Shown in pieces: positions 1 through 64,000 of a DNA stretch of 64,000 bases. Below the pieces are notes generated by a model that did no database searches, was not told the origin of the DNA, and saw only the letters and a list, made by a program, of their open reading frames with translations. The first letter of the stretch is position 1. Every line of letters begins with the position of its first letter. The translations under genes and the position numbers were made by a program. This stretch comes from Thermococcus sp. (GTDB taxonomy: Archaea > Methanobacteriota_B > Thermococci > Thermococcales > Thermococcaceae). The stretch is taken from the NCBI RefSeq assembly GCF_027023865.1, contig NZ_JALVUC010000019.1, forward strand, positions 317,803 through 381,802, in the 5' to 3' direction.

Positions 1-716
1 CAATCTTCTTCCGCCAGTAGAAGGCAATGCTCTTGAGTGGTCTTCCGTTCACGAGAAAACTTTCTCCATTCTCGACATAGACGGCCATTAAATTGTTCAC
101 TCCTAAATCAATTCCAGCAGAGAGGTTGCCCAACGGTTGTCTTGGAACTTCAACCCACTTGTCCTCAATTAGTTTCTCTTCCACGATAAAGCTAACGTGA
201 GCATACCATTTTCTCTTTATTGGGTCGTAGATTATTTCTAACCGTCCTTGTTTTGCCTTTGAGGTGCATTCTGCCCTTGAACGGGACTTCGAGACGTTTG
301 AACTTTCCAAGCCCCTTGAGGAGTACCTTGTTGCCTTCAATCTTGTACTGGTCGTTCCTGAGGATGATTAAGGGTTTTCTCTTCCCGTCTTTTCTGAGAT
401 AGTTTGGTGGTTTCGGTTTGAGCCACTCGGGCAGTTCTCCGTTCCGCTTACTCCTTAAGAGTGAGAAGAAGCTCCGCCAGCTTTCGGCGTTCTTCCTACA
501 AATTTGCTGGACTGTGGCAGAACCCATTTCTCCTTTGAATTCCTCGTAAACAATCTTTTCGGTTTTATTGAAGTCAACTGGTTTACCCTCAAAGAATTCC
601 TGCCTGCGGAGGTAGTTTACTCGATTCTAGACTTTAACCCCAATGTCGGCTAACTCGAAGAGGACTTTTTCTTGTTCTTTGCTTGGTTGGAGTTTTACCG
701 TTACTGCTCGCTTCAT
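1..716 (-). pseudogene. tnpB: Broken TnpB (OrfB) of an IS200/IS605-type element, cut by the window edge
   Basis: The reading frame starts at the ATG at 716-714 and begins MKRAVTVKLQPSKEQ, a typical TnpB N-terminus. Codon 30 is an in-frame TAG (627-629). The frame then continues through VNYLRRQEFFEG and a basic central part. A one-base insertion in the A4 run (251-254 on the plus strand) shifts the frame. The next frame continues with DPIKRKWYAH and SAGIDLGVNNLMAVYV, the RuvC-like DLGVN region carrying the first catalytic Asp. The gene runs off the left edge. Functional TnpB is an RNA-guided nuclease of about 400 residues. With a stop and a frameshift this copy cannot make one. Confidence 0.88.
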
Positions 717-773
717 TCCAAAGTATGGTATTGTTCTTAGGCTTTAAAAGAGTGTTGCTTTCCCGCTTAAGGG

Positions 774-835
774 TCAGTTGGGTGGTTGATTGTACCCCGC
801 CCTAAAGGGCGAGGCCTTCGGGAAGAAAAAAGTAA
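774..835 (-). mobile_element. IS200/IS605-type element end (tnpB-proximal, left end)
   Basis: This lies just upstream of the tnpB start. It contains the palindrome CGCCCTaaAGGGCG followed by a purine-rich tail (GGGAAGAAAAAAGTAA). The same arrangement recurs in inverted orientation at 15152-15212 and in shortened form at 26186-26236, which marks it as an element terminus rather than a gene terminator. The exact cleavage point cannot be read from sequence alone. Confidence 0.7.
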
Positions 836-853
836 GGACGGGGGCAGAAGCCC

Positions 854-1552
854 TCAGAGAAGCATCCTCGCGTCGACGGCTATGGCTGAGTCCTCGTAGG
901 CGAAGATGGGGTTGATGTCGAGTTCTTTGATCTCAGGAAGCTCGAGGGCAAGATCGCCGATCTTAACAATTATGTCGGCAAGGGCCTCGATGTCAACGGG
1001 CTTCTCACCGCGCGCTCCAGCCAGGATCGGGTAGGCCTTGATCTCCTTTATCATATCAAGGGCCTCGTCCTTGCTTATCGGGGCGACGCGGAAGCTGACG
1101 TCCTTGAGTATCTCGACGAAGATGCCGCCTAGACCAAACATGATGGCTGGGCCGAACTGCGGGTCGCGGATCATGCCGACAATAACCTCCTTGCCTAGCG
1201 GGAGCATCTTGTAGATGATAACGCCCCAGAGGTCTGCATCGGGCTTGTAGTTCTTGGCGTTCTCCATGATGGTCCTAAAGGCCTGCTTGGCCTCTTCGTC
1301 GCTCTTGATGTTGACCTTGACACCGCCGGCGTCGCTCTTGTGGATGATCTGCGGGGAAACGATCTTCATGACAACAGGGTAGCCGATCTCCCTGGCGAAC
1401 TGAACGGCCTCCTCCTCGTTGGTGGCGACCTTGAAGTCCGGAACCGGGACGCCGTAGAGCTTGAGTATCTCCTTTGCCTCCGGCTCGACGAGTGGCCTGT
1501 TCTCGGCCGTCGCCTTTTCGATGACTGCCTTAGCCTTTTCAATCCTGTCCAT
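854..1552 (-). CDS. acdB: ADP-forming acetyl-CoA synthetase, beta subunit
   Basis: The protein has 232 residues and is the ATP-grasp beta subunit of the archaeal NDP-forming acyl-CoA synthetase, which converts acetyl-CoA, ADP and phosphate to acetate, CoA and ATP. Seen are the ATP-grasp pieces PVVMKIVSPQIIHKSDAGGV, GGIFVEILKDVSFRVAP with the conserved lysines and glycines, and the C-terminal ELDINPIFAY metal-site region. The ATG at 1552 is chosen over an upstream GTG (1561) because GAGGTGAT lies just before it. The alpha subunit is not adjacent, as is usual in Thermococcales, where the subunits are encoded apart. Which isoenzyme (I or II) cannot be told here. Confidence 0.9.
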   Translation of the reverse strand: MDRIEKAKAVIEKATAENRPLVEPEAKEILKLYGVPVPDFKVATNEEEAVQFAREIGYPVVMKIVSPQIIHKSDAGGVKVNIKSDEEAKQAFRTIMENAKNYKPDADLWGVIIYKMLPLGKEVIVGMIRDPQFGPAIMFGLGGIFVEILKDVSFRVAPISKDEALDMIKEIKAYPILAGARGEKPVDIEALADIIVKIGDLALELPEIKELDINPIFAYEDSAIAVDARMLL

Positions 1553-1689
1553 ACCAATCACCTCATCAGCCTGACACTCTCCACTTCGCCGACACAGTTA
1601 AAAGGGTTTCCATTTGCCAACCCCTTCGCTTTGAATCCGGTTGAAGCGATGCCCGGGTTATAAATACTCCCTCGATCAAGTAGTTACGG

Positions 1690-3009
1690 GTGATATCCAT
1701 AAAGAAGAAGCTTATTGCCGGGGCCGGTGTGGTTCTGCTGATTATCCTGTCGGTCTTTTTGTTTCAGGGTGAGAAGGCCACCGCGAGCGATACGACAGTT
1801 GTCCTCTATAACTCAGCCAAAATCGGCGTGATAGAGGAGACGAGGGAGTTCGAACTTAAGGCTGGCCTGAATGAGGTTCCCCTCAATGAGCTGGCCGGAC
1901 TGAACATCGCTGAGGTCACGATAAGGCCCCTCAATGGCGGGGTTCAGGTTCTCGGCGTTTTCAGCAGGGGTTCTAACGGCGACGTTTACTCGGCGAACAT
2001 TGGCAGTGAGGTGGAGATAAAGCTGAGGAGCGGTGACGTCATCAAGGGCAGGTTTCTCGGCTTCAAAAACAGGAAGATAGCGGTCGAGGGCGACGGCTAC
2101 TACCTGATAAACCCTGCCGAGGTTTCATACTTCAAGGCCAAGAACCTCGACGGAAAGGCAAGGGTTTACGCGGTTCTCCAGGCGGACAAGGCCGGAAAGT
2201 ACAACGTCAGCGTGACCTACAGGGTGGCGAACATGAGCTGGGAGAGCAGGTACAAGCTCTACATCGGGAAAGATGCCAAGCTCTACGGTTACGTCGTGCT
2301 CAACAACCCGACGGCTCAGGAGTTCAAGGACGCAAAGGTTCTCCTCATAGCCGGCGACGTCCACCTCAACCAGGCCCTTCCGCAGCCGCGCGTTCTCTAC
2401 GCCAAAGCGGCCTCTTCAGGGACCTTCCAGATCGGCGAGCCGCAGAAGGTCGAGGCGTTCTACCTGTACAGGCTCGGAATCGCCGACCTCAATCCCTCGA
2501 GCACCATGATGTACCCCTACGTGACCATCGAAGCCCCATACCAGCGCGAGTACCTCTACGAGAGCTGGGCCGGGAACGGCGAGAGGCCGGTCTACGAGTC
2601 AATATCATTCAAGACCGACAGGGTTCTCCCCGCGGGAACCGTTGAGATCTACCGCGAAACCGATGATGGAAGCCTCCTGATTGGCGAGAACTCCATAGAG
2701 CACACACCCAAGGGCGACACTGTTAGGATAGGCATCGGCAGGGACTACGACCTTAAAGGAACCACCACGATACTCGAGCAGAGGAGTGGAGAGGGCTACT
2801 CCTACTACAAGGTGAGGATAACCCTTCAGAACTTCGGCAACGAGACGAAGACTGTCCTTGTCAGACACCACAAATGGGGAAAAGTAATGACCTCAAGCAT
2901 TCAGCCGACGGACGAGACGGCGAACTACGTGGAGTTTAAGATAACGCTCGAGCCCGGGGAAAAGAAGGAAATAGTCTTCGACTATGGGGTGGGTATTAGC
3001 TCTTCCTGA
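1690..3009 (+). CDS. Secreted/membrane-anchored DUF4139-like protein
   Basis: This 439-residue protein starts at a GTG. The N-terminal KKKLIAGAGVVLLIILSVFLF is a signal or anchor segment. The rest is beta-rich and fits the DUF4139 pattern: an early VVLYNSAKIGVIEETREF strand pair, a small SH3-like stretch (EIKLRSGDVIKGRFLGF), then the YRVANMSWESRYKLYIG core, and a C-terminal immunoglobulin-like part ending in LEPGEKKEIVFDYGV. A TATA-like TTATAAA at 1658-1664 lies about 25 bases before the start, so the mRNA is probably leaderless. Family members are cell-surface proteins of unknown role, and no enzyme motif is visible. Confidence 0.75.
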   Translation: MISIKKKLIAGAGVVLLIILSVFLFQGEKATASDTTVVLYNSAKIGVIEETREFELKAGLNEVPLNELAGLNIAEVTIRPLNGGVQVLGVFSRGSNGDVYSANIGSEVEIKLRSGDVIKGRFLGFKNRKIAVEGDGYYLINPAEVSYFKAKNLDGKARVYAVLQADKAGKYNVSVTYRVANMSWESRYKLYIGKDAKLYGYVVLNNPTAQEFKDAKVLLIAGDVHLNQALPQPRVLYAKAASSGTFQIGEPQKVEAFYLYRLGIADLNPSSTMMYPYVTIEAPYQREYLYESWAGNGERPVYESISFKTDRVLPAGTVEIYRETDDGSLLIGENSIEHTPKGDTVRIGIGRDYDLKGTTTILEQRSGEGYSYYKVRITLQNFGNETKTVLVRHHKWGKVMTSSIQPTDETANYVEFKITLEPGEKKEIVFDYGVGISSS

Positions 3010-3229
3010 GAGTTATCTCAAACCTCTTTTCTCCTTTTGTTATGTCCAAGACGAGGCTCTTGTCGTAGTCAATGAACTTCGTGCCTATGACTGTGTAGCC
3101 CTCTCCATTGAGGAACTCCGCCATTTTAAGACCAAGGTCGCCGAAGAACTCGGCCGCCATTGCTGCCATGCTCGGCTCCTTGATGTCAAGCTCATCGTGG
3201 TATCTCCTTGCGAGTTCAAACACGTCCAT
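2996..3229 (-). CDS. Small conserved protein of unknown function
   Basis: A 77-residue acidic, soluble protein starting MDVFELARRYHDELDI and ending in a strand-rich tail (GEGYTVIGTKFIDYDKSLVL). The frame is open much further upstream, but the ATG at 3229 has GGTGGTGG before it, and the upstream extension runs through the promoter region and the SWIM gene. It is convergent with the DUF4139-like gene and overlaps its end by 14 bases. I do not recognise a family. The length and codon use look genuine. Confidence 0.6.
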   Translation of the reverse strand: MDVFELARRYHDELDIKEPSMAAMAAEFFGDLGLKMAEFLNGEGYTVIGTKFIDYDKSLVLDITKGEKRFEITLRKS

Positions 3230-3316
3230 CGCCACCACCGTAGGTTTTACTCGTCGGTGGATAAAACGCTTTCGCAGAATCGAAAGGCTTAAAGAGGGTC
3301 TGAAAAAGCCACATCG

Positions 3317-3853
3317 ATGGCCATGGATGGGAAGACCCTCAGAAAGGGTGAGCGCTACTACAAATCCGGCAGGGTTCTCTGGGTGATCAAGCACGGAGAC
3401 AGGCTTTTCTCCAAGATTCTCGGCACTTACCCCTACTACGTCGAGCTTGACCTGAAAACCGGCGAGAACCGCTGCACCTGCCCCCTTGGTGGGGACTGCA
3501 AGCACGTTGCGGCAGTTATGAAGGCCTATGAGAACGGTTTCTACTTCGAGACCTTTGAGGAGCAAGCTGAACTCTTTCCAGAGGCAACCGCGATGGAGTT
3601 CCTGAGTGAGGTTCCAGACTTGGCCCTCGATGTTACGCTGAAGGAGCTCCGCTTCGCCTTAACCACCGACGAGAGCGGGAGCGAGGTCGCGAGGCTCTTC
3701 CGGAGGGCTTTGAAGCTCGTGGCGCTGACGGGAAGGAAAGAAGCGCTCCACGTCCTTGAGGAGGTCGCGGGGGAGTACGAACACATCTTTAAGGACTACA
3801 AGCTTTCCCTAAAGCTAGAAGATGAACTGAGGGAACTTGAGGCGTCCCTCTAA
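3317..3853 (+). CDS. SWIM zinc-finger protein
   Basis: This 178-residue protein carries one SWIM motif, CTCPLGGDCKHVAAV (C-x-C-x6-C-x-H), at about residues 54-68, preceded by the usual GxxYYKSGRV and YYVELDLKTG strands. SWIM fingers bind zinc and serve in protein or DNA contacts. The C-terminal half is helical and charged without known motifs. Two in-frame ATGs (3317 and 3323) are possible. TTAAAG near 3287 would make the mRNA leaderless. It ends about 50 bases before reverse gyrase, whose TATA box lies right behind its stop codon. A link to DNA topology is inference from position only. Confidence 0.75.
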   Translation: MAMDGKTLRKGERYYKSGRVLWVIKHGDRLFSKILGTYPYYVELDLKTGENRCTCPLGGDCKHVAAVMKAYENGFYFETFEEQAELFPEATAMEFLSEVPDLALDVTLKELRFALTTDESGSEVARLFRRALKLVALTGRKEALHVLEEVAGEYEHIFKDYKLSLKLEDELRELEASL

Positions 3854-3858
3854 AAAGT

Positions 3859-3867
3859 CTTATAAAG
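3859..3867 (+). promoter_or_regulatory. TATA box of reverse gyrase
   Basis: CTTATAAAG preceded by purines (BRE-like AAAA) sits 38 bases before the reverse gyrase ATG, directly after the SWIM-gene stop. It would place the start of transcription near 3890 with a short leader holding GAGGGTGAG as ribosome site. Confidence 0.6.
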
Positions 3868-3904
3868 TCTCTCCTCGCGAGAATAGGAATTAGAGGGTGA
3901 GAAG

Positions 3905-6900
3905 ATGAAGGCGATATACAGGGAGATGTGCCCGAACTGTTCTAGGAGGATCTCCGACGAGAGGCTTGTGAGTAAGAACCCCTGCGATGAGTGCATTGAT
4001 ACTCCCGTTCACGCCGATTCCTATTTTGAACTCGTCACAGCTGTTAAAAACGCCCTGCAGGTTAGGGGCACGCTTAGGGAGTGGGAGAGAGTCTACTCCC
4101 TGGAGAAGAACCTCCGCGATGTCGAGGCCTTCTTCGAAAAGGCCACAGGCTTTACCTTCTGGAGCGCCCAGAAGACGTGGGTGAAGAGACTTCTCAAGGG
4201 GAGGAGCTTCTCCATCATAGCCCCGACTGGAATGGGCAAGAGCACCTTCGGGGCATTTATGGCCGTCTGGCACGCCACAAAAGGAAAGAAGAGCTACATA
4301 GTCGTTCCCACAACCCCCCTCGTTGTTCAAACTGTGAGGAAAATCCAGGCCATATCTGAGAGGGCCGGCGCTGAGATAAACCTCGCCTACTACCATGGCA
4401 ACCTCCGGAAGAAGGAGAAGGAGGAGATGCTGGCCAAGATAACCGGTGAGGACTACGATATCCTCGTTACCAGCGCCCAGTGGATGGCGAGGAAGTTCGA
4501 CGAGGTTCTCAAGGGTAGGCATTTCGACTTCATCTTTGTGGATGACGTTGACGCTTTCCTCAAGGCGAGCAAGAATATAGACCGCTCCCTCTACCTGCTC
4601 GGCTTCAACGATGAGGTCATCCAAAAGGCTTGGGGGATAATCAAGCTAAAGAGGCAGATGTCAAAGTATCTCAACGGCCGCGCCCAGGACAGGGAAGAGA
4701 GGCTGAAGGAGCTTAACGCGGAGATATCAAAGCTCCAGCGCGAGATTGAGGAATTCAAATCGAAGAACAACATAGGCATCATGATAATCGCCTCCGCAAC
4801 CGGAAGCGCGAGGGGTGACAGGATAAAACTTTACCGCGAGTTGCTCGGTTTTGAGGTCGGTTCTGGAAGGAGCGCGCTCAGGAACGTCGTCGACAGCTAC
4901 ATTAAACCCACTAAGAAGGTAGAGGAGCACGTGGAAGAGCTTCTCACGATGCTCGGCAGGGGCGGGATAATCTTCACACCAACCGACCAAGGTCTCGGCT
5001 ATGCGGAAGAGCTCGTCAACTACCTCCGCGAGCGCGGCTTTAGGGTCGAACTTGTCAGCTCAAAGAACAGGAAAGCCATCGAGAGGTTTGAGAACGGTGA
5101 AGCTGACTACCTCGTGGGTTCCGCCACCTACTACGGCTCCCTTGTTAGAGGTCTCGATTTACCCCACCTCATACGCTACGCGGTCTTCACCGGCGTACCA
5201 AAGTTCCGCTTTAGCATAGACCTTGAAAGGCCCACCATATACCGCTCCCTGGGGTTGTTAAGTGAGATAATGGACTTCCTGAGTGATGAGGATAGGAAAA
5301 CCGCTGAAAAGCTCCACGCCCGCTTGAGGAGACTCATAAGAAACATCCCCCAGTTCGAACTGATGAAAATAGAGGAGGCTTTGGCTGAGGGCCTTCCCAT
5401 AGAGGACGAGTTCCACAACCACGTCCTTGACATTTTCCGCGAGCTGGTGGGGTTCCTCAGGAAGGCCCTTTGCGATGAGGAAGTTCTGAGGAAGCTCGCT
5501 GAAGATCCCTTCGTGAGCCTAACTGAAGATGGTGGCAAGTGGTACATCGAGATTCCAGACGTTAGAACCTACATCCAGGCTACCGGAAGGACCAGCAGGC
5601 TTTTCGCGGGTGGAATAACAAAGAGTCTCAGCGTCCTCATAGTTGACAACGAGAAGGTTTTCAACGGCTTAGTGAGGCAGATGCGCTGGCGCTTCACAGA
5701 GTTTCAGATGGCCCCCTTTGAGGAGCTGGACCTCGATGATGTTCTTAGACAGATAGATGAGGACAGGGAAAAGGTTCGCCTGGTGATGGAAGGCAAGATA
5801 AGCGCCAAGGTGAAAGATCTAGTCAAGTCCGCCCTCATGATAGTCGAGAGTCCCAACAAGGCCAGAACCATAGCCAGCTTCTTCGGTCAGCCGAGCAAGA
5901 CAAGGATAGGCGATCTGGTCGCCTACGAGGTCAGTATAGGCAATATGATGCTGACGATTTTAGCCAGCGGCGGGCATATGTTCGACCTTGTGACGAACGA
6001 GGGTTACCACGGCGTCCTGATCGACGAGAGGGACGGTATTATGAATTTCATCCCGGTCTACGACACCATAAAGCGTTGCCGTGACTGCGGATATCAGTTC
6101 ATTGACTGGGAGAACAAGGGTGTCTGCCCGCGCTGTGGTTCAACCAATGTGCGCGATGCCCTCGAGAACGTTAAGGCGATGCGCGAGTTAGCGCAAGAGG
6201 TGGACGAGATACTCATTGCCACCGATCCTGATACCGAAGGGGAAAAGATAGCCTGGGACATTAGGAATGTCCTCAGTCCTTACACGCCCAACATCAAGCG
6301 CATAGAGTTCCACGAGGTAACTAGGCCAGCCATAATGCGCGCCATCCAGGAGGCACGGGACGTCAACGAAGGTAGGGTAAACGCCCAGATTGTGAGGAGG
6401 ATAGAGGACAGATGGATAGGCTTCGAGCTGAGTCAGGAACTTCAGCGTGTCTTCGAGAACCGCAACCTCTCAGCCGGGAGGGTTCAGACCCCTGTCCTGG
6501 GTTGGATAATAGAGCGATACAAGGAGTTCAGCGAGAGCGAAACCTATTTCCTGGGGTTAACGCTGGAGAATGGCCTTCAGTTCGCCGTTGAGATAGGTAA
6601 GGATGGGAAGAACGTTGAGCCTCCCAAATACGTAACCGTTGAGGATGTCCATCTCGAAGAGAAGGAGTTCAATCCCTCCCCACCTTACACCACCGACACC
6701 ATGCTGAAGGACGCCTCGACCTTCCTGAAGCTTTCTGCACCCGAAACCATGAGATTGGCGCAGGACCTATTTGAGGCAGGATTGACGAGCTACCACCGCA
6801 CGGACTCAACCCACGTCAGCAACACCGGAATAGAGATAGCAAAGGAGTACATAACCCAGGAAGTTGGTGGAGAGTACTTCAAGCCGAGGTCTTGGGGTGA

Positions 6901-7597
6901 GGAGGGAACACATGAGGCCATAAGACCGACTAGGCCGATAGACACCGGCCGCTTAATGCAGCTCATCCGCGATGGTGTTATCCAGCTCCCCAAGAACCTC
7001 ACTAGGAACCACTACAGGCTCTATGACATGATATTCAGGAAGTTTATGACGAGCCAGATGAAGGCTGCGAAGCTCCTCATGGAGAGGGCAGTCATAGACG
7101 CGGACGTTGGAAAGGCAGAGCTTGAGGGCTACGTCGAGATAATAGATGACGGCTGGACGAAGCTCCGCTCGCCACCCTTCAGGCAACTCCCGAAGCTCGA
7201 AAAAGGAGCAAAGCTCAAAGTGGTTGAGACCAAGAAATGGAAGGCTCCCCAGGTTTCTCTCTACAGTCAGGGCGACATAATCTCCCTCATGAAGGAGAGG
7301 AAGATAGGCAGACCCTCCACTTATGCAAAGATAGTCGAAACGCTGATGAGGCGCTACTATGTCTTTGAAACGCGCGGAAGAAAGAAACTCGTGCCGACCG
7401 ATCAGGGTATCAAGGTCTACCACTATCTCATAAGTAAGTACAAAGAGCTTGTCAGTGAGGAGAAGACGAGGGAACTTGAGGAAACGATGGATCTAGTGGA
7501 GAAGGGAGGGATGGATCACCAGAGTGTTCTCAGTAATCTGTACAAGGAGATAGTTGAATATCTTAGGAGGGATAGGAGAACCCAACCTGAGGGTTAG
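3905..7597 (+). CDS. rgy: Reverse gyrase
   Basis: The 1230-residue enzyme introduces positive supercoils and is the hallmark of hyperthermophiles. Domains in order: an N-terminal zinc finger (C9, C12, C27, C30); a helicase-like module with Walker [10 protein letters not shown] (about 106-114), DDVD motif (about 213) and an RecA2 half with [12 protein letters not shown]; then topoisomerase IA with TOPRIM start [12 protein letters not shown] (about 645) and [11 protein letters not shown] (about 773); a second zinc finger CRDCG...CPRCG (about 724-745); and the catalytic tyrosine in [10 protein letters not shown] (about 963). The ATG at 3905 has GAGGGTGAGAAG before it. No intein interrupts the gene, unlike in some relatives. 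All key residues are present, so it should be active. Confidence 0.98.
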
Positions 7598-7926
7598 TGA
7601 GGTTTACCTCCAACTCTTGAATTTAGAATTCTCAACATCTAATTTTGTTTCACATCCTATTGCTCTCACTACGTTACATGACCTCTGACCAAGGTCGGGT
7701 ACTACTGGGCACTGCGTTCTAATCGAACCTTTGCAGTCATGTTAAACCAAAAATTTTTAAAGCTAATTGGTGGTAATAGGTTTGCATGGCAATGCAATGG
7801 CAATAACATCTAGGGGAGTCATTCAGCCAAATCGTGGTGACTAATGACAGGAACTAACCTTCCTAGGAAAAAACTTATATGTGTTTATATCGATTACACA
7901 GTATAAGAAACATGGTGGTGGTAAGA
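7598..7926 (+). promoter_or_regulatory. Long upstream region of trmBL2 with two TATA-like boxes and a palindrome
   Basis: This 329-base gap has no gene that I can support. It is AT-richer than its flanks. Two promoter-like sites are visible: AAATTTTTAAAG (7751-7762) and TTATATGTGTTTATAT (7875-7890), the second close to the trmBL2 start. Between them is the inverted repeat TTGCAT-GGCA-ATGCAA (7782-7797), a possible operator. The palindrome lies about where transcription from the upstream TATA box would begin, so it could be a repressor site. Confidence 0.5.
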
Positions 7927-8721
7927 ATGGTTAAGGACAAGATGGTTGAGCTCCTTCAGGAGCACTTCGAGTTGAACCTCTACGAGGCAAGGGCGTACGT
8001 AGCACTGGTCGGCTTCGGCGTTCTGACACCGGCGGAGCTTGCCAGCGTCTCGGAGGTTCCCGCCCCAAGGACCTATGATGTTCTCAGGAGCCTTGAGAAG
8101 AAAGGCTTCGCCATAAGCCAGCCAGGCAAGGTCAACAAGTACAGGCCGGTTCACCCAGAGAACATCCTCGAGAAGTTCATCGAGGAGTGGCAGGAGAGGA
8201 TCGCGGAGGAGCTTGAGGCCAAGAAGAAGGCCAAGGATGAACTCCTCCAGCTTATGAAGCCCCTCATCGAGACCGAGATTCCAAAGTACGGCGTCGAGAA
8301 GGTCTGGGTTGTCCGCGGAATCAGGAACGCCACTCTCAAGACCAAGGAGATGTTCGAGGACGTCAAGGAGCAGATACTTCTGGCGGACGACGGCTACATC
8401 GCCATCAACCTGGAGAGCGATATCATCAAGGCCATAGACAAGGGCGTCAAGGCCAAGATACTCGTCGCCCCGAACGTCCTCCAGAGGCTCAACACCTCAA
8501 AGATAATGGACTATTACAAGAAGGGCAAACTCGAACTTAGGGTCCTCGACAAGTTCGAGCTTCCAATGCTCATCTGCGACGACGAGGTATTCTTTGCCCT
8601 TGAGGACATGGCGGCCCGCTACTTCAACTACGAGACCCAGATATGGATCAAGGACTTCCGCGTTAAGGCCCTGTTCGAGGGCAAGTTCAACGAGTACTGG
8701 GAGAAGGCCAAGAAGGCCTGA
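7927..8721 (+). CDS. trmBL2: TrmBL2, TrmB-family chromatin protein/regulator
   Basis: This 264-residue protein has the TrmB winged helix at the N-terminus (NLYEARAYVALVGFGVLTPAEL, then PRTYDVLRSLEKKGFA), followed by a coiled-coil linker (EEWQERIAEELEAKKKAKDE) and a C-terminal effector-like domain. In T. kodakarensis the gene beside reverse gyrase encodes TrmBL2, an abundant protein that coats DNA into thick fibres and represses genes. The same order and length are found here. The ATG at 7927 is preceded by GGTGGTGGTAAGA. Whether it binds a sugar is doubtful, since TrmBL2 is known as a sequence-independent binder. Identification rests on family, length and synteny. Confidence 0.88.
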   Translation: MVKDKMVELLQEHFELNLYEARAYVALVGFGVLTPAELASVSEVPAPRTYDVLRSLEKKGFAISQPGKVNKYRPVHPENILEKFIEEWQERIAEELEAKKKAKDELLQLMKPLIETEIPKYGVEKVWVVRGIRNATLKTKEMFEDVKEQILLADDGYIAINLESDIIKAIDKGVKAKILVAPNVLQRLNTSKIMDYYKKGKLELRVLDKFELPMLICDDEVFFALEDMAARYFNYETQIWIKDFRVKALFEGKFNEYWEKAKKA

Positions 8722-8735
8722 TTTTTATCTTTCCA
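8722..8735 (+). terminator. T-rich transcription stop after trmBL2
   Basis: ATTTTTATCTTTCC directly follows the trmBL2 stop codon. Oligo-T tracts without a needed hairpin end transcription in Thermococcales. The next gene is convergent. Confidence 0.45.
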
Positions 8736-8759
8736 TTTTGAAAAACAAGGAAGAACGGT

Positions 8760-9773
8760 CTAACGCCTTCTAACCTTCTGGGCAACAAGCACAGTTGTTG
8801 CCAGCAAGACTAAAAAAGCAGGTCCGCAGATGTCCTTTTTGCTAGAAGTTTGGGGCGATGCTGATGTTTTGTTCGTTCTTTCAACGGTGTTTCTGGGAGA
8901 ACGCGTGATGCCCCTCTGGGCAGGCATTTGAGTCTTAGTTTTGTTTAAATTTAAAGGGGTATTCTCTCGAGGGGTAGCTGACGTGCAGGCCGTTACATTG
9001 ACGATTTTAACGCTCTTGGGGAACCAAAAAATGGGAACGGTGGTGTTTGGTGGGAGTCTGTTGAAAAAGTCCTCTAGAGTGGTGTTCATGTTCAGATAGA
9101 TCACAGTTACATTTCTTGCGTGATTCCCCCGTCTGAGAGTGAAATAAACTGGAAAGACACTTGAATTTGCTAAAATAACAGATGGACAACATTCATGGGC
9201 CCAGCACCATGCGTTCTTGCTCATCGTGACACAGATGTCATTCATCGGTGTTTCAATCTGCCAGCCGTTTATCACTGCGGTGGAAGTACCATTTTTTGAA
9301 AGTTGGGACCAGTTACGGCTGACTGGTTCAACGCAAAAACTCCTCTGGTTAAACTTATAGACCTTCTCGATACCCTCAGATGAATCCTGAGGGTAAGCCG
9401 TTATATTCAAATACCAGCTCCTGTTAACGAAAACTACCCCGTTATAGTCCACGAACGTTGAGTTCGTTGCTTTTGTAAAGTCCAAAGAGTATAGTCGAGA
9501 GCCGTTGAAATAGAGTAGAGATCCACCTATGGGCGTCATGTCAAAGTCATAGCAAAAGCCAGCCTTACAGTCGGGCGCATATTGGAAAAGTTGAAGATAA
9601 ACGAAAGCATCGCTTCCGCTTGATATAATGGAGTATTCAACCCTGTAAACGTAATCCTCTAATGGGCCATGCTTCAAGTCCACGTTGTTGCAGGTTTCGT
9701 TTGAGGCTTGAGCTGGAACAACGCTGAGAAGGAAAATTAGGGATATGAAAACAGCCTCAAACGTACGGTTCAT
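8760..9773 (-). CDS. CGP-CTERM surface protein, partner of the DUF4855-like gene
   Basis: The 337-residue secreted protein has a signal peptide (about residues 1-23, ending VVPAQAS) and a C-terminal sorting signal: KKDICGPAFLVLLATTVLVA then KVRRR, the CGP-CTERM motif of Thermococcaceae surface proteins (Cys316-Gly-Pro). Before it is a Thr/Ser/Pro/Asn-rich stalk. It has many N-x-S/T sequons (NGT, NSS, NTT, NKT) and several cysteines (CCPS, CDF), suggesting a glycosylated, disulfide-bonded exported protein. Its start overlaps the end of the upstream DUF4855-like gene by 17 bases, so the two are translated together. Function unknown. A second cassette of the same design lies at 53575-55226. Confidence 0.78.
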   Translation of the reverse strand: MNRTFEAVFISLIFLLSVVPAQASNETCNNVDLKHGPLEDYVYRVEYSIISSGSDAFVYLQLFQYAPDCKAGFCYDFDMTPIGGSLLYFNGSRLYSLDFTKATNSTFVDYNGVVFVNRSWYLNITAYPQDSSEGIEKVYKFNQRSFCVEPVSRNWSQLSKNGTSTAVINGWQIETPMNDICVTMSKNAWCWAHECCPSVILANSSVFPVYFTLRRGNHARNVTVIYLNMNTTLEDFFNRLPPNTTVPIFWFPKSVKIVNVTACTSATPRENTPLNLNKTKTQMPAQRGITRSPRNTVERTNKTSASPQTSSKKDICGPAFLVLLATTVLVAQKVRRR

Positions 9774-10794
9774 TGAGTTCCCTCCTGCATTGCTCTTGGA
9801 GGGTGTCTATTACTTTGAAATCTGTGCTGAAGTAGTATGCTAAGTTTGATGGTTTCCATCCGACATCGTTTAGCGCTCTAACGTAATCCAGGGCGTAATC
9901 AATCGCCTTCTGTGGCTGGTGTTCTCTGCAGTGCTCATAACACTTTTCAAGGTTGCAGTCGCACTTCATGCCCTCAGGGCAATTATACCCATTGCCACAG
10001 TTGCAGGGAATTCCCAGTATGGTCCTGTCGGCTTCCATTTCTATTGAAATTCTTGTGTTTGGGTTTTTAATGTTCCTCGGGAGTTCCTCATAAACCCAGC
10101 GGATCTTCTCGACTAACTTCTCGTATGAGTACGGAAACGTTTGTTTATGCCCGTTAATGTACTCGATACAGACGCCGTTCTGATAGTAGTTCGGCTGGAC
10201 GAAAACGTAGTCAAAATAACCACCAATATTGAGAATTCCATCGAAAGAATCCTTACGCAAGTAGGTTACACCCCTATCCCCAGTCGCCGGAATCCAAATG
10301 AATTCCTGGCCATGATTATGAATGTAGTTACTCATGTACTGGATGAACTCCTTCGTAACGTGGGCCTCATCGTAAGAGGTAGTCTGAAGGCAACTCTCAT
10401 AACTCCAGTAGAATCCAGTAATGTCAGTGTTATCAACGCTCAGAACACCATCAATCCAGCCCTTGTAGTATGAGTTCACGCCAGAGTACTCAAACGGTAT
10501 CTGCACTTGATCCCGCGGAAATCCCTCGGGGCGGCTAAAGGGTATTGTTATATACACTGGCATCCCATATATGTAGTTGGACACCCATCTTGCAAATTCC
10601 CTCCCATCGTTGTATCCCGAATTATAGAATGGTCCACTGTACTTAATCCCCCTCCCTTCTCCGCTGAGAATGACAATCCTGTCAAAACCCCTCTCTTTAA
10701 AGTCTTCAACGGTGGCTTTTCTACTCCCCACAGTCATCCTCGACTCGTAGTCAGAACCATTCCACGTAACCCACCATAGTGCGAACTTTGCCAC
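9757..10794 (-). CDS. DUF4855-like protein, cassette A
   Basis: The 345-residue soluble protein has no signal peptide. It resembles DUF4855, thought to adopt a glycosidase-like TIM barrel. Motifs: ITGFYWSYES (about 124-133), FIWIPATGDRG, YVFVQPNYY, ISIEMEAD with two acids suitable for a barrel active site, a cysteine cluster (CNCGNGYNCPEGMKCDC plus EKCYEHC) and AYYFSTDF near the end. The same motifs in the same order occur in the protein at 54423-55226. The GTG start (10794) follows GGTGATGACCT. GTTTTTATAC near 10825-10834 is the probable TATA box. Reaction and substrate are unknown. Confidence 0.72.
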   Translation of the reverse strand: MAKFALWWVTWNGSDYESRMTVGSRKATVEDFKERGFDRIVILSGEGRGIKYSGPFYNSGYNDGREFARWVSNYIYGMPVYITIPFSRPEGFPRDQVQIPFEYSGVNSYYKGWIDGVLSVDNTDITGFYWSYESCLQTTSYDEAHVTKEFIQYMSNYIHNHGQEFIWIPATGDRGVTYLRKDSFDGILNIGGYFDYVFVQPNYYQNGVCIEYINGHKQTFPYSYEKLVEKIRWVYEELPRNIKNPNTRISIEMEADRTILGIPCNCGNGYNCPEGMKCDCNLEKCYEHCREHQPQKAIDYALDYVRALNDVGWKPSNLAYYFSTDFKVIDTLQEQCRRELNEPYV

Positions 10795-10912
10795 AGGTCA
10801 TCACCATCGTGAGTACTGTCGAGTGTATAAAAACTATTTGAATTTCTACTTGTTAAAATTGCACGGACCAAAAATTGGAGATAAAAACCAGTTACGCAGT
10901 CTCCAAAAGAGT

Positions 10913-11128
10913 TCAGACGTATTTAAACTCCTCTTCCTCCTCGCTCTTCTCCTTGATCTTCCAGAAGAGCTTGCCGTTCTTCTGGTAGCTCTCGACCTTT
11001 CCCTGCTCTGCAAAGCGGAGCAGGTAGCGCCTTATTTCCATTGCTTTTATGCCCGTAGCCTCGGCTATTTCTTCTATGGTCTTCGGGCCTTCGTTGAGAA
11101 TCTCAAGCACCTTCACGTTCTTCATCAT
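10913..11128 (-). CDS. Small winged-helix DNA-binding protein
   Basis: A 71-residue protein whose first 55 residues form a winged helix (VLEILNEGPKTIEEIAEATG, then EIRRYLLRFAEQGKVESYQ), followed by an acidic tail. It is probably a transcription regulator. It is last in a three-gene run: its ATG overlaps the stop of the UPF0148 gene by four bases (ATGA), with GGAGGGAGG before it. Either of two adjacent ATG codons may be used. Target unknown. Confidence 0.72.
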   Translation of the reverse strand: MMKNVKVLEILNEGPKTIEEIAEATGIKAMEIRRYLLRFAEQGKVESYQKNGKLFWKIKEKSEEEEEFKYV

Positions 11129-11445
11129 CCTCCCTCCAATTTTTTATAGCGCTCCAACAGTTCCATTATCTTCTCCATTGCCCTTAAGTGTTTCTCCAGT
11201 TCGTCAATATCCTCAGGAAGGGAGTTGGCGAGCTCGTTCAGCTTTTCCCTCAATCTTTCTTCAACTCCCTTTATCTCGCCCTTCCTCTGCTTTTCCCTGT
11301 ACTCGCATACCGGGCAGAAAACCCTACCGTCCTTCTCGAAGAGCGGCGAGCCGCACTTGGGGCAGTGTTTGTCAAGCATCTTCGCGCCGGAAAGCATCAA
11401 AGGCATTATGATGTTGCGCATCTCCCACTCCGTTGGCCCTTCCAT
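11125..11445 (-). CDS. UPF0148 family zinc-ribbon protein (autoantigen p27-like)
   Basis: The 106-residue protein matches UPF0148, related to the Sjogren/scleroderma autoantigen 1 zinc ribbon. Conserved are IIMPLMLSGAKMLDKHCPKC and VFCPVCEYR, giving a four-cysteine ribbon (C-x2-C...C-x2-C, about residues 28-48), followed by a basic then leucine-rich coiled coil (KLNELANSLPEDIDELEKHL). The role in archaea is not established. GGGGTGATTCA precedes the ATG. It starts four bases after the stop of the arginase-like gene and overlaps the winged-helix gene, so the three form one operon. Confidence 0.8.
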   Translation of the reverse strand: MEGPTEWEMRNIIMPLMLSGAKMLDKHCPKCGSPLFEKDGRVFCPVCEYREKQRKGEIKGVEERLREKLNELANSLPEDIDELEKHLRAMEKIMELLERYKKLEGG

Positions 11446-11449
11446 TGAA

Positions 11450-12175
11450 TCACCCCATCAAGAGCTGGAATACCTCAACGAAGGCCTTCTTTCCGAGGTG
11501 AGAGCGCCTTATTCTGTCTGAGACCTCTGCGATATCGAAGGCGGTTATCCTGAAGTTTTCCTTTATGCCCTCTAGGAGTTCGAGGAGTTCCTTAAGGGTA
11601 AGCTCCCCGTGCTGGAAGCGGGCTATCCTGTATTCCGGCCTGAGAACGTCGAGGTCGACGGTGAGATAGACTTCATCACCGAGGTACTTCTTCGTTTCGT
11701 CGAGTATCTCCAGCAAATCATTTGTTTGGAGGTTTTTGTAAGCCCTCCACTTCCCCCTAACTTTTCTGCTTCTCAATAGCGCCGGGAAGATTTTGACGCG
11801 CCTCGTCCAGAGCTGGGTTCTCTCGGTAGTTGGTATCATAAGCACTGGCGCCAGAACGACGGCCCGGTTTATCAAGTGCTCTTCAAGGGCGTAGGCCAGC
11901 CACGAGCCGTGGTCGAGGTAGTCGTGCATTAAATCGGTGTGAGCGTCAACGCTGATTAAAGCCGGGGGGCTAAGTTTTTGGACGATGCCGTAGGTGGCGA
12001 GGTGTTCGCCGATGATGTAAGCCCTGTCTAAGGGTACCCTCTCGGGGAGCAGTTCAACCCTGCTGGATTCAACTATAATATAGTCATCTATGAGCTTGTT
12101 TCTCTTGAGGAAGTTTAGGACGTAGATAACACCGTCCCTATTTGGCTTCTCCCCGAATGGGACGAACGTTACCAT
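11450..12175 (-). CDS. Arginase/agmatinase-fold protein
   Basis: This 241-residue protein is a ureohydrolase-fold protein with the metal-binding motifs ISVDAHTDLMHD (about 74-85) and YLTVDLDVLRPEY (about 174-186), the counterparts of DAHxD and DxDxxDP, plus ITAFDIAEVSD near the end. It is shorter than classical agmatinase (about 290) and the second motif lacks the usual DP, so the substrate may not be agmatine or arginine. The ATG has GGAGTAGT before it. It is first in an operon with the UPF0148 and winged-helix genes. Confidence 0.75.
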   Translation of the reverse strand: MVTFVPFGEKPNRDGVIYVLNFLKRNKLIDDYIIVESSRVELLPERVPLDRAYIIGEHLATYGIVQKLSPPALISVDAHTDLMHDYLDHGSWLAYALEEHLINRAVVLAPVLMIPTTERTQLWTRRVKIFPALLRSRKVRGKWRAYKNLQTNDLLEILDETKKYLGDEVYLTVDLDVLRPEYRIARFQHGELTLKELLELLEGIKENFRITAFDIAEVSDRIRRSHLGKKAFVEVFQLLMG

Positions 12176-12314
12176 ACTACTCCACCGTTCCGGTTTCCAC
12201 GCTTATCTTTTAAACCTTGGTGAATTCTTTGAACATCTCTATGTTAATCCACCAAGCCAAAGTTTAAAAAGTGGCAACGAGAGATTAAACTGAAAACCCT
12301 TTGGAGGCGAGGAG

Positions 12315-13535
12315 ATGATACTCCAAGTTGCCCTTGACCTTACTGACGTTGAACAGGCCATTTCTATCGCAGAGAAAGCTGCACATGGCGGCGCTCACTG
12401 GCTTGAGGTCGGGACTCCGCTCATCAAAAAGGAAGGTATGCGCGCGGTCGAGCTTCTCAAGAGGCGCTTCCCTGACAGGAAAATCGTTGCGGACCTCAAG
12501 ACAATGGACACCGGTGCTTTGGAGGTTGAGATGGCGGCAAGACACGGTGCGGATGTTGTTTCTATCCTCGGCGTTGCAGATGATAAGACCATCCTCGATG
12601 CAGTTGATGTCGCAAGGAGGTATGGGATTAGGGTGATGGTCGATCTTATAGGCGTCAAGGATAAGGTGAAGCGCGCCAAGGAACTGGAGAGGATGGGTGT
12701 TCATTATATACTTGTCCATACTGGTATAGACGAGCAGGTTCAGGGAAAAACTCCATTGGAAGACCTCGAGAAGGTTGTTAAAGCCGTTAAGGTTCCCGTG
12801 GCAGTTGCAGGCGGTTTAAACCTTCAGACCATCCCCAAGGTTGTGGAACTCGGTGCGACAATAATAATCGTTGGCGGGGCCATTACAAAGGCAAAAGACC
12901 CCGGGGATATCACAAGAAAGATAATCGACATCTTCTGGGGAGAGTATATGATGACCATACGGAAGGCCATGAGGGACATAACGGAACACATAAACAGCGT
13001 TGCCGACACCATAAAGCTCGAGCAGGTTCGCGGCTTCGTCGATGCGATGATAGGGGCCAACAAGATATTCATCTACGGCGCTGGAAGGAGTGGCCTCGTT
13101 GGTAAGGCATTCGCGATGAGACTCATGCATCTCGACTTCAACGTCTACGTCGTCGGCGAAACGATAACACCAGCCTTCGAACCCGGCGACATCCTTATAG
13201 CGATAAGCGGTTCGGGAGAGACCAAGAGTATCGTCGACGCGGCACAGATAGCGAGGGCCGAGGGAGGAAGGGTCGTGTCCATAACCTCCTACGCCAACTC
13301 CACCCTAGGAAAGCTCGCCGATGTGGTCGTTGAGATACCCGGCAGAACTAAGGAGGACGTCCCTACGGACTATATAGCCAGGCAGATGCTTACGAAGTAC
13401 AAATGGATTGCTCCTATGGGAACCCTTTTTGAGGATTCCACCATGATACTTCTCGACGGGGTTATAGCCCTCCTTATGGCCACCTTCCAGAAGACGGAGA
13501 AGGACATGCGCAAGAAGCACGCAACACTGGAGTGA
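12315..13535 (+). CDS. Bifunctional 3-hexulose-6-phosphate synthase / 6-phospho-3-hexuloisomerase
   Basis: This 406-residue fusion carries HPS (residues about 1-210: LQVALDLTDVEQAISIAEKA, VADLKTMDTG, DLIGVKDKVKRAKEL, VAVAGGLNLQTIP) and PHI (about 216-406, a SIS-type isomerase: IFIYGAGRSGLVGKAFAMRL, ISGSGETKSIVDAAQIA). Together they interconvert ribulose 5-phosphate plus formaldehyde and fructose 6-phosphate. Thermococcales lack a normal pentose phosphate pathway and run this in reverse to make ribulose 5-phosphate. GTTTAAAAAGT (about 12261) is a likely TATA box and GGAGGCGAGGAG the ribosome site. Confidence 0.96.
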   Translation: MILQVALDLTDVEQAISIAEKAAHGGAHWLEVGTPLIKKEGMRAVELLKRRFPDRKIVADLKTMDTGALEVEMAARHGADVVSILGVADDKTILDAVDVARRYGIRVMVDLIGVKDKVKRAKELERMGVHYILVHTGIDEQVQGKTPLEDLEKVVKAVKVPVAVAGGLNLQTIPKVVELGATIIIVGGAITKAKDPGDITRKIIDIFWGEYMMTIRKAMRDITEHINSVADTIKLEQVRGFVDAMIGANKIFIYGAGRSGLVGKAFAMRLMHLDFNVYVVGETITPAFEPGDILIAISGSGETKSIVDAAQIARAEGGRVVSITSYANSTLGKLADVVVEIPGRTKEDVPTDYIARQMLTKYKWIAPMGTLFEDSTMILLDGVIALLMATFQKTEKDMRKKHATLE

Positions 13536-13588
13536 ACGAACCGAAAAGGATATGAACGCCCATCCTTATTTTCCTTTTAGGGGTGGCG

Positions 13589-14344
13589 ATGGAATCATTT
13601 ACTCACCTGTTCGTTGGAATAGGGAATGCCGGTGCTCGAATCGTCAACAACATAAGCGCGGACGGTACGGTTAGGGTTACCGTTAACCCCGCCTATCTCC
13701 TCATGCCCCGCGCCAAAACTTACGAAAAAAAGCTCCGCGACTTCTTCTCCCGCCTTCCGAAAAACACATTTCTCTGGCTTATCTTCGAGGATAAGGAAGC
13801 AAACCACCTCGTCCGCCAGATAATAATAGAGAGCGTTCCCTCCGACACGATAAAACTCGCCTACGTCCTCACACCCCGGAGGGAACTCGTACACGAGGGA
13901 AAGCCCCCCTGGGCAGATGATTTTGAGACCGTCTTCTACGACTCCCTATGGGACTTTTTCTCGGGGCCTGACGAACCCCTCGCCACGGCCTTCCATGCCG
14001 CCTCACGGCACATAGCGGAGATGTTCTCCCGCTTACACTACTACCTTGAGAGTCAGATGCTCGTAAACATAGATTACGCGGATCTCTTTAACATGATAAA
14101 GGGCGGAAACGTCGGAATCCTCCGCCTCCTCCACAGGGTTGACTTCAACTGGCACTGGGGAATCTGGGAGCGTGGCCTTGTAGGTATCCTCGTTGGGAGC
14201 GAGTTTCCCCTGATGAACGCACACAGAATACTTAAGAACTTCCAGGAGGTACTCTCCGAAAAGGACATAATCTGGGGGGTCATAATCGACGAGAACCTCG
14301 ACAGGGAGGTTGAGATACTCTCCCTGCTGGTCAAGAAGTGGTGA
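13589..14344 (+). CDS. Divergent FtsZ/tubulin-like protein lacking the GTPase G-box
   Basis: The 251-residue protein begins with a Rossmann-like strand and glycine turn, FVGIGNAGARIVNNI, in the place of the FtsZ VVGxGGAGxN motif. Its C-terminal half resembles the FtsZ second domain: LVNIDYADLFNMIKGGNVGI matches the LxNxDFADxxxVM-GG-A region, and DIIWGVIIDENLDREVEI matches IIWGAxIDENLxxxVRV. The GGGTGTG phosphate loop expected near residues 80-95 is absent (FEDKEANHLVRQ is found there), so GTP hydrolysis is unlikely. The ATG at 13589 follows AGGGGTGG. It is 53 bases after hps-phi and next to the HAD gene. Function unknown; possibly a structural or regulatory FtsZ relative. Confidence 0.65.
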   Translation: MESFTHLFVGIGNAGARIVNNISADGTVRVTVNPAYLLMPRAKTYEKKLRDFFSRLPKNTFLWLIFEDKEANHLVRQIIIESVPSDTIKLAYVLTPRRELVHEGKPPWADDFETVFYDSLWDFFSGPDEPLATAFHAASRHIAEMFSRLHYYLESQMLVNIDYADLFNMIKGGNVGILRLLHRVDFNWHWGIWERGLVGILVGSEFPLMNAHRILKNFQEVLSEKDIIWGVIIDENLDREVEILSLLVKKW

Positions 14345-14348
14345 TAGT

Positions 14349-14993
14349 ATGGAGGCGGTGTTCTTCGACATAGACGGGACCCTGCTAACGGAGATGCCCC
14401 TCATAGAGATGTTCCTACCGCAGGTCTACGAGAGGCTCTCGAAGAAGCTTGGGGTGGACAGGGAAAGAGCCAGGGAACGCTTCTTAAATGAGATATTTAA
14501 CAGGCGGGAAACATACGACTGGCACGACTGGAACTTCTTCTTTAAGCTCTTCGACCTCGATATGGACTATGGGGAACTCATGAAGCGCTATCCTCACAAG
14601 CTCCACGTTTACCCGGACACGGTCCCGACCCTCGAGTGGCTTAAGGATGAGGGCTACAGACTCGGTGTCATAACCAGCGGGCCTGAATACCAAAGGCTCA
14701 AACTTGAACTGGCAGGCTTAAGTGGCTACTTTAAGGTAGTGGTCACGAGAGAGGATGTTAGGGCCATAAAGCCCGAGCCAGGCGTTTTCCTCTACGCCCT
14801 TGAGAGGCTGGGAGTTGATCCTGAAGAGGCCATTATGGTGGGTGATTCCCTCAGCCAGGACGTCTACGGTGCAAAGAACGTTGGGATGGCCACCGCCTGG
14901 ATAAACAGAGGGAGAGAGCCCGGCTACCACATGGCGGACTATGAAATAAGAACCCTTCACGAGCTTAGAAAAATCCTGGGGGGAAGAGAATGA
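14349..14993 (+). CDS. HAD-superfamily phosphatase
   Basis: This 214-residue hydrolase has all four HAD motifs: FFDIDGTLL (nucleophile Asp6 and Asp8), VITSG, the lysine of AIKPEPGVF, and IMVGDSLSQDVYGAKN, with a helical cap between motifs I and II. It resembles the YjjG/2-haloacid dehalogenase-like group of small-molecule phosphatases. The substrate cannot be assigned. The ATG (14349) comes four bases after the FtsZ-like gene and its own end overlaps the next gene (ATGA), so the three appear to be one operon. Confidence 0.85.
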   Translation: MEAVFFDIDGTLLTEMPLIEMFLPQVYERLSKKLGVDRERARERFLNEIFNRRETYDWHDWNFFFKLFDLDMDYGELMKRYPHKLHVYPDTVPTLEWLKDEGYRLGVITSGPEYQRLKLELAGLSGYFKVVVTREDVRAIKPEPGVFLYALERLGVDPEEAIMVGDSLSQDVYGAKNVGMATAWINRGREPGYHMADYEIRTLHELRKILGGRE

Positions 14994-15238
14994 AAGAAAT
15001 ATTCAACGAGAGTGGGATTTTTGTGGAATACGAGGAGAAAAAGGTTAAGATGGAGAACGGCCACGAGCTGACCCATAGGAGCGAGGAACCGACTGAACTG
15101 TGGTGGAAGTTGAAGGAGGCAGTGAAGGGCAGGAAAGTACGAATCGTTGTTTACCTTTTTCTTCCAGAAGGCCTCGCCCTTCAGGGTAGGGATGCAGTAA
15201 ACCACCCAACTACCCTTAAACCGTCGAAACCCTTTTAA
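14990..15238 (+). pseudogene. Small gene truncated by an IS relic
   Basis: The frame starts with an ATGA overlap on the HAD gene and reads MKEIFNESGIFVEYEEKKVK, ending its host-like part at KGRKVRIVVY (about residue 54). From about 15152 the bases are the inverted copy of the IS end seen at 774-835, so the last 25 or so codons come from the element. No continuation of the original protein could be found after the element. I do not recognise the family. The host may tolerate the change if only a few codons were replaced. Confidence 0.55.
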
Positions 15239-15580
15239 GTTTTTGCAACTTAATAAGGCCTCGGAGAGGCCACTCAAGAACAACCCGATGAGATGAGGGG
15301 TTTCACGTTACCACTCTGCTTTAGAGTGGTTTGACGCTGTTAAGCGTCTTCAAAAGACTGCCCGCTGAGGCAGTCTGAAACTAACGAGTGGGCCTTTGGA
15401 ACGATAACCCCAATCCGCTCTGTGGTAGGGGTAACGGGCCGAAGACCCGGCCTTCGGGCTGAGCTGAAACTGGTGACGGGAGTAGGTGGATGAGTGCCCG
15501 TAAACTTCCCCGTCTTTAGCGAGGGGTTAATTTGTCAGAACCCTCGCCATTCACGGCGAGGAGGAGGTCAGGAAGGGGAA
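15152..15580 (+). mobile_element. tnpB-less IS200/IS605-type relic with both ends
   Basis: The left end (15152-15212) is the reverse complement of the sequence at 774-835: AAGGCCTCGCCCTTCAGGG next to AACCACCCAACT, with about 50 of 60 positions alike. After it comes a stretch like the tnpB 5' flank (ACCCTTAAA, then CTTTTAAG). The right end (about 15506-15580) has two hairpins, CCCCG..CGAGGGG and CCTCGCC-attcac-GGCGAGG, then GAGGAGGTCAG. No transposase or complete tnpB is present. A frame of about 40 codons (15367-15492) could be a tnpB 3' remnant. It interrupts the operon between the small gene and the DUF4392 gene. Confidence 0.7.
15308..15505 (+). ncRNA. Chain of strong hairpins inside the IS relic, candidate structured RNA
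   Basis: Five stems follow each other: CCACTC/GAGTGG (15311-15329), GACGC/GCGTC (15333-15348), a perfect 8-bp AGACTGCC/GGCAGTCT (15355-15376), ACCCC/GGGGT (15407-15432) and, beside it, CCGAAG/CTTCGG (15439-15457). Such density of perfect stems is not expected in coding DNA. In this kind of element the guide RNA (omega RNA) of TnpB comes from the 3' part of tnpB and the right end. A retained omega RNA is the natural reading, but expression is unproven. Confidence 0.5.
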
Positions 15581-15586
15581 TGAGCA

Positions 15587-16396
15587 ATGATAGCCCATCT
15601 GATAAACACAGACGTCGGGAACCGCGGTGTCCTGGGGGTTTACCTCTACTACCGGAGGAGGAACCCCAATTTTTTACATAATTCTGCAAAAATACTTTTA
15701 AATAATTATGAGCACGTTTTAATCGTCACAGGCTTTCCAATACCCCCAACCATGGTTCCGGAGACGGACGGACCACCGGGGGCACTGGCGCTCGCGAAGG
15801 CCATCCAGATCCTCGGAGGAAGGGTTGAAGTCCTAACGTACCCCGAGGTGGGAAGGGCCCTGAGACCCTTCAGGGTTGACTTCGTGGAAAACCCCGATGT
15901 AAGCAATTACTCCCTTGTTATAGCCATCGAAACACCGGGAAAGGCTGCTGACGGAGGGTATTACTCCATGAGCGGAGCGGAGATAACGCGGGAAACCTTT
16001 GACTGGGCGGTTACTGGGGCCAAAGAACTCGGCATCCCTACAATAGGAATCGGTGATGGTGGAAACGAAGTCGGCATGGGAAGGATACGGGACCTAATTG
16101 TTAGGCATGTCCCCCATGGGGATATGATAGCGAGCGTCGTTGAGACTGATGAGCTCCTCCTTTCGGCTGTCTCGAACTGGGGCGCCTACGGACTCCTTGC
16201 AGAGGTGTCAATCCAACTCGGGAAGAACCTATTGGAGGATTGGGACGAGGAAAAAGCTGTTAGGGCAATGATGGATGCAGGGCTGATAGACGGCGTTTCC
16301 AAGGGGCTAACCCCCACTGTGGACGGCATCTCCTTAAGTGTCCACAGGGAAATCGTTGGGCTTTTAAAGTTGCTCGTCGATGAGGTCCTTGGGTGA
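15587..16396 (+). CDS. DUF4392 (D-glutamate cyclase C-terminal-like) protein
   Basis: The 269-residue soluble protein matches DUF4392, the domain related to the D-glutamate cyclase C-terminal region. Seen are VLIVTGFPIPPTMVPETDGP (about 46-65), ALAKAIQILGGRVEVLT, and the glycine-rich IPTIGIGDGGNEVGMGRI (about 149-166) with acidic residues likely to bind metal or substrate. The ATG follows AAGGGGA and lies seven bases beyond the end of the IS relic, so that element supplies or borders its leader. Its end overlaps the HD-domain gene by GTGA. Its substrate in archaea is not known to me. Confidence 0.78.
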   Translation: MIAHLINTDVGNRGVLGVYLYYRRRNPNFLHNSAKILLNNYEHVLIVTGFPIPPTMVPETDGPPGALALAKAIQILGGRVEVLTYPEVGRALRPFRVDFVENPDVSNYSLVIAIETPGKAADGGYYSMSGAEITRETFDWAVTGAKELGIPTIGIGDGGNEVGMGRIRDLIVRHVPHGDMIASVVETDELLLSAVSNWGAYGLLAEVSIQLGKNLLEDWDEEKAVRAMMDAGLIDGVSKGLTPTVDGISLSVHREIVGLLKLLVDEVLG

Positions 16397-17022
16397 TTCG
16401 ATTGAAGCTCACTGATTTCATAAGCGATCCGAGGAGTATCAAGCTTATAGGGCGTACGAGGGAGTACGTGAGGCACTTCTTTGAACGTGATGGGACGCAC
16501 GGTTTCTCCCACGTCGAGCGTGTTTTCAACCTCTGCCTCCACATAGGAAAGGAGGAGGGTGCTGACCTCGAGGTTCTTGCTTTGGCTTCACTCCTCCACG
16601 ACGTCGCGAGGCCCCTTGAGAGCTCTGGAAAGGTTGAGGACCATGCGGTTGAGGGAGCTAGGATAGCAAGGCACTTCCTGAGGAGCCTTGGCTATCCGGA
16701 GGAGAAGGTTGAAGCCGTTGCTCATGCCATCGAGGCCCACCGCTTCTCCCGCGGTCCGGAGCCGGAAACGCTGGAGGCTAAAATCCTGAGCGACGCGGAC
16801 AAGCTTGATGCAATAGGGGCCATCGGCGTCGCAAGGGTTTTTATGTACTCCGGCGAGCACGGTAGGAGCATTGAGGATTCGCTGAGGCATTTTGAGGAGA
16901 AGATACTGAAGCTGAAGGGTTTGATGTACACCAAAACGGCAAGAGGGATTGCCGATGGAAGACATCGCTTCACCGTCGAGTTCATCGAGCGTATAATGCG
17001 CGAGATAGAGGGCGAAATCTGA
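16393..17022 (+). CDS. HD-domain metal-dependent phosphohydrolase
   Basis: This protein of about 209 residues has the HD-family signature: HGFSHVERVFNLCLHIG (first His), LASLLHDVARPLE (the HD pair, about residue 69), AIEAHRFSRG and ILSDADKLDAIGAIGVARV (distal Asp). This is the YedJ-like group acting on nucleotides or other phosphate compounds. Start is uncertain: GTG 16393 overlaps the previous stop, but TTG 16402 has a good GGTGA five bases before it. It forms an operon with the DUF4392 gene. Confidence 0.85.
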   Translation: MIRLKLTDFISDPRSIKLIGRTREYVRHFFERDGTHGFSHVERVFNLCLHIGKEEGADLEVLALASLLHDVARPLESSGKVEDHAVEGARIARHFLRSLGYPEEKVEAVAHAIEAHRFSRGPEPETLEAKILSDADKLDAIGAIGVARVFMYSGEHGRSIEDSLRHFEEKILKLKGLMYTKTARGIADGRHRFTVEFIERIMREIEGEI

Positions 17023-17120
17023 ACTTTCCGCCGGTTTTCTCTTATAATAAGATTTTTAAATGCCTCCCGGAATTAAAGGTTAGCCCTTTAAGGTCATTCT
17101 TCAATCGAGGAGGTGAGCGG

Positions 17121-17633
17121 ATGAAGGCGCCAATCTGTGAGGTGTGTTTGAAAACCGACGATATTCTATGCCCTGCTGATGAAAAAAAGCTTCAGGAAGG
17201 TGTGATTTCAGAGCTTGATGTGAGGGTGGCACGCTTACTCTATAAGCTTCTTGGCGACGTTGATATGGAGTTTAAAAAGGCCGTCGAGGCTGGGGACCTG
17301 ATAGTTATAATGGTCGGTGAAGGGGACGTTCCCATAACCATAGGAAAGAGTGGAAAGAACATCAAAACCCTAATGAGGGAGCTTGGAAAGCGCATAAGGG
17401 TCATCGAGGCAGCTGAGATTAAAGACACCGAAGATCTCAAGAAGCTCGCCACTGACCTGCTCTACCCAGCGGGGGTCTTTGGAGTCAACATCGTCTACAA
17501 ACCCGGTGGTGGGAACTACTACAAGGTTCTCGTTCTTAACAGGGATAGGAAGAAGCTCCCCGCACGGCCTGACGTACTGGAGGATATAATGTCCCAGATG
17601 GCTGGGATAGAGGTGAAGATAAGCTTCATCTGA
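17121..17633 (+). CDS. NusA-like KH-domain transcription factor
   Basis: The 170-residue protein has an N-terminal zinc-ribbon-like stretch (CEVCLKTDDILCPADEKK, three cysteines) followed by two KH folds; the first carries VPITIGKSGKNIKTLMREL (about 74-92) with the GxxG loop. Archaeal genomes encode such a small NusA-like RNA-binding protein. The role in elongation or termination is inferred from bacterial NusA. A TATA-like TTATAATAAGATTTTTAAA lies at 17042-17060 and GAGGAGGTGAGCGG precedes the ATG. It is followed 32 bases later by aspS. Confidence 0.85.
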   Translation: MKAPICEVCLKTDDILCPADEKKLQEGVISELDVRVARLLYKLLGDVDMEFKKAVEAGDLIVIMVGEGDVPITIGKSGKNIKTLMRELGKRIRVIEAAEIKDTEDLKKLATDLLYPAGVFGVNIVYKPGGGNYYKVLVLNRDRKKLPARPDVLEDIMSQMAGIEVKISFI

Positions 17634-17664
17634 CTTTTCTAATTTAATAAGGGAGGTCGTTGGG

Positions 17665-18981
17665 ATGTACAGGACGCACTACTCAAGCCAGATTACAGAG
17701 GAGCTGAACGGTCAGCGCGTTAGGGTGGCCGGATGGGTTTGGGAGGCCAAAGACCTCGGTGGAATCAAGTTCCTCTGGATAAGAGACAGGGAAGGGATAG
17801 TCCAGGTCACCGTACCGAAGAAGAAAGTTGACCCTGAGCTGTTCAAGCTCATTCCAAAGCTCAACGCTGAGGACGTCGTCGCAGTAGAGGGCACAGTTAA
17901 CTTCACACCCAAGGCAAAACTTGGCTTTGAAATCCTTCCCGAGAAGCTCGAAATCCTTAACCGGGCTGAAACGCCCCTCCCGCTCGATCCTACCGGGAAA
18001 GTGAAGGCGGAACTCGATACTAGACTGGACAACCGCTTCATGGACCTCAGAAGACCGGAGGTAATGGCGATATTCAAAATACGTTCCAGCGTTTTTAAGG
18101 CGGTTAGGGACTTCTTCTATAACGAAGGCTTTATTGAGATACACACGCCGAAGATTATAGCAACGGCAACAGAGGGGGGGACGGAGTTATTCCCGATGAA
18201 GTACTTTGAGAGGGACGCTTTTCTGGCCCAAAGTCCTCAGCTCTACAAGCAGATAATGATGGCAAGCGGTCTGGACAGGGTCTACGAGATAGCGCCGATT
18301 TTTAGAGCTGAAGAGCACAACACCACAAGGCACCTCAACGAGGCCTGGAGCATCGATGCCGAGATGGCCTTCATCGAGAATGAGGAGGAGGTCATGAACC
18401 TCCTTGAGAGGCTGGTTTCTTATGCTATCACCTACGTCCGCGAGCACAACTTTAAGGAACTGGAAATCATCAACTTCGGGCTGGAGGAGCCTAAACTGCC
18501 CTTCCCGCGCGTGAGCTACGATAAAGCCCTTGAGATCTTGGCTGACCTTGGCAAGATCATAGAATGGGGCGAGGACATAGACACCGAGGGTGAGAAGCTC
18601 CTTGGGAAGTACATGCTCGAAAACGAGAACACCTCCCTCTACTTCCTCTACCAGTACCCGAGCGAGGCCAAGCCGTTCTACATCATGAAGTACGACGATC
18701 AGCCCGAGATCTGCCGCGCCTTCGACCTCGAGTACCGCGGTGTAGAGATAACCTCGGGCGGCCAGAGGGAACACCGTCTTGAAGTGCTTGAAGAGCAGAT
18801 ACGGGAGAAGGAACTCAACCCAGCTAACTTCGAATTCTACCTCAGAACCTTCCGCTACGGCATGCCCCCACACGGTGGCTTCGGTCTCGGTGCAGAAAGG
18901 CTGATAAAGCAAATGCTCGACCTCAACAACATCCGCGAGGTTATACTCTTCCCAAGGGATAGGAGAAGGCTCACACCATAA
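17665..18981 (+). CDS. aspS: Aspartyl-tRNA synthetase
   Basis: The 438-residue class IIb synthetase charges tRNA-Asp. An N-terminal OB anticodon domain ([20 protein letters not shown], about 14-33) is followed by the catalytic core: motif 1 around [20 protein letters not shown], motif 2 [20 protein letters not shown] (about 214-233) and motif 3 [17 protein letters not shown]. The length equals that of the well-studied T. kodakarensis enzyme. GGGAGGTCG precedes the ATG. It is probably co-transcribed with the NusA-like gene. Confidence 0.97.
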
Positions 18982-19047
18982 GGTCTTTATACTGTCCATC
19001 ACATTTCCCTTTAGGTAACTTCCCGAACACCACTGGAGGCTGAAGGT

Positions 19048-21201
19048 ATGAAAAAGGCCATTGCTTTAATCCTGCTGGGGATGTTCTTGCTGTCCACCGC
19101 TGCCGTTGGCAGGGTAATAGCGGCACAGTCCCCTAGTATTCCCTACGCGGAGATTAACTCCGTTGGACTCGGCCTGGGGGACAAAGTGACCCTTGGTCCA
19201 TACACGATAACCTTCGTCGACACGAACCCATCTTTCAACAAGGCTGAGATAAGCCTGTTCGATGGAGCGAAGAGCAGTGAGTATATACTCAACGACGGAG
19301 AGACCCTCTACTATCCCAACCAAGATAATCCCACCTTAATCTTAACTGTCAACTTGTGGTCCCAGGACAACAAGCCAACCCTTTACCTTAACATCGAATC
19401 CCCCCACCAGCTCATAAACGACGTGAATCTTACGGAGGGACAGTACTATTCCCTGCCTTCAATATTTCCAAAGATTAAGATACAGCTCTACAAGTCTACT
19501 AACATAGCAGCGGAGTTCAAGGTTTACCTTCCCTACCAGACCAACCCGCTGACCCTTACCATTGACGATGGGAGCGGTCAGGGCATCGGCTACAAGCTCG
19601 GAGATGGTTACACCTACAACTACTACATGTACATAAAGGTCAAAGCATCGACCGACAAGAGCGCGGACTTTGAGGTTTATCTGCCCAAGGTCGCGTCCAC
19701 GAACTTTAAGATAATAAGGAAAAACGGTGGCGGATCCAACCCGCCGCAGTCGGGACAGACCGTCTTAGTTTATACTGGACTTCTCTATGAGGGTGAAAAA
19801 CTGCCAGTCAAGGTAGGAAACACCACGTACTACGTCAAGCTGGTGTCAGCAATACCAGACGTTGCGAGGGTTGATGTACTTGAGGGGAACCACAACCTTG
19901 GAAACCTGCTTCTCACCGTCGGCGATGTGCCCAAGCCGGTCCCCAACACCCCCCTCAAGTTATCAGTCCAGAATGTGGAGCCTAACTATGATAGGGCCAC
20001 CATACGGGTCTACGCTCCCGAGAACACCACGGTGACTCCCATACTCAGGCCTGCAAACCTCGTCGCCACTATAGATGCCCTCCCGAAGTCGGTAATGCTC
20101 GGAGACAACATAGTTGTCATGATAAACGTGAAGAACCTTGGCAGGGGAGACGCCTACGACGTCAACGTAGCAGCCCCGATACCGAACGGGTTTGAACTCG
20201 TCAGCATGACCAAGACCTGGAACCTCCAGAACCTCCCGGCCTTTTCGAGCATGCCCGCCCTCATATACGTGCTCAAACCAACAAAGGTTGGGCAGTTTAG
20301 CATCGGGCGTGCGGTTGTGACTTTCTACGACGATCAGAGTCTCGAAACTGGAAAGAAGAAGACGATATACTCGGGCGTTCTGAGCGGTATACAGGTCTAC
20401 GGTCTCCCGGACCTGAGTGCCACAGCTCTCGCGTACAATGGCACCTGGGCCAACTACGTGACCTCAGAGGTCAACAAGACCGTGAAGGTTAAGTTCACAT
20501 TGAGCGCGGCCAATGGCAACCCCAACTTTGAGTTCATAAAGAACGCCACGCTCTACCTCGACCTTCCAGCGGGCCTCAGCGGCGAGTCTACTGTGAAGGT
20601 GGGAACCATAAAGGCCGGGGAGAGCAAATCTATCCAGCTTGACCTGAAGGTAACCAGAGAGGCCCTCTCAAACGTCAGGGCGAGCCTCGTTTACTTCGAC
20701 CCGCTTGGCGGCAAGCATGTGATGAACCTCGGAAACGTTGTAACCGTCGACAGCGTACCCCCCAGGGTTGTTGTCAAGGCCGTCAAGGTCTGGCCATCGG
20801 AGGATGAAATCCCCACCTACCTCAAAGAACTCCTCAGCAACTCAACCAACCCCGAAGGATTCAGCAGAAACGTCCTCGGCGTAATCTCACCTTACGTAAC
20901 CTTTGATGAGATAACCAAACTCGCCAACCAGAGCATTTCGAAGGACAACTCCACAGAGGACGCAAGGGCACTGTACAAGCTTGCAACGGAATACTACCAG
21001 CCGTCCAACGGATGGGAACCCCTTGCAATAATCCTGCTTCTACTGACGATAGTCCTGGCGGGAGTTGCTTACAAGTACTGGAGCGATGCAGAGGCCCTCA
21101 GGGAGAAACTTGAACGGAAGAAGCAGCGCAGGCCAGGAGGACTCCCGAAGAAGGAAGGGGAGCCTAAGGAATCTGAAGATGAAGTGGCACAGGATCTCTG
21201 A
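19048..21201 (+). CDS. Large exported S-layer/CARDB-like protein with C-terminal membrane anchor
   Basis: The 717-residue protein starts with a signal peptide (KKAIALILLGMFLLSTAAVG). It is a chain of beta domains: three related units (GLGLGDKVTLGPYTITFVD, then LNDGETLYY and similar) and later immunoglobulin/CARDB-type domains (VMINVKNLGRGDAYDVNV, then VKVKFTLSAANGNP). Near the end is a membrane helix (LAIILLLLTIVLAGVAYKYW) and a charged cytoplasmic tail rich in K, R and E. Many N-x-S/T sites suggest glycosylation. It resembles COG1361-type S-layer-associated proteins. GGAGGCTGAAGGT precedes the ATG. Function unknown, probably cell envelope. Confidence 0.78.
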   Translation: MKKAIALILLGMFLLSTAAVGRVIAAQSPSIPYAEINSVGLGLGDKVTLGPYTITFVDTNPSFNKAEISLFDGAKSSEYILNDGETLYYPNQDNPTLILTVNLWSQDNKPTLYLNIESPHQLINDVNLTEGQYYSLPSIFPKIKIQLYKSTNIAAEFKVYLPYQTNPLTLTIDDGSGQGIGYKLGDGYTYNYYMYIKVKASTDKSADFEVYLPKVASTNFKIIRKNGGGSNPPQSGQTVLVYTGLLYEGEKLPVKVGNTTYYVKLVSAIPDVARVDVLEGNHNLGNLLLTVGDVPKPVPNTPLKLSVQNVEPNYDRATIRVYAPENTTVTPILRPANLVATIDALPKSVMLGDNIVVMINVKNLGRGDAYDVNVAAPIPNGFELVSMTKTWNLQNLPAFSSMPALIYVLKPTKVGQFSIGRAVVTFYDDQSLETGKKKTIYSGVLSGIQVYGLPDLSATALAYNGTWANYVTSEVNKTVKVKFTLSAANGNPNFEFIKNATLYLDLPAGLSGESTVKVGTIKAGESKSIQLDLKVTREALSNVRASLVYFDPLGGKHVMNLGNVVTVDSVPPRVVVKAVKVWPSEDEIPTYLKELLSNSTNPEGFSRNVLGVISPYVTFDEITKLANQSISKDNSTEDARALYKLATEYYQPSNGWEPLAIILLLLTIVLAGVAYKYWSDAEALREKLERKKQRRPGGLPKKEGEPKESEDEVAQDL

Positions 21202-21202
21202 G

Positions 21203-21220
21203 CTTTTTCCTTTTCTTCCT
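21203..21220 (+). terminator. Pyrimidine/T-rich stop after the S-layer-like gene
   Basis: CTTTTTCCTTTTCTTCCT directly follows the stop codon and fits an archaeal oligo-T terminator. The pth2 TATA box follows within a few bases. Confidence 0.45.
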
Positions 21221-21263
21221 CTAAGTTTATAAGCTTGCCCTTCCAGAGCCTTAGGGATGGGTC

Positions 21264-21620
21264 ATGTTCAAGTACAAGCAGGTCATAGTCTCGCGGAGGG
21301 ACTTAAAGCTCAGCAAAGGCAAGTTTGCTGTTCAGGTTGCCCACGGGGCTGTTATGGCGACACTTAAAGCCCAGAAGGAAAAACCGGAGTGGTTCGAGGC
21401 ATGGTTCCATGAGGGTCAGAAGAAGGTTGTCGTAAAGGCCGAAAACCTCGAGGAGATTTTCAAGCTAAAGGTTGAGGCTGAGAAGCTCAACATTCCAACG
21501 GCCCTCATCAGGGACGCCGGCTTAACCGAGATCCCCCCCGGCACGATAACGGTTCTCGCGATTGGGCCGGCTCCGGAGGAGCTGGTAGATAAGGTTACCG
21601 GACACTTGAAGCTGGTGTGA
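21264..21620 (+). CDS. pth2: Peptidyl-tRNA hydrolase, Pth2 family
   Basis: The 118-residue enzyme releases tRNA from dropped-off peptidyl-tRNA. Pth2 signatures: MFKYKQVIVSRRDLKLSKGK, then AVQVAHGAVMATL, NLEEIFKLKVEAEKLNIP and the TALIRDAGLTEIPPGTITVL block that ends in AIGPAP. TTTATAAG (21226-21233) is its TATA box. It ends three bases before truD and the two are probably co-transcribed. Confidence 0.96.
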   Translation: MFKYKQVIVSRRDLKLSKGKFAVQVAHGAVMATLKAQKEKPEWFEAWFHEGQKKVVVKAENLEEIFKLKVEAEKLNIPTALIRDAGLTEIPPGTITVLAIGPAPEELVDKVTGHLKLV

Positions 21621-21623
21621 GGC

Positions 21624-22874
21624 ATGGACTACCGTGAGTTCTTTTCTCGGTTCCGCTACCTGAGCGAAACCCCAGGGATAGGCGGGAGAATAAAAGTTCA
21701 GCCTGAAGATTTTGTGGTTGTGGAAGATCCCCTTCCTTCAATCTTCGAGGGAAGAAAGCACGCGATTTTTCTCCTCAAAAAGCAGAACTGGGATACGATG
21801 AGTGTCATAAAGGAGATAGCAAAGCGCGCTGAGATGAGATACAGAGATATCGGCTTCGCGGGGACGAAAGACCGGCATGCCGTGACCTTCCAGTACATAA
21901 GCGTGCCTATTAAAACAAAGGAGAGGGTTGAGGGCGTTCAAATACGGGATGTTGAGCTCAGGTTCGTCTCGTATGGGAGGTTCATCAAGCTCGGCCACCT
22001 CCTCGGCAACCGCTTCAGGATAATCGTTAGGGACGTTGGTGAGGATGCATTTGAGCGAACCCGGACTATAATAAGGGAGCTCCGCCAGAAGGGTGGCTTT
22101 CCAAACTACTTTGGCCACCAGCGCTTTGGAGAAAAGCGCGTTACGAACCACCTCGTTGGAAAGTTACTCCTGTGGGGCGACTTTGAGGGTGCGGCAAGGC
22201 TCTTCCTCGGTGCTCATGAAGGTGGACTGGAAGGGGACGAGGCTAGAAGGCACTTCTGGGAGATCGGCGATGTGGACAAAGCTCTGGAGGAGTTTCCAAA
22301 CTTCCTGAGGTATGAGAGAACCCTACTCCACCGCTACAAGGAAACCGGAAGCTGGAGGAGAGCCTTCCTGTCCCTACCGCTCCCGATAATGCGCATCTTC
22401 ATCCACGCCTACCAGAGCTACCTCTTCAACCATTACCTCTCGCGGAGAATCGAGGAGGGGTTGTCCCTTAACAGGGCACTAGTTGGTGACATCGTGGTTC
22501 AGATGAAGGGGGGCATCCCCTACCGCGACAGAACCTACCGCGTCACTGAGACGAACATCAATTTTGTGAACGGAACGATACAGAAAGGCCAGGCCGTGGT
22601 TTCGGGCCCGCTCTTCGGTTTCTCAATGAGAAGGGCAAAAGGGATCCCGGGAAGGCTGGAAGGAGAAATTTTGGAAGAAGAGAACCTGAGCCTTGAAATC
22701 TTCAAAAAGCTCCCAAAGCCAATGGCCGAGCCAGGGGGTAGGAGGGAGCTTTTGATAAGACCCCTTGGGCTGACCTACGGCTACGTCCCCGAAATGGGCA
22801 TGTGCTTCCGCTTCTTCCTTCCTAAGGGGATTTACGCGACAAGTGTTCTGCGTGAGATCATGAAGGACCATTAG
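21624..22874 (+). CDS. truD: tRNA pseudouridine(13) synthase TruD
   Basis: The 416-residue enzyme makes pseudouridine in tRNA (position 13 in bacteria, related positions in archaea). The signature [15 protein letters not shown] carries the catalytic Asp83, followed by the [10 protein letters not shown] and [16 protein letters not shown] motifs and the [14 protein letters not shown] helix typical of the TRUD domain. It starts three bases after pth2, with GGTGTGAGGC before the ATG. Confidence 0.95.
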
Positions 22875-22925
22875 TGGGTAGAAAGTCTTATATCCGCTTC
22901 TTCCTTCCCGCTTTCGGGTGAGAGA

Positions 22926-23669
22926 ATGATAAAGGCAATATCCCTTGACGTGGACGGAACAATTACCTATAGAGACAGAACGCTCAGTATAGACGCATTA
23001 AAGGCCATTAGACTGGCAGAAAAGCTCGGCCTTCCTGTGATGCTCGTCACGGGGAACTCGGTTCCCTTCGCGGAAGCCGCGGCTGTCTTCATCGGCACTA
23101 GTGGACCGGTCATAGCGGAGGACGGTGGTGCGCTCTCGCTGAAGGGGGAGGGGACGATGAGGAAGCGCGTTTTTCTGACTGATATGAACGAGGAGTGGAT
23201 ACTCTGGAGCGAGCTCAAGAGGCGCTATCCTGAGGCCGAACTGAGCTACTCGACGATGGAGCGAAAGGCCGGCATAGTAGTGAGGAGAACCGTTCCAGTA
23301 GAAGCTGTGAGGGGGATCATAAAGGAGCTTGGACTTAACCTAGTTGCAGTGGATTCCGGCTTTGCAATCCACATAAAGAAGCCATGGATCAACAAGGGAA
23401 CCGGGATAGAGAAAGCCTGTGAGCTCCTCGGGATAAATCCCAATGAGGTGGCCCACGTCGGTGACGGCGAGAATGACCTCGATGCCTTCCGTGTCGCCGG
23501 CTACCGCATTGCAATAGCACAGGCCCCGGAGAGCCTAAAGAAAAAGGCCGACTATGTAACGGAAAAGCCCTACGGGGACGGTGGTGCCGAGGCCGTGATG
23601 CACATTCTCAAGAAGTTTGGCTATCTCGGTGGGAAGGATGCTGACGGTCAGGAAGGCAACTCTGGATGA
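22926..23669 (+). CDS. Phosphoglycolate phosphatase, archaeal HAD type
   Basis: This 247-residue HAD phosphatase of the Cof/SPP-like group has motif [15 protein letters not shown] (Asp8, Asp10), motif II VTGNS, the conserved IAEDGG of archaeal phosphoglycolate phosphatase, lysine in [20 protein letters not shown] and motif [22 protein letters not shown]. It removes 2-phosphoglycolate, a product of DNA-end repair. TATA-like CTTATATC lies about 40 bases upstream. Its end overlaps the acetyltransferase frame by 32 bases. Confidence 0.88.
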
Positions 23670-24491
23670 TGTTAGGGATATAGTGAGCGTTCACACCGCC
23701 GACGAAGACCTCTCCAGCCTTTCCGTTGGGGAGCGCTACCTCCACGGCGGCCCCTGGATGAGCGTTGAGACCTGCTCGGCTCATATAAACGCCCTCCTCA
23801 TTGAGAAGCAGCTCCCGGTTGTCGCGGAACTCGAGGGCAGAGTAGTAGGGGAGGCGGAGACGTTCTTCTCTACTGAGCCCATAAGTGGGAAAGTGCTGAA
23901 GATAGCTCACATCGACGTTATCGAGGTTCACCCGGATTTTAGGAGGGCGGGTATCGGACGGGCACTCGTTGGGTTCATTGAGAACGTCGCAATCGAAAGG
24001 GGGTTGAGTTTGTAACCACCCAGCCGGATGAGAGTGCGTTGGGCTTTTACAGAAAGCTGGGTTTTAGGTGGGTTCTCTACGATGGAGTTCTCGTGGAGAT
24101 TCGAACGGAGGGGTTTGAATCCGTGGAAGTCAAGCCGCTCCCGTTCTTCCCATGGGAAGCCGTCAGATCCCTCGAACTCGTCGCGGGAAGGTTCCAGAGT
24201 TCTTATGATATGTGGTTCTCGAGCTTCAGAGATCTTTTTGCCGGCGTTCACGAGCTTAAAGAGGCTGGGAAAGTTGGTGACTCTTACTATGTTTTAAAGT
24301 CCCTCCCTGGAAGACCCGGGAAGGCGAGCCTGTTCCTCTGGGGGAGTTTAGAGGCTGTCCCTGCCGCTGTGGCCAGAGCAGGGGATCTTGGATTTGGGAG
24401 GGTTCTAACGGTTTTGGAAAGAGAAGTTGTGAAGTATATAGAGGCGGAAGAGAAAGTGGAAGTGCCAATAAAAGGAAAAAGACTCGTCTAG
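23638..24491 (+). pseudogene. GNAT-type acetyltransferase, frameshifted
   Basis: The first frame ([20 protein letters not shown]) contains the GNAT acetyl-CoA core: IDVIEVHPDFRRAGIGRALVGF (23902-23973) with the Q/RxxGxG/A loop. It breaks at a G5 run (23999-24003); adding one G rejoins it with VEFVTTQPDESALGFYRKLG, the typical end of a GNAT domain. The second frame runs on about 150 codons to 24491 as a further domain (SYYVLKSLPGRPGKASLFLW) I do not recognise. Without the shift it would be a protein of about 284 residues. ATG 23638 has GGTGGGAAGG in front. The break may be real or an assembly error. Confidence 0.8.
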
Positions 24492-25642
24492 GATCTTGAG
24501 AACTCAAATGCCAGTGCAACCTCCATTGCGGTTCCTAGGTGAAGGACGTCCTCATCGATGTCAAAGCGCGGGTGGTGGTGTGGGTAGATTATACCCTTTT
24601 CCTCGTTTCTTATCCCTAGTGCGAGGAAGGCCCCTGGAACGCGCTGGAGGTAGTAGGCAAAGTCCTCAGCGCCCATTGACATCGCAACCTTCCCCCACCT
24701 CAGACCGTATCTCCTGGCTACTTTCCTCACGAAGTCTGCCATCTCCTTCGAGTTTATCGTCGGGGGGACGAGGTTGTTGATGTCAAACTCCGCCCGGGCG
24801 CCGTGGGTTTTGGCGATGCCTCCGATTACCTCTGCCGTTCTCCTCTTTATCATCTCTCCAATCTCCGGCTGGTAGTAGCGGAAGGTCCCCTTCAGGGTTA
24901 CCTCTTCTGGGATGACGTTGAAGGCCGTGCCCCCGTTTATGGCCGTAACGCTCACAACGCCTGTCTCTATCGGGTTCACGTTCCTACTCACTATCGTCTG
25001 AAGGGCCAATACTATCTCGGAGGCTATTGGTATCGGATCTATTGCCTCGTGGGGAAAAGCACCGTGTCCGCCTTTTCCTATTATCCTCGCCCCAAAGAAC
25101 CCTGCCCCAGCTAAAAACGGACCGTCCCTAATACCTATGACTCCGCTTGGAAGGTCCATCCAGACGTGGAAGCCGAAGATGGCGTTGACACCCTCTAGGG
25201 CACCTCCTTCGATCATTCTCACCGCTCCATTGCCGCCTTCTTCAGCCGGCTGAAAGATAAGGCGCACCCTCCCATTAAGCTCCTCTCTATGCTCTGCTAT
25301 TATCTTTGCCGCTCCCAATAGCATGGCCGTATGGGCGTCGTGACCGCAGGCGTGCATCTTTCCGGGGATTCTAGACTTATATGAAACATCGGTTTCCTCC
25401 TGAATCGGCAGGGCATCCATGTCAGCGCGGAGTGCTATTGTTTTATTCCCTTCCCCTATATCCGCTATTATCCCGGTTCCAACGCGTTTAATTGAATATC
25501 CCCACTTGCGCAGGTGCTCCTCGGCTATTTTGGAGGTCCTTTCCTCCTCGTACTTGAGCTCGGGATGCATGTGGAAGTCCCTGCGCCAGGCTATAATCTC
25601 CTTCTCAATCCCTTTGGCTTCAGAAAGGGGATCTAAGCTCAT
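24488..25642 (-). CDS. M20 family amidohydrolase/carboxypeptidase
   Basis: The 384-residue enzyme is of the M20D (IAA-amino acid hydrolase/hippurate hydrolase/CPS carboxypeptidase) group. Metal ligands: MHACGHDAHTAMLLGAAKII (His pair), FQPAEEGGNGA (Glu pair), GFHVW, and SMGAEDFAYY with HHHPRFDID near the C-terminus. A dimerisation insert (GKGGHGAFPHEAIDPIPIAS) lies in the middle. It probably removes C-terminal amino acids or N-acyl groups. ATG 25642 is chosen because GGTGACATCA precedes it; a GTG at 25651 lies within that ribosome site. Confidence 0.9.
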   Translation of the reverse strand: MSLDPLSEAKGIEKEIIAWRRDFHMHPELKYEEERTSKIAEEHLRKWGYSIKRVGTGIIADIGEGNKTIALRADMDALPIQEETDVSYKSRIPGKMHACGHDAHTAMLLGAAKIIAEHREELNGRVRLIFQPAEEGGNGAVRMIEGGALEGVNAIFGFHVWMDLPSGVIGIRDGPFLAGAGFFGARIIGKGGHGAFPHEAIDPIPIASEIVLALQTIVSRNVNPIETGVVSVTAINGGTAFNVIPEEVTLKGTFRYYQPEIGEMIKRRTAEVIGGIAKTHGARAEFDINNLVPPTINSKEMADFVRKVARRYGLRWGKVAMSMGAEDFAYYLQRVPGAFLALGIRNEEKGIIYPHHHPRFDIDEDVLHLGTAMEVALAFEFSRS

Positions 25643-25779
25643 TGATGTCACCCTTTAATGTTTGTTATGGTGAATATTTTAATGAACTTAAGAGTCTTTG
25701 GATTCCGGCATCATCTTCATGGCCAACTACTTTAACAAGAAGCCTCTTATCCTTCCCAGACTTCATCTTGGGGGCATTT
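25643..25779 (-). other. Remnant region upstream of the M20 gene, with a 33-codon frame
   Basis: A short frame (about 25664-25765, minus) reads MKSGKDKRLLVKVVGHEDDA and stops just before the M20 ribosome site. It follows directly on the decayed PIN gene and is probably another fragment of the same dead locus. Promoter elements for the M20 gene must also lie here (TTAAAATATTCACCAT near 25677). Confidence 0.35.
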
Positions 25780-26006
25780 TACAGTATTATCCGGGATGGG
25801 TTGTAGATAGCTCTTGCCTTTTGGATCTTCCCGGTGAGCGACCCAATAATAGCTAATGTTTCCTCCATCTCCTGGAGCGTCTCTTTAGAACCGTCATTCA
25901 CCAACTTATCCTCTCTGAGGAGGTTAAGGATCTTAACCTAAGGACTCCGTTTAGAGTCCTTGGAATTTAAGGCGCTTATCAGAATAGAAGCGTCCAACAC
26001 AACCTT
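25780..26006 (-). pseudogene. Decayed VapC-type PIN toxin
   Basis: Read on the minus strand, KVVLDASILISALNSKDSKR is a classic PIN start (Asp in VLDAS). A TAG (25938-25940) interrupts it after 22 codons. It then continues in the same frame with VKILNLLREDKLVNDGSKET and LQEMEETLAIIGSLTGKIQK, and stops at 25780 at about half normal length. The catalytic acids of the second half are gone. It follows a decayed antitoxin in the usual VapB-VapC order. Confidence 0.7.
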
Positions 26007-26014
26007 TATTTTAG

Positions 26015-26185
26015 TAGATATTCAAATCATTCCGAGCTTTTTAAGTTTCCGCTCAATCCCCCGAACTTTTTAGGTTCCATGCGAGCGGTTTCTATCATCT
26101 CTGTAGTGCGGCTTTGATAGGTTTTTACCCCCCATAATGACCGCCCAGGCCTTATCATTGCTCACATCCTTTGATATATCAACCG
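26015..26185 (-). pseudogene. Decayed VapB-type antitoxin
   Basis: On the minus strand VDISKDVSNDKAWAVIMGGK then NLSKPHYRDDRNRSHGT, a stop, and after a shift a basic tail ending GIERKLKKLGMI. The order and pattern are those of Thermococcales antitoxins that precede PIN toxins. The N-terminus is cut by the IS end at about 26186. Confidence 0.55.
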
Positions 26186-26236
<51 letters not shown>

Positions 26237-26284
26237 CTCCGTGAATATCCTACTGTCGGCATTCAAATGAACGCCTAACCGCAA

Positions 26285-26296
26285 AATTTATAAACC
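26285..26296 (+). promoter_or_regulatory. TATA box of the tRNA-Ala/tRNA-Val pair
   Basis: ATTTATAAACCC lies about 40 bases before the tRNA-Ala gene. The two tRNAs are only 10 bases apart and are probably transcribed together. Confidence 0.55.
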
Positions 26297-26330
26297 CACC
26301 CTGATAGGTGATTACGGCGTCAGCGGGAGT

Positions 26331-26408
<78 letters not shown>

Positions 26409-26418
26409 TCCCGGGGAT

Positions 26419-26496
26419 GGGCCCGTGGTCTAGACTGGTTATGACGTCACCCTGACACGGTGAAGGTCCGGGGTTCGAATCCCCGCGGGCCCACCA
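26419..26496 (+). tRNA. tRNA-Val (GAC)
   Basis: Acceptor GGGCCCG pairs with CGGGCCC, anticodon stem TCACC/GGTGA with loop CTGACAC (anticodon GAC), T-arm CCGGGGTTCGAATCCCCG. The CCA end is encoded. It lies 10 bases behind tRNA-Ala. Confidence 0.96.
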
Positions 26497-27145
26497 TAAG
26501 AAACTTTTGCCAAGCAAAAGTTTCATCAAAGTTCGTAGCTCCTTCTTGAAGTGCATTTATGAAGGGTTTTTCTACTTGAACTCAATCATTTTGGACGAGA
26601 ACTCTCTTAAAGCCGCATTTTAAGGGATTTATGTTAAGCCCACCATTTCATTCGTTGTTCTCGTCGAAGATGGAGGTTCTTGAGAGAAGAAAACCAAACT
26701 TTCCCAAATGAATAACTTGGAGAGCTACAAACTTTTGGTGAAACTTTTGGAGAAGGCTTGCTCGTGAAGTTTGATCAAGGTTCGCATGTCTCTTCTAAGA
26801 AGTTTTCAGTTTTAAGAGGGTTTTATCTTTCTTGATGACTTGTAATGTTTCGCTACAAGAATAATGCCGGGGGTGTCACTGAAGGGGAACTCTCGTTAAA
26901 ACGCAAACTAACAAATGGAATTCAAAATTCGCTCCAGCGTTTTCAGTGAGATTTCCAAACTGAAGATTTAAGACGAACCGCGAGCTTTGATAAAACTTCG
27001 TGAGAGCAAAGTTTCTCGCCGCCTTCACTCATTAAGCTTCCGTAATGGCTGGGAATTTGGTACCCCCTAGATTTTTTCAAGGTCATTTAAATGAACACTT
27101 GCCCAGGGGGCAACTCTTTTTAATCCCCCCTCCCATCCCTCATCG
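26497..27145. repeat. 649-base gene-free region of degenerate repeats behind the tRNA pair
   Basis: No coding frame with sensible composition is present. A unit of about 60-100 bases recurs with much divergence: AAGTTTCATCAAAGTTCGTAG (26517-26537), AAGTTTGATCAAGGTTCGCA (26767-26786), and in inverted form CGCGAGCTTTGATAAAACTT (26979-26998). Each is followed (or preceded) by a TGAAGxxxxTTATGAAGGG-like stretch and a GAGAACTCTC motif. The same unit stands behind tRNA-Met at 42571-42680. The trm5 promoter occupies the last 40 bases. Confidence 0.5.
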
Positions 27146-28141
27146 ATGCTCGCCGTAAAAGTCCCCAAAGAAGAGGCTGAAATGATCAGAAGGAAGCTCC
27201 TCGAACTCGGAGTCCTAGCTAAGGGATACTACATAAAACGAGAGGAGGATTCCGTCCTTTTCCCTGTTACCGAGCCTGTCGATGGATTTGAGATCGTTGA
27301 AGAAGAGTTCAAGAGAATTGAGAGGAGACCCAACAGCTACCGTGATATCGTTGAAGTCCCGAAAGAGTTTAAGCCGCTCCTGCCGAGTTCCTTTGACATC
27401 ATCGGCGACATCGCGATAGTCGAGCTGCCCGAAGAGCTGATGCCGTACGGAGGGGCCATCGGCGAGGCGATCCTAAAAGTCCACCGCCATATAAAGGCCG
27501 TCTTTGCCAAGGGGGGCAAGGTTTCAGGGCAATACCGCGTTAGAGAGCTTATCCCTCTGGCCGGTGAAAAGAGAACGGAAACTCTCCACCGCGAGAACGG
27601 GATAAGACTGAAACTCGACGTCGCGAGGGTTTACTACACCCCGCGGCTCGCCACGGAGAGGATGAGGGTTTTTGAGAAGACGCGGCCTGGTGAGGTCATC
27701 CTCGACATGTTTGCCGGTGCCGGTCCATACTCAATACTCCTCGCAAGGAAGGCAAAGCTTGTCTTCGCCGTTGATTTAAACCCCTGGGCGATTCGTTATC
27801 TTGAGGAGAACATATGCCTCAACAAAGCCAGCAACGTCATCCCGATCCTCGGCGATGTGAGAAAGATTGCCGGCCGGATCAGGGTCGACCGTGCCATAAT
27901 GAATCTCCCCAAGTTCGCCGACCGCTTTTTAAAGAAGGCAATGCTGAGCGTTAAACACGGCGGGATAATCCACTATTACGGCTTTGGCCCCGAGGGGGGC
28001 CTCTACTCCGAGCACGAAGTGAAGATAAAAGCTATTGCCCGAGAGCTGGGTCTTGCGGTGGAGTTTTTAGACAGAAGAAAGGTCCGCCCTTACGCACCGA
28101 GGCAGTTCAACGTCGCGATAGACTTCAGGGTTTTAGGATGA
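27146..28141 (+). CDS. trm5: tRNA (guanine37-N1)-methyltransferase Trm5
   Basis: The 331-residue SAM-dependent enzyme makes m1G37 next to the anticodon, needed to keep the reading frame and, for tRNA-Phe, for wyosine formation. It has an N-terminal D1-type domain, a central YRVRELIPLAGEKRTETLHR segment, the SAM site VILDMFAGAGPYSILLARKA (about 188-207) and the catalytic MNLPK motif (about 252) followed by FADRFLKKA. NLPK points to the Trm5b group rather than the imG2-making Trm5a. The start is probably leaderless (TTTTTAATCC about 30 bases upstream). Confidence 0.9.
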   Translation: MLAVKVPKEEAEMIRRKLLELGVLAKGYYIKREEDSVLFPVTEPVDGFEIVEEEFKRIERRPNSYRDIVEVPKEFKPLLPSSFDIIGDIAIVELPEELMPYGGAIGEAILKVHRHIKAVFAKGGKVSGQYRVRELIPLAGEKRTETLHRENGIRLKLDVARVYYTPRLATERMRVFEKTRPGEVILDMFAGAGPYSILLARKAKLVFAVDLNPWAIRYLEENICLNKASNVIPILGDVRKIAGRIRVDRAIMNLPKFADRFLKKAMLSVKHGGIIHYYGFGPEGGLYSEHEVKIKAIARELGLAVEFLDRRKVRPYAPRQFNVAIDFRVLG

Positions 28142-28210
28142 GTTGAGTTACAAGAAAGGATAAGAAGGCTGGAGAGACAAAGTACAGCGAATGGGTATTA
28201 AAGGAACCCT

Positions 28211-29722
28211 TTAGATGTTTCCTATCCTCTGGAGAACCATTCCCTCTATTCTTATCGGCTCGGTCCTCCTTGCGAAGACTATGGCTTGGTCGAGCCTCGC
28301 CTCGTTCTCGGCGTGGATTGTGAAGAGCGGGTCACCTTCTTTGACTTTCTCACCGACCTTGACGTAGAGTTCCAGTCCTGCCCCCTTGTCTTCAGGTGCT
28401 CCAGCGGATCTGGCTATTGCAGTTATCGCTCTGTTGTCTATCGCGGTAACGTAACCGCTGGCCTGGGCGATGAATGTGTAGGTCTTGTCGCCCACTGCTA
28501 TGTCCTCGGGTTTTATGCCTGGGTCGCCACCCTGCTCCTCTATGATCTCCTTCATCTTCTCCCAGGCCTTTCCACTCTCCAGGATTTCCTTCGCCATCTT
28601 CTTACCTGCCCCTTCCTGTGCAATACCACCCATCTCCAAGAGAACGCCGGCGAGACCGGTTGCCTTCTCTATGAGGCTTCCGGGGCCGGTTCCCGTCATG
28701 AGGGCTGAGAGTGCCTCCCTAGCCTCGAGGGCTGGACCAACGGTGTGGCCTATCGGCTGGCCGCCGTAAGTTATCGCAACCTCAACATACTGCCCAAGTC
28801 TCTTCCCAAGCTCTATGAAGTCCCTTGCCAGGGTTCTGGCCTGGTCAACGGTCTCAACTTTAACCCCTTTTCCTGTGGGGATGTCTATAAGGACGTACTG
28901 GCTGCCCATTGCGTACTTCTTCGACATTATGCTCGCGAGCATGAGGCCGGTTGGGTCAACACTGAGGGCGCGCTCGGCCTTAATTGTAATGTCATCTGCC
29001 GGGGCGAGGTTCAAAGCGCCACCCCAGACGAGGCATGCGCCGACCTTCTCAACTACCCTCTTGATTTCGTCGAGGGAGAAGCTTACATCCGCGAAGACCT
29101 CAACTACATCGGCAGTACCCGCGGCGCTGGTTATAGCCCTAGAGCTAGTCTTTGGTATGGTGAGACCGGCCGCTGCAACTATGGGTACGACAAGGATGTT
29201 GGTCTTGTTCCCTGGAACACCTCCGATGCTGTGGACATCCATTATCGGCTTCCTGTCGATGTCAAGCATGTCGCCGGTCTCAGCCATGGCTATCGTCAAA
29301 GCGGCTATTTCGTCCATGTCTAGGCCGTTTATCTCAAGGGAGGTGACGAACGAGCTTATCTCTATGTCGCGGAGCTTCCTGTCAACGATGTCCCTGATTA
29401 TGGCTTCTATCTCCACCTTCCGGAGCTTCTCACCATTCATCTTCTTCTTTATGTAGCGGACGCTCTCAGGGGTTCCAGTGGGGAACACCGAAACAACTTC
29501 ACCCTCAGAGAAGTTGTGGAGCTGGAGTATGTCCCTGCCTATTCCAATGGTGCCACCTTCAACGAGGTTGCTTATGATAACACTCCCATAAACCGTTTTC
29601 TTTCCCGCCTCTATTCTAACAAGGTCATCAGGGTGTAACTTCACTGCCTTGGCTTCTTTTTCATTTATGAACACGGAATACCTGCCGCTGTACATGTCCA
29701 TTATCTTGACCTTGGCCTTCAT
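28211..29722 (-). CDS. deoA: AMP phosphorylase (thymidine phosphorylase family)
   Basis: The 503-residue enzyme converts AMP (or CMP, UMP) and phosphate to ribose 1,5-bisphosphate and base, the first step of the archaeal route that feeds ribulose 1,5-bisphosphate to Rubisco. An N-terminal extension (about 85 residues) distinguishes it from bacterial thymidine phosphorylase. Core motifs: [20 protein letters not shown] (about 164-183), [17 protein letters not shown] (phosphate/nucleoside site) and [32 protein letters not shown] precedes the ATG and TATAATA (about 29753) is the TATA box. Confidence 0.95.
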
Positions 29723-29855
29723 TCGTATCCCTCCGGTGCTCTTGTGTAGTTTGTATTATAGATTGGAGGGATACTTAAACTTTTTCAACCTATAGTTTTG
29801 AAAAAGACGGTTTCAAAAAAAGAACTGTTAATGGGGCGCTGTTAATGGTTATCCA

Positions 29856-30098
29856 CTAATTCCCAATCGGGGCGAAGGCGCCCTCAACTGGTTTCCAATT
29901 GAAACCCCCTGTACGAAGAAGGACCTTTGCCACACTCCCTGCGACTTCTTTTATCGCTGGAGGAAGAAGCACATCCCCCATTGTATAGTACCTGATGACT
30001 TCCTCGAGGGGCGCGCTGAAGAGCCTTCCATTAAAGACGTAGATGGTGTTCTCGGAGATCTCGACTATCCTGTTTGAATAGCCGAGCCGGAGCACCAT
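29856..30098 (-). CDS. Small conserved protein of unknown function
   Basis: An 80-residue protein beginning MVLRLGYSNRIVEISENTIY and rich in strands at the N-terminus, with a helical PPAIKEVAGSVAKVLLR stretch in the second half. The ATG at 30098 has GGGGGTGGGCGCG before it; an upstream ATG (30107) is within that site. No membrane segment and no known motif. It lies between the AMP phosphorylase and MinD groups on the same strand, without clear linkage. Confidence 0.6.
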   Translation of the reverse strand: MVLRLGYSNRIVEISENTIYVFNGRLFSAPLEEVIRYYTMGDVLLPPAIKEVAGSVAKVLLRTGGFNWKPVEGAFAPIGN

Positions 30099-30191
30099 CG
30101 CGCCCACCCCCTTAGGGGTATGAAAAACGGATTTTTAAGAGTTACTAGCCCGGAGGATTCAGTAACAAAAGGAGTGAAAGGGGGACACACT

Positions 30192-30440
30192 TCAGAGGTT
30201 CTTGACTTCCTCGTCTATGGACTCCTCAAGGGTCTTTTCCCACTCCTCAACGTCGAAGTCAACAAGCTCGCTCTCGAGATCCTCCTTAAGGGTACCGACA
30301 CGCCTCTTGAGGGCACTCTTGGTTTCCTCGTCGTAGACGACGTAGTACGGGTTGTTCTTCGCGGATATGTAGAGCATCAGGAGAACTATGACGAGGATGA
30401 GGAGGATGATGATAACCCCGTACAGGATGACGTCTGTCAT
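30192..30440 (-). CDS. Small single-span membrane protein coupled to MinD
   Basis: An 82-residue protein with one N-terminal membrane helix (VILYGVIIILLILVIVLLML), then a tyrosine-containing linker (NNPYYVVYDEETK) and a charged helix (LKEDLESELVDFDVEEWEKT). Its ATG shares one base with the MinD stop codon, so the two are translationally coupled. It may be a membrane partner or regulator of the MinD ATPase; that is inference from the coupling. No homologue is recognised. Confidence 0.65.
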   Translation of the reverse strand: MTDVILYGVIIILLILVIVLLMLYISAKNNPYYVVYDEETKSALKRRVGTLKEDLESELVDFDVEEWEKTLEESIDEEVKNL

Positions 30441-31219
30441 CACTTCTTCCCCCCAAAGAGAGCTTTGAAGACCCTTTTGATCGGGCTTTCCGGCTCGGGA
30501 GCCTGCCACTTGATGCCAGCAAGCTTTGCTGCGAGCTGTTTTATGGCTATAGCTGCTGGACTAGTGGGGTTCTTAATGACGAGGGGCACACCGTATGCCG
30601 AAGCGCGTTTGACCTCCGGATCCTCCGGAATCATGGACAGAACTGGAACCTCGAGGATGGCCTCGATCTCCTCCTGTGTGAGTTCCGTCTTCTCGTTGGT
30701 AACCCTGTTGAGGACGGCACCGAGCGGGAGCGTTCCGAGCTTCTCTGCTATGAGCTTGGTCTTGAGGGAATCAGTGATGGCCGATATCTCCGGGTTGGTG
30801 ACGATGATAAGCTCTTTACCGATGAGAAGCGCCGTAACCGAGGTAAGTTCAAGTCCTGCAGGAGCGTCGATGAGGATGAAGTCAGCCATCTGGCTTATCT
30901 CCCTCATAAGCTCCCTGAGCCTCTCAGGTTTTCCCTTCTTTATCTTCTCCAAGCTGAGCCCTCCCGGGATTACCTTGACCCCAGCTGGGCCCTCATATAT
31001 GGCGTCCTTGAGGTCTGCTTCCCTGGCCAGCACATCGTGCAGGGTTATTGGAATATCCTCCATGCCGAGAACGAGGCTCAGGTTGGCCATCGTTATATCG
31101 GCATCCAAGAGGAGGACTTCCTTTTTAAACTGAGCCAGGGCAACACCGAGATTTGCAACCGTCGTTGTTTTACCAGTTCCACCCTTTCCCGATGCAAAAA
31201 CAATCGAACGGCCCTCCAA
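30440..31219 (-). CDS. minD: MinD/ParA-type ATPase
   Basis: A 259-residue deviant-Walker ATPase: FASGKGGTGKTTTVANLGVA (about 7-26) with both lysines, switch I LLLDADITMANLSLVLG, and FILIDAPAGLELTSVTALLI (Walker B, DAPAG). The last residues, SPIKRVFKALFGGKK, form a short amphipathic basic helix like the MinD membrane-targeting sequence. GGAGGTG stands six bases before TTG 31219, which is preferred over the GTG at 31228. Archaeal MinD homologues place cellular machines, but the client here is unknown; the small membrane protein behind it is a candidate. Confidence 0.86.
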   Translation of the reverse strand: MEGRSIVFASGKGGTGKTTTVANLGVALAQFKKEVLLLDADITMANLSLVLGMEDIPITLHDVLAREADLKDAIYEGPAGVKVIPGGLSLEKIKKGKPERLRELMREISQMADFILIDAPAGLELTSVTALLIGKELIIVTNPEISAITDSLKTKLIAEKLGTLPLGAVLNRVTNEKTELTQEEIEAILEVPVLSMIPEDPEVKRASAYGVPLVIKNPTSPAAIAIKQLAAKLAGIKWQAPEPESPIKRVFKALFGGKK

Positions 31220-31387
31220 AGCTAACACCTCCGGAATGAACAGTACGCCCTCAATTTAACATCCAAGATTTGTCCTTTGCAGTCAATAGCTATGGGTATA
31301 ATGCTTTTATTCTTTGCGGTTAACAATGTACATTGGGAGATTTTTAAAAAATTGGTCAAAGGGGCCATAGAAAAAGAAAGCGCTCTT

Positions 31388-32212
31388 TTACTCCTCTTTC
31401 GTTTCTTTTTCTTCCTTTTCATCTCCCGTGCTGAGCTTCTTTACGGCTTCGGCCGCCTCGTTCATGCTCTTGAAGAGCTTAAGCATCTCCATCGGGAGGG
31501 GTAGGATGATGACGTTGCTCTTATCGCCTGCCACATCGCTTATGGTCTGGAGTGTCCTGAGCTGGAGTGCCATCGGGTGTTGGGACACTATCTCAGCGGC
31601 ATCGCGGAGCTTTTCAGCGGCCTGCCTCTCGGCTTCGGCCAGGAGAATCCTTGCACGCCTCTCCCTTTCAGCCTCAGCCTGCTTTGCCATTGCCTTCTGC
31701 ATTCCGCTTGGGAGCTCGACGTCCTTTATTTCTACCGTTGAAACTTTTATTCCCCAAGGATCGGTTGCCTCATCGATTATCTTCTGGAGCTGGAGGTTAA
31801 GCTTCTCCCTCTCGCTCAGCAGTTCGTCCAGATGTGCCTGACCTATGACGCTCCTCAGCGTTGTCTGCGCTATCTGGCTCGTGGCCATTATGTAATTGCT
31901 GACCTGGGTAACCGCCTTGACAGGGTCTATGACGCGGAAGTAAACGACTGCATTGACCCTAACAGGAACGTTGTCCTTGGTTATCGTCTCCTGAACCGGG
32001 ACGTCGAGAACCCTAGTACGAAGGTCAACTATCACCGCCTTTTCGAATATTGGGAGTATGAAGAACAGTCCTGGGCCCCTCGCGCCAACGACCCTTCCGA
32101 GGCGGAAGATAACCGCCCTCTCATACTCCTTCACTATCTTTATGGCGCTGGCCAGTATTATCAACACAAAAAGCAAAACGATGCCCCACACAATCGTTCC
32201 AACACCAGTCAC
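31388..32212 (-). CDS. Slipin/stomatin (SPFH) membrane protein
   Basis: The 274-residue protein has an N-terminal membrane helix (VWGIVLLFVLIILASAIKIV), the SPFH/PHB domain (VKEYERAVIFRLGRVVGARGPGL..., RTRVLDVPVQETITKDNVPV) and a long coiled coil (MAKQAEAERERRARILLAEA). The charged C-terminus is rich in E and K. In Pyrococcus horikoshii the orthologue (PH1511) is cleaved by the NfeD-type protease PH1510 encoded just upstream, and the same pair is present here. GTG 32212 is chosen because GGAGGTGA stands five bases before it, at the end of the protease gene. Confidence 0.92.
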   Translation of the reverse strand: MTGVGTIVWGIVLLFVLIILASAIKIVKEYERAVIFRLGRVVGARGPGLFFILPIFEKAVIVDLRTRVLDVPVQETITKDNVPVRVNAVVYFRVIDPVKAVTQVSNYIMATSQIAQTTLRSVIGQAHLDELLSEREKLNLQLQKIIDEATDPWGIKVSTVEIKDVELPSGMQKAMAKQAEAERERRARILLAEAERQAAEKLRDAAEIVSQHPMALQLRTLQTISDVAGDKSNVIILPLPMEMLKLFKSMNEAAEAVKKLSTGDEKEEKETKEE

Positions 32213-32213
32213 C

Positions 32214-33557
32214 TCAATCACCTCCACCAACATGTTCAACGGTAAGCATAAGGCCGTTCACCTCAACAACCTTCACCTCCTCCCCGACGCGGATGACGCG
32301 CCCGTCCCGGCTCCTTGCCTTCCAAAGCTCGCCGTGGAGTTTTATAATGCCCTCCGGGTCGAGGTCCTCAACCACTCTCCCGACTTCTCCGATTAGCTCC
32401 TCCTTTCCAGCTTCAGGCCTCCTGCGGTGAGCTTTGACAACGGCCGCAGCCCCGAAGAGGAAAAACAGCCCAAGGAGAATTGCCATGACGACTATCGCTA
32501 TCCTGAGGAGGTGGTAGGTATTCTCACTCACGAGGTACACACCCCCACTGTTTCCAAAGAGCATTATACCTCCAAGAAGGAAAGTAATGGTTCCAGCAAT
32601 GGCGAAGAGACCGAAGGTCGGTGTGAAGGCCTCTGCTATGAAGAATATCATGGCCAAGACTATGAGGAGCAATCCCGCACTGTTGTAGCCGAAGTAGCCG
32701 AGGCCTATCAAACCAAGCACAAGAAGTATTGCCCCAATGGTTTCTGGAACGTGCCAGCCGGGAGTTAGGAAACCGAAGATCAGCCCGATAATGCCCACAT
32801 TGAGGAGAACGTAGGCTATTGAGGGGTTTGTTATGAAGTTCACCAGTTCGTCCGTTATAGAGGGTCCCAAGGTGATGACCTTTGCATTGGTGAAGTTGAA
32901 GGTGACATAACCCCTGTCTCCCACGGGAATTTTCGTCCTCATACCGTTGGCCTTCTGAAGGAGGTTTGGAACATCGTTGGCGATGACCTCTATAACGTGG
33001 GCCTTGAGCGCCTCCTCGGGGGTCAGGCTGAGGTCTTCCTGTATGAACTCAACGGCCGCAGTCTGGTTTCTGCCGCTCTCCTGTGCAAGGGAGCGCATAT
33101 AGGCGGTGTAAAAGTTTCTTATCTTCTCTGGAGCCTTTATTATGCTACCGTTGTTGGCGTAGCCCAGTATCGGCTCACATGCTCCGATGCTCGTTCCCGG
33201 GGCCATCGCTATGAGATGAGAGCCCATAGCAATATACGTCCCGGCGGAGGCCGCTATTGCACCCCGGGGGGCCACGTAGATTATCACCGGAACCGTGGAG
33301 TTCTGTATCTCCGAGACTATCTTCATCATGGCATCCCCGAGACCACCGGGAGTGTTGAACTCAATTATAAGGGCCTCGGCCCGGTTCCTCTCGGCGATGT
33401 TTATGTAGCGGGCGAATTGGTCCACCGTGTAGTCGGTTATGGTTCCACTTATCTTGGCAACGTAGACGACGTGACCGTTCTGAGCCGCGGAGAGGAGGGG
33501 AGCTAACCCAATCACCAGGAGAAAAATAAAGGCAAAGAAAACAGGTTTCAGTCTCAT
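32214..33557 (-). CDS. NfeD/ClpP-class membrane serine protease
   Basis: The 447-residue protein has a signal helix (about 5-24), a ClpP-like serine/lysine protease domain with Ser104 in AIAASAGTYIAMG and Lys145 in APEKIRNF (counterparts of Ser97/Lys138 in PH1510), GPSITDELVNFITNPS, four or five membrane helices, and a C-terminal soluble OB (NfeD) domain with GEVGRVVEDLDPEGIIKLHG. It is predicted to cut the hydrophobic end of the slipin encoded next. ATG 33557 follows GGCGGTGGGG. The domain order equals the full-length PH1510. Confidence 0.93.
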   Translation of the reverse strand: MRLKPVFFAFIFLLVIGLAPLLSAAQNGHVVYVAKISGTITDYTVDQFARYINIAERNRAEALIIEFNTPGGLGDAMMKIVSEIQNSTVPVIIYVAPRGAIAASAGTYIAMGSHLIAMAPGTSIGACEPILGYANNGSIIKAPEKIRNFYTAYMRSLAQESGRNQTAAVEFIQEDLSLTPEEALKAHVIEVIANDVPNLLQKANGMRTKIPVGDRGYVTFNFTNAKVITLGPSITDELVNFITNPSIAYVLLNVGIIGLIFGFLTPGWHVPETIGAILLVLGLIGLGYFGYNSAGLLLIVLAMIFFIAEAFTPTFGLFAIAGTITFLLGGIMLFGNSGGVYLVSENTYHLLRIAIVVMAILLGLFFLFGAAAVVKAHRRRPEAGKEELIGEVGRVVEDLDPEGIIKLHGELWKARSRDGRVIRVGEEVKVVEVNGLMLTVEHVGGGD

Positions 33558-33646
33558 CCCCACCGCCGTTGATAATACCACTCCATGGTTTAAATCTTTT
33601 GCCGTCCCCAAAAGGGATTTATAGGAGCACCTTCAGATATTGGAAT

Positions 33647-33964
33647 ATGGAACTCAAAACCCTGACAAAACTCTATCGTGTCTCACACGGGTCAGAAAAA
33701 GCGAGGATAGCATGGAAACTCATCAAGGAGGCGGCTAAACATTCAAACCATGAGCCATACTGGGATTTCCTTAAAGAGGCCTTTGGCGTAAAGATGGAGG
33801 AGGTTAAGGATGCCCTCCGCTTCCTTGAGGAAATGGGAGAGCTTCAGGTAAAGCGATCCGTCGACGGAAAGAGGCTCTACGTCTCGACCCTAAAGGATAT
33901 AAGGGAGAACCCCGTTAGGCTCGACCGATGGCTGTCGATATCGAGAAAACCTCAGGAGAGATGA
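33647..33964 (+). CDS. Small winged-helix-like protein
   Basis: A 105-residue helical protein with two segments that look like a winged helix (ARIAWKLIKEAAKHSNHEPY, then EVKDALRFLEEMGELQVKRS followed by a DGKRLYVS wing). It has no effector domain. TTTATAGG (about 33617) lies near 28 bases before the ATG, so it is probably leaderless. Its stop overlaps the glycosylase start (ATGA), so it opens a four-gene operon and may regulate or serve it. Confidence 0.65.
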   Translation: MELKTLTKLYRVSHGSEKARIAWKLIKEAAKHSNHEPYWDFLKEAFGVKMEEVKDALRFLEEMGELQVKRSVDGKRLYVSTLKDIRENPVRLDRWLSISRKPQER

Positions 33965-34755
33965 TACGCAACGGCACCTGGAGGTTCGAAAACGGCATAT
34001 TCTACCAGGCCTTTAGGAACGGTGTTGCCGGTTACAACGGAGAGAACTTCTTCTTTCCGAATTCGTGGTCAAGGCAGGAGAAGAAAGAGGCTAGGGAGAA
34101 TCTTACCTTCATCCTTGGCCTCGACACGGATCTGGATTCGTTCTACGCGGAGATAAGCGACTCACCATTCGCCTTTCTCATTGACGAGTTCTACGGCCTC
34201 ACAGTGTCAGCCTCGCCAAGTCCCTATCAAGCCCTCATTGAGGTAATAGCCCAGCAGCAGGTTAACTTCGACTTTGCCCAGAGGACGATTGCGAACCTCG
34301 TGAGGCTCGCCGGAAAGCAGGTCGGCGACATCTACGCCTTCCCGACCCCTGAAGAAGTGGCTGGACTGGACGATGGAGAGCTGAAGGTGGCAAAACTCGG
34401 CTATCGGGCGACTTATGTAAAGAGCCTCACCACGCTTTACCTTGCTGGAAAGCTCGACCTCGACTTGTGGGAATGGGGTGTTAAAGAGTCCGTAAAGTAC
34501 CTGACCACGTTTCGCGGTATTGGAAAGTGGACGGCGGAGCTGTTTTTGGCCTACGGCCTAAGGAAGAACGTCTATCCCGCCGGAGACCTCGGACTGAGGC
34601 GTGGAATAGCGAAGATTTTCGGGAAGAGCGTGAAAGAGGTAAAGGAGAGGGATGTGCGAGAGATAATTGAGCCGTACGGGAAGTGGAAGGGCCTGTTAGC
34701 CTTTTATGTGACCTGCTACGATAGGAAGACCGAACTGGAGAGGAGGAAAAGATGA
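33961..34755 (+). CDS. HhH-GPD DNA glycosylase (AlkA-like)
   Basis: A 264-residue DNA glycosylase of the AlkA/3-methyladenine type. It has a beta N-terminal domain (TWRFENGIFYQAFRNGVAGY), then the helical core (ASPSPYQALIEVIAQQQVNF), the helix-hairpin-helix LTTFRGIGKWTAELFLAYG (about 180-198) and VYPAGDLGLRRG with the catalytic Asp. It excises alkylated or other damaged bases. ATG 33961 overlaps the previous stop and has AGGAGAG before it. The gene is coupled to the next coiled-coil gene by ATGA at 34752. Confidence 0.88.
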   Translation: MIRNGTWRFENGIFYQAFRNGVAGYNGENFFFPNSWSRQEKKEARENLTFILGLDTDLDSFYAEISDSPFAFLIDEFYGLTVSASPSPYQALIEVIAQQQVNFDFAQRTIANLVRLAGKQVGDIYAFPTPEEVAGLDDGELKVAKLGYRATYVKSLTTLYLAGKLDLDLWEWGVKESVKYLTTFRGIGKWTAELFLAYGLRKNVYPAGDLGLRRGIAKIFGKSVKEVKERDVREIIEPYGKWKGLLAFYVTCYDRKTELERRKR

Positions 34756-35087
34756 GTGAGACCACTGAGATTAAGCTCCCCAAGGAGCACTTTAAAGCCC
34801 TCAAAGGCCAGGACGTAACCGAGCTCCTCAGGAAAAGCCTCCCAAAAGTTGAGGAAACCCTCATTGCCGAGCGGGAGGAGTTCCTTAGAGAGAAAATCAA
34901 AAGGCTGGAGGAAAAGCTCCGCGGGATGGAGGAAGAAATCGATGAGCTTAGGGAGTTCTATGAGAAAGCACTAAGGGACAAGGAGTTCATGATGACGGAG
35001 CGCGACCGTCTCAAAAAGGAGAACGCAGAGCTGAAGACGGAGTTCGAGGAGAAGAGACGTGAACTGGAGAAAGTTCATGGAGCGTGA
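34752..35087 (+). CDS. Coiled-coil protein in the glycosylase operon
   Basis: A 111-residue protein, almost entirely charged coiled coil after the first 35 residues (REKIKRLEEKLRGMEEEIDE and KENAELKTEFEEKRRELEKV). The start MSETTEIKLPKEHFKALKGQ contains a short strand. It overlaps the glycosylase (ATGA) and the next gene. Two coiled-coil proteins coupled to a DNA glycosylase suggests a complex, but the function is unknown. Confidence 0.7.
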   Translation: MSETTEIKLPKEHFKALKGQDVTELLRKSLPKVEETLIAEREEFLREKIKRLEEKLRGMEEEIDELREFYEKALRDKEFMMTERDRLKKENAELKTEFEEKRRELEKVHGA

Positions 35088-35092
35088 ACGGG

Positions 35093-35491
35093 ATGAAGCT
35101 CATCATCAAGCCAGAAAAGGGCTTTGGGAGGATTGAAGTTGAGCTGGATTCAGAACTCGCTGGGGAGATAAACCGACTGAGCGAGAGATACGGTGTCCCA
35201 GTCGAGAGGGTAATTGAGATAACCCTCACAGGGGAGTTTAAAGAACCTCTGAGAGACCTTGATGAGCTGGAAGAAAAAGCCAGAGAGCTTGAAAAACGTG
35301 TGTGGGAGCTTGAAGGGGAGTATGCCCCGCTCCGCTTCAAGGCTTACGGGTTGAGCGAGGACAACAAAGTTCTGGCGATAGAGCTGTCCGGGTTAGTGGC
35401 GGAGAACAGCCAGCTCCGGCGGTTTTTGAGGCTCAAACTGGAGAGGGACCTTGAGCTGAGAAAGCTTATATCCTATTATCTGCAAGGCTAA
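35093..35491 (+). CDS. RHH-like plus coiled-coil protein in the glycosylase operon
   Basis: A 132-residue protein beginning with a probable ribbon-helix-helix (FGRIEVELDSELAGEINRLS then VPVERVIEITLTGEF) followed by a coiled coil (LDELEEKARELEKRVWELEG) and another helical stretch (LRRFLRLKLERDLELRKLIS). A GTG (35084) overlapping the previous stop and the ATG at 35093 are both possible starts. DNA binding is inferred from the RHH pattern only. It could be a structural partner of the preceding coiled-coil protein. Confidence 0.65.
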   Translation: MKLIIKPEKGFGRIEVELDSELAGEINRLSERYGVPVERVIEITLTGEFKEPLRDLDELEEKARELEKRVWELEGEYAPLRFKAYGLSEDNKVLAIELSGLVAENSQLRRFLRLKLERDLELRKLISYYLQG

Positions 35492-35497
35492 ACCGCG

Positions 35498-35545
35498 GAT
35501 GATGATAGCGAATTGCGCGGATTTATGAAGAGCAACGCTACCTGA
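35498..35545 (+). ncRNA. Candidate C/D box sRNA 1
   Basis: In order: C box ATGATGA (35499-35505), a 12-base guide TAGCGAATTGCG, D'-like CGGA (35518-35521), three bases, C' ATGAAGA (35525-35531), a 10-base guide and D box CTGA (35542-35545). Box order and spacing fit archaeal 2'-O-methylation guide RNAs of about 50-60 nt. No terminal stem is clear, and D' departs from CTGA. It begins just behind the RHH/coiled-coil gene. Target not identified. Confidence 0.5.
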
Positions 35546-35562
35546 CGCCACCCTGGACGGGC

Positions 35563-35618
35563 TATGAGGAATCCAAGACGGGCTGAGCAGGAGCGATGAC
35601 GTGCCCTATGAGCGCCGA
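35563..35618 (+). ncRNA. Candidate C/D box sRNA 2
   Basis: C box ATGAGGA (35564-35570, one mismatch), a 12-base guide ATCCAAGACGGG, a perfect D' CTGA (35583-35586), then C' GCGATGA (35593-35599, one mismatch) and a weak D (CCGA, 35615-35618). The guide pairs by nine bases with CCCGUCUUG, which I recall as part of a conserved large-subunit rRNA segment. The 3' end overlaps the end of nob1 on the opposite strand. Confidence 0.42.
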
Positions 35619-36121
35619 GCCCGTTTGGGGCGCTTTCTCTTGCGCCTCCTTGGAATTAATCTGACGGGACTGCCGCAGTCAGGACAGATTCCCTCCGGTG
35701 GCATCTCTTCAAAACGCCTCCCACAGCCGATGCAGACGTAGTTCCAGCGGATAACGTGCTTTATGCCGCGCTTGAGGGTCCTGAACTCCATGCCCAGGGT
35801 TTTAGCTATGTTCTGAAGGTTGTAGTCATCGGTGAAGAGAACTCCCCCAAGCTCATAGGCCAGTGCGAGGATTTCTAAGTCGGCCTCGCTGAGTTCGCTT
35901 AACTCGCCCGTTCTCTTCGCGGCACCTTTAACGACCTCAATGCTCTCCCGCGATGGGACTAAAACCTTAACCTTCCTCCCGCTGATCAGACCCTCAAGAA
36001 AGAGCCTCGACTCAGGGTCCTTGACCTCTTCAACGACCTTCGGTGTGGTAACACCCTCGACGTCCATCCCCTGTATGAATATCGCGGCGTCGATTATCCT
36101 GACTTTTTCGTCTTCCTTCAT
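35606..36121 (-). CDS. nob1: Nob1-type endonuclease (PIN plus zinc ribbon)
   Basis: The 171-residue protein is the archaeal counterpart of Nob1, which cuts the 3' end of 16S rRNA during small-subunit maturation. A PIN domain starts [14 protein letters not shown] (first Asp) and carries [20 protein letters not shown] and [11 protein letters not shown] (later acids). A zinc ribbon follows: [21 protein letters not shown] (C-x2-C, C-x2-C), then a basic tail ([13 protein letters not shown]). ATG 36121 lies 58 bases from the divergent pxpA start. The upstream frame extends further but covers the promoter. Confidence 0.92.
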
Positions 36122-36179
36122 GATCCCAGCTTGGAGAAACCCTTTTTTAGATTTCCGTCGAAATGCTTCCGGTGGTAGC

Positions 36180-36947
36180 ATGAGGGTTGACCTCAACTCT
36201 GACCTCGGAGAGAGCTTTGGAAGATATAATCTCGGCCTCGATGGGGAGGTTATGAAGTACATCACGAGCGCCAACGTTGCGACAGGCTGGCACGCCGGCG
36301 ATCCCATCGTCATGAGGAGAACTGTGAGGCTCGCAAAGGAGAATGGGGTGGCAGTTGGTGCGCATCCCGGTTATCCAGACCTCTTAGGTTTTGGAAGGAG
36401 ATACATGAGACTCTCACCTGAGGAGGCTAGGAACTACACCCTCTACCAGATAGGCGCTCTCCATGCTTTTTCCAGGGCTGAGGGCCTAGAACTCCAGCAC
36501 GTTAAGCCCCACGGGGCACTCTACAACGCCCTTGTAAAGGATGAAGCACTCGCGAGGGCGGTCCTTGAAGGGATAGCGGACTTCGATAAGAACCTAATCT
36601 TCGTAACGCTTTCCGGCTCAAGGTCTGCTGAGATAGCGGGGGAGATAGGCGTTAGGGTGGCCCACGAGGTATTCGCCGACCGCGCCTACAACCCGGACGG
36701 AACGCTCGTTTCCCGCTCGAAACCAGGGGCGGTGATTCACGACAAGGATGAGATAGCGGAGCGCGTGATTTCAATGGTCAAGGATGGCGGAGTCAGGGCG
36801 ATAAACGGCGAGTGGGTCGAGCTGAAGGTCGACACCATCTGCGTTCACGGGGACAACCCCAAGGCGGTCGAGATAGCGGCCCACGTGAGGAGGGCCCTTG
36901 AGGATGAGGGAGTGAAGGTAGTGCCAATGAGGGAGATAGTGTGGTGA
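36180..36947 (+). CDS. pxpA: 5-oxoprolinase subunit A (LamB/YcsF family)
   Basis: The 255-residue protein is PxpA of the ATP-dependent 5-oxoprolinase (PxpABC), which opens pyroglutamate to glutamate. Signatures: [16 protein letters not shown] at the start, [28 protein letters not shown] and [10 protein letters not shown], with conserved His and Asp, and VHGDNPKAV near the end. GGTGGTAGC precedes the ATG. It is the first of three coupled genes (pxpA, pxpB, pxpC). Confidence 0.95.
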
Positions 36948-36952
36948 ACCCC

Positions 36953-37648
36953 ATGAAACCGGAAATAAAGCCCTCCGGCGACTCCGCCATAGCCGTGTCC
37001 TTCGGCGAGACAATTGACGAGGAGATAAACGGCAGGGTCCACGCCGTCGCAAGAGCCATAGAGGAGATGAGCTTTGAATGGCTCGTGGAGGTGGTGCCGG
37101 CCTACTCCTCACTCTACGTCTTCTACGACCCGCTGAAGGTTTCCTACACCGAAGTTGAGGCCTCGATAAAGCCGCTGCTGAACGCGAAGACCGAGTCCTT
37201 TGAGGGCAGGCTCATCGAGGTTCCCGTCGTCTATGGTGGTAAATACGGCCAAGACATTGAGTTTGTGGCGGAACACAACGGCCTCACCGTCGATGACGTC
37301 ATCGAAATCCACTCCCAGCAAGTTTACCGCGTCTACTTCCTCGGCTTTCTCCCGGGGTTTGCCTACCTTGGAGGAATGGACGAGCGCATAGCAGCGCCCC
37401 GTCTGGAGAGGCCCCGCCTCAAAGTGCCCGCAGGCTCTGTGGGAATAGCGGGAAGGCAGACCGGCATTTACCCCCTTGAAAGTCCCGGCGGCTGGCGGCT
37501 CATCGGGAGGACACCGTTGAGGCTCTTCAACCCGTCGAAAGAGCCGCCGACGCTCCTCCAGCCGGGGGACAGGGTGAAGTTCGTGCCGATAGACGAGAGC
37601 GAGTTCAGGGAGATCTACCTAGAAGAGGGGGGTGTGGAAAGTGATTGA
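36953..37648 (+). CDS. pxpB: 5-oxoprolinase subunit B (KipI-like)
   Basis: The 231-residue protein is of the AHS1/KipI family. Motifs: SGDSAIAVSFGETID at the start, VVPAYSSLYVFYDP, VYRVYFLGFLPGFAYLGGMD (about 122-141), PAGSVGIAGRQTGIYPLESP and GGWRLIGRTPLRLFNP. ATG 36953 is preceded by GGTGAACCCC, within the pxpA stop region. It works with PxpC as the ATP-using part of 5-oxoprolinase. It overlaps pxpC by a few bases. Confidence 0.94.
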   Translation: MKPEIKPSGDSAIAVSFGETIDEEINGRVHAVARAIEEMSFEWLVEVVPAYSSLYVFYDPLKVSYTEVEASIKPLLNAKTESFEGRLIEVPVVYGGKYGQDIEFVAEHNGLTVDDVIEIHSQQVYRVYFLGFLPGFAYLGGMDERIAAPRLERPRLKVPAGSVGIAGRQTGIYPLESPGGWRLIGRTPLRLFNPSKEPPTLLQPGDRVKFVPIDESEFREIYLEEGGVESD

Positions 37649-38639
37649 GCTCCTCAAAGTCCCCTCTCTCCTGACGGTTCAGGACTCCGGAAGGCCCAGC
37701 TACAGAAAACTCGGCGTCCCGGTTTCTGGCTTTATGGACGATTATTCCGCAAGGGTAGCCAACTACCTCGTAGGAAACCCCGGAAACAGTCCACTCCTTG
37801 AGTTCCTTCTTTCCGGGCCGACGGTGAGGTTCAATGCATCTGTCGTCTTTGCCATTGCAGGGGATGCTGACATCACACTCAACGGCATTCCAGTTGAACC
37901 CTGGACGAGCTACTGGGCCAAGCGGGGGGATGTTCTAGAGGTTGGAACCCTGGGGAGTGGCCTCTACGGCTACATCGCCTTTGCCGGAGGGATAAAGTGC
38001 GAGAAGCTTCTGGGGAGCTGCTCCGCCTATCCGAAAGCCAGCCTTGGAAGGCCGCTGAAGGCCGGCGACAGGCTGAGCCTCGGCTACACGATACTGACGG
38101 GAAAAGAAGGAAAAAGCCTTCCGGAGGAGCTGAGACCAAACTACTCCGCGAAAGAAATAACCGTTAAAGTGATCCCCGGCCCCGATTTGAAGCACTTCAC
38201 GGAGGATGGTCTGAAGACCTTCTTGGGCGAGGCCTACACCGTAATGCCTGAGTCAGACAGGATGGGCTACCGCATGGACGGCCCCGTGATAGAACATTCC
38301 TGGAAGGGCGCCGACATCATCACGGAGCCTCTGGCGCCGGGGACTGTGCAGGTTCCTACGAACGGAAAGCCTATAGTGATGATGCGCGATGCCCAGACCA
38401 CCGGCGGTTACGCGAAGATTGCGACGGTTATAAGCATTGACCTGCCCCATCTGGCACAGAGCAGACCGGGAACTAGAGTGAGGTTCAAGGCGGTGGACGT
38501 TGAGAAAGGGCAGGAACTCCTAAGGAGGCGCGAGAAAACGCTGAGGGCAATAGAAGAGTTCCTTGAGGGAAAAATGAAGGCCTACAAAATCAAAGCCGGA
38601 AAAGAAGAGAGGATAGCCTTCACAGAAGTGGGGCGTTAG
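37641..38639 (+). CDS. pxpC: 5-oxoprolinase subunit C (KipA-like)
   Basis: The 332-residue protein is of the AHS2/KipA biotin-dependent-carboxylase-like family. Motifs: [61 protein letters not shown] and the substrate-site loop [20 protein letters not shown]. The probable start is the GTG at 37641, with GGGGGGTG six bases before it; it overlaps the end of pxpB by eight bases. It completes the pxpABC operon and overlaps the convergent UPF0179 gene by four bases. Confidence 0.94.
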
Positions 38640-39070
38640 TCCTTCTTTCTCATCACCTTGACGACCTTGTAGGTCTTCCCGTTGCACTCGACCTCCCCGG
38701 TCACCTCGATTATCTTCACCTGGTCGCCCTCGAAGAGGCCCTCAGGGCGGAAGAGGTCCTGCTTGTCCCTTTCACCGCACTCCTCGAACTTCAGCCGTAT
38801 CACCGAGCCTGCTATCGCCATCCTTGGCTCCACAGCGACCTCGATGCTCGGTTCGACCACTTCCACCACGCGCACCTTGCCCTCATGGAGCGGGCAGGAG
38901 TGCGACGGCATGCTTCTTACGCGCAGGATTTTGTACCTCCGCCCGGGTTCGAGGTTTCCAACGCAGACACCAGCCAATTTGCACGTCTTGCAAGGCTCCG
39001 CTGGACCATAGAAAATGAACTCGACTCCAGGTCTTGCCAGCTTTTCCCCAACTAGCGTGATTATTGCCAT
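38636..39070 (-). CDS. UPF0179 family protein
   Basis: The 144-residue protein matches the archaeal UPF0179 family: [35 protein letters not shown] with a C-x2-C-x5-C pattern (about 27-36), [14 protein letters not shown] and [15 protein letters not shown]. The conserved cysteines suggest a metal or redox site. No function is known. It is convergent with pxpC and shares strand with egsA, 30 bases downstream. Confidence 0.85.
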
Positions 39071-39099
39071 TTCAACACCTCCGTCGTGAGTGATGACAG

Positions 39100-40140
39100 T
39101 CAGATGACTCCAGTGATTTTAGCGGCCTTCTCTGCCGCCTCCCTCGTCAGACCGTCCTTCCCGAGGATCGTATAGCGCTCGGGCCTTATCGTGTGGGCTG
39201 TTGTTAGAGCCTTGATGAGTACCTCCGGCTCGATCCCCAGCTCGTATGCGTTAGTTGGCGCACCAACCCTCTTTAAGGTTTCCCTAACGCGCTCCCACTT
39301 GAGGCCGTGGAGGTAGGCGGTTATTATCGTCCCGACACCGACCTGCTCGCCGTGGAGGGCCGGTTTTTCGAGGAGGGAATCAAGGGCATGGCTGAAGAGG
39401 TGCTCGGCACCGCTCGCCGGTCTGGATGAACCCGCTATGCTCATTGCCACGCCGCCACTTATTAGGGCCTTCACAACCTTTCTAACGCTCTCCTCGTTGC
39501 CGAGCCTTATTATGTCCGCGTTACGCATTATCATCTTGGCGCTCATCAGACTGAGCGAAGCTGCATACTCACTGTAATACTCCCCTTTTATCCTGTGAGC
39601 TAATTGCCAGTCTTTAACTGCCGTCAGGTTGCTTATAACGTCCCCAACACCCGCGGCAAGATAGCGGTAGGGAGCGGTCCTGATGACCTTCACATCCGCG
39701 ATGACCGCAACTGGAGGGACCGCTTTTAGGGACGTTTTTAGTCCGAGATCCCGTATTGAAGCGTTGGCGCTCGCTATGCCATCGTGGGAGGCTGTTGTAG
39801 GAAAACTGATAAATGGAACGCCAGCTTTGAAGGAGGCCAGTTTTGCAACGTCGATTATACTCCCGCCGCCGACCGCTATGAGCCAGTCCGAGTCATGGTC
39901 ACGAACTATTGAAAGAACCCTCTCAACCTCCTCCATTGTCGCGCCTTTAACGGTCACGCCCTCAACGCTATATTCTCCGCTTAGAACATCCTTCACCGCT
40001 TTTCCTGCTATCCCCTTCGTCCTCGGGCCGTAGAGCACGAGGGCTTTCCTCCCTAATCCAAGGCGTTTGGCGACGTTAACGGTCTCTTCAACCAGGTTCT
40101 CGCCCAAAAGCACCTCTCGCGGGAGTTGCATCAGGTGCAC
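39100..40140 (-). CDS. egsA: sn-glycerol-1-phosphate dehydrogenase
   Basis: The 346-residue enzyme reduces dihydroxyacetone phosphate to sn-glycerol 1-phosphate, the backbone of archaeal lipids. Seen: an NAD(P)-binding strand [35 protein letters not shown] (about 88-107), [20 protein letters not shown], and the zinc-site histidines in [11 protein letters not shown] and [11 protein letters not shown] 40140 is chosen because GGTGGTGA lies five bases in front of it; ATG codons at 40161 and 40131 are alternatives. A TATA-like CCTTAAAGC lies at about 40172-40180, back to back with the DUF63 gene promoter. Confidence 0.95.
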
Positions 40141-40212
40141 TTCTCTCACCACCTTCCACATTATGGTGGGAAAAGCTTTAAGGCTATCGGAACAAGGGGC
40201 TATGGTGGTCGA

Positions 40213-41028
40213 ATGGGTCCCTATGAGTTCTTTTACAAGTACTTCGTGCTTCCAATTAAGGATAACCAGGGCTACAACCCGGTGAACACAACCACCTACG
40301 CGATAATTCTTGGAATCGCGGTCATACTCCTGTACAAAATGCTCAAACGCATGGGGATCCGGGTTGACGGACGGTTCTTCAAAGCTTTGATTCCTTACAT
40401 AATCCTCGGTCCGCTGATGAGGAGCATGACCGACATTGGAATTCTCCAGAGGACCTATCTGACGGTCAGCCCCGGCGGCTACTTTGTCATAGCGGCCTTT
40501 GCAATAGCCTCGCTCTATGCGGTGTGGCGGCACATCGGGCCGGATGAGAAGCTCTACCCCATCTACCGTGATTTCGGCTGGGTTCTCGTCGGGGGGCTGC
40601 TCTTTATCCTGATAATCAACTTAGACAAGGTGAGCTTCAATTGGGAAGTTCTAAAGTACTTCATCCCGGCCCTTCTGGTAGCCGAGGCCTTCATCTGGGC
40701 TCTAACGAAGAAGTTCAAACTGATAAAGGACAACGAACTGCTGTTTTACACCCACTTCTATGATGCTACCACAACCTTCGTTGGGATCCAATTCTTCGGC
40801 TTCTGGGAGCAGCACGTTCTGGCGAGGTGGATGATGGGTTTACTGGGAACTCCGGCAGCGATGTACCTTGAGAAGTTCATCATCCTCCTGCCGGTGGTCT
40901 GGATACTCGACAGGGTAATGGGAGAGGAAGACGAGGACTTAATCAACTTTGTCAAGCTAACGATTTTTATTCTTGGCTTCGGTCCTGGAACTAGGAACTT
41001 CCTGATAACACTCATGGGGGGTGGATGA
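40213..41028 (+). CDS. DUF63 integral membrane protein, paralogue 1
   Basis: The 271-residue protein has about eight membrane helices, starts MGPYEFFYKYFVLPIKDNQG, and has the DUF63 pattern: YNPVNTTTYAIILGI, an arginine-containing IRVDGRFFKALIPYI, FYTHFYDATTTFVGIQFFG and a C-terminal GFGPGTRNFLIT. DUF63 is an archaeal family of unknown function. A paralogue is at 62793-63590. TATGGTGGTCGA precedes the ATG. The stop overlaps the start region of the inositol-phosphatase gene. Confidence 0.88.
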   Translation: MGPYEFFYKYFVLPIKDNQGYNPVNTTTYAIILGIAVILLYKMLKRMGIRVDGRFFKALIPYIILGPLMRSMTDIGILQRTYLTVSPGGYFVIAAFAIASLYAVWRHIGPDEKLYPIYRDFGWVLVGGLLFILIINLDKVSFNWEVLKYFIPALLVAEAFIWALTKKFKLIKDNELLFYTHFYDATTTFVGIQFFGFWEQHVLARWMMGLLGTPAAMYLEKFIILLPVVWILDRVMGEEDEDLINFVKLTIFILGFGPGTRNFLITLMGGG

Positions 41029-41029
41029 G

Positions 41030-41800
41030 ATGGAATTCGAGTGGAACGCGATAGCTAAAGAGATAGCACTGGAAGTTGAGAAGGCGGTTCTCCCACTCTT
41101 CGGAACGACAAAGGCCGGTGAGGTTATAGGAATGAACGCCAGTGGTGACACAACCGACTACGTTGACAAGATCTCGGAGGATATAATTCTGTCAAGGCTC
41201 AAACCCCTTGGCGTTAATGTGGTCAGCGAGGAAGTCGGGGTAATCGACAACGGGAGCGACTACACCGTCGTGATAGACCCGATAGACGGCTCATACAACT
41301 TTACGGTTGGGATACCAATTTTCGCCTTCAGCTTCGCCGTTTTCAAGGATAAAAAACCTGTTTACGGAGCAATCTACGAGTTCTTCCCCAAGAATTTCTA
41401 CGAGGCCGTTCTAGGCGAGGGGGCATTCCTTAACGGAAGGAGGATTCATGTGAGGAAGCCGGAGCGTGGGAAGGAAGCGCTGAGCTTCTACACGCGCGGG
41501 AGATGCACAGGGATAGTAAAGAGGATTAAGCGCGTCCGCGTTCTTGGTGCCATAGCTGTGGAGCTGTCTTACCTTGCTAAGGGTGCCATTGACGGCGTCT
41601 TTGACATCAGAAACTACGTCAGGCCGACGGATATAGCGGCGGGAGTGCTCATAGCTAGGGAAGCCGGCGCGATAGTTACAGATGAGAGGGGGAAAGAGCT
41701 TAAAGTCAAGCTCAGCGCAACTGAGAAGACGAACCTCATAGCGGTTGATGATGAATACCTCCTGAAAATCATACTGGAGGAGCTAGGTAATGGCTCTTGA
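41030..41800 (+). CDS. suhB: Inositol monophosphatase/fructose-1,6-bisphosphatase (class IV)
   Basis: The 256-residue lithium-sensitive phosphatase has DYVDKISEDIIL, the metal site VVIDPIDGSYNFTVGIPIFA (about 81-100), and the second metal motif SYLAKGAIDGVFDIRNYVRP with PTDIAAGVLIAREAGA. Thermococcal orthologues act on inositol monophosphate and fructose 1,6-bisphosphate, so it may serve di-inositol phosphate (osmolyte) synthesis or gluconeogenesis. ATG 41030 lies six bases after GGGGGTG. The gene overlaps rhomboid by 11 bases. Confidence 0.93.
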   Translation: MEFEWNAIAKEIALEVEKAVLPLFGTTKAGEVIGMNASGDTTDYVDKISEDIILSRLKPLGVNVVSEEVGVIDNGSDYTVVIDPIDGSYNFTVGIPIFAFSFAVFKDKKPVYGAIYEFFPKNFYEAVLGEGAFLNGRRIHVRKPERGKEALSFYTRGRCTGIVKRIKRVRVLGAIAVELSYLAKGAIDGVFDIRNYVRPTDIAAGVLIAREAGAIVTDERGKELKVKLSATEKTNLIAVDDEYLLKIILEELGNGS

Positions 41801-42404
41801 GCGCTACTTCTACCGCTACGGTAAGGCCACCTTCAGCCTGTTCCTCATAAACCTTGCCGTTTACACAGTTGAGTCCATCCTGAGCGGAAACCCGATCAGG
41901 ATAAGCCCCAACGTCCTCCTCCTCTTCGGTCAATGGAACTACGCGGTTCTCCACTACGGCTGGTGGTGGCAGCTCTTCACGGCGATGTTCGTGCACGTCA
42001 GCATACTTCACATAGCCTTCAACATGTACTTCCTCATCGTCATGGGAAGTCAGCTTGAACACGTGATAGGTCCAAAGAGGCTGACGATGGTCTACCTTGT
42101 TTCGGGCCTCTTCGGGAACATACTAACGCTCCTCTTCCTCCCACCGAACACCGTAAGTGCGGGCGCGAGCGGGGCCCTCTTCGGCATAGCCGGAACGCTG
42201 ATAGTCATGATGGGCGTCATAGGAGGTAACATGCAGGCCGCTCTTATCAACGCGTTCTTCCTCTTTATCATCAACAGCATCCTGCCAGGAGTTAACGCCT
42301 ACGCCCACATGGGCGGCCTGCTAGTTGGTATAGCCATCGGCTACTACTACGGGAAGCGTATCAGAAGGCGTATGGCACTTGCCTACGGGTACGGCTATTA
42401 CTGA
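41790..42404 (+). CDS. Rhomboid-family intramembrane serine protease
   Basis: The 204-residue protein has six membrane helices. Signatures: WWWQLFTAMFVHVSILHIAF (loop 1, helix 2, His region), the catalytic Ser127 in SAGASGALFGIAG and His173 in NAYAHMGGLLVGIAIGY. It cuts membrane proteins within the bilayer; targets unknown. It starts inside the end of the inositol-phosphatase gene with GGAGG upstream, so the pair is coupled. The tail is basic then rich in Tyr and Gly. Confidence 0.93.
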   Translation: MALERYFYRYGKATFSLFLINLAVYTVESILSGNPIRISPNVLLLFGQWNYAVLHYGWWWQLFTAMFVHVSILHIAFNMYFLIVMGSQLEHVIGPKRLTMVYLVSGLFGNILTLLFLPPNTVSAGASGALFGIAGTLIVMMGVIGGNMQAALINAFFLFIINSILPGVNAYAHMGGLLVGIAIGYYYGKRIRRRMALAYGYGYY

Positions 42405-42461
42405 TCCATCGAAAGATTTAAAAATGCCCCACTGGAGGTATAGGTCGAGCGCTCGGGCAGT

Positions 42462-42569
42462 GCCGGGGTAGCTTAGCCTGGTCAGAGCGCTCGGCTCATA
42501 GGGCCGCTTCCCTTCGGGGGAGCCTGAGAAACCGAGAGGTCCGGGGTTCAAAGCCCCGCCCCGGCACCA
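42462..42569 (+). tRNA. tRNA-Met (CAT, elongator) with a 30-base intron
   Basis: Acceptor GCCGGGG pairs with CCCCGGC. The anticodon stem CTCGG/CCGAG and loop CTCATA-A are interrupted after base 37 by an intron at 42501-42530 (GGGCCGCTTCCCTTCGGGGG and ten further bases), the usual site for a bulge-helix-bulge intron. The T-arm is CCGGGGTTCAAAGCCCCG. CCA is encoded. TATA-like GATTTAAAAATG lies at 42414-42425. Thermococcales are known to have introns in tRNA-Met and tRNA-Trp. Confidence 0.93.
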
Positions 42570-42570
42570 T

Positions 42571-42680
42571 TGGAACTTTGCTCGGCAAAGTCTGTAGCTC
42601 TTTTTTGGAGCGCGTGTTTATAAGGGGATTTCCTGCTTGGAATTAATTGTTCTGGGGAGAACTTTCTCTAATTTAAGCGC
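42571..42680 (+). repeat. Degenerate repeat behind tRNA-Met
   Basis: GTCTGTAGCTCTTTTTTGGA, then GTTTATAAGGGGATTTCCTG and GGGGAGAACTTTCTCTAATT align with the unit behind tRNA-Val (26500-26640). No frame is found. It is probably the same intergenic repeat family, or shared tRNA 3' processing/termination sequence. The remaining 100 bases up to the DEAD-box gene hold nothing I can identify. Confidence 0.5.
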
Positions 42681-42782
42681 CAGAATACTACCTCAACGCG
42701 ACCACAATTTTCCCCCGATGAGTTGTTGGGCAAAAGGAAGGAATAGAAAAAATCTAGGGAAACGGACAAGCCGTTTCCAAGC

Positions 42783-44078
42783 TCAGTAGCGGTAATCTGA
42801 ATAGCCCTCGGAGTAGTTTCTCCTTCCGCCTTTCTTGCCTCTGCCGTTCCTTCCGCTCCCCCTGCCCTCGCGGTAGTTTCTGGAACTTCCGGAGTTTTTA
42901 GAGTAGCCCTTTGAGCCGTAGCTTCTCTGGGTTCTCTCGTATCTCTCACGGTATTCCTTTGGAATCTCCTCGCTCAGCTCCGACTTACTTATTTCCACGC
43001 CCGCCTGTTGGGCGATGTAACGGAGGCGCCTGAACTCGCCGGGCATTATGAAGGTTATTGCCCTGCCCCTCTTACCCATCCTACCGGTTCTACCTATCCG
43101 GTGGACGTAGTCTTCAGCCGTCATGGGTAGGGAGTAGTTGACGATGTGACTTATGTCCTGCACGTCGAGACCCCTCGCGGCAACGTCAGTCGCAACGAGA
43201 ACCCTTGTCTTCTTGTTCTTGAAGCGCCAGAGCGTTCTCTCCCTTGCTGACTGGCTCATGTCACCGTTGAGAGATTCTGCCCTGTATCCGCTACTCCTTA
43301 GCCTCTCGCTCAGCTCCCGCGTTTCTCTCTTCGTGGCGCAGAATACTATGCCGTAGAAGTTCTCATTGGCATCGAGTATCTTCTTCAGCACTGTGAACTT
43401 TCTAGCCGGGACTACCTCAAGGTACTCCTGGTCGACCATCTCCGGCACAAGTTCGTCACTGCTGACGCTCACAACCTCGTAGTCACCCATGTAGCGCCTT
43501 GCAAGCCTCTTTATCTCGGGCGGCATCGTGGCCGAGAACATGAGAACGCGCTTTTCCTTTGGTGTTCCCCTGAATATCACCTCAATGTCATCCACGAAAC
43601 CCATGTCAAGCATCCTATCCGCTTCATCGAGGATGAAGAACCTAACGCCGCTTAAATCAATGGTGCCGCGCCTTATGTGGTCGAGAACCCTTCCGGGAGT
43701 TCCGACTACGATGTGTGTGCCCCTCTCCAGCGCCCTTATCTGCGGGCCTATCGGCTGGCCGCCGTAAACTGCGTAGACATAGATCCTCTTCCTCCCACGG
43801 AGGCTCTTGATTTCATCCGCCACCTGGAGGGCTAATTCCCTCGTAGGTGTGAGGATTATCGCCTGGACGCCCCTCTCCTTAGGATCAATCGCCTCGATTA
43901 TTGGAAGCGCAAAAGCGGCCGTCTTCCCCGTCCCGGTCTGGGACTGGCCGATTATGTCGGTCTCCCCCCTTAAAAGTCTGGGGATGACCTCCCTCTGGAT
44001 ATCGGTTGGCTGTAAAAAGCCTTTCTGCCTTACTGCTACTAACGTGGCCTCGGATAAGCCTAAGCTTTCAAAACTCAT
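42783..44078 (-). CDS. DEAD-box RNA helicase
   Basis: The 431-residue helicase has all the family motifs: Q motif (LGLSEATLVAVRQKGFLQPTDIQ), Walker A SQTGTGKTAAFALP, PTRELALQV, GTPGRVLDH, DEAD in FILDEADRMLDMG, SATMP, and HRIGRTGRMGKRG. The last 50 residues are rich in G, R, S and Y and probably bind RNA. Such helicases help RNA folding and cold response in Thermococcales. ATG 44078 has AAGGAGTTAGAAAG in front; an in-frame ATG at 44111 lies beyond that site and is less likely. Confidence 0.95.
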   Translation of the reverse strand: MSFESLGLSEATLVAVRQKGFLQPTDIQREVIPRLLRGETDIIGQSQTGTGKTAAFALPIIEAIDPKERGVQAIILTPTRELALQVADEIKSLRGRKRIYVYAVYGGQPIGPQIRALERGTHIVVGTPGRVLDHIRRGTIDLSGVRFFILDEADRMLDMGFVDDIEVIFRGTPKEKRVLMFSATMPPEIKRLARRYMGDYEVVSVSSDELVPEMVDQEYLEVVPARKFTVLKKILDANENFYGIVFCATKRETRELSERLRSSGYRAESLNGDMSQSARERTLWRFKNKKTRVLVATDVAARGLDVQDISHIVNYSLPMTAEDYVHRIGRTGRMGKRGRAITFIMPGEFRRLRYIAQQAGVEISKSELSEEIPKEYRERYERTQRSYGSKGYSKNSGSSRNYREGRGSGRNGRGKKGGRRNYSEGYSDYRY

Positions 44079-44149
44079 CTTTCTAACTCCTTCTACGTTA
44101 CTCAGACGCACTCCTTCTCAAACGGAACGCGCCGAGAAGAAACGCGATC

Positions 44150-44227
44150 TGGCGGGCCGAGGGGGATTCGAACCCCCGACCACGGGATTAAGAGTCCCGC
44201 GCTCTAACCATGCTGAGCTACCGGCCC
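44150..44227 (-). tRNA. tRNA-Lys (CTT)
   Basis: On the minus strand, acceptor GGGCCGG...CGGCCC, D-arm AGCTCAGCATGGTTAGAGC, anticodon stem CGGGA/TCCCG with loop CTCTTAA (anticodon CTT) and T-arm TCGGGGGTTCGAATCCCCC. CCA is encoded. ATTTATAAAA (about 44258-44267) is the TATA box, arranged back to back with that of tRNA-Leu. Confidence 0.95.
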
Positions 44228-44337
44228 TCAACCCGAAACCATAGACGGGAGGTTGTTTTATAAATTTTTCGGTCTATTTGGGTCCGAAGACGATAGAAAA
44301 ATTTATAAATCCTCCCAAAGCCTTATAGTTTGGCGAA

Positions 44338-44425
44338 GCGGGGGTTGCCAAGCCTGGTCAAAGGCGCGGGATTGAGGGTCCCGTCCCGTAGGGGTTCCGG
44401 GGTTCAAATCCCCGCCCCCGCACCA
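44338..44425 (+). tRNA. tRNA-Leu (GAG)
   Basis: Acceptor GCGGGGG pairs with CCCCCGC. Anticodon stem CGGGA/TCCCG with loop TTGAGGG (anticodon GAG) and a long variable arm (TCCCGTAGGGGTTCC region), as expected of Leu. T-arm CCGGGGTTCAAATCCCCG. CCA encoded. TATA AAATTTATAAATCC at 44299-44312. Confidence 0.95.
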
Positions 44426-44614
44426 TTACAGCCCTTCCTAATGAAAGCGCTGGCAGAAATGGCTGCTTGTTCTATGAACTTACCCTTTGGACAGTGCATG
44501 ACTAGCTTTTTGTCCCTTGAAAAAGAAACTTTTCGCCAGCCTTTCACAGAAACTGCTGCAGAGTTCCTCCGCAGGATTTTTATAATCCCCCCCCTAACAG
44601 CTCAAGGTGTCACC

Positions 44615-46795
44615 ATGGTCACGCTAATCATCGCGGAGAAGCCTAACGTCGCGAGGAAGATTGCGTATGCCCTGGCTGAGGGTAAACCCGTGCGGAAGGC
44701 CATTGGGAAGGTTCCCCACTATGAGTTCATGCGCGATGGGAAGAGGATAATTGTCGCCCCTGCCGTCGGCCATCTCTTTTCTCTCGCCCCAAGGATGAAA
44801 ACCTACGGTTATCCCATCTTCGACATTGAATGGGTTCCCATCTACGTTGCTGAAAAGGGAAAGGGTTACGCGAAGGACTACATCAAGGCCATTGCTACGC
44901 TTGCGAAGGGGGCGAACGAGTTTATCATTGCGTGCGACTACGATACGGAGGGAGAAGTGATAGGTTACACTGTCCTCAAATACGCCTGCGACGTCGATCC
45001 TTCGAAGGCCAAACGCATGAAGTTCTCGGCATTAACGAAAAAGGACCTTCTCCGGGCTTGGTACAACATTGAGCCGACCATAAACTTCGGGATGGCAGAT
45101 GCTGGAATAGCGCGCCACGTCCTCGACTGGTACTGGGGCGTGAATCTTTCAAGGGCACTCACCTCGTCAATAAAGCGTGCGAGCGGGAAGTGGATGGTCC
45201 TTTCAACTGGCAGAGTCCAGGGGCCAACGTTGAAGTTCCTCGTTGACAGGGAGAAGGAGATACAGGACTTCAAGCCGACCCCTTATTGGGTCATAAAGAT
45301 GCTCCTTGAGAAGAACGGCGAGCAGTACACCGCAACCTACGAGAAGGAGCGCATCCTCGATGAAGAAGAAGCCAAAAGAGTGGTGGAAGAGGCGAAGAGG
45401 GGGCCTGCCTTTGTTGAAAAGGTGGAGGTCAGACAGCAGAAGAGGCATCCACCCGTCCCCTTTGACCTCGGAACCCTCCAGAGGGAGGCTTACTCCGCCT
45501 TTGGATACAGCCCGAAGAAGACTTTGGAGATAGCACAGCGCTTGTATGAAAAGGGACTTCAGTCGTATCCGCGCACCAGTTCCCAGAAGCTGCCAAAGAA
45601 CCTCAACTTCAGGACGATACTCCAGAACCTTGCCAAGCTATCAGAGTACAAGCCCTTCGCCCATGCCCTCCTTGGGGAGGAGAGGCTCAAGCCCGTTGAG
45701 GGCAAGAAGGACGATCCGGCGCACCCGGCCATCTACCCAACTGGCGAACTGTCGAAGCCCGGCGACCTCACCAAAGATGAGAGGAACATCTACGACCTTA
45801 TTGTCAGGCGCTTTTTGGCCCTCTTCATGGAGCCTGCCGTGAGGGAGACGATGAAGGTGGTGGTAAACTCCAACTCCCACCGCTTCATCCTGAGCGGGGC
45901 TAGGACTGTAAAGGAGGGCTGGCTGAAGGTCTATGGAAAATACGTTAAGTTCGATGAGGTAATTCTACCGGTCTTCAAGGAGGGCGAGCCTGTAAAGGTC
46001 CTCCAGATAAAGCGCGAGAAGAAGAAGACTAAACCACCAGCACGCTACTCCCCGGCGGCGGTCATCAAGAGGATGGAGGATCTCGGCATAGGAACCAAAG
46101 CCACGCGCGCCCAGATACTCGAGACACTCTACAACAGGGGATACATTGAGGGCAAAAGGAAGATAAAGGTGACACCGCTCGGGATGCGCGTCGTTGAGGC
46201 CCTGGAGAAGAACGTGCCGGATATAGTCAGTGTTGAGCTCACAAAAGCCTTCGAAGAGAATATGGAGAAGATAATGGCCGGCAAGGCCAACAGGGAGCAA
46301 GTTATTGAGGAGAGCAAGAATCAGCTGGTCAAAATCCTCCAGGTCTTCAGGGAGAAGGAACTTGACATCGGAAAGATGCTCCTCGAGAGCACTGGGACGG
46401 GGGTTACCCTGTCAAAAGCCACTGCAAAGAAGAGGGGAGCAGTTAAAGAGCTCAGCGAGGAGGAAGAGCGCGAGGTTCAGCGGACGGTTGACGGAGGAAC
46501 TGACTCTAAAAAAGCGAAGGCCCGGAAGCCAGAGAAAAGGCCCCTCGTCATCGGGAAGTGCCCCAAGTGCGGTGGCGATTTGGTTGTCCGCTACAACAGG
46601 AAGACTGGCAAGCGCTTCGTGGGTTGCTCGAACTGGCCGAAGTGCGACGTTACCTACCCACTCCTCCAGCGTGGCGAGATAATCCCGACGGATGAGACAT
46701 GTTGTGGCGGCGCACCAGTCGTTAAAATCCGCGAAAGGGGGAGAGAATATGAGGTTTGCGTCGATATGAACTGCAGGGACTGGAGGAAGAAGTGA
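44615..46795 (+). CDS. topA: DNA topoisomerase I (type IA)
   Basis: The 726-residue enzyme relaxes negative supercoils. TOPRIM starts [20 protein letters not shown] and has [12 protein letters not shown]. The catalytic tyrosine is Tyr318 in [34 protein letters not shown] is the conserved region of domain II/IV. A zinc ribbon closes the protein ([20 protein letters not shown] then CSNWPKC, and a further CC/C pair). ATG 44615 follows AGGTGTCACC with TATA TTTTTATAATCC at 44577-44588; the frame is open back through tRNA-Leu but that part is not coding. It contrasts with reverse gyrase at 3.9 kb. Confidence 0.96.
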
Positions 46796-47328
46796 TGGAT
46801 GCCTCCCGAGAGGAATACCTTCGCATCGCGGGGCTTCTCCTTGAGAACGCGGAAGAGACCCTTAAACGGTTTGGGGAGAGCCTTAATGGTGGGATAACCC
46901 TTGAAGGCCTCCTTGAGGTTCAGTCCGCGGTTTTCCTAGGACTAGCCGATGCAGCCCTCTACTCCTTCGCGGCTAGGGATGAGGGGAGCGTCAGGAAGGC
47001 GTACTCAATCTTTCTCCGGGCTTTGGACATCGTCAGGCTCGGAAACGCGTATGAGAACGTGCCGGAGATTGACCTCCAGCTCAACTATCTCAGAGATTTG
47101 GACCCGGAGAGGGGGTTTTCCCTCGACAGACGCCTCTCGACCCTCGGAGAGCCAAAGCCGATACAGATATGGGCGAACAGGGTTATAAAGCTCAGGAATG
47201 CAGTGGAAGGCCGTCCTCCAAGGGATCCACTCCACGAGATCGGGTACGGGATAGTTGAGACGGACAGGAGGTTCCCAGCGCTCCTCTCCGCGGTCAGGAG
47301 GGTTTATAGGATTAACCGCCCCCAGTAG
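46795..47328 (+). CDS. Helical protein of unknown function coupled to topA
   Basis: A 177-residue soluble, mostly helical protein ([60 protein letters not shown]). Its ATG shares a base with the topA stop (TGATG), so it is translated with topA. I do not recognise the family. It may be a topoisomerase-associated factor, but only the coupling supports that. Confidence 0.65.
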   Translation: MDASREEYLRIAGLLLENAEETLKRFGESLNGGITLEGLLEVQSAVFLGLADAALYSFAARDEGSVRKAYSIFLRALDIVRLGNAYENVPEIDLQLNYLRDLDPERGFSLDRRLSTLGEPKPIQIWANRVIKLRNAVEGRPPRDPLHEIGYGIVETDRRFPALLSAVRRVYRINRPQ

Positions 47329-47357
47329 AGAGGCTCGTTGAACTTCTCACCCTCGAG

Positions 47358-47606
47358 ATGAAGAGCGGTCTTAACCACAATCCCCTGCCCTGCGCCGATG
47401 GGGAGTGTGAGGAGATAACGGAATTGCCCGACGTTTCAGGCTTTATCCCAGTCCACAGCAGGGGACTTGACGTCTACTACTACATCCCTTCAAGGAAAAG
47501 CCTCCATCTTCCGTGGGGCACCATAGAAACTGGGAAGATTAGTGAGGCTGTTATCTGGTCCAGTGAAAAGAAAAGGGGATTTCGATGCATTAGAGGAGCT
47601 CTTTAA
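47358..47606 (+). CDS. Small protein, possibly coding
   Basis: An 82-residue frame, [20 protein letters not shown] then [20 protein letters not shown], with a strand-rich middle. It follows the previous gene by 30 bases on the same strand and overlaps the end of the convergent geranylgeranyl reductase by 17 bases. No strong ribosome site is seen and no family is recognised. The balanced composition makes it a plausible gene. Confidence 0.42.
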
Positions 47607-48780
47607 GAAGGCTCAGCCTGCGCTTGCTCATAAGTACCTTTGGGTGCTTTAGGAGGGCTTTTATTACCTCCCCATAGTCTCCGCCTGCTATCTTCTCTGC
47701 ATCTGCGCCGCTGAGTATCTGGATGAACAGGTCGAGGTCCTCATCCGTGAGCTTCTCGGTAACGTGCCTTACCTTCAGAACCTTCTCAAGCCTTTTTCCA
47801 TCGGTCTCCCACCACTCTTTCGTGTAATTCTGAAGGAATGATAGGTTCTCCTCTTCAAGGGCCTTGACTATCCACTTGCTCGCTATTGTTCCTGCTCCCA
47901 TTGCCTCTGCCATTCCGCCCCCGTGCATCGGGTTAACCTGCCTCGCTGCATCGCCGACAACGAGAACGTTGTCCTTCGCCAGCTCCTTCACGAAACCGCC
48001 GACCGGGACGACACCGACGTTAACCTCCAATATCCTCTTGGTCTGAATCTTGTTCTCCTCGAGCCACTTGTCGAGGTAGTGCTTTGCAGTCTCAGGGTGA
48101 TCTGAGGCGATACCTATTCCGACGTTAGCTCTGTCTTCATCCTTTGGGAAAACCCAGACATAACCGCGCGGAGCCACCTCGTTGCCGAACCAGAGATGTA
48201 TCAAATCCGGATCGTAACCTTCGATGAGCATCTCGTACTCGTAGGAGGAGTCAAACTCGTGTGGAGGGGCATATGTGTTTAGTCCAGCTTTTCTGGCTAT
48301 GGTACTCTCAACGCCGTCGGCCGCCACTATGATGTTCGTGTATATCTCAACCGGCTCGTTCTCATGTTTGGCCGTTATTCCAACTACCTTACCCTCCTTC
48401 CTGATAACATCCTGTGCCTCGGTTCTAGCCAAAACATCGGCACCTGCCTTTGCCGCGTAATATGCCAGCATCTTGTCGAAGACCTTCCTCTCTAGGATTA
48501 CACCGCTCGCTTCCTTGTAGCGAAGCTCAAGCTCGTAGCCACTCGGGGAGTAGAGTTTTGCACCGTAGATCTCGCGGTTGATGAACCTTTTGTCGTAGGG
48601 GATGTCATACTCATCGAAGACCTTCATGTTTATGCCCTCAGCGCACTGCTTTGGACTTCCAATGGCGGGCTTCTTATCAATGAGGAGAACCGAGTAACCT
48701 GCTTTGGCAACGTTTCTAGCAACTATCGGGCCAGCAATTCCGGCACCAACGACGACCACGTCGTATTTCATCTCCTTCAT
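47590..48780 (-). CDS. Geranylgeranyl reductase family protein
   Basis: The 396-residue FAD enzyme saturates the isoprenoid chains of archaeal lipids. Seen: the dinucleotide fold [20 protein letters not shown] (about 7-26), [27 protein letters not shown], and [20 protein letters not shown] (FAD site). In P. furiosus the same order surR, ferredoxin, reductase is found. The start overlaps the ferredoxin stop (ATGA) with GGAGGTGG before it, so the ferredoxin encoded next to it probably supplies electrons. Confidence 0.93.
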
Positions 48781-48980
48781 CCTTCCACCTCCAGGGGTTC
48801 AGCGCTTAAAGCTCCGACCGGGCAGGTGTTTATGCATATCCTACAGCTTATGCACTTGTCCTGGAAGAATTCCCAGCCGTTTGAGTGGACCTCTATGGCG
48901 AGCGTTGGGCAAACTCCCGCACAGCCTCCGCAGAGGTAGCAACGGTCCTCATTGACGACTATTCTAATCTTCTCCGGCAT
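48777..48980 (-). CDS. Two [4Fe-4S] ferredoxin
   Basis: The 67-residue protein carries two cluster motifs: [12 protein letters not shown] (about 14-25) and [12 protein letters not shown] (about 43-54), the classical 2[4Fe-4S] pattern (C-x2-C-x2-C-x3-CP). ATG 48980 has GGTGAAGGAG before it. Coupled at both ends: its start lies inside the end of surR and its stop overlaps the reductase start. It most likely feeds electrons to the geranylgeranyl reductase. Confidence 0.9.
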
Positions 48981-49668
48981 CTCCTTCACCGCCAACTCCT
49001 TTTAACCTATCCGCGTCAATCTTGATGATCCCGTCTTTTATTATTAACGGTACGAATCTGTCCAGTTCCCGAGCTTTGGCGAGCACTTCTCTCTCCTTGA
49101 GATTGAGCCTGTCGCTCAGCTCGTCGACGGTTGACCCCCCAGTTAAAAGGATGTAGTGGAGTATCGCCAGCTGTGTCATGTCTCCAATCTCACTGAGATA
49201 ATGCTCCTTTATCTCCTTCATTAGCCTGTTGCGCCTGCTTTCGATGGTCTGAAGCGCCCGAAGGGCCTTCTCAAGTTCGAAACTGATGCCCATGAATGCG
49301 GCCACCATGTCTAAGAGGCTCCTCGCTTCTTTTATGGAGGGTAGGTTTATCTCAACCTTCCCCTCGAAAGGCTCCCCAAGCTCGATACCGCGATACCAGA
49401 AGAGGTTGGGAGTGACCGTCACCACGTACGTCCGAGAGATGGCTATGTCGTAGTACTTCCTCGCGGGCCCGATGAAAGGCCCTTCCCGCTCGTAGGACTT
49501 AAGAATCCCCTCACGTTCCATTATCTTGAGGTGCTTCGCAACCGCCGTAGAAGAAACGCTGACCTTGTTGCTGAGGAAGCTGAAGTAGCACTCCGTACAG
49601 GTGAGGTGACTGAGCAAATCCCTCCTTACCCTGTTTCCTAAGATGTAGAAAATATCCGGTTCAGCCAT
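48964..49668 (-). CDS. surR: SurR, redox-switch transcription regulator
   Basis: The 234-residue ArsR-type protein closely resembles P. furiosus SurR. It starts MAEPDIFYILGNRVRRDLLS and has the redox pair CTEC (Cys24, Cys27) in the winged helix; its oxidation by sulfur releases DNA. The C-terminal part has MTQLAILHYILLTGGSTVDE, a second winged helix. SurR turns on hydrogenases and represses sulfur-reduction genes in the absence of sulfur. The neighbours (divergent pdo, ferredoxin, geranylgeranyl reductase) are the same as in P. furiosus. ATG 49668 has GGTGTTGG before it. Confidence 0.94.
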   Translation of the reverse strand: MAEPDIFYILGNRVRRDLLSHLTCTECYFSFLSNKVSVSSTAVAKHLKIMEREGILKSYEREGPFIGPARKYYDIAISRTYVVTVTPNLFWYRGIELGEPFEGKVEINLPSIKEARSLLDMVAAFMGISFELEKALRALQTIESRRNRLMKEIKEHYLSEIGDMTQLAILHYILLTGGSTVDELSDRLNLKEREVLAKARELDRFVPLIIKDGIIKIDADRLKGVGGEGDAGED

Positions 49669-49797
49669 GACCAACACCCACCCAAATCTGTTACGTAAAG
49701 CTTAAATATGGTACATCTGACCCTAAGCTTGAACCAACATCTGGTTAGAAAGTGGTTCACGGTGATTATAAACCTTTAGATGAGGAGGTGTCCGGAA
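49669..49797. promoter_or_regulatory. Divergent surR/pdo promoter region
   Basis: The pdo TATA box is TTATAAA (49767-49773) and the surR TATA box is CATATTTAAG on the minus strand (about 49702-49711). Two partial matches to the SurR site GTT-n3-AAC are seen: GTTACGTAA (49690-49698, between the surR TATA box and its start) and GTTAGAAAG (49744-49752). An inverted repeat GAACCA/TGGTTC (49731-49736 and 49753-49758) lies upstream of pdo. SurR is known to control both genes; no perfect site was found. Confidence 0.5.
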
Positions 49798-50478
49798 ATG
49801 GGACTGATTAGCGATTCCGACAAGAAAGTGATAAAGGAAGAGTTCTTCTCCAAGATGACAAACCCGGTCAAAATAATCGGCTTCACCGGCAAGGAGCACT
49901 GCCAGTACTGCGACCAGCTCAAGCAACTCGTTCAGGAACTCAGCGAGCTCAGCGACAAGATTACCTACGAGTTCCATGACTTCGACACACCAGAGGGCAA
50001 GGAGATTGCTGAGAAGTACAGGGTAGACCGCGCTCCCGCAATAACCATCACTCAGGAGGGAAAGGACATGGGTGCCAGGTTCTTTGGCCTTCCCGCCGGC
50101 CACGAGTTCGGTGCCTTCCTCGAGGACATCGTCGACGTTAGCAATGCTCAGACGGACCTAATGCCAGAGAGCAAAGAAGATCTTGCCAATATCGAAAGGG
50201 ACATCAGGATACTCGTCTTTGTAACGCCAACCTGCCCCTACTGTCCGCTCGCCGTTAGGATGGCCCACAAGTTCGCCATTGAGAACACCAACGCCGGCAA
50301 GGGCAAGATTCTCGGTGACATGGTCGAGGCCATTGAGTACCCAGAGTGGGCTGACAAGTACAGCGTCATGGCCGTTCCCAAGGTCGTTATCCAGGTGGAC
50401 GGCGAGGACAAGGTTCAGTTTGAGGGCGCCTACCCTGAGAAGATGTTCATGGAGAAGCTCCTCGCCGCCCTTGAGTGA
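49798..50478 (+). CDS. pdo: Protein disulfide oxidoreductase (Pdo)
   Basis: A 226-residue protein of two thioredoxin folds, each with a CxxC active site: CQYC (Cys35, Cys38) and CPYC (Cys146, Cys149), at the same positions as the P. furiosus enzyme. It transfers electrons between thiols and disulfides; with its NADPH reductase it can reduce SurR. It is divergently transcribed from surR across 129 bases. GGAGGTGTCCGGAA precedes the ATG. Confidence 0.96.
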   Translation: MGLISDSDKKVIKEEFFSKMTNPVKIIGFTGKEHCQYCDQLKQLVQELSELSDKITYEFHDFDTPEGKEIAEKYRVDRAPAITITQEGKDMGARFFGLPAGHEFGAFLEDIVDVSNAQTDLMPESKEDLANIERDIRILVFVTPTCPYCPLAVRMAHKFAIENTNAGKGKILGDMVEAIEYPEWADKYSVMAVPKVVIQVDGEDKVQFEGAYPEKMFMEKLLAALE

Positions 50479-50575
50479 CTCGTTTACCATTTTGTGTCAG
50501 TATCTCCTTTCAGCTTTTCCAACTTTCCACGGAAGAGTTATAAATCTCAGCCACCAGCTCAGAGTGGGGGAGTCC

Positions 50576-51505
50576 ATGAGCATAGATATCGGCGGCGTCA
50601 ACGTTAGTTTCACCGGAAAACTCGACGATGGTTTTGAAGACGGTTTTGGGGGCCTTTTCGCAAGGCGTTACCTTCCCGATGTGTCCAGGGGTGTGAACGA
50701 CGAGGGGGACGTTCTGATAGAACGCTTCAAAGGGGAAACATTCCGAGTCTTCAGCGCTGTATATGACCATCTTGGACGGGATGAATACAAGATAGAGTCA
50801 GCGGTTCCATCCGCGTACGGTAACGAGGCACCGGTCTTCTTCATCCTTCAGGCGGCCGCAAGGGCTGGGGCAAAGGGAGGAAGGACCTTCGTGACGGACT
50901 CGGTTGGGGTCGTTGCAAAAAACGGAAAGGCAGTTCTCTTTGTCGGTTATCCCCACACAGGAAAGAGCACGATGTCTGTCCTGGCACTCTCACGGGGGCT
51001 CCCAGTTCTCAGCACTGAGAACACGATAGTGGAGGTTAGGGATGGGGAGCTCTACATAGTTGGCGGAACGGACGTCTTAGTCTACGACCCGCGTGTTGAG
51101 GGTATCTATGATATTAAGGCTCCCTACGACGAGCAGACCCGGAGTGGATACCGTATAAAAGACCTTGGCAGAGATACACGGCGGAAAAGGCTTCTCAAAG
51201 GGGGAGTCGAAATAGACATGATCGTTCTCCTTCACTCAGCTTTCAACTGCATGGAGGCAAGCTTCTCGCGGATTACGGGCAGGAAGGTCAGGAAGACCCT
51301 CTGGTACTTCTCGACGGCCCTCATGAAGGGTCTCGACTACTACGAGCCGATGCCCCTTCACGTGCCGATGAGCGAGGAGATAGGTAGAAATCTGCGCCTC
51401 TTCCTTGAAACTGCCTCCGAGAACTACTCTGGCAGGATGTTCGAAGCCTTCGGCAACCATAAGGCTGTTTTTGACAGGGTCTTTGAGATGGAGCTTGTGG
51501 AGTAA
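50576..51505 (+). CDS. HprK-like P-loop protein of unknown function
   Basis: The 309-residue protein has a Walker A of the HPr-kinase/PEPCK-like type, VLFVGYPHTGKSTMSVLALS (about 120-139), preceded by DSVGVVAKNGKA. A charged region with RIKDLGRDTRRKRLLKGG follows and a KTLWYFSTALMKGLDYYEP stretch. Archaea lack the PTS, so HPr is not its target; such proteins may be ATP-dependent kinases of unknown substrate. TATA TTATAAAT (50538-50545) and GTGGGGGAGTCC stand before the ATG. It follows pdo with its own promoter. Confidence 0.72.
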   Translation: MSIDIGGVNVSFTGKLDDGFEDGFGGLFARRYLPDVSRGVNDEGDVLIERFKGETFRVFSAVYDHLGRDEYKIESAVPSAYGNEAPVFFILQAAARAGAKGGRTFVTDSVGVVAKNGKAVLFVGYPHTGKSTMSVLALSRGLPVLSTENTIVEVRDGELYIVGGTDVLVYDPRVEGIYDIKAPYDEQTRSGYRIKDLGRDTRRKRLLKGGVEIDMIVLLHSAFNCMEASFSRITGRKVRKTLWYFSTALMKGLDYYEPMPLHVPMSEEIGRNLRLFLETASENYSGRMFEAFGNHKAVFDRVFEMELVE

Positions 51506-51602
51506 CATACCTGCCCCGGCGATGGGTCTCTCCTGGCTTTCAACACACATCGAAACGCCAAGCTTTTATACGAAAAGAGCTGAATTAGTTCGGTGATCCT
51601 AA

Positions 51603-53501
51603 ATGGTGAAAGGTCTGACCGAGAAAGACCTCGGAAAGTTTAAGCTGGTTGGGAACGTAGACGCGTTCAAGAAAAAGCTCGTCTTCCAGGTAACGGAGAT
51701 AAACCTTGAAAAGGATGACTACTTCTCGAGGCTCTACCTCTACGACGGCAGGAAAATTAAGCCGTTCACCGCTGGAAAAAAGGACGGAAACCCAAAGTTC
51801 TCACCTGACGGGAAACTGGTGGCTTTTACCTCCAAGCGCGATAAGGAGAGTAAGGAGGCCGAGCTCTACATAATCCCGACCGATGGGGGAGAGGCGAGGC
51901 TCCTAGCGAAGTTCAAATACGGGGTATGGAACCTGCGCTTCACCGAAGACGGGAAGGGTATAGCGGTCGTCACCCCGATCGACATCGAGAAGAAGCCCAA
52001 GGACGACGTTCACGTTATCAAGGAGATCCCCTTCTGGCTCAACGGTGTCGGCTGGATCTATGAGAAGAGGAGCACTGTTTACCTTGTCGATGTCAAAACC
52101 GGAAAGAAGAAGCGCCTGACGCCGAAGAACCTTGACGTAAGCCAGATTCGCTTCCACAACGGCAGGCTCTACTTCATTGCCCAGGAAGACCGCGAGAAGA
52201 AGCCCATGGTGAGCGACCTCTACGTCCTCGAGGGTAGGAAGGCGAGGAGGATAACCCCGGGCAAATGGGACATCTCCGACTTCATCCCGCTCGACGATGG
52301 AACCTTCATCCTCAAGGCCAGCACATTGGAAAGGGGAATCCCGACCAACACCCACATCTACCACTACAACCCCGAGACGGGCGAGATGAGGAAGCTAACG
52401 AAAGGCCTCGACCGCTCCGCTTACAACTCGCTCAACTGCGACGTTCGCGGCTCTCAAAGGGCAGAGCTTGTCTTCAGGGATGGCTGGGTCTACTATGTAG
52501 CAACCGACGGGCCGAGGGCGAACCTCTTCAGGGTAAACCTCAACGGGAAGATCGAGCGCGTGATCGATGGAGACAGGAGCGTCGAGAGCTTCGCGGTTGG
52601 CGACTACATAGCCTTCACCGCCCAAGATGCTGTAACCCCAACGGAACTCTACACCCTCCGGGATGGAACGGAGAAAAAGCTTACTGACTTCAATGGATGG
52701 ATTAAAGAATATGCCCTCTCAAAGCCCGAATACTTCACCGTTAATGCCTCTGATGGCGTTGAGATAGACGCGTGGGTTATGAAGCCCGTTGGTTTCGAAC
52801 CGGGGAAGAAGTATCCCGCGGTCCTGGAGGTCCACGGCGGGCCCAAGACGGCCTACGGCTACTCATTCATGCATGAGTTTCATGTTTTAGCAGCTAAAGG
52901 CTTCGTCGTAATCTTCTCCAATCCAAGGGGAAGCGACGGCTACGGCGAGGAGTTCGCCGACATTAGAGAGCACTACGGGGAAAGGGATTATCAGGACCTG
53001 ATGGAGGTCGTCGATGAAGCCCTAAAGAGATTCGACTTCATAGATGGAGAGAGGATAGGCGTCACCGGCGGCTCCTATGGCGGCTTCATGACGAACTGGA
53101 TAGTCGGGCACACGAAACGCTTTAAGGCCGCGGTAACCCAGCGTTCCATCTCCAACTGGACTAGCTTCTTTGGAACCACCGACATCGGCTACTTCTTCGC
53201 CCCTGACCAGGTGGGCGGCGACCCCTGGAGCAATACAGACGGCTACTGGGAGAAGAGCCCGCTGAAGTACGCGCCGAACGTTGAAACACCGCTCCTCATA
53301 ATTCACTCAATGGAGGACTACCGTTGCTGGCTCGCAGAAGGCCTTCAGTTCTACACGGCTTTGAAGTACCTTGGAAAAACCGTCGAGCTTGCGCTCTTCC
53401 CGGGAGAGAACCACGACCTCAGCAGGGGCGGGAAGCCGAAGCACAGGGTTAAGAGGCTTGAGCTGATAGCGGGATGGATGGAGCGGTGGGTTAAGAGCTG
53501 A
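51603..53501 (+). CDS. S9 family peptidase (acylaminoacyl peptidase/prolyl oligopeptidase type)
   Basis: The 632-residue protein has an N-terminal beta-propeller with repeated units (GNPKFSPDGKLVAFTSKRD, NLRFTEDGKGIAVV) and a C-terminal alpha/beta-hydrolase domain: VLEVHGGPKTAYGYSFMHEF, then Ser491 in VTGGSYGGFMTNW, Asp572 in SMEDYRC and His604 in ENHDLSRG complete the triad. It releases N-acyl amino acids or short peptides, working inside the cell. GGTGATCC precedes the ATG; TATA TTTTATAC at about 51564. Confidence 0.95.
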   Translation: MVKGLTEKDLGKFKLVGNVDAFKKKLVFQVTEINLEKDDYFSRLYLYDGRKIKPFTAGKKDGNPKFSPDGKLVAFTSKRDKESKEAELYIIPTDGGEARLLAKFKYGVWNLRFTEDGKGIAVVTPIDIEKKPKDDVHVIKEIPFWLNGVGWIYEKRSTVYLVDVKTGKKKRLTPKNLDVSQIRFHNGRLYFIAQEDREKKPMVSDLYVLEGRKARRITPGKWDISDFIPLDDGTFILKASTLERGIPTNTHIYHYNPETGEMRKLTKGLDRSAYNSLNCDVRGSQRAELVFRDGWVYYVATDGPRANLFRVNLNGKIERVIDGDRSVESFAVGDYIAFTAQDAVTPTELYTLRDGTEKKLTDFNGWIKEYALSKPEYFTVNASDGVEIDAWVMKPVGFEPGKKYPAVLEVHGGPKTAYGYSFMHEFHVLAAKGFVVIFSNPRGSDGYGEEFADIREHYGERDYQDLMEVVDEALKRFDFIDGERIGVTGGSYGGFMTNWIVGHTKRFKAAVTQRSISNWTSFFGTTDIGYFFAPDQVGGDPWSNTDGYWEKSPLKYAPNVETPLLIIHSMEDYRCWLAEGLQFYTALKYLGKTVELALFPGENHDLSRGGKPKHRVKRLELIAGWMERWVKS

Positions 53502-53520
53502 GTTTTCTTTTTCTACTTTA
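53502..53520 (+). terminator. T-rich stop after the S9 peptidase
   Basis: AGTTTTCTTTTTCTACTTT directly follows the stop codon. The next gene is convergent. Confidence 0.45.
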
Positions 53521-53574
53521 GATCGGTCCAACTGATTTTGGTGAAATGAAAGAAGGGTTAAAAAACTGAAGCTC

Positions 53575-54423
53575 TCAGGCTGATTTTCTCCTTATCAGAA
53601 GCCAGATTGTCAGGAAAACGAGAAATAACAACACTGCAAGGGTTCTAGGGTTGATGTTTCGTGTGTTCTTCCCAATCTCGAAAGCACTCAGGTTTCCGTC
53701 GTAGAGGTGAAGCGTCCCATTTGACGCGATTAGGCATTCCCGTCCGTTGCAACTGATTGCGTCGCAGGAATCTGTTATCTCCTTCGTGCCGTTCTCGGAG
53801 TGCTCGATGAGACCGTTGGAACACAGAAGGATTTTGCCGTTAAGGACATCAAAATCTTCCGCGCAGTTGTCAAGTTGTAGAGTCCTCTTAAAAGCCCCGT
53901 TGGAGTAAACGTAGACTCCGGTGCAGTTCATAAAGTAGGGCTTTCCGTTCCTGACCTTTACTTTCACTCCGTTGATGAACCCGCATGGTATGGCTTTCTC
54001 GACGCTTCCGTTCGGAGAAACAAAGAGAAGAGAGCAGTCCCCCATCATCGCTGATTCTGAGGTGGGAATATAGTAAGTTCCGTTCAGGTAGGCGAAGCCC
54101 CTGCAGTCGTAGCTATGAATCTTGAAGAGAAGGGAGCCGTTGATGGTCTGGAAGATCACATTATCTGGGGTGAACGTTTCAACGATCCACCCGCTTCCGT
54201 TCCACGCTAAACCGCAGGGGGTCCCGTTGAGGTGGAGTGGAACCTTTGAGAGATGCCCGTCGGGCACCACCGTCGTCAGGTAATAGCTTCCGTTTTCTTC
54301 GCTCAGGAAGGCCCAGGTTGTTCCGTTCCAAGATACACTTATTGCATTTCCTAAGCCCAATGTAGATAATTCAAAAGTAAACAGGAGGAGAATGACACTT
54401 CTAAATACATTGATTCTTTTCAT
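53575..54423 (-). CDS. Exported, membrane-anchored partner of the DUF4855-like gene, cassette B
   Basis: The 282-residue protein has an N-terminal signal or anchor (VFRSVILLLFTFELSTLGLG) and a C-terminal membrane helix (TLAVLLFLVFLTIWLLIRRK) with a basic end. It is built of repeated short beta units with N-x-S/T sites (SVSWNGTTWAFLSEENGSYY, GLAWNGSGWIVE, CFNG-like turns), perhaps a propeller. It has many cysteines. Its start shares one base with the DUF4855-like stop (TAATG). There is no CGP-CTERM, unlike the partner at 8760-9773. Function unknown. Confidence 0.72.
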   Translation of the reverse strand: MKRINVFRSVILLLFTFELSTLGLGNAISVSWNGTTWAFLSEENGSYYLTTVVPDGHLSKVPLHLNGTPCGLAWNGSGWIVETFTPDNVIFQTINGSLLFKIHSYDCRGFAYLNGTYYIPTSESAMMGDCSLLFVSPNGSVEKAIPCGFINGVKVKVRNGKPYFMNCTGVYVYSNGAFKRTLQLDNCAEDFDVLNGKILLCSNGLIEHSENGTKEITDSCDAISCNGRECLIASNGTLHLYDGNLSAFEIGKNTRNINPRTLAVLLFLVFLTIWLLIRRKSA

Positions 54424-55226
54424 TACCTCACCACTTTTAGATAGTTGTTGAGGTCTGTGCTAAAATAGTAAACTACATATGGGAACTTCCCGAACCTTTT
54501 CTCAATGTCACTAAGTGACACTAAATAATCTCTTGCTCGCTCCGTACACTTTGTGGCGTTACATCCGTACCCACAGTGCTCGCAATACCCTCTAACTGCT
54601 GAGTCCCATTCCATCTCGACACCGAACCCATTTTCATGGCAGAACCACATGAACTCGTTTAGATCTTGATAATTCATACCATTTGGTCTGTAGTAATCAC
54701 CTTTAGTGTCGGTGACCATATAGTAATGGGGTTGCGGAGCTACATGGGTAAATCCCACTTTTTGTACACATTTTCTTGTTAAATACAATGGATCACGGTC
54801 CTCCCATCTTTCTATGGGTATCCACAATACAGGTTTTTTGTAAGTGTCTCTAATGTAACTCACAATGTTTTTTATTTTAGTAGAATCACTAGACACGGCC
54901 CCTGCTCCCTCCAGACTGAAGTAGTATCCTGTTACCCTCCTAGCCACAGTAGAGGATTCGACTTTAATTATCCAATCCTTCATATCCTCGAGAGTCCTGG
55001 GTGTTTTAGTAGTATCATAATACGGGATTTCCACCCATATTTCAAATCCCAAACCGGATTCTGCTACGAACTTTTTCATGTCACTCAAGAGCGTAGAGAA
55101 ATCCGAATATTTTCCTTCGTTGGTAGACAATAGCACAACTCCATCGAAATATTTTATAAACTCTGCAATTTGTTCTTTAGGTGTAATTTTCTTTCCCGCA
55201 TAATAAAACAGTGCTAGTCGAGTCAT
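54423..55226 (-). CDS. DUF4855-like protein, cassette B
   Basis: The 267-residue protein has no signal peptide and shares motifs in the same order with the protein at 9757-10794: VTGYYFSLEG, LWIPIERWEDRD, HVAPQPHYYMV, VEMEWD, a cysteine cluster (CEHCGYGCNATKC) and VYYFSTDL near the end. It is shorter at the N-terminus. The sequence is visibly AT-richer than the flanks, with many AT-ending codons, suggesting recent acquisition. TTTATATA (about 55257-55264) is the TATA box. Confidence 0.7.
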   Translation of the reverse strand: MTRLALFYYAGKKITPKEQIAEFIKYFDGVVLLSTNEGKYSDFSTLLSDMKKFVAESGLGFEIWVEIPYYDTTKTPRTLEDMKDWIIKVESSTVARRVTGYYFSLEGAGAVSSDSTKIKNIVSYIRDTYKKPVLWIPIERWEDRDPLYLTRKCVQKVGFTHVAPQPHYYMVTDTKGDYYRPNGMNYQDLNEFMWFCHENGFGVEMEWDSAVRGYCEHCGYGCNATKCTERARDYLVSLSDIEKRFGKFPYVVYYFSTDLNNYLKVVR

Positions 55227-55312
55227 TGTATTACTACAATAACTACTTATTCGAAATATATAAACTTTTCGTCATGGACGACGTTTAAAGAACAATATCA
55301 GAAAACAGAAAA

Positions 55313-55774
55313 ATCAAAGCGTATAATCCAGCACCTTCCTCGATGTGCTCTGGGTAGACGTTCTTGATCTCCGGATGGAGGGCCTTAATAACCCTGCCGA
55401 CGAGCACGAAGAGGGTTCCAGTTATGACCGGAAGCTCGTTTACGACCTCCTCTTCAAGCGGGATGTCACCGGATATCTTCCTGAGGACATACTTCCTGAT
55501 TGGCTCCATCCCAACCTTCTCGTCCTCAATGACCGCCCTAAAAGCTCCATCGACGACCTAAAGCCCTTTGCTATTGGTATGTGCCTTAGCTTTATGGTTT
55601 TGGAGCGCTCGGCTTTGGCATTTCGTAGGCCATCTCAAAGAGATCGGAGAGCTTCTTCTCAACTATTTCCATCATTTCCTCGGCGCGTGGCTTTATTACG
55701 GCCAGCTCGCATGTTTTCTCGAGTATCTCTTGGAGTCTTGGGTACGGGATCACCATCTCTGCCATTGGCATCAT
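55313..55774 (-). pseudogene. DUF1931 histone-fold protein, broken in three places
   Basis: The first frame (AEMVIPYPRLQEILEKTCEL, then RAEEMMEIVEKKLSDLFEMA) shifts at an A run (plus 55621-55623, expected one more). It continues with AKAERSKTIKLRHIPIAKGF, shifts again near 55544 (one G lacking) to AFRAVIEDEKVGMEPIRKYV and ELPVITGTLFVLVGRVIKAL, then again near 55335; the natural end VLDYTL is in the third frame. Order and residues match the archaeal DUF1931 family, which has a histone fold. The clean TATA box (TTTATATAC, about 55809-55817) remains. It lies just upstream of cassette B. Confidence 0.72.
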
Positions 55775-55827
55775 CTCCGCGTTTTTGTCAAGGAATTTTA
55801 GTAACTTTTAGTATATAAAAGTTTCGC

Positions 55828-56163
55828 TCAGAGGAGCAGAGTGAGGACTAAAAGAAGGGCCAAAATCAGCAGACCGAGGAGGAAAATGGCTATGGCACTC
55901 TCGTCCGTCGGCTTTTTAGGGCCGTACTTCTGAACGAGCCATAGACCGGCGAAGAAGCTTACGGAGATTCCAAGGAACCAGCCAAGGAGGCTCCCCTGAA
56001 AGCGGTAGCGGTTAAAGATGGTCATAACCACAAAAAGGATAAGAATGCCAAGCAGGCTCTGGCAACGCTCCTCTGCCTCAGGATAAGGGAGTAAAAAAAA
56101 GTGCCCATCCAAGGATAAAGGTGAAATCCAGAGCGAATTCCGCAAACATGGTACCATTAGACA
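55828..56163 (-). pseudogene. Small membrane protein, probably frameshifted at a T8 run
   Basis: The frame from the ATG at about 56163 reads MSNGTMFAEFALDFTFILGW, a membrane helix, and breaks just after a T8 run (on the minus strand, near 56094). With one T less it joins the frame LLPYPEAEERCQSLLGILIL, then VSFFAGLWLVQKYGPKKPTD and AIAIFLLGLLILALLLVL, giving three to four membrane helices. TTTTATCC (about 56177) is a likely TATA box. An alternative is an internal start without any shift. The family is not recognised. Confidence 0.5.
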
Positions 56164-56186
56164 TGTCTCGAAGGGGGGATAAAAGG

Positions 56187-57611
56187 CTAACCCAGGAAGC
56201 CCCTTATGCCCGCAGCCTCAACTATGAGTGCCTCGTCAAGATCTCCTCCTAGTATCCTCGAGGTTATCTCCCCATGGGCTTCATCCCGCTCGTAATCTCT
56301 CGCCATCTCCGCAATGGATTTGAGGAACGGGAAGCGCTCAACTGCCATTGGATTAAAGTAGCGGAAGGCGAACTCAACGTCGTTGTAGAGGCTGTGATAG
56401 TGCTCCGAGAGGAACTCAAGCTCTTTCTCGCTGAGTGCATCTAGGCCAAGCAGCTCCGGTGGGATTCCTAGGGAGTAGAGCGAGGCCGTGAATTTTATCG
56501 CCCTCGGCAGAGCTGAGCCGTTCACCTCCCTCGAATAACCAAAGATCCCAATATGAAGCTTCCGTCGTCTCCTGGAGGGAACGTACTTCGCAGTTTCTCG
56601 GATGTATGGGACGAGTGCCTTTAACTCCCTCGAATACCTCTCTTCGTACTTTTTCAGAGTGGAGAGAACCTCCCCAGGCACAGGATTCGCACGGCTCCTC
56701 TCTCTTGATTTAACCCTCTCAACGGCTTTCATGACTTCCTTCATGGGATTGTCGTACTTAAACGAGCTCTGAACCGTATAGGTCTGAGCGCTCGGGTACT
56801 CCTCCAGCACCGCGTCTACGTTCCTAGGCGTAAAGTGCCCTCTGAATGGAGCACCGCCGACTCCTATGATGGGGTACATCTCAACCCCAGTTCTCTCTTC
56901 CAACTCCTGAAGGTCAAAGAGGGCCTTTTTGTCGTAGAGCACAGCACTTATCAGGCCATAGTTCATTGCAGGGTCGCTCCTGGCCAAGAAGACCCTCTGG
57001 TGCTCGAACTCTTTCCCCCTCAGGTACTCGGCCACGACCCCTGCCGCACCCAGGATGGCCTCCTTCGTCTCGAAGAGAGGGATGACGCTTATCTCCTCGG
57101 GGTAGAACTCCCCTATCCACTCGTGGAGCTTTATGTCATAGACCCTCTTGTACTGCTTTCCGGCTATGTAGTGCCTGTAGAGTTCGTAGACCCTGTTCAG
57201 CTCGTGAGGAGAGGTTGCCATCGGCAGGATGACCTCGAATATCGGGGCCGTCTCCTCGCCGTAGAATATCCGAGCGTAGTCCGCGGAGCGGGGGATCGCT
57301 TCAAGGGTTTCAAGGAGAAGCTTTGCTTCCGCCTTTTCCACACTCGGGTTGGGAACCCTCGGGGTCAGTCTGAACTCCCCGCCCAGCCTGCGGTGCCTGA
57401 AGAAGTGCCCGTACCGCTCAAAAAGCTTTTTGACGACGAACTCATCCACCTCCTTGCCCTCAAAGTCCCACATCTGCTCCTCTATCCCGAGAACGTTGAA
57501 GGCGTAGAAGGCCTCCGTCACCTCATCCTCTCCCCCCATCGCGGGAGAACTGGCGAAGAAGGGCATGTAAACGTTGTCAGGATGCTGAGTGCTCATCAAT
57601 CTTGGTATCAT
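56187..57611 (-). CDS. ppcA: Phosphoenolpyruvate carboxylase, archaeal type
   Basis: The 474-residue enzyme fixes bicarbonate onto PEP, giving oxaloacetate. It belongs to the archaeal PpcA family, half the size of bacterial PEPC. Signatures: MIPRLMSTQHPDNVYMPFFA at the start, YGHFFRHRRLGGEFRLTPRV, GVGGAPFRGHFTP (catalytic loop), YTVQSSFKYDNP and GIFGYSREVNGSALPRAIKF. GGTGGTCTAA precedes the ATG; the promoter is shared, back to back, with the MobA-like gene. Confidence 0.96.
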   Translation of the reverse strand: MIPRLMSTQHPDNVYMPFFASSPAMGGEDEVTEAFYAFNVLGIEEQMWDFEGKEVDEFVVKKLFERYGHFFRHRRLGGEFRLTPRVPNPSVEKAEAKLLLETLEAIPRSADYARIFYGEETAPIFEVILPMATSPHELNRVYELYRHYIAGKQYKRVYDIKLHEWIGEFYPEEISVIPLFETKEAILGAAGVVAEYLRGKEFEHQRVFLARSDPAMNYGLISAVLYDKKALFDLQELEERTGVEMYPIIGVGGAPFRGHFTPRNVDAVLEEYPSAQTYTVQSSFKYDNPMKEVMKAVERVKSRERSRANPVPGEVLSTLKKYEERYSRELKALVPYIRETAKYVPSRRRRKLHIGIFGYSREVNGSALPRAIKFTASLYSLGIPPELLGLDALSEKELEFLSEHYHSLYNDVEFAFRYFNPMAVERFPFLKSIAEMARDYERDEAHGEITSRILGGDLDEALIVEAAGIRGFLG

Positions 57612-57674
57612 TTAGACCACCATTTGTGGAAATACAAGACATAATTTAAATTTTTTGAGGGAAATTTTGGATAT

Positions 57675-58313
57675 ATGACAGTCACTTTAAAAAAGGTTTT
57701 TAAGGACGAATGGCGACCCGTCTCCATGCGGGCAGTAGTCATAGCATTTCCAGAGAAAAAGTGGGAGAACTACACGGTTCCAGTAAACGGCAAGCCCATG
57801 GTAAAGCTCACAGAGGAGAGGCTGTTGATGAGCAAGAGGGTAGGGGAGATTTTCACCGTTGTTAGGAATAACAAGCTGAAGGCCTACTCGCTCCACGTTA
57901 TGAATCCCCTCCCTGTAAACGCGAGAAGCAAGATGGAGGCCCTCTTCAAGGCGGTGCCGGATGGGCCCTTCTTCCTCGCCGAGGGCAACATGCCGCTCGT
58001 GATGCCATTCCTAGTGAACTACCTGGTGGGCCTCTTCTACGAGAACGAGCCGGAGGCGCTGATACCAGTTTGGAAGGATGGGACGGCGGAGATTGCGCAT
58101 GCAATATACGATCCAGATGCGCTGGCGGACGCGATAGACGCGGCTTTAGCGGAAGGTTACAGAAGCCTAAGCAGTATAGCCGAGTTCCTCGAATACGAAC
58201 CGGTATCGATCGAGGAGCTGACAAAGAGAAACCCTAAAGTTACGCTGAGCTTCTTCAAGGTTAGGAACTCCTTTGACGTGAGCTTCGCGGAGAGGGCGTT
58301 GAACGAACCCTAA
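57675..58313 (+). CDS. MobA-like nucleotidyltransferase-fold protein, signature degenerate
   Basis: The 212-residue protein resembles the second half of MobA: FLAEGNMPLVMPFLVNYLVG corresponds to GDMPFV, followed by EALIPVWKDGTAEIAHAIYD (matching PLHAVY). The N-terminal nucleotide loop (LAGGxSxRMGxxK) is replaced by VIAFPEKKWENYTVPVNGKP, so guanylyl transfer is doubtful. It could be a non-catalytic or differently specific relative. TATA-like AATTTAAAT lies at about 57644. The mRNA is probably leaderless. Confidence 0.6.
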   Translation: MTVTLKKVFKDEWRPVSMRAVVIAFPEKKWENYTVPVNGKPMVKLTEERLLMSKRVGEIFTVVRNNKLKAYSLHVMNPLPVNARSKMEALFKAVPDGPFFLAEGNMPLVMPFLVNYLVGLFYENEPEALIPVWKDGTAEIAHAIYDPDALADAIDAALAEGYRSLSSIAEFLEYEPVSIEELTKRNPKVTLSFFKVRNSFDVSFAERALNEP

Positions 58314-58340
58314 GCTCCCAAAGCACTTAATTGAAAATCT

Positions 58341-58354
58341 TGCAAATTTTTGCA
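58341..58354. promoter_or_regulatory. 14-base palindrome upstream of the secreted-protein gene
   Basis: TGCAAA-TT-TTTGCA is a perfect inverted repeat about 90 bases before the ATG at 58443, close to a TATA-like CTTAAGTA (58360-58367). It resembles the TGCAAT/ATTGCA-type repeat upstream of trmBL2 and could be an operator. Confidence 0.4.
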
Positions 58355-58442
58355 GAAGTCTTAAGTAGTATGAAGGCGTATACTAACACAGTGGGCGAGA
58401 GACGACCTCTTTCTGTCCGTGTTTAAAGGGAGATGAGAAGGA

Positions 58443-59468
58443 ATGAGAAAAATTTTGGGTGTCGCACTTTCTTTCTTGATGATCTTCAGTTTGATGGCCA
58501 CGTTGGGGCAGCAACCCGTTTCTGCCAATCCAACCGTGGATCACAACGTGCTGATCTTAAAAAACGTTGACGCCTGGGGTTCCCCGACCATTGAAACCAC
58601 CCTCAAGGCCATGAACATCACGTATAAGGTCATGACGAGCGCAGAGCTTCAGAACACGACCACCGGTGAGCTTGTGAAGGATTATGATATGATAATCATC
58701 GCAAGCGACCAGAACCAGGCGTTCTACGATGAGATAGGCCCCCAGATGGGCAAGCTGGAAGACTACGTGAGGGCGGGCAGGACGCTAGAGATACACGCCG
58801 CTAACTGGGGGTGGGGCGGAGGCCTGTGGACGACGAGCCTGCCAAGGAACGTCACGATAGTTCAGAGCTACTCGAACTCGGACTATGTGATCGCAAACAA
58901 CACTACTCTAACCAGCAGCTACTCGAGCCACGGCTACCTTGCCAATCTACCGGCAGACGCCGAAATAATAACCGTCCAGTCACCCTCGGGGACACCGGAC
59001 TACAGCAGGCCGAGTACAGCGATTTACCCACTGGGAAAAGGATGGGTCTCAGTCACTGGGCTGACCATAGAGTACAGTGTCGCTAGGGGAGGGAGCAAAT
59101 GGATGGAGTTCTACAGATCCCTGGTGCTAACCGACCTAAGCCGCGCCGCACCACCCGCTGTCCCAGTCATCAAAAGCAGCGTGAGCTTCCTGATGTTGAA
59201 CTTCTACTACTACCGGCATTACATCACCAACCTTGAAAAGTATAACACCCTCTACGTGGAAGCCCGTGATGGTGGAGTTGACAACGGGACTCTGGCACTA
59301 GCTCAGGGGTTCAACGCCACCGCTGCGGCACACTATGGGGACGCGATAAGGTATGGCCCGATTTTGAGCAACCTCCGCAGAATTCAGATTCTATCGGATA
59401 TAAGGACTGCATCCCTTGACCAGAAGAAAGCCGTGAAAACGCTCGAAGACGCCATGGCAGGCCGCTGA
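58443..59468 (+). CDS. Secreted protein with a glutamine-amidotransferase-like fold
   Basis: The 341-residue protein has a signal peptide (KILGVALSFLMIFSLMATLG, cleavage near VSAN). The N-terminal half (VLILKNVDAWGSPTIETTLK, then DYDMIIIASDQNQAFYDEIG and LEDYVRAGRTLEIHAANWGW) looks like a class I amidotransferase/ThuA-type flavodoxin fold, with LGKGWVSVTGLTIEYS near the end of the fold. No catalytic Cys is visible. The C-terminal helical part (NTLYVEARDGGVDNGTLALA) is of unknown role. GGGAGATGAGAAGGA precedes the ATG. Confidence 0.65.
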   Translation: MRKILGVALSFLMIFSLMATLGQQPVSANPTVDHNVLILKNVDAWGSPTIETTLKAMNITYKVMTSAELQNTTTGELVKDYDMIIIASDQNQAFYDEIGPQMGKLEDYVRAGRTLEIHAANWGWGGGLWTTSLPRNVTIVQSYSNSDYVIANNTTLTSSYSSHGYLANLPADAEIITVQSPSGTPDYSRPSTAIYPLGKGWVSVTGLTIEYSVARGGSKWMEFYRSLVLTDLSRAAPPAVPVIKSSVSFLMLNFYYYRHYITNLEKYNTLYVEARDGGVDNGTLALAQGFNATAAAHYGDAIRYGPILSNLRRIQILSDIRTASLDQKKAVKTLEDAMAGR

Positions 59469-59472
59469 GCCT

Positions 59473-59994
59473 CTATGTCATCCCCACCATTTTTCTCACC
59501 GTTTTCGCAGTTGCCACCGCCAAGGCCGCTTTGATGAGATCAAGGGGCAGAAATGGCAGAACCCCGAGTTCGAGGGCTTTTACGAAGTTCCCGCCGAGGT
59601 AGAACCCAATCCTAAGCCACCCGAGGAGGTAAATGACCGCAAGTCCTAACAGGACGCTGATGGCCATTCCCATGGCACTTTCATTGCTCCTCTCCGTGAT
59701 ATACCCGGCGAGCAGGGCCGCTATGGGGAACGCAACCAGGTAGCCGCCGGTTGGACCGTAGAGATGGGCAAAACCGCCGGAGAACTCCGCAAAGACCGGA
59801 AAGCCTACGGCCCCAATTATGATATAGGCGAGCTGGCTTAGGAATCCCAACCTCGCCCCCATAAGGATTCCGCTCAGGAGGACAAAGAAAACCTGGAAAG
59901 TGAAGGGAACAGGACCGATTGGAACGCTTATCTGTGCTCCAACAGCTGTTAACGCCGCGAAGAGTCCCGCGAAGGCAACATCCTTTGAGTTCAT
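59473..59994 (-). CDS. bioY: Biotin transporter substrate-binding subunit BioY
   Basis: The 173-residue membrane protein has six helices with the BioY pattern: FAALTAVGAQISVPIGPVPF, TFQVFFVLLSGILMGARLG, FAHLYGPTGGYLVAFPIAAL. It binds biotin as the S component of an ECF transporter; the ATPase and T component are the divergent genes at 60042 and 60832. ATG 59994 has GGGTGGTAGG before it. The TATA box (60011-60020) is shared with the divergent ecfA. Confidence 0.94.
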   Translation of the reverse strand: MNSKDVAFAGLFAALTAVGAQISVPIGPVPFTFQVFFVLLSGILMGARLGFLSQLAYIIIGAVGFPVFAEFSGGFAHLYGPTGGYLVAFPIAALLAGYITERSNESAMGMAISVLLGLAVIYLLGWLRIGFYLGGNFVKALELGVLPFLPLDLIKAALAVATAKTVRKMVGMT

Positions 59995-60010
59995 CCTACC
60001 ACCCTGCAAA

Positions 60011-60020
60011 CCTTTTAAAG
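60011..60020. promoter_or_regulatory. Shared divergent TATA box of bioY and ecfA
   Basis: CCTTTTAAAG reads CTTTAAAAGG on the other strand, so the same near-palindromic AT core can act as TATA box in both directions. It lies about 22 bases from the ecfA ATG and 17 from the bioY ATG, so both mRNAs would be leaderless or nearly so. Confidence 0.5.
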
Positions 60021-60041
60021 TGCTGGCTTGAATTCCCCACG

Positions 60042-60851
60042 ATGATCCAGGTTAAAAACCTTCATCACACCTACGAGAACGGCCGTGAGGTGCTCATGGG
60101 AATAGACTTCGAGATGGGAAACGAGGTAGTCGCCCTCGTCGGCCAGAACGGGAGTGGAAAAACCACCTTCGCGAAGCACCTGAACGGCCTGCTCAAGCCG
60201 ACGGAAGGAGCTGTTAAGGTCGATGGACTAGACACACGGGAGCACAGCGTTGCCGAGCTGAGCGGGATTGTTGGCTACGTTTTCCAGAATCCAGAGCACA
60301 TGTTTTTCGAAGAGAACGTTTTTAGGGAAGTTGCCCTCGGGCCTAAGAACCTTGGTCTGGATGAGAAGGAAATTGAGGAGCGCGTGAAGTGGGCGCTGAA
60401 AGCCGTTAACCTGGAGGGCTACGAGGAGAGGACGCCCTACTCCCTGAGTGGGGGTGAGAAACAGAGATTAGCTATAGCCTGCATCCTGGCAATGAAGCCC
60501 CGCTACATCATCCTCGACGAGCCAACGACTGGTCTCGACGCTAGAAGCTTTGAGAGTGTGGCTGAGGCGATAGGGAGGCTCCACTCGGACGGGCATGGGA
60601 TTCTCCTAATCACCCACGACATGGAACTCGTCCTCAGGCTGGCTGAGAGGGTTGTCCTCCTTGAGAACGGAAGGAAGACCTTCGATGGTCCCGTTGAAGA
60701 GTTTTTCTCATTTGATCTCCGTTCTTATGGACTTGACAGACCTGAACTCCTGGAGATAGGCAGGAAGCTCGGCACGGGCTTTGTGAGGAGCGTCCCTGAG
60801 CTAATAGAAAAACTGAGTGGTGAGGGCGTTGATGGCGCAATTTTACCGTGA
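60042..60851 (+). CDS. ecfA: ECF transporter ATPase (biotin)
   Basis: The 269-residue ATPase has Walker A LVGQNGSGKTTFAKHL (about 31-46), Q-loop FQNPEHMFFEENVFREVALG, ABC signature LSGGEKQRLAIA, Walker B YIILDEPTTGLDARS and the H-loop ITHDME. Its divergent partner is bioY, and ecfT follows with a 20-base overlap. The three proteins make a biotin uptake system. The frame continues upstream, but ATG 60042 is 22 bases past the TATA box. Confidence 0.94.
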   Translation: MIQVKNLHHTYENGREVLMGIDFEMGNEVVALVGQNGSGKTTFAKHLNGLLKPTEGAVKVDGLDTREHSVAELSGIVGYVFQNPEHMFFEENVFREVALGPKNLGLDEKEIEERVKWALKAVNLEGYEERTPYSLSGGEKQRLAIACILAMKPRYIILDEPTTGLDARSFESVAEAIGRLHSDGHGILLITHDMELVLRLAERVVLLENGRKTFDGPVEEFFSFDLRSYGLDRPELLEIGRKLGTGFVRSVPELIEKLSGEGVDGAILP

Positions 60852-61593
60852 GAGGGATTCGTTCCTCCACCACCTTGACCCGAGGGTGAAGATAGTAGGC
60901 ACCATCCTCGGGATAGCCGCGATAATGCTTTACAATGATCCGACGATTCTGATCCCTCTGTTCTTTATCTTCCTTCTCATAGGTGTAGTCCTGGGAAAGA
61001 TATCGGTTTGGGAACAGGTCACACTTCTAAAGCCCCTCCTCCCGATAGTTGTGATAACCATTATTATCTGGCCGTTGATATACAAACCAAGGTTCATGGG
61101 TGTTCTATTCGGGGTATCCTTCTCCATGAGGCTCCTGACGTTCGCCCTGCTTACCTTTCTTCTCCTAGCAACGACGAGTCAAGGGGATTTGATCCTCGGC
61201 TTCGTGAAGCTCGGTATGCCCCACGAGTACGGGTTAACCATTTCCATCTCCCTCCGCTACATCCCGACCCTTTACAGGCTCGCAGGGACCATAATGGACG
61301 CGCAGAAGAGTCGCGGCTGGGAGGTTGAGAAGGGCAACTTCATAACCCGGGCGAGGAAGATGACTGCCGTCCTGATTCCCCTCCTCGTTTCGTCCCTCAA
61401 GACCGCCCACGACCTCAGCATCGCCCTTGAGAGCAGGGGCTTTGGAGCCTCTCCGAAGAGGACCTTCATCCGTGAGATAAGGATGGGCAGGAGGGATTAC
61501 ATGGTTCTCGTTCTGATGGTGGTTTTCTTTGTGCTGGCTCTCTACGCTCGCTATGGCCTCGATCTGGGCCACATCAGCATCTACCCGCGGTAA
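60832..61593 (+). CDS. ecfT: ECF transporter transmembrane subunit EcfT
   Basis: The 253-residue T component has five to six membrane helices. It carries the two coupling-helix motifs: AQKSRGWEVEKG (about 162) and IALESRGFGASPKRT (about 199), counterparts of the A-R-G motifs that grip the ATPases. ATG 60832 follows GGTGAGGGCGTTG within the end of ecfA. Its end overlaps the convergent gene by 13 bases. Confidence 0.93.
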   Translation: MAQFYRERDSFLHHLDPRVKIVGTILGIAAIMLYNDPTILIPLFFIFLLIGVVLGKISVWEQVTLLKPLLPIVVITIIIWPLIYKPRFMGVLFGVSFSMRLLTFALLTFLLLATTSQGDLILGFVKLGMPHEYGLTISISLRYIPTLYRLAGTIMDAQKSRGWEVEKGNFITRARKMTAVLIPLLVSSLKTAHDLSIALESRGFGASPKRTFIREIRMGRRDYMVLVLMVVFFVLALYARYGLDLGHISIYPR

Positions 61594-62222
61594 AGGAAGG
61601 GCTTGACAAGGGAATCAATCGGAATCGAATGGTCACCAATGCTGGCCACGTATTCGGCTGGGGTGCGTAGAACCGTGACGTTCATACGGTAATGGCCGCG
61701 GTATGAGTTCGTCCTGAGAACGGCGAGGAGGTCAAAGATCTCTGGCAGAAGGAATAACCTCTTGAACTCTCCTGGGAGATCAAGTTCGTTGAGTTCAAGG
61801 GCCGGATGGCAGAGGACCAATGTAAGACCCTTTTCATCCGCGGTGCGCTTTGTCTCGATTACTGTCCCCGCGGAGAGGTTCGAGATGAGTGGAAACCTGC
61901 GAACAACGACGAGGGAATCTTCCTCAACCAGTCTAAGCGCGCTCATCAGTTCCTCGGCGGTATAGGTGTTTCCCGCGTAGAGGTTCGATGCTGACTCGGT
62001 CAGTTTTTCAAGAACCCGGATGGAGAGACTTCCCGGCCCGATGTGGTATACTGAACTGTTACTCAGGGTTGATGCGATGATGTGGTGTATGAAGATCTCC
62101 TCCGAGAGCTGGTCCGCAAAGACTATGCCCGAGACACCCCCGGCCGGTAGGCCGACTGGAAAAGCGTCAAAGGGTTTCACCTCACGCGGCTGAAGCTCGG
62201 CTGGCTTGAAGAACATACCCAT
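61581..62222 (-). CDS. RecA-fold-like protein without P-loop, function unknown
   Basis: A 213-residue soluble protein. GVSGIVFADQLSEEIFIHHI, a later VYHIGPGS turn and SLVVVRRFPLISNLSAGTVI follow the layout of RadB/KaiC-like ATPase cores, but the Walker A GxxxxGKT is lacking. ATG 62222 is preferred: GGAGTCACGTTG lies before it and the TATA-like AATTATAAATA (about 62241-62251) falls 20-30 bases upstream, inside any longer reading (from 62261). The substrate and role are unknown. Confidence 0.55.
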   Translation of the reverse strand: MGMFFKPAELQPREVKPFDAFPVGLPAGGVSGIVFADQLSEEIFIHHIIASTLSNSSVYHIGPGSLSIRVLEKLTESASNLYAGNTYTAEELMSALRLVEEDSLVVVRRFPLISNLSAGTVIETKRTADEKGLTLVLCHPALELNELDLPGEFKRLFLLPEIFDLLAVLRTNSYRGHYRMNVTVLRTPAEYVASIGDHSIPIDSLVKPFLYRG

Positions 62223-62299
62223 CAACGTGACTCCTGCGTTGGGATATTTATAATTTTCCATTGCTGTTTCCAGACAGATAAATAGGGATATGGAGAAAC

Positions 62300-62689
62300 T
62301 CAGAGCGTCGAGAGGGCGCCAAGCGTGAAGAGACCGAGGAACGCCAAAATGCCCATTACTATACCTGCTATGATGGCCGCGAGCAACCAGGCTAGAAACG
62401 CCTTGATCCAGCCAGTGTCAAAGACGACCTTCACCGCCCAGAGGTTGGCTAAGAAACCCAAGAAAGGAGCTAGGGGTGCCAAGACGAGGGCCGTTAATGC
62501 CATGACTATCGCCGCGAGAATTCCACCGCCAAGTATAGCCACCATCGAGCGACCTATCGATGCCTTCTCAATACCTATGAGTTTTCCCGCCAGCCACAGG
62601 AAAATTGCCGCTATGAAGAGCGCCACTAGAAAGGCCACTATTCCAACCGCACTCACTTGAAGCATGGGGTCGTGCATATAGCCGTACAT
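62300..62689 (-). CDS. Small hydrophobic membrane protein
   Basis: A 129-residue protein with about four helices (AVGIVAFLVALFIAAIFLWL, GILAAIVMALTALVLAPLAP, AFLAWLLAAIIAGIVMGILA) and few polar residues. GGTGATATC precedes the ATG; TTTAAATAC on the minus strand (about 62718) is the TATA box. I do not recognise the family. It ends 77 bases from the RecA-like gene on the same strand. Confidence 0.65.
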   Translation of the reverse strand: MYGYMHDPMLQVSAVGIVAFLVALFIAAIFLWLAGKLIGIEKASIGRSMVAILGGGILAAIVMALTALVLAPLAPFLGFLANLWAVKVVFDTGWIKAFLAWLLAAIIAGIVMGILAFLGLFTLGALSTL

Positions 62690-62792
62690 GATATCACCGT
62701 TTCGATTACGATTCCAGAGTATTTAAAATTTCTAGGGTTGTTCCAAAAGGGTTTTAAGCCGCCCCTTCAATCCCCTGCGGAGGGAGGAAACG

Positions 62793-63590
62793 ATGGAACT
62801 GCTGTGGCACGACCTCTGGGATTTCTTCTATTCATACTTCTGGCACCCGATGTTCACGCGGAGCGGCTACAATGCAGTTAACACTGTCGTTTATGCGCTC
62901 ACTTTGGGAGTTGCCGCATTATATGCGTATCGTTACATAATCAAACCCCTCGGAATCAAAATCGACGAGCGCTTTCTTCTAGCGGTCACACCGATGATAG
63001 CCTTCGGGGCCACCCTACGCGCCCTCGTTGACGGCAAAGTCTTTCCAGAGAACCCTTGGATACTCACGCCCGGTATATTCATAACCGCGGCACTACTATT
63101 CGGCCCCGTTCTTGTTCTCGACGCCAAGCTGAAGAGATATCCAATCATAACCACCGCATGGGGAACCGCCCTGGCCATCTGGGCCAACTACCTCTTCGTG
63201 GTACACGCGGTGAACTGGCAGCCCTACGAACTCACGATACTCTATACCCTTGTAAGCTGGGCTGTCGTTCTAGCATTCTACAAGTGGAAGCCCTTCGATA
63301 GGTTCTACCTCTACGCCGTTTTAGCCCATATGTACGATATGGGTTCAACAGTGGTGGGAATTCATTACTACCACTACCATGAGGTTCACTGGCTTGAGCA
63401 CTACCTGGTGCAGTGGTTCGGCCCCTTCGTTTACTATCCATGGATAACGTTCATCCTCGTAGTGACTTACTATATCATCAACGGCTACGTCAAGGACGAG
63501 AACGAGAGGCGCTTCTGGTATTTCATTGTCTACCTCCTTGGCCTAGGTCCAGCGATACGCGACCCGGCGCAGCTGGTGCTCCAGGTGTGA
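62793..63590 (+). CDS. DUF63 integral membrane protein, paralogue 2
   Basis: The 265-residue protein has about eight helices, starts MELLWHDLWDFFYSYFWHPM and shows the DUF63 elements also seen at 40213: GYNAVNTVVYALTLGV, GIKIDERFLLAVTPMIAFGA, LAHMYDMGSTVVGIHYYHYH and LLGLGPAIRDPAQLVL. GGAGGGAGGAAACG precedes the ATG. Function unknown. Its end overlaps the convergent gene by about 68 bases. Confidence 0.87.
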   Translation: MELLWHDLWDFFYSYFWHPMFTRSGYNAVNTVVYALTLGVAALYAYRYIIKPLGIKIDERFLLAVTPMIAFGATLRALVDGKVFPENPWILTPGIFITAALLFGPVLVLDAKLKRYPIITTAWGTALAIWANYLFVVHAVNWQPYELTILYTLVSWAVVLAFYKWKPFDRFYLYAVLAHMYDMGSTVVGIHYYHYHEVHWLEHYLVQWFGPFVYYPWITFILVVTYYIINGYVKDENERRFWYFIVYLLGLGPAIRDPAQLVLQV

Positions 63591-64000
63591 GGGTCCTTCC
63601 CTCCTCTATTTCTCTCTTTAGGGTCTTTGCCTCTTCCTCCGCTTTCCGAACGCGGAAGACCCCCGCTATCCTCTCCACCGCCTCAAGCTTTCTCACGATG
63701 CCGTCAAGCCACGTGAAAACATCACCGGGATAAACGATGAGGCCGTAGACCTTCCTGAATTGCTCTGCTATCCCTGTCGGATGCCTTCCGCTCCTCCTTA
63801 GCTCGATTATCATGTTGCTCACGCGCTCCATAGCATAGTCCGTGCAGTCCTCTTCACCGCACATGAAGAAGTCCTGGTAAAGGGTAAAGAGCCTCTCAGC
63901 CGCGTTGGGACTGACCTCGGGGATGACCTTGTCGAGTTCCTCCAAAATCGATGAGAAGCTCGGGGAGAAGACGTTTGCACTCAGCCTTCCCCTCACGGCT
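63523..64000 (-). CDS. C-terminal part of a probable DEAD/DUF5814-type helicase, cut by the window edge
   Basis: The frame is open to the right edge. It reads RGRLSANVFSPSFSSILEEL, then ERLFTLYQDFFMCGEEDCTD with two cysteines and IIELRRSGRHPTGIAEQFRK, and ends TPGAPAAPGRVSLDLGQGGR. It resembles the C-terminus of large archaeal DEAD-box proteins with a DUF5814 domain, but the helicase motifs lie outside the window. It overlaps the convergent DUF63 gene by about 68 bases, rather long, so the real stop could be read-through into the overlap. Confidence 0.55.
   Translation of the reverse strand, partial: AVRGRLSANVFSPSFSSILEELDKVIPEVSPNAAERLFTLYQDFFMCGEEDCTDYAMERVSNMIIELRRSGRHPTGIAEQFRKVYGLIVYPGDVFTWLDGIVRKLEAVERIAGVFRVRKAEEEAKTLKREIEEGRTLTPGAPAAPGRVSLDLGQGGRQ

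Follow-up and report, generated by a model that had tools for sequence, protein, structure and literature searches.

A DUF4855-like gene coupled to an exported surface-protein gene forms a conserved multicopy cassette in Thermococcaceae

Across the Thermococcaceae, genes for DUF4855-like proteins are linked to genes for exported, C-terminally anchored proteins, and this linkage is well supported as real, conserved, and far above chance. We assembled 85 non-redundant, near-full-length DUF4855 open reading frames (ORFs) from this family and scored each as paired if a following ORF at -60 to +60 nt encoded hydrophobic segments at both ends, a signal at the N-terminus and a helix at the C-terminus. 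By this rule 79 of the 85 DUF4855 genes had a partner; among 454 long control ORFs drawn from these loci, 18 did. The six unpaired genes comprise one DUF4855 frame that stops at a contig end (L056), one whose exported partner lies at +111 (L065), one that is frameshifted (L110), and three in which a partner is present with its start or C-terminal helix outside the pairing rule (L117, L122, L126). The original prediction had proposed that a DUF4855-like gene and an exported partner form a linked system and are conserved together, an idea that would fail if the two rarely co-occurred; the proposal holds up, as the two genes are nearly always together across the family. A search of the open literature, mostly outside subscription journals, returned no description of a DUF4855–surface-protein pair, and the pairing seems not to have been described previously.

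The first example, cassette A, lies in the window, by which we mean the whole 64,000-nt stretch of Thermococcus sp. DNA that was analyzed. Its DUF4855 gene (9757..10794, minus strand, 345 aa) starts with GTG, lacks a signal peptide, and encodes a predicted (beta/alpha)8 barrel; the protein matches PF16147 at 33.8 bits, above the curated cut-off of 27. The exported partner gene (8760..9773, minus strand, 337 aa) encodes a signal peptide, a beta-rich ectodomain, a Ser/Thr-rich stalk, and a CGP-CTERM-like tail. The partner starts within the end of the DUF4855 gene, and its ribosome-binding site GGAGGG (9780..9785, minus strand) sits inside the DUF4855 coding sequence. Both ORFs are where they had been predicted, and the overlap is exactly 17 bases (ATGAACCGTACGTTTGA; 9757..9773, minus strand). 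Upstream of the pair are a DUF4855 ribosome-binding site, GGTGAT (10800..10805, minus strand), the TATA element of the cassette promoter, TTTTTATA (10826..10833, minus strand), and an operator-like inverted repeat of the GTAA-N-TTAY class, GTAACTGGTTTTTAT (10881..10895, minus strand). The two cassette A proteins are equally Cys-rich, with 10 Cys each.

The junction between the genes takes several forms: overlaps of -17 (ATGAACCGTACGTTTGA), -16 (e.g. ATGTCCAGACTGGTAA), -8 (TATGTATAA), -4, or -1, or a short gap. Of the 79 paired genes, 12 have the 17-nt form and 21 the 16-nt form. Most pairs overlap, with partner ribosome-binding sites (GGAGGG, GGTGAG, and others) within the DUF4855 coding end. 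A second exported gene follows the partner in 12/85 cases, and no obvious fusion of DUF4855 and partner into a single protein was seen among the open-frame lengths listed.

Cassette B, in the same window, had been predicted to be identical in design to cassette A. Its layout is indeed the same, with a DUF4855-like gene (54423..55226, minus strand, 267 aa) followed by an exported partner gene (53575..54423, minus strand, 282 aa), but the identity does not extend further: the genes overlap by 1 nt, and the partner, which has propeller-like repeats and, at its C-terminus, a helix without CGP, belongs to another family (F6). The cassette B DUF4855 protein scores 16.5 bits against Pfam (below the cut-off of 27) and 225 bits against profile A1, which we built from 12 Thermococcus DUF4855 members; it was assigned to the DUF4855 set through A1 and not through its Pfam score. 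The same genome holds more copies, partly intact and partly broken (C20:48 kb, C25:48 kb, C19:257 kb, C25:167 kb, and C3:141 kb). Those that we examined have unrelated housekeeping genes as neighbors, without a linked glycan transporter.

The exported partners are variable. They fall into 16 sequence families, which might suggest unrelated partners, a finding that would have weakened the idea of a linked system; profile comparison, however, joins most of them, and all have a signal peptide and a C-terminal anchor. Families F0-F4 and F8-F12 form one superfamily, and a second, propeller-like superfamily (F5/F6/F7/F14) is suggested by the same comparison, with only the F5-F6 link well supported. 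The partners contain 974 sequons against 259 expected by shuffling, a 3.8-fold enrichment, and to judge from these sites they are presumably N-glycosylated. Modeling of the cassette A partner gave a fold of low confidence (pLDDT 65.6), for which Foldseek found no significant match.

The cassette A partner had been described as an exported, Cys- and sequon-rich CGP-CTERM protein. The signal peptide, the 10 Cys, 15 sequons, and the motif itself are all there: the tail (ICGPAFLVLLATTVLVAQKVRRR) consists of ICGP, a hydrophobic helix, and RRR. The TIGR04288 (CGP_CTERM) model, however, scores it at 17.7 bits, below the curated cut-off of 21, such that the motif is present and formally sub-threshold. 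The combination of Cys-Gly-Pro, hydrophobic helix, and basic C-terminus is found in the partner of cassette A only, not in that of cassette B, for which a TIGR04288 search gave no match. More widely, 31 of the 79 paired partners carry the CGP motif and over half do not. The cassette A partner thus resembles the CGP-CTERM surface proteins of Thermococcales (TIGR04288) in its signal peptide, Ser/Thr-rich stalk, ICGP, hydrophobic helix, and basic end, and differs from them in its sub-cut-off tail and in having a coupled enzyme-like gene 5' of it; over half of its paired counterparts differ by lacking CGP altogether.

The cassettes share regulatory sequence as well as gene order. A conserved region of ~110 nt, of which there are several types, lies 5' of DUF4855 and is common to cassettes at other sites. 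Ribosome-binding sites for DUF4855 were found in 57/70 copies (5.6 expected) and TATA-like elements also in 57/70 (26.9 expected). The shared promoter includes an inverted repeat (GTAA-N-TTAC). In the form GTAA-N3-8-TTAY, 32 of the 72 upstream regions contain it, where mononucleotide shuffling predicts 4.5, and most of these repeats lie at -101 to -122. A DNA search with an 84-nt consensus of one promoter type recovered cassettes and cassette remnants, along with two short matches (22 and 30 nt). These two contain the repeat GAGTAATCGGTTTTTACC and lie 5' of a metallocarboxypeptidase-like gene (G028 and G078; L304 and L305, about position 1500). The same site holds a cassette or lone partner genes in other genomes, and the repeat there may be a site for a shared regulator or a trace left by a cassette since lost.

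The distribution of the cassette is patchy. Profile A1 matched in 38 of 61 genomes of the genus, with up to about 10 matches per genome, many of them with stops or truncations, and in 53 of 115 genomes in a sample of the phylum, nearly all Thermococcaceae and one from another family of the class. This last genome, the only relative outside the Thermococcaceae (L179), has a broken DUF4855 and, after it, an exported ORF that contains propeller-like repeats and ends in a C-terminal helix; a lipoprotein-like gene (L179, 203-955) adjoins the broken frame and overlaps it slightly. One cassette copy is on a plasmid of T. peptonophilus (NZ_CP014751). In the public annotation, the gene after DUF4855 in this copy (L199, 12001-13702) codes for a 199-aa hypothetical protein that begins 214 nt downstream. 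At the equivalent locus L090, a 287-aa frame, signal peptide included, is present near the DUF4855 stop, and the public start of the L199 partner therefore looks wrong. We also considered and rejected a viral or phage gene, as neither viral contigs nor phage records matched and PHROGs gave nothing significant, and a known defense gene, as no PADLOC model matched.

The two genes have mostly been inherited together. Mapped on the DUF4855 tree, the partner families require 21 changes, compared with 55.5 for shuffled labels, suggesting joint inheritance of the pairs with exchanges mainly around the cassette A clade. Synonymous divergence (dS) is often unequal for the two genes of one orthologous pair (for instance 0.27 vs 1.18), an imbalance indicative of recombination at the junction. 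The partner diverges much faster than DUF4855, and omega ranges from 0.06 to 0.31 for DUF4855 and from 0.13 to 0.43 for the partner; with both below 0.45, these sequence comparisons indicate that both genes are under purifying selection.

Sites at which one of the genes has been lost reveal the direction of dependence. The cassette A site is an empty convergent intergenic region in many genomes, holds full cassettes in two (G010, G013), and remnants in two others (G001, G008). In genome G080 (L252/L306), the promoter is joined directly to the last ~10 DUF4855 codons and the partner is intact; this near-complete deletion, which keeps the promoter and the ribosome-binding site (L306, about 1307-1430), lies at the genomic site of cassette A. 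Genome G081 (L294) likewise retains promoter and partner and has lost DUF4855, and two more genomes (G035, G070) have intact partner-type genes with no DUF4855 match. In G001, which is without any DUF4855, the partner at the cassette A site is broken. As intact DUF4855 genes nearly always have a partner and partners outlive DUF4855, the exported protein appears to be the core of the cassette and the barrel its accessory.

What might the accessory protein do? AlphaFold2 modeling of the cassette A protein yielded eight alternating strands and helices in order (pLDDT 86.6, pTM 0.87), and only residues 266-291, a Cys-rich loop, are uncertain. Residues 125-130 form strand 4, with Glu133 after it (codon 10396..10398, minus strand; putative acid/base), and residues 248-254 form strand 7, with Glu254 at its end (codon 10033..10035, minus strand; putative nucleophile). 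Glu133 is conserved in 84/85 sequences, Glu254 in 84/84, and Asp256 in 83/84; Trp113, Trp167, Gln200, and Tyr203 are invariant across the alignment of 85 sequences, and Tyr204 is near-invariant. DUF4855 is thus predicted to be a TIM barrel with the Glu placement of clan GH-A glycosidases. This loop of low confidence, which connects strand 7 to the helix after it (about codons 268-292; window 9910-9990), is packed with Cys in cassette A (CNCGNGYNCPEGMKCDCNLEKCYEHC), and loops of a related CxxC type occur elsewhere.

Several observations set limits on the likeness to clan GH-A (e.g. GH53, GH51, GH5), which lies in the (beta/alpha)8 barrel and the conserved Glu residues after strand 4 and at strand 7. 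Foldseek against the PDB gave weak matches, led by glycosidases of GH18, GH53, GH51, GH5, and GH1 (TM ~0.44, identity 10-13%, E about 3e-4 to 1e-3). A Pfam scan returned DUF4855 alone and no GH family, and a sequence search for solved relatives gave none that was meaningful. In clan GH-A, Asn usually stands directly before the acid/base Glu; it is absent before the strand-4 Glu of DUF4855, where cassette A reads GFYWSYES in the A1 alignment. Compared with PF16147 at large, the first gene of cassette A scores above the curated cut-off, with the match limited to the central part of the domain, and the archaeal members differ in lacking a signal peptide and in being coupled to an exported partner. 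The only paper that our open-literature search found to name DUF4855 lists the B. thetaiotaomicron DUF4855 gene BT0442 near SusC/D-type genes and an alpha-N-acetylglucosaminidase (PMC10434189), and the Bacteroides member thus has glycan-utilization genes nearby. Bacteroidetes polysaccharide utilization loci likewise link a GH-like gene to an anchored surface protein, but the cassettes are dispersed, multicopy two-gene units without a transporter or an enzyme signal peptide.

The DUF4855 protein had been predicted to be soluble and free of a signal peptide, and this proved correct. In cassette A, an in-frame stop two codons 5' of the GTG, which has its own GGTGAT, leaves no space for a signal peptide. 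A hidden signal was sought across 70 copies and none was found: a median of 4 in-frame residues precede the conserved start, and the median N-terminal hydrophobicity is 0.33, against 2.95 in partners. Export by hitch-hiking through the Tat pathway was likewise rejected, with TatC in 0/10 Thermococcaceae genomes and in 11/14 controls.

Composition points in another direction. DUF4855 proteins contain about 16-17% K+E+R, about 29% N+S+T+Q+Y, and about 2% Cys, compared with about 23%, about 20%, and 0.65% in GC-matched cytosolic-type controls. N+S+T+Q+Y reaches 18-21% in leaderless GH57/GH1 and 23-28% in secreted GH57 enzymes, and DUF4855 stays extreme both after GC matching and against leaderless GH1/GH57. 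Judged by composition, DUF4855 may work outside the cell or be an unusual enzyme of the cytosol; alternatively, a secreted-type composition can reflect a carbohydrate-active fold, and we place no reliance on it as a sign of secretion. Sequons are not enriched in DUF4855 (195 vs 165 expected), and secreted GH57 enzymes are likewise sequon-poor; the Cys count is even in 47 of 85 proteins, giving no sign of pairing. We consider it improbable that the leaderless protein acts outside the cell by an export route that, with Tat absent, depends on the coupled Sec-exported partner. Such partner-dependent export would account for a secreted-type composition (low in charge, high in Asn/Ser/Thr/Gln/Tyr, and Cys-rich) without a signal peptide, and if DUF4855 does reach the surface, a new export route is implied.

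We tentatively favor, at rather less than even confidence, a cassette in which an exported glycoprotein is the core and DUF4855 an accessory glycosidase-like enzyme for glycans that the partner carries or binds. The cassette would be a surface module of Thermococcaceae, made up of two and sometimes three genes under a conserved promoter of its own. Its core product would be a surface protein with a variable ectodomain, exported by Sec, heavily N-glycosylated, and anchored at its C-terminus. The first gene would supply a leaderless glycoside-hydrolase-like TIM barrel, held at a fixed ratio to the partner through translational coupling, and this enzyme would cut or transfer sugars on glycans decorating the partner or bound by it. 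Glycosylation itself, the activity and substrate of the enzyme, and its place of action (the cytosolic face or the surface) are what we infer. What the sequences and the model show is the cassette anatomy, the near-constant pairing and the coupling, a modeled barrel with its Glu pair, the sequon excess in partners, the one-sided dependence, and the shared promoter; purifying selection on both genes and partner families that track DUF4855 clades also speak for this view. A role in surface glycans had been put forward in the original prediction and stands as a reasoned argument, drawing on the conserved Glu pair in a predicted barrel, the sequon-rich partners, and the setting of BT0442 (PMC10434189). 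Several points count against it. The structural likeness to GH families is weak, and the Asn that precedes the acid/base in clan GH-A is missing. Partners work, or at least persist, without DUF4855. Location is a further difficulty, given that Tat is absent and DUF4855 sequons are not enriched; we know of no way for a leaderless enzyme to reach surface glycans.

The missing signal peptide would be explained if the pair were catabolic, with the surface protein capturing an environmental glycan (like SusD or a solute-binding protein) and the leaderless enzyme degrading the imported oligosaccharide in the cytosol. The predicted GH-like barrel and the glycan-utilization genes near the Bacteroides DUF4855 gene (PMC10434189) are consistent with this. 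Neither the cassette nor a fixed neighborhood contains a transporter, however, with copies scattered among unrelated housekeeping genes, and for a nutrient receptor the partner's much faster divergence, relative to the enzyme, would be unusual; we regard this explanation as unlikely. The patchy distribution (38/61 genomes of the genus), the up to about 10 copies with many pseudogenes, the plasmid-borne copy, and the partner exchange at the junction with unequal dS within pairs would instead suit a variable surface module directed against viruses or competitors (a receptor decoy, kin recognition, or a toxin with a cytosolic partner), whose ectodomain diversifies while DUF4855 processes or neutralizes the partner. 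We think this rather unlikely, as there was no PADLOC match and none in viral or phage collections, partner omega is below 0.45, an immunity protein is not expected to be the conserved half, and partners persist without DUF4855.

One-sided dependence, tight translational coupling, and the lack of a signal peptide would also fit a non-catalytic DUF4855 that serves as a cytosolic helper, such as a chaperone or targeting factor, for the nascent exported partner. Yet the near-invariant Glu133, Glu254, Asp256, Gln200, Tyr203, Tyr204, Trp113, and Trp167 resemble an active site, and a single DUF4855 clade pairs with several partner families, making a helper decidedly unlikely. Genomic hitch-hiking, in which a mobile unit carries both genes by chance without a functional link, would suit multicopy, patchy, and often decayed cassettes whose shared promoter moves along, but is very improbable given coupling kept over deep divergence in several overlap forms, a maintained ribosome-binding site in the first gene, purifying selection on both genes, and the presence of a decayed pair outside the Thermococcaceae, in a further family of the class.

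We found no assigned role for most Thermococcales CGP-CTERM surface proteins, or for any DUF4855 protein. A conserved, multicopy promoter-to-anchor module now joins the two and points to a probable enzyme with candidate catalytic residues, as placed by the model. The DUF4855 deletions behind a kept promoter are natural experiments, and Thermococcales are genetic model archaea; the role of the module is directly testable. Lone partner-type proteins of ~500-610 aa with two ectodomain copies also adjoin a mutase-like gene, without DUF4855, in several genomes (L246, 4608-7964; L247, 4065-7387; L248, 3865-5487).
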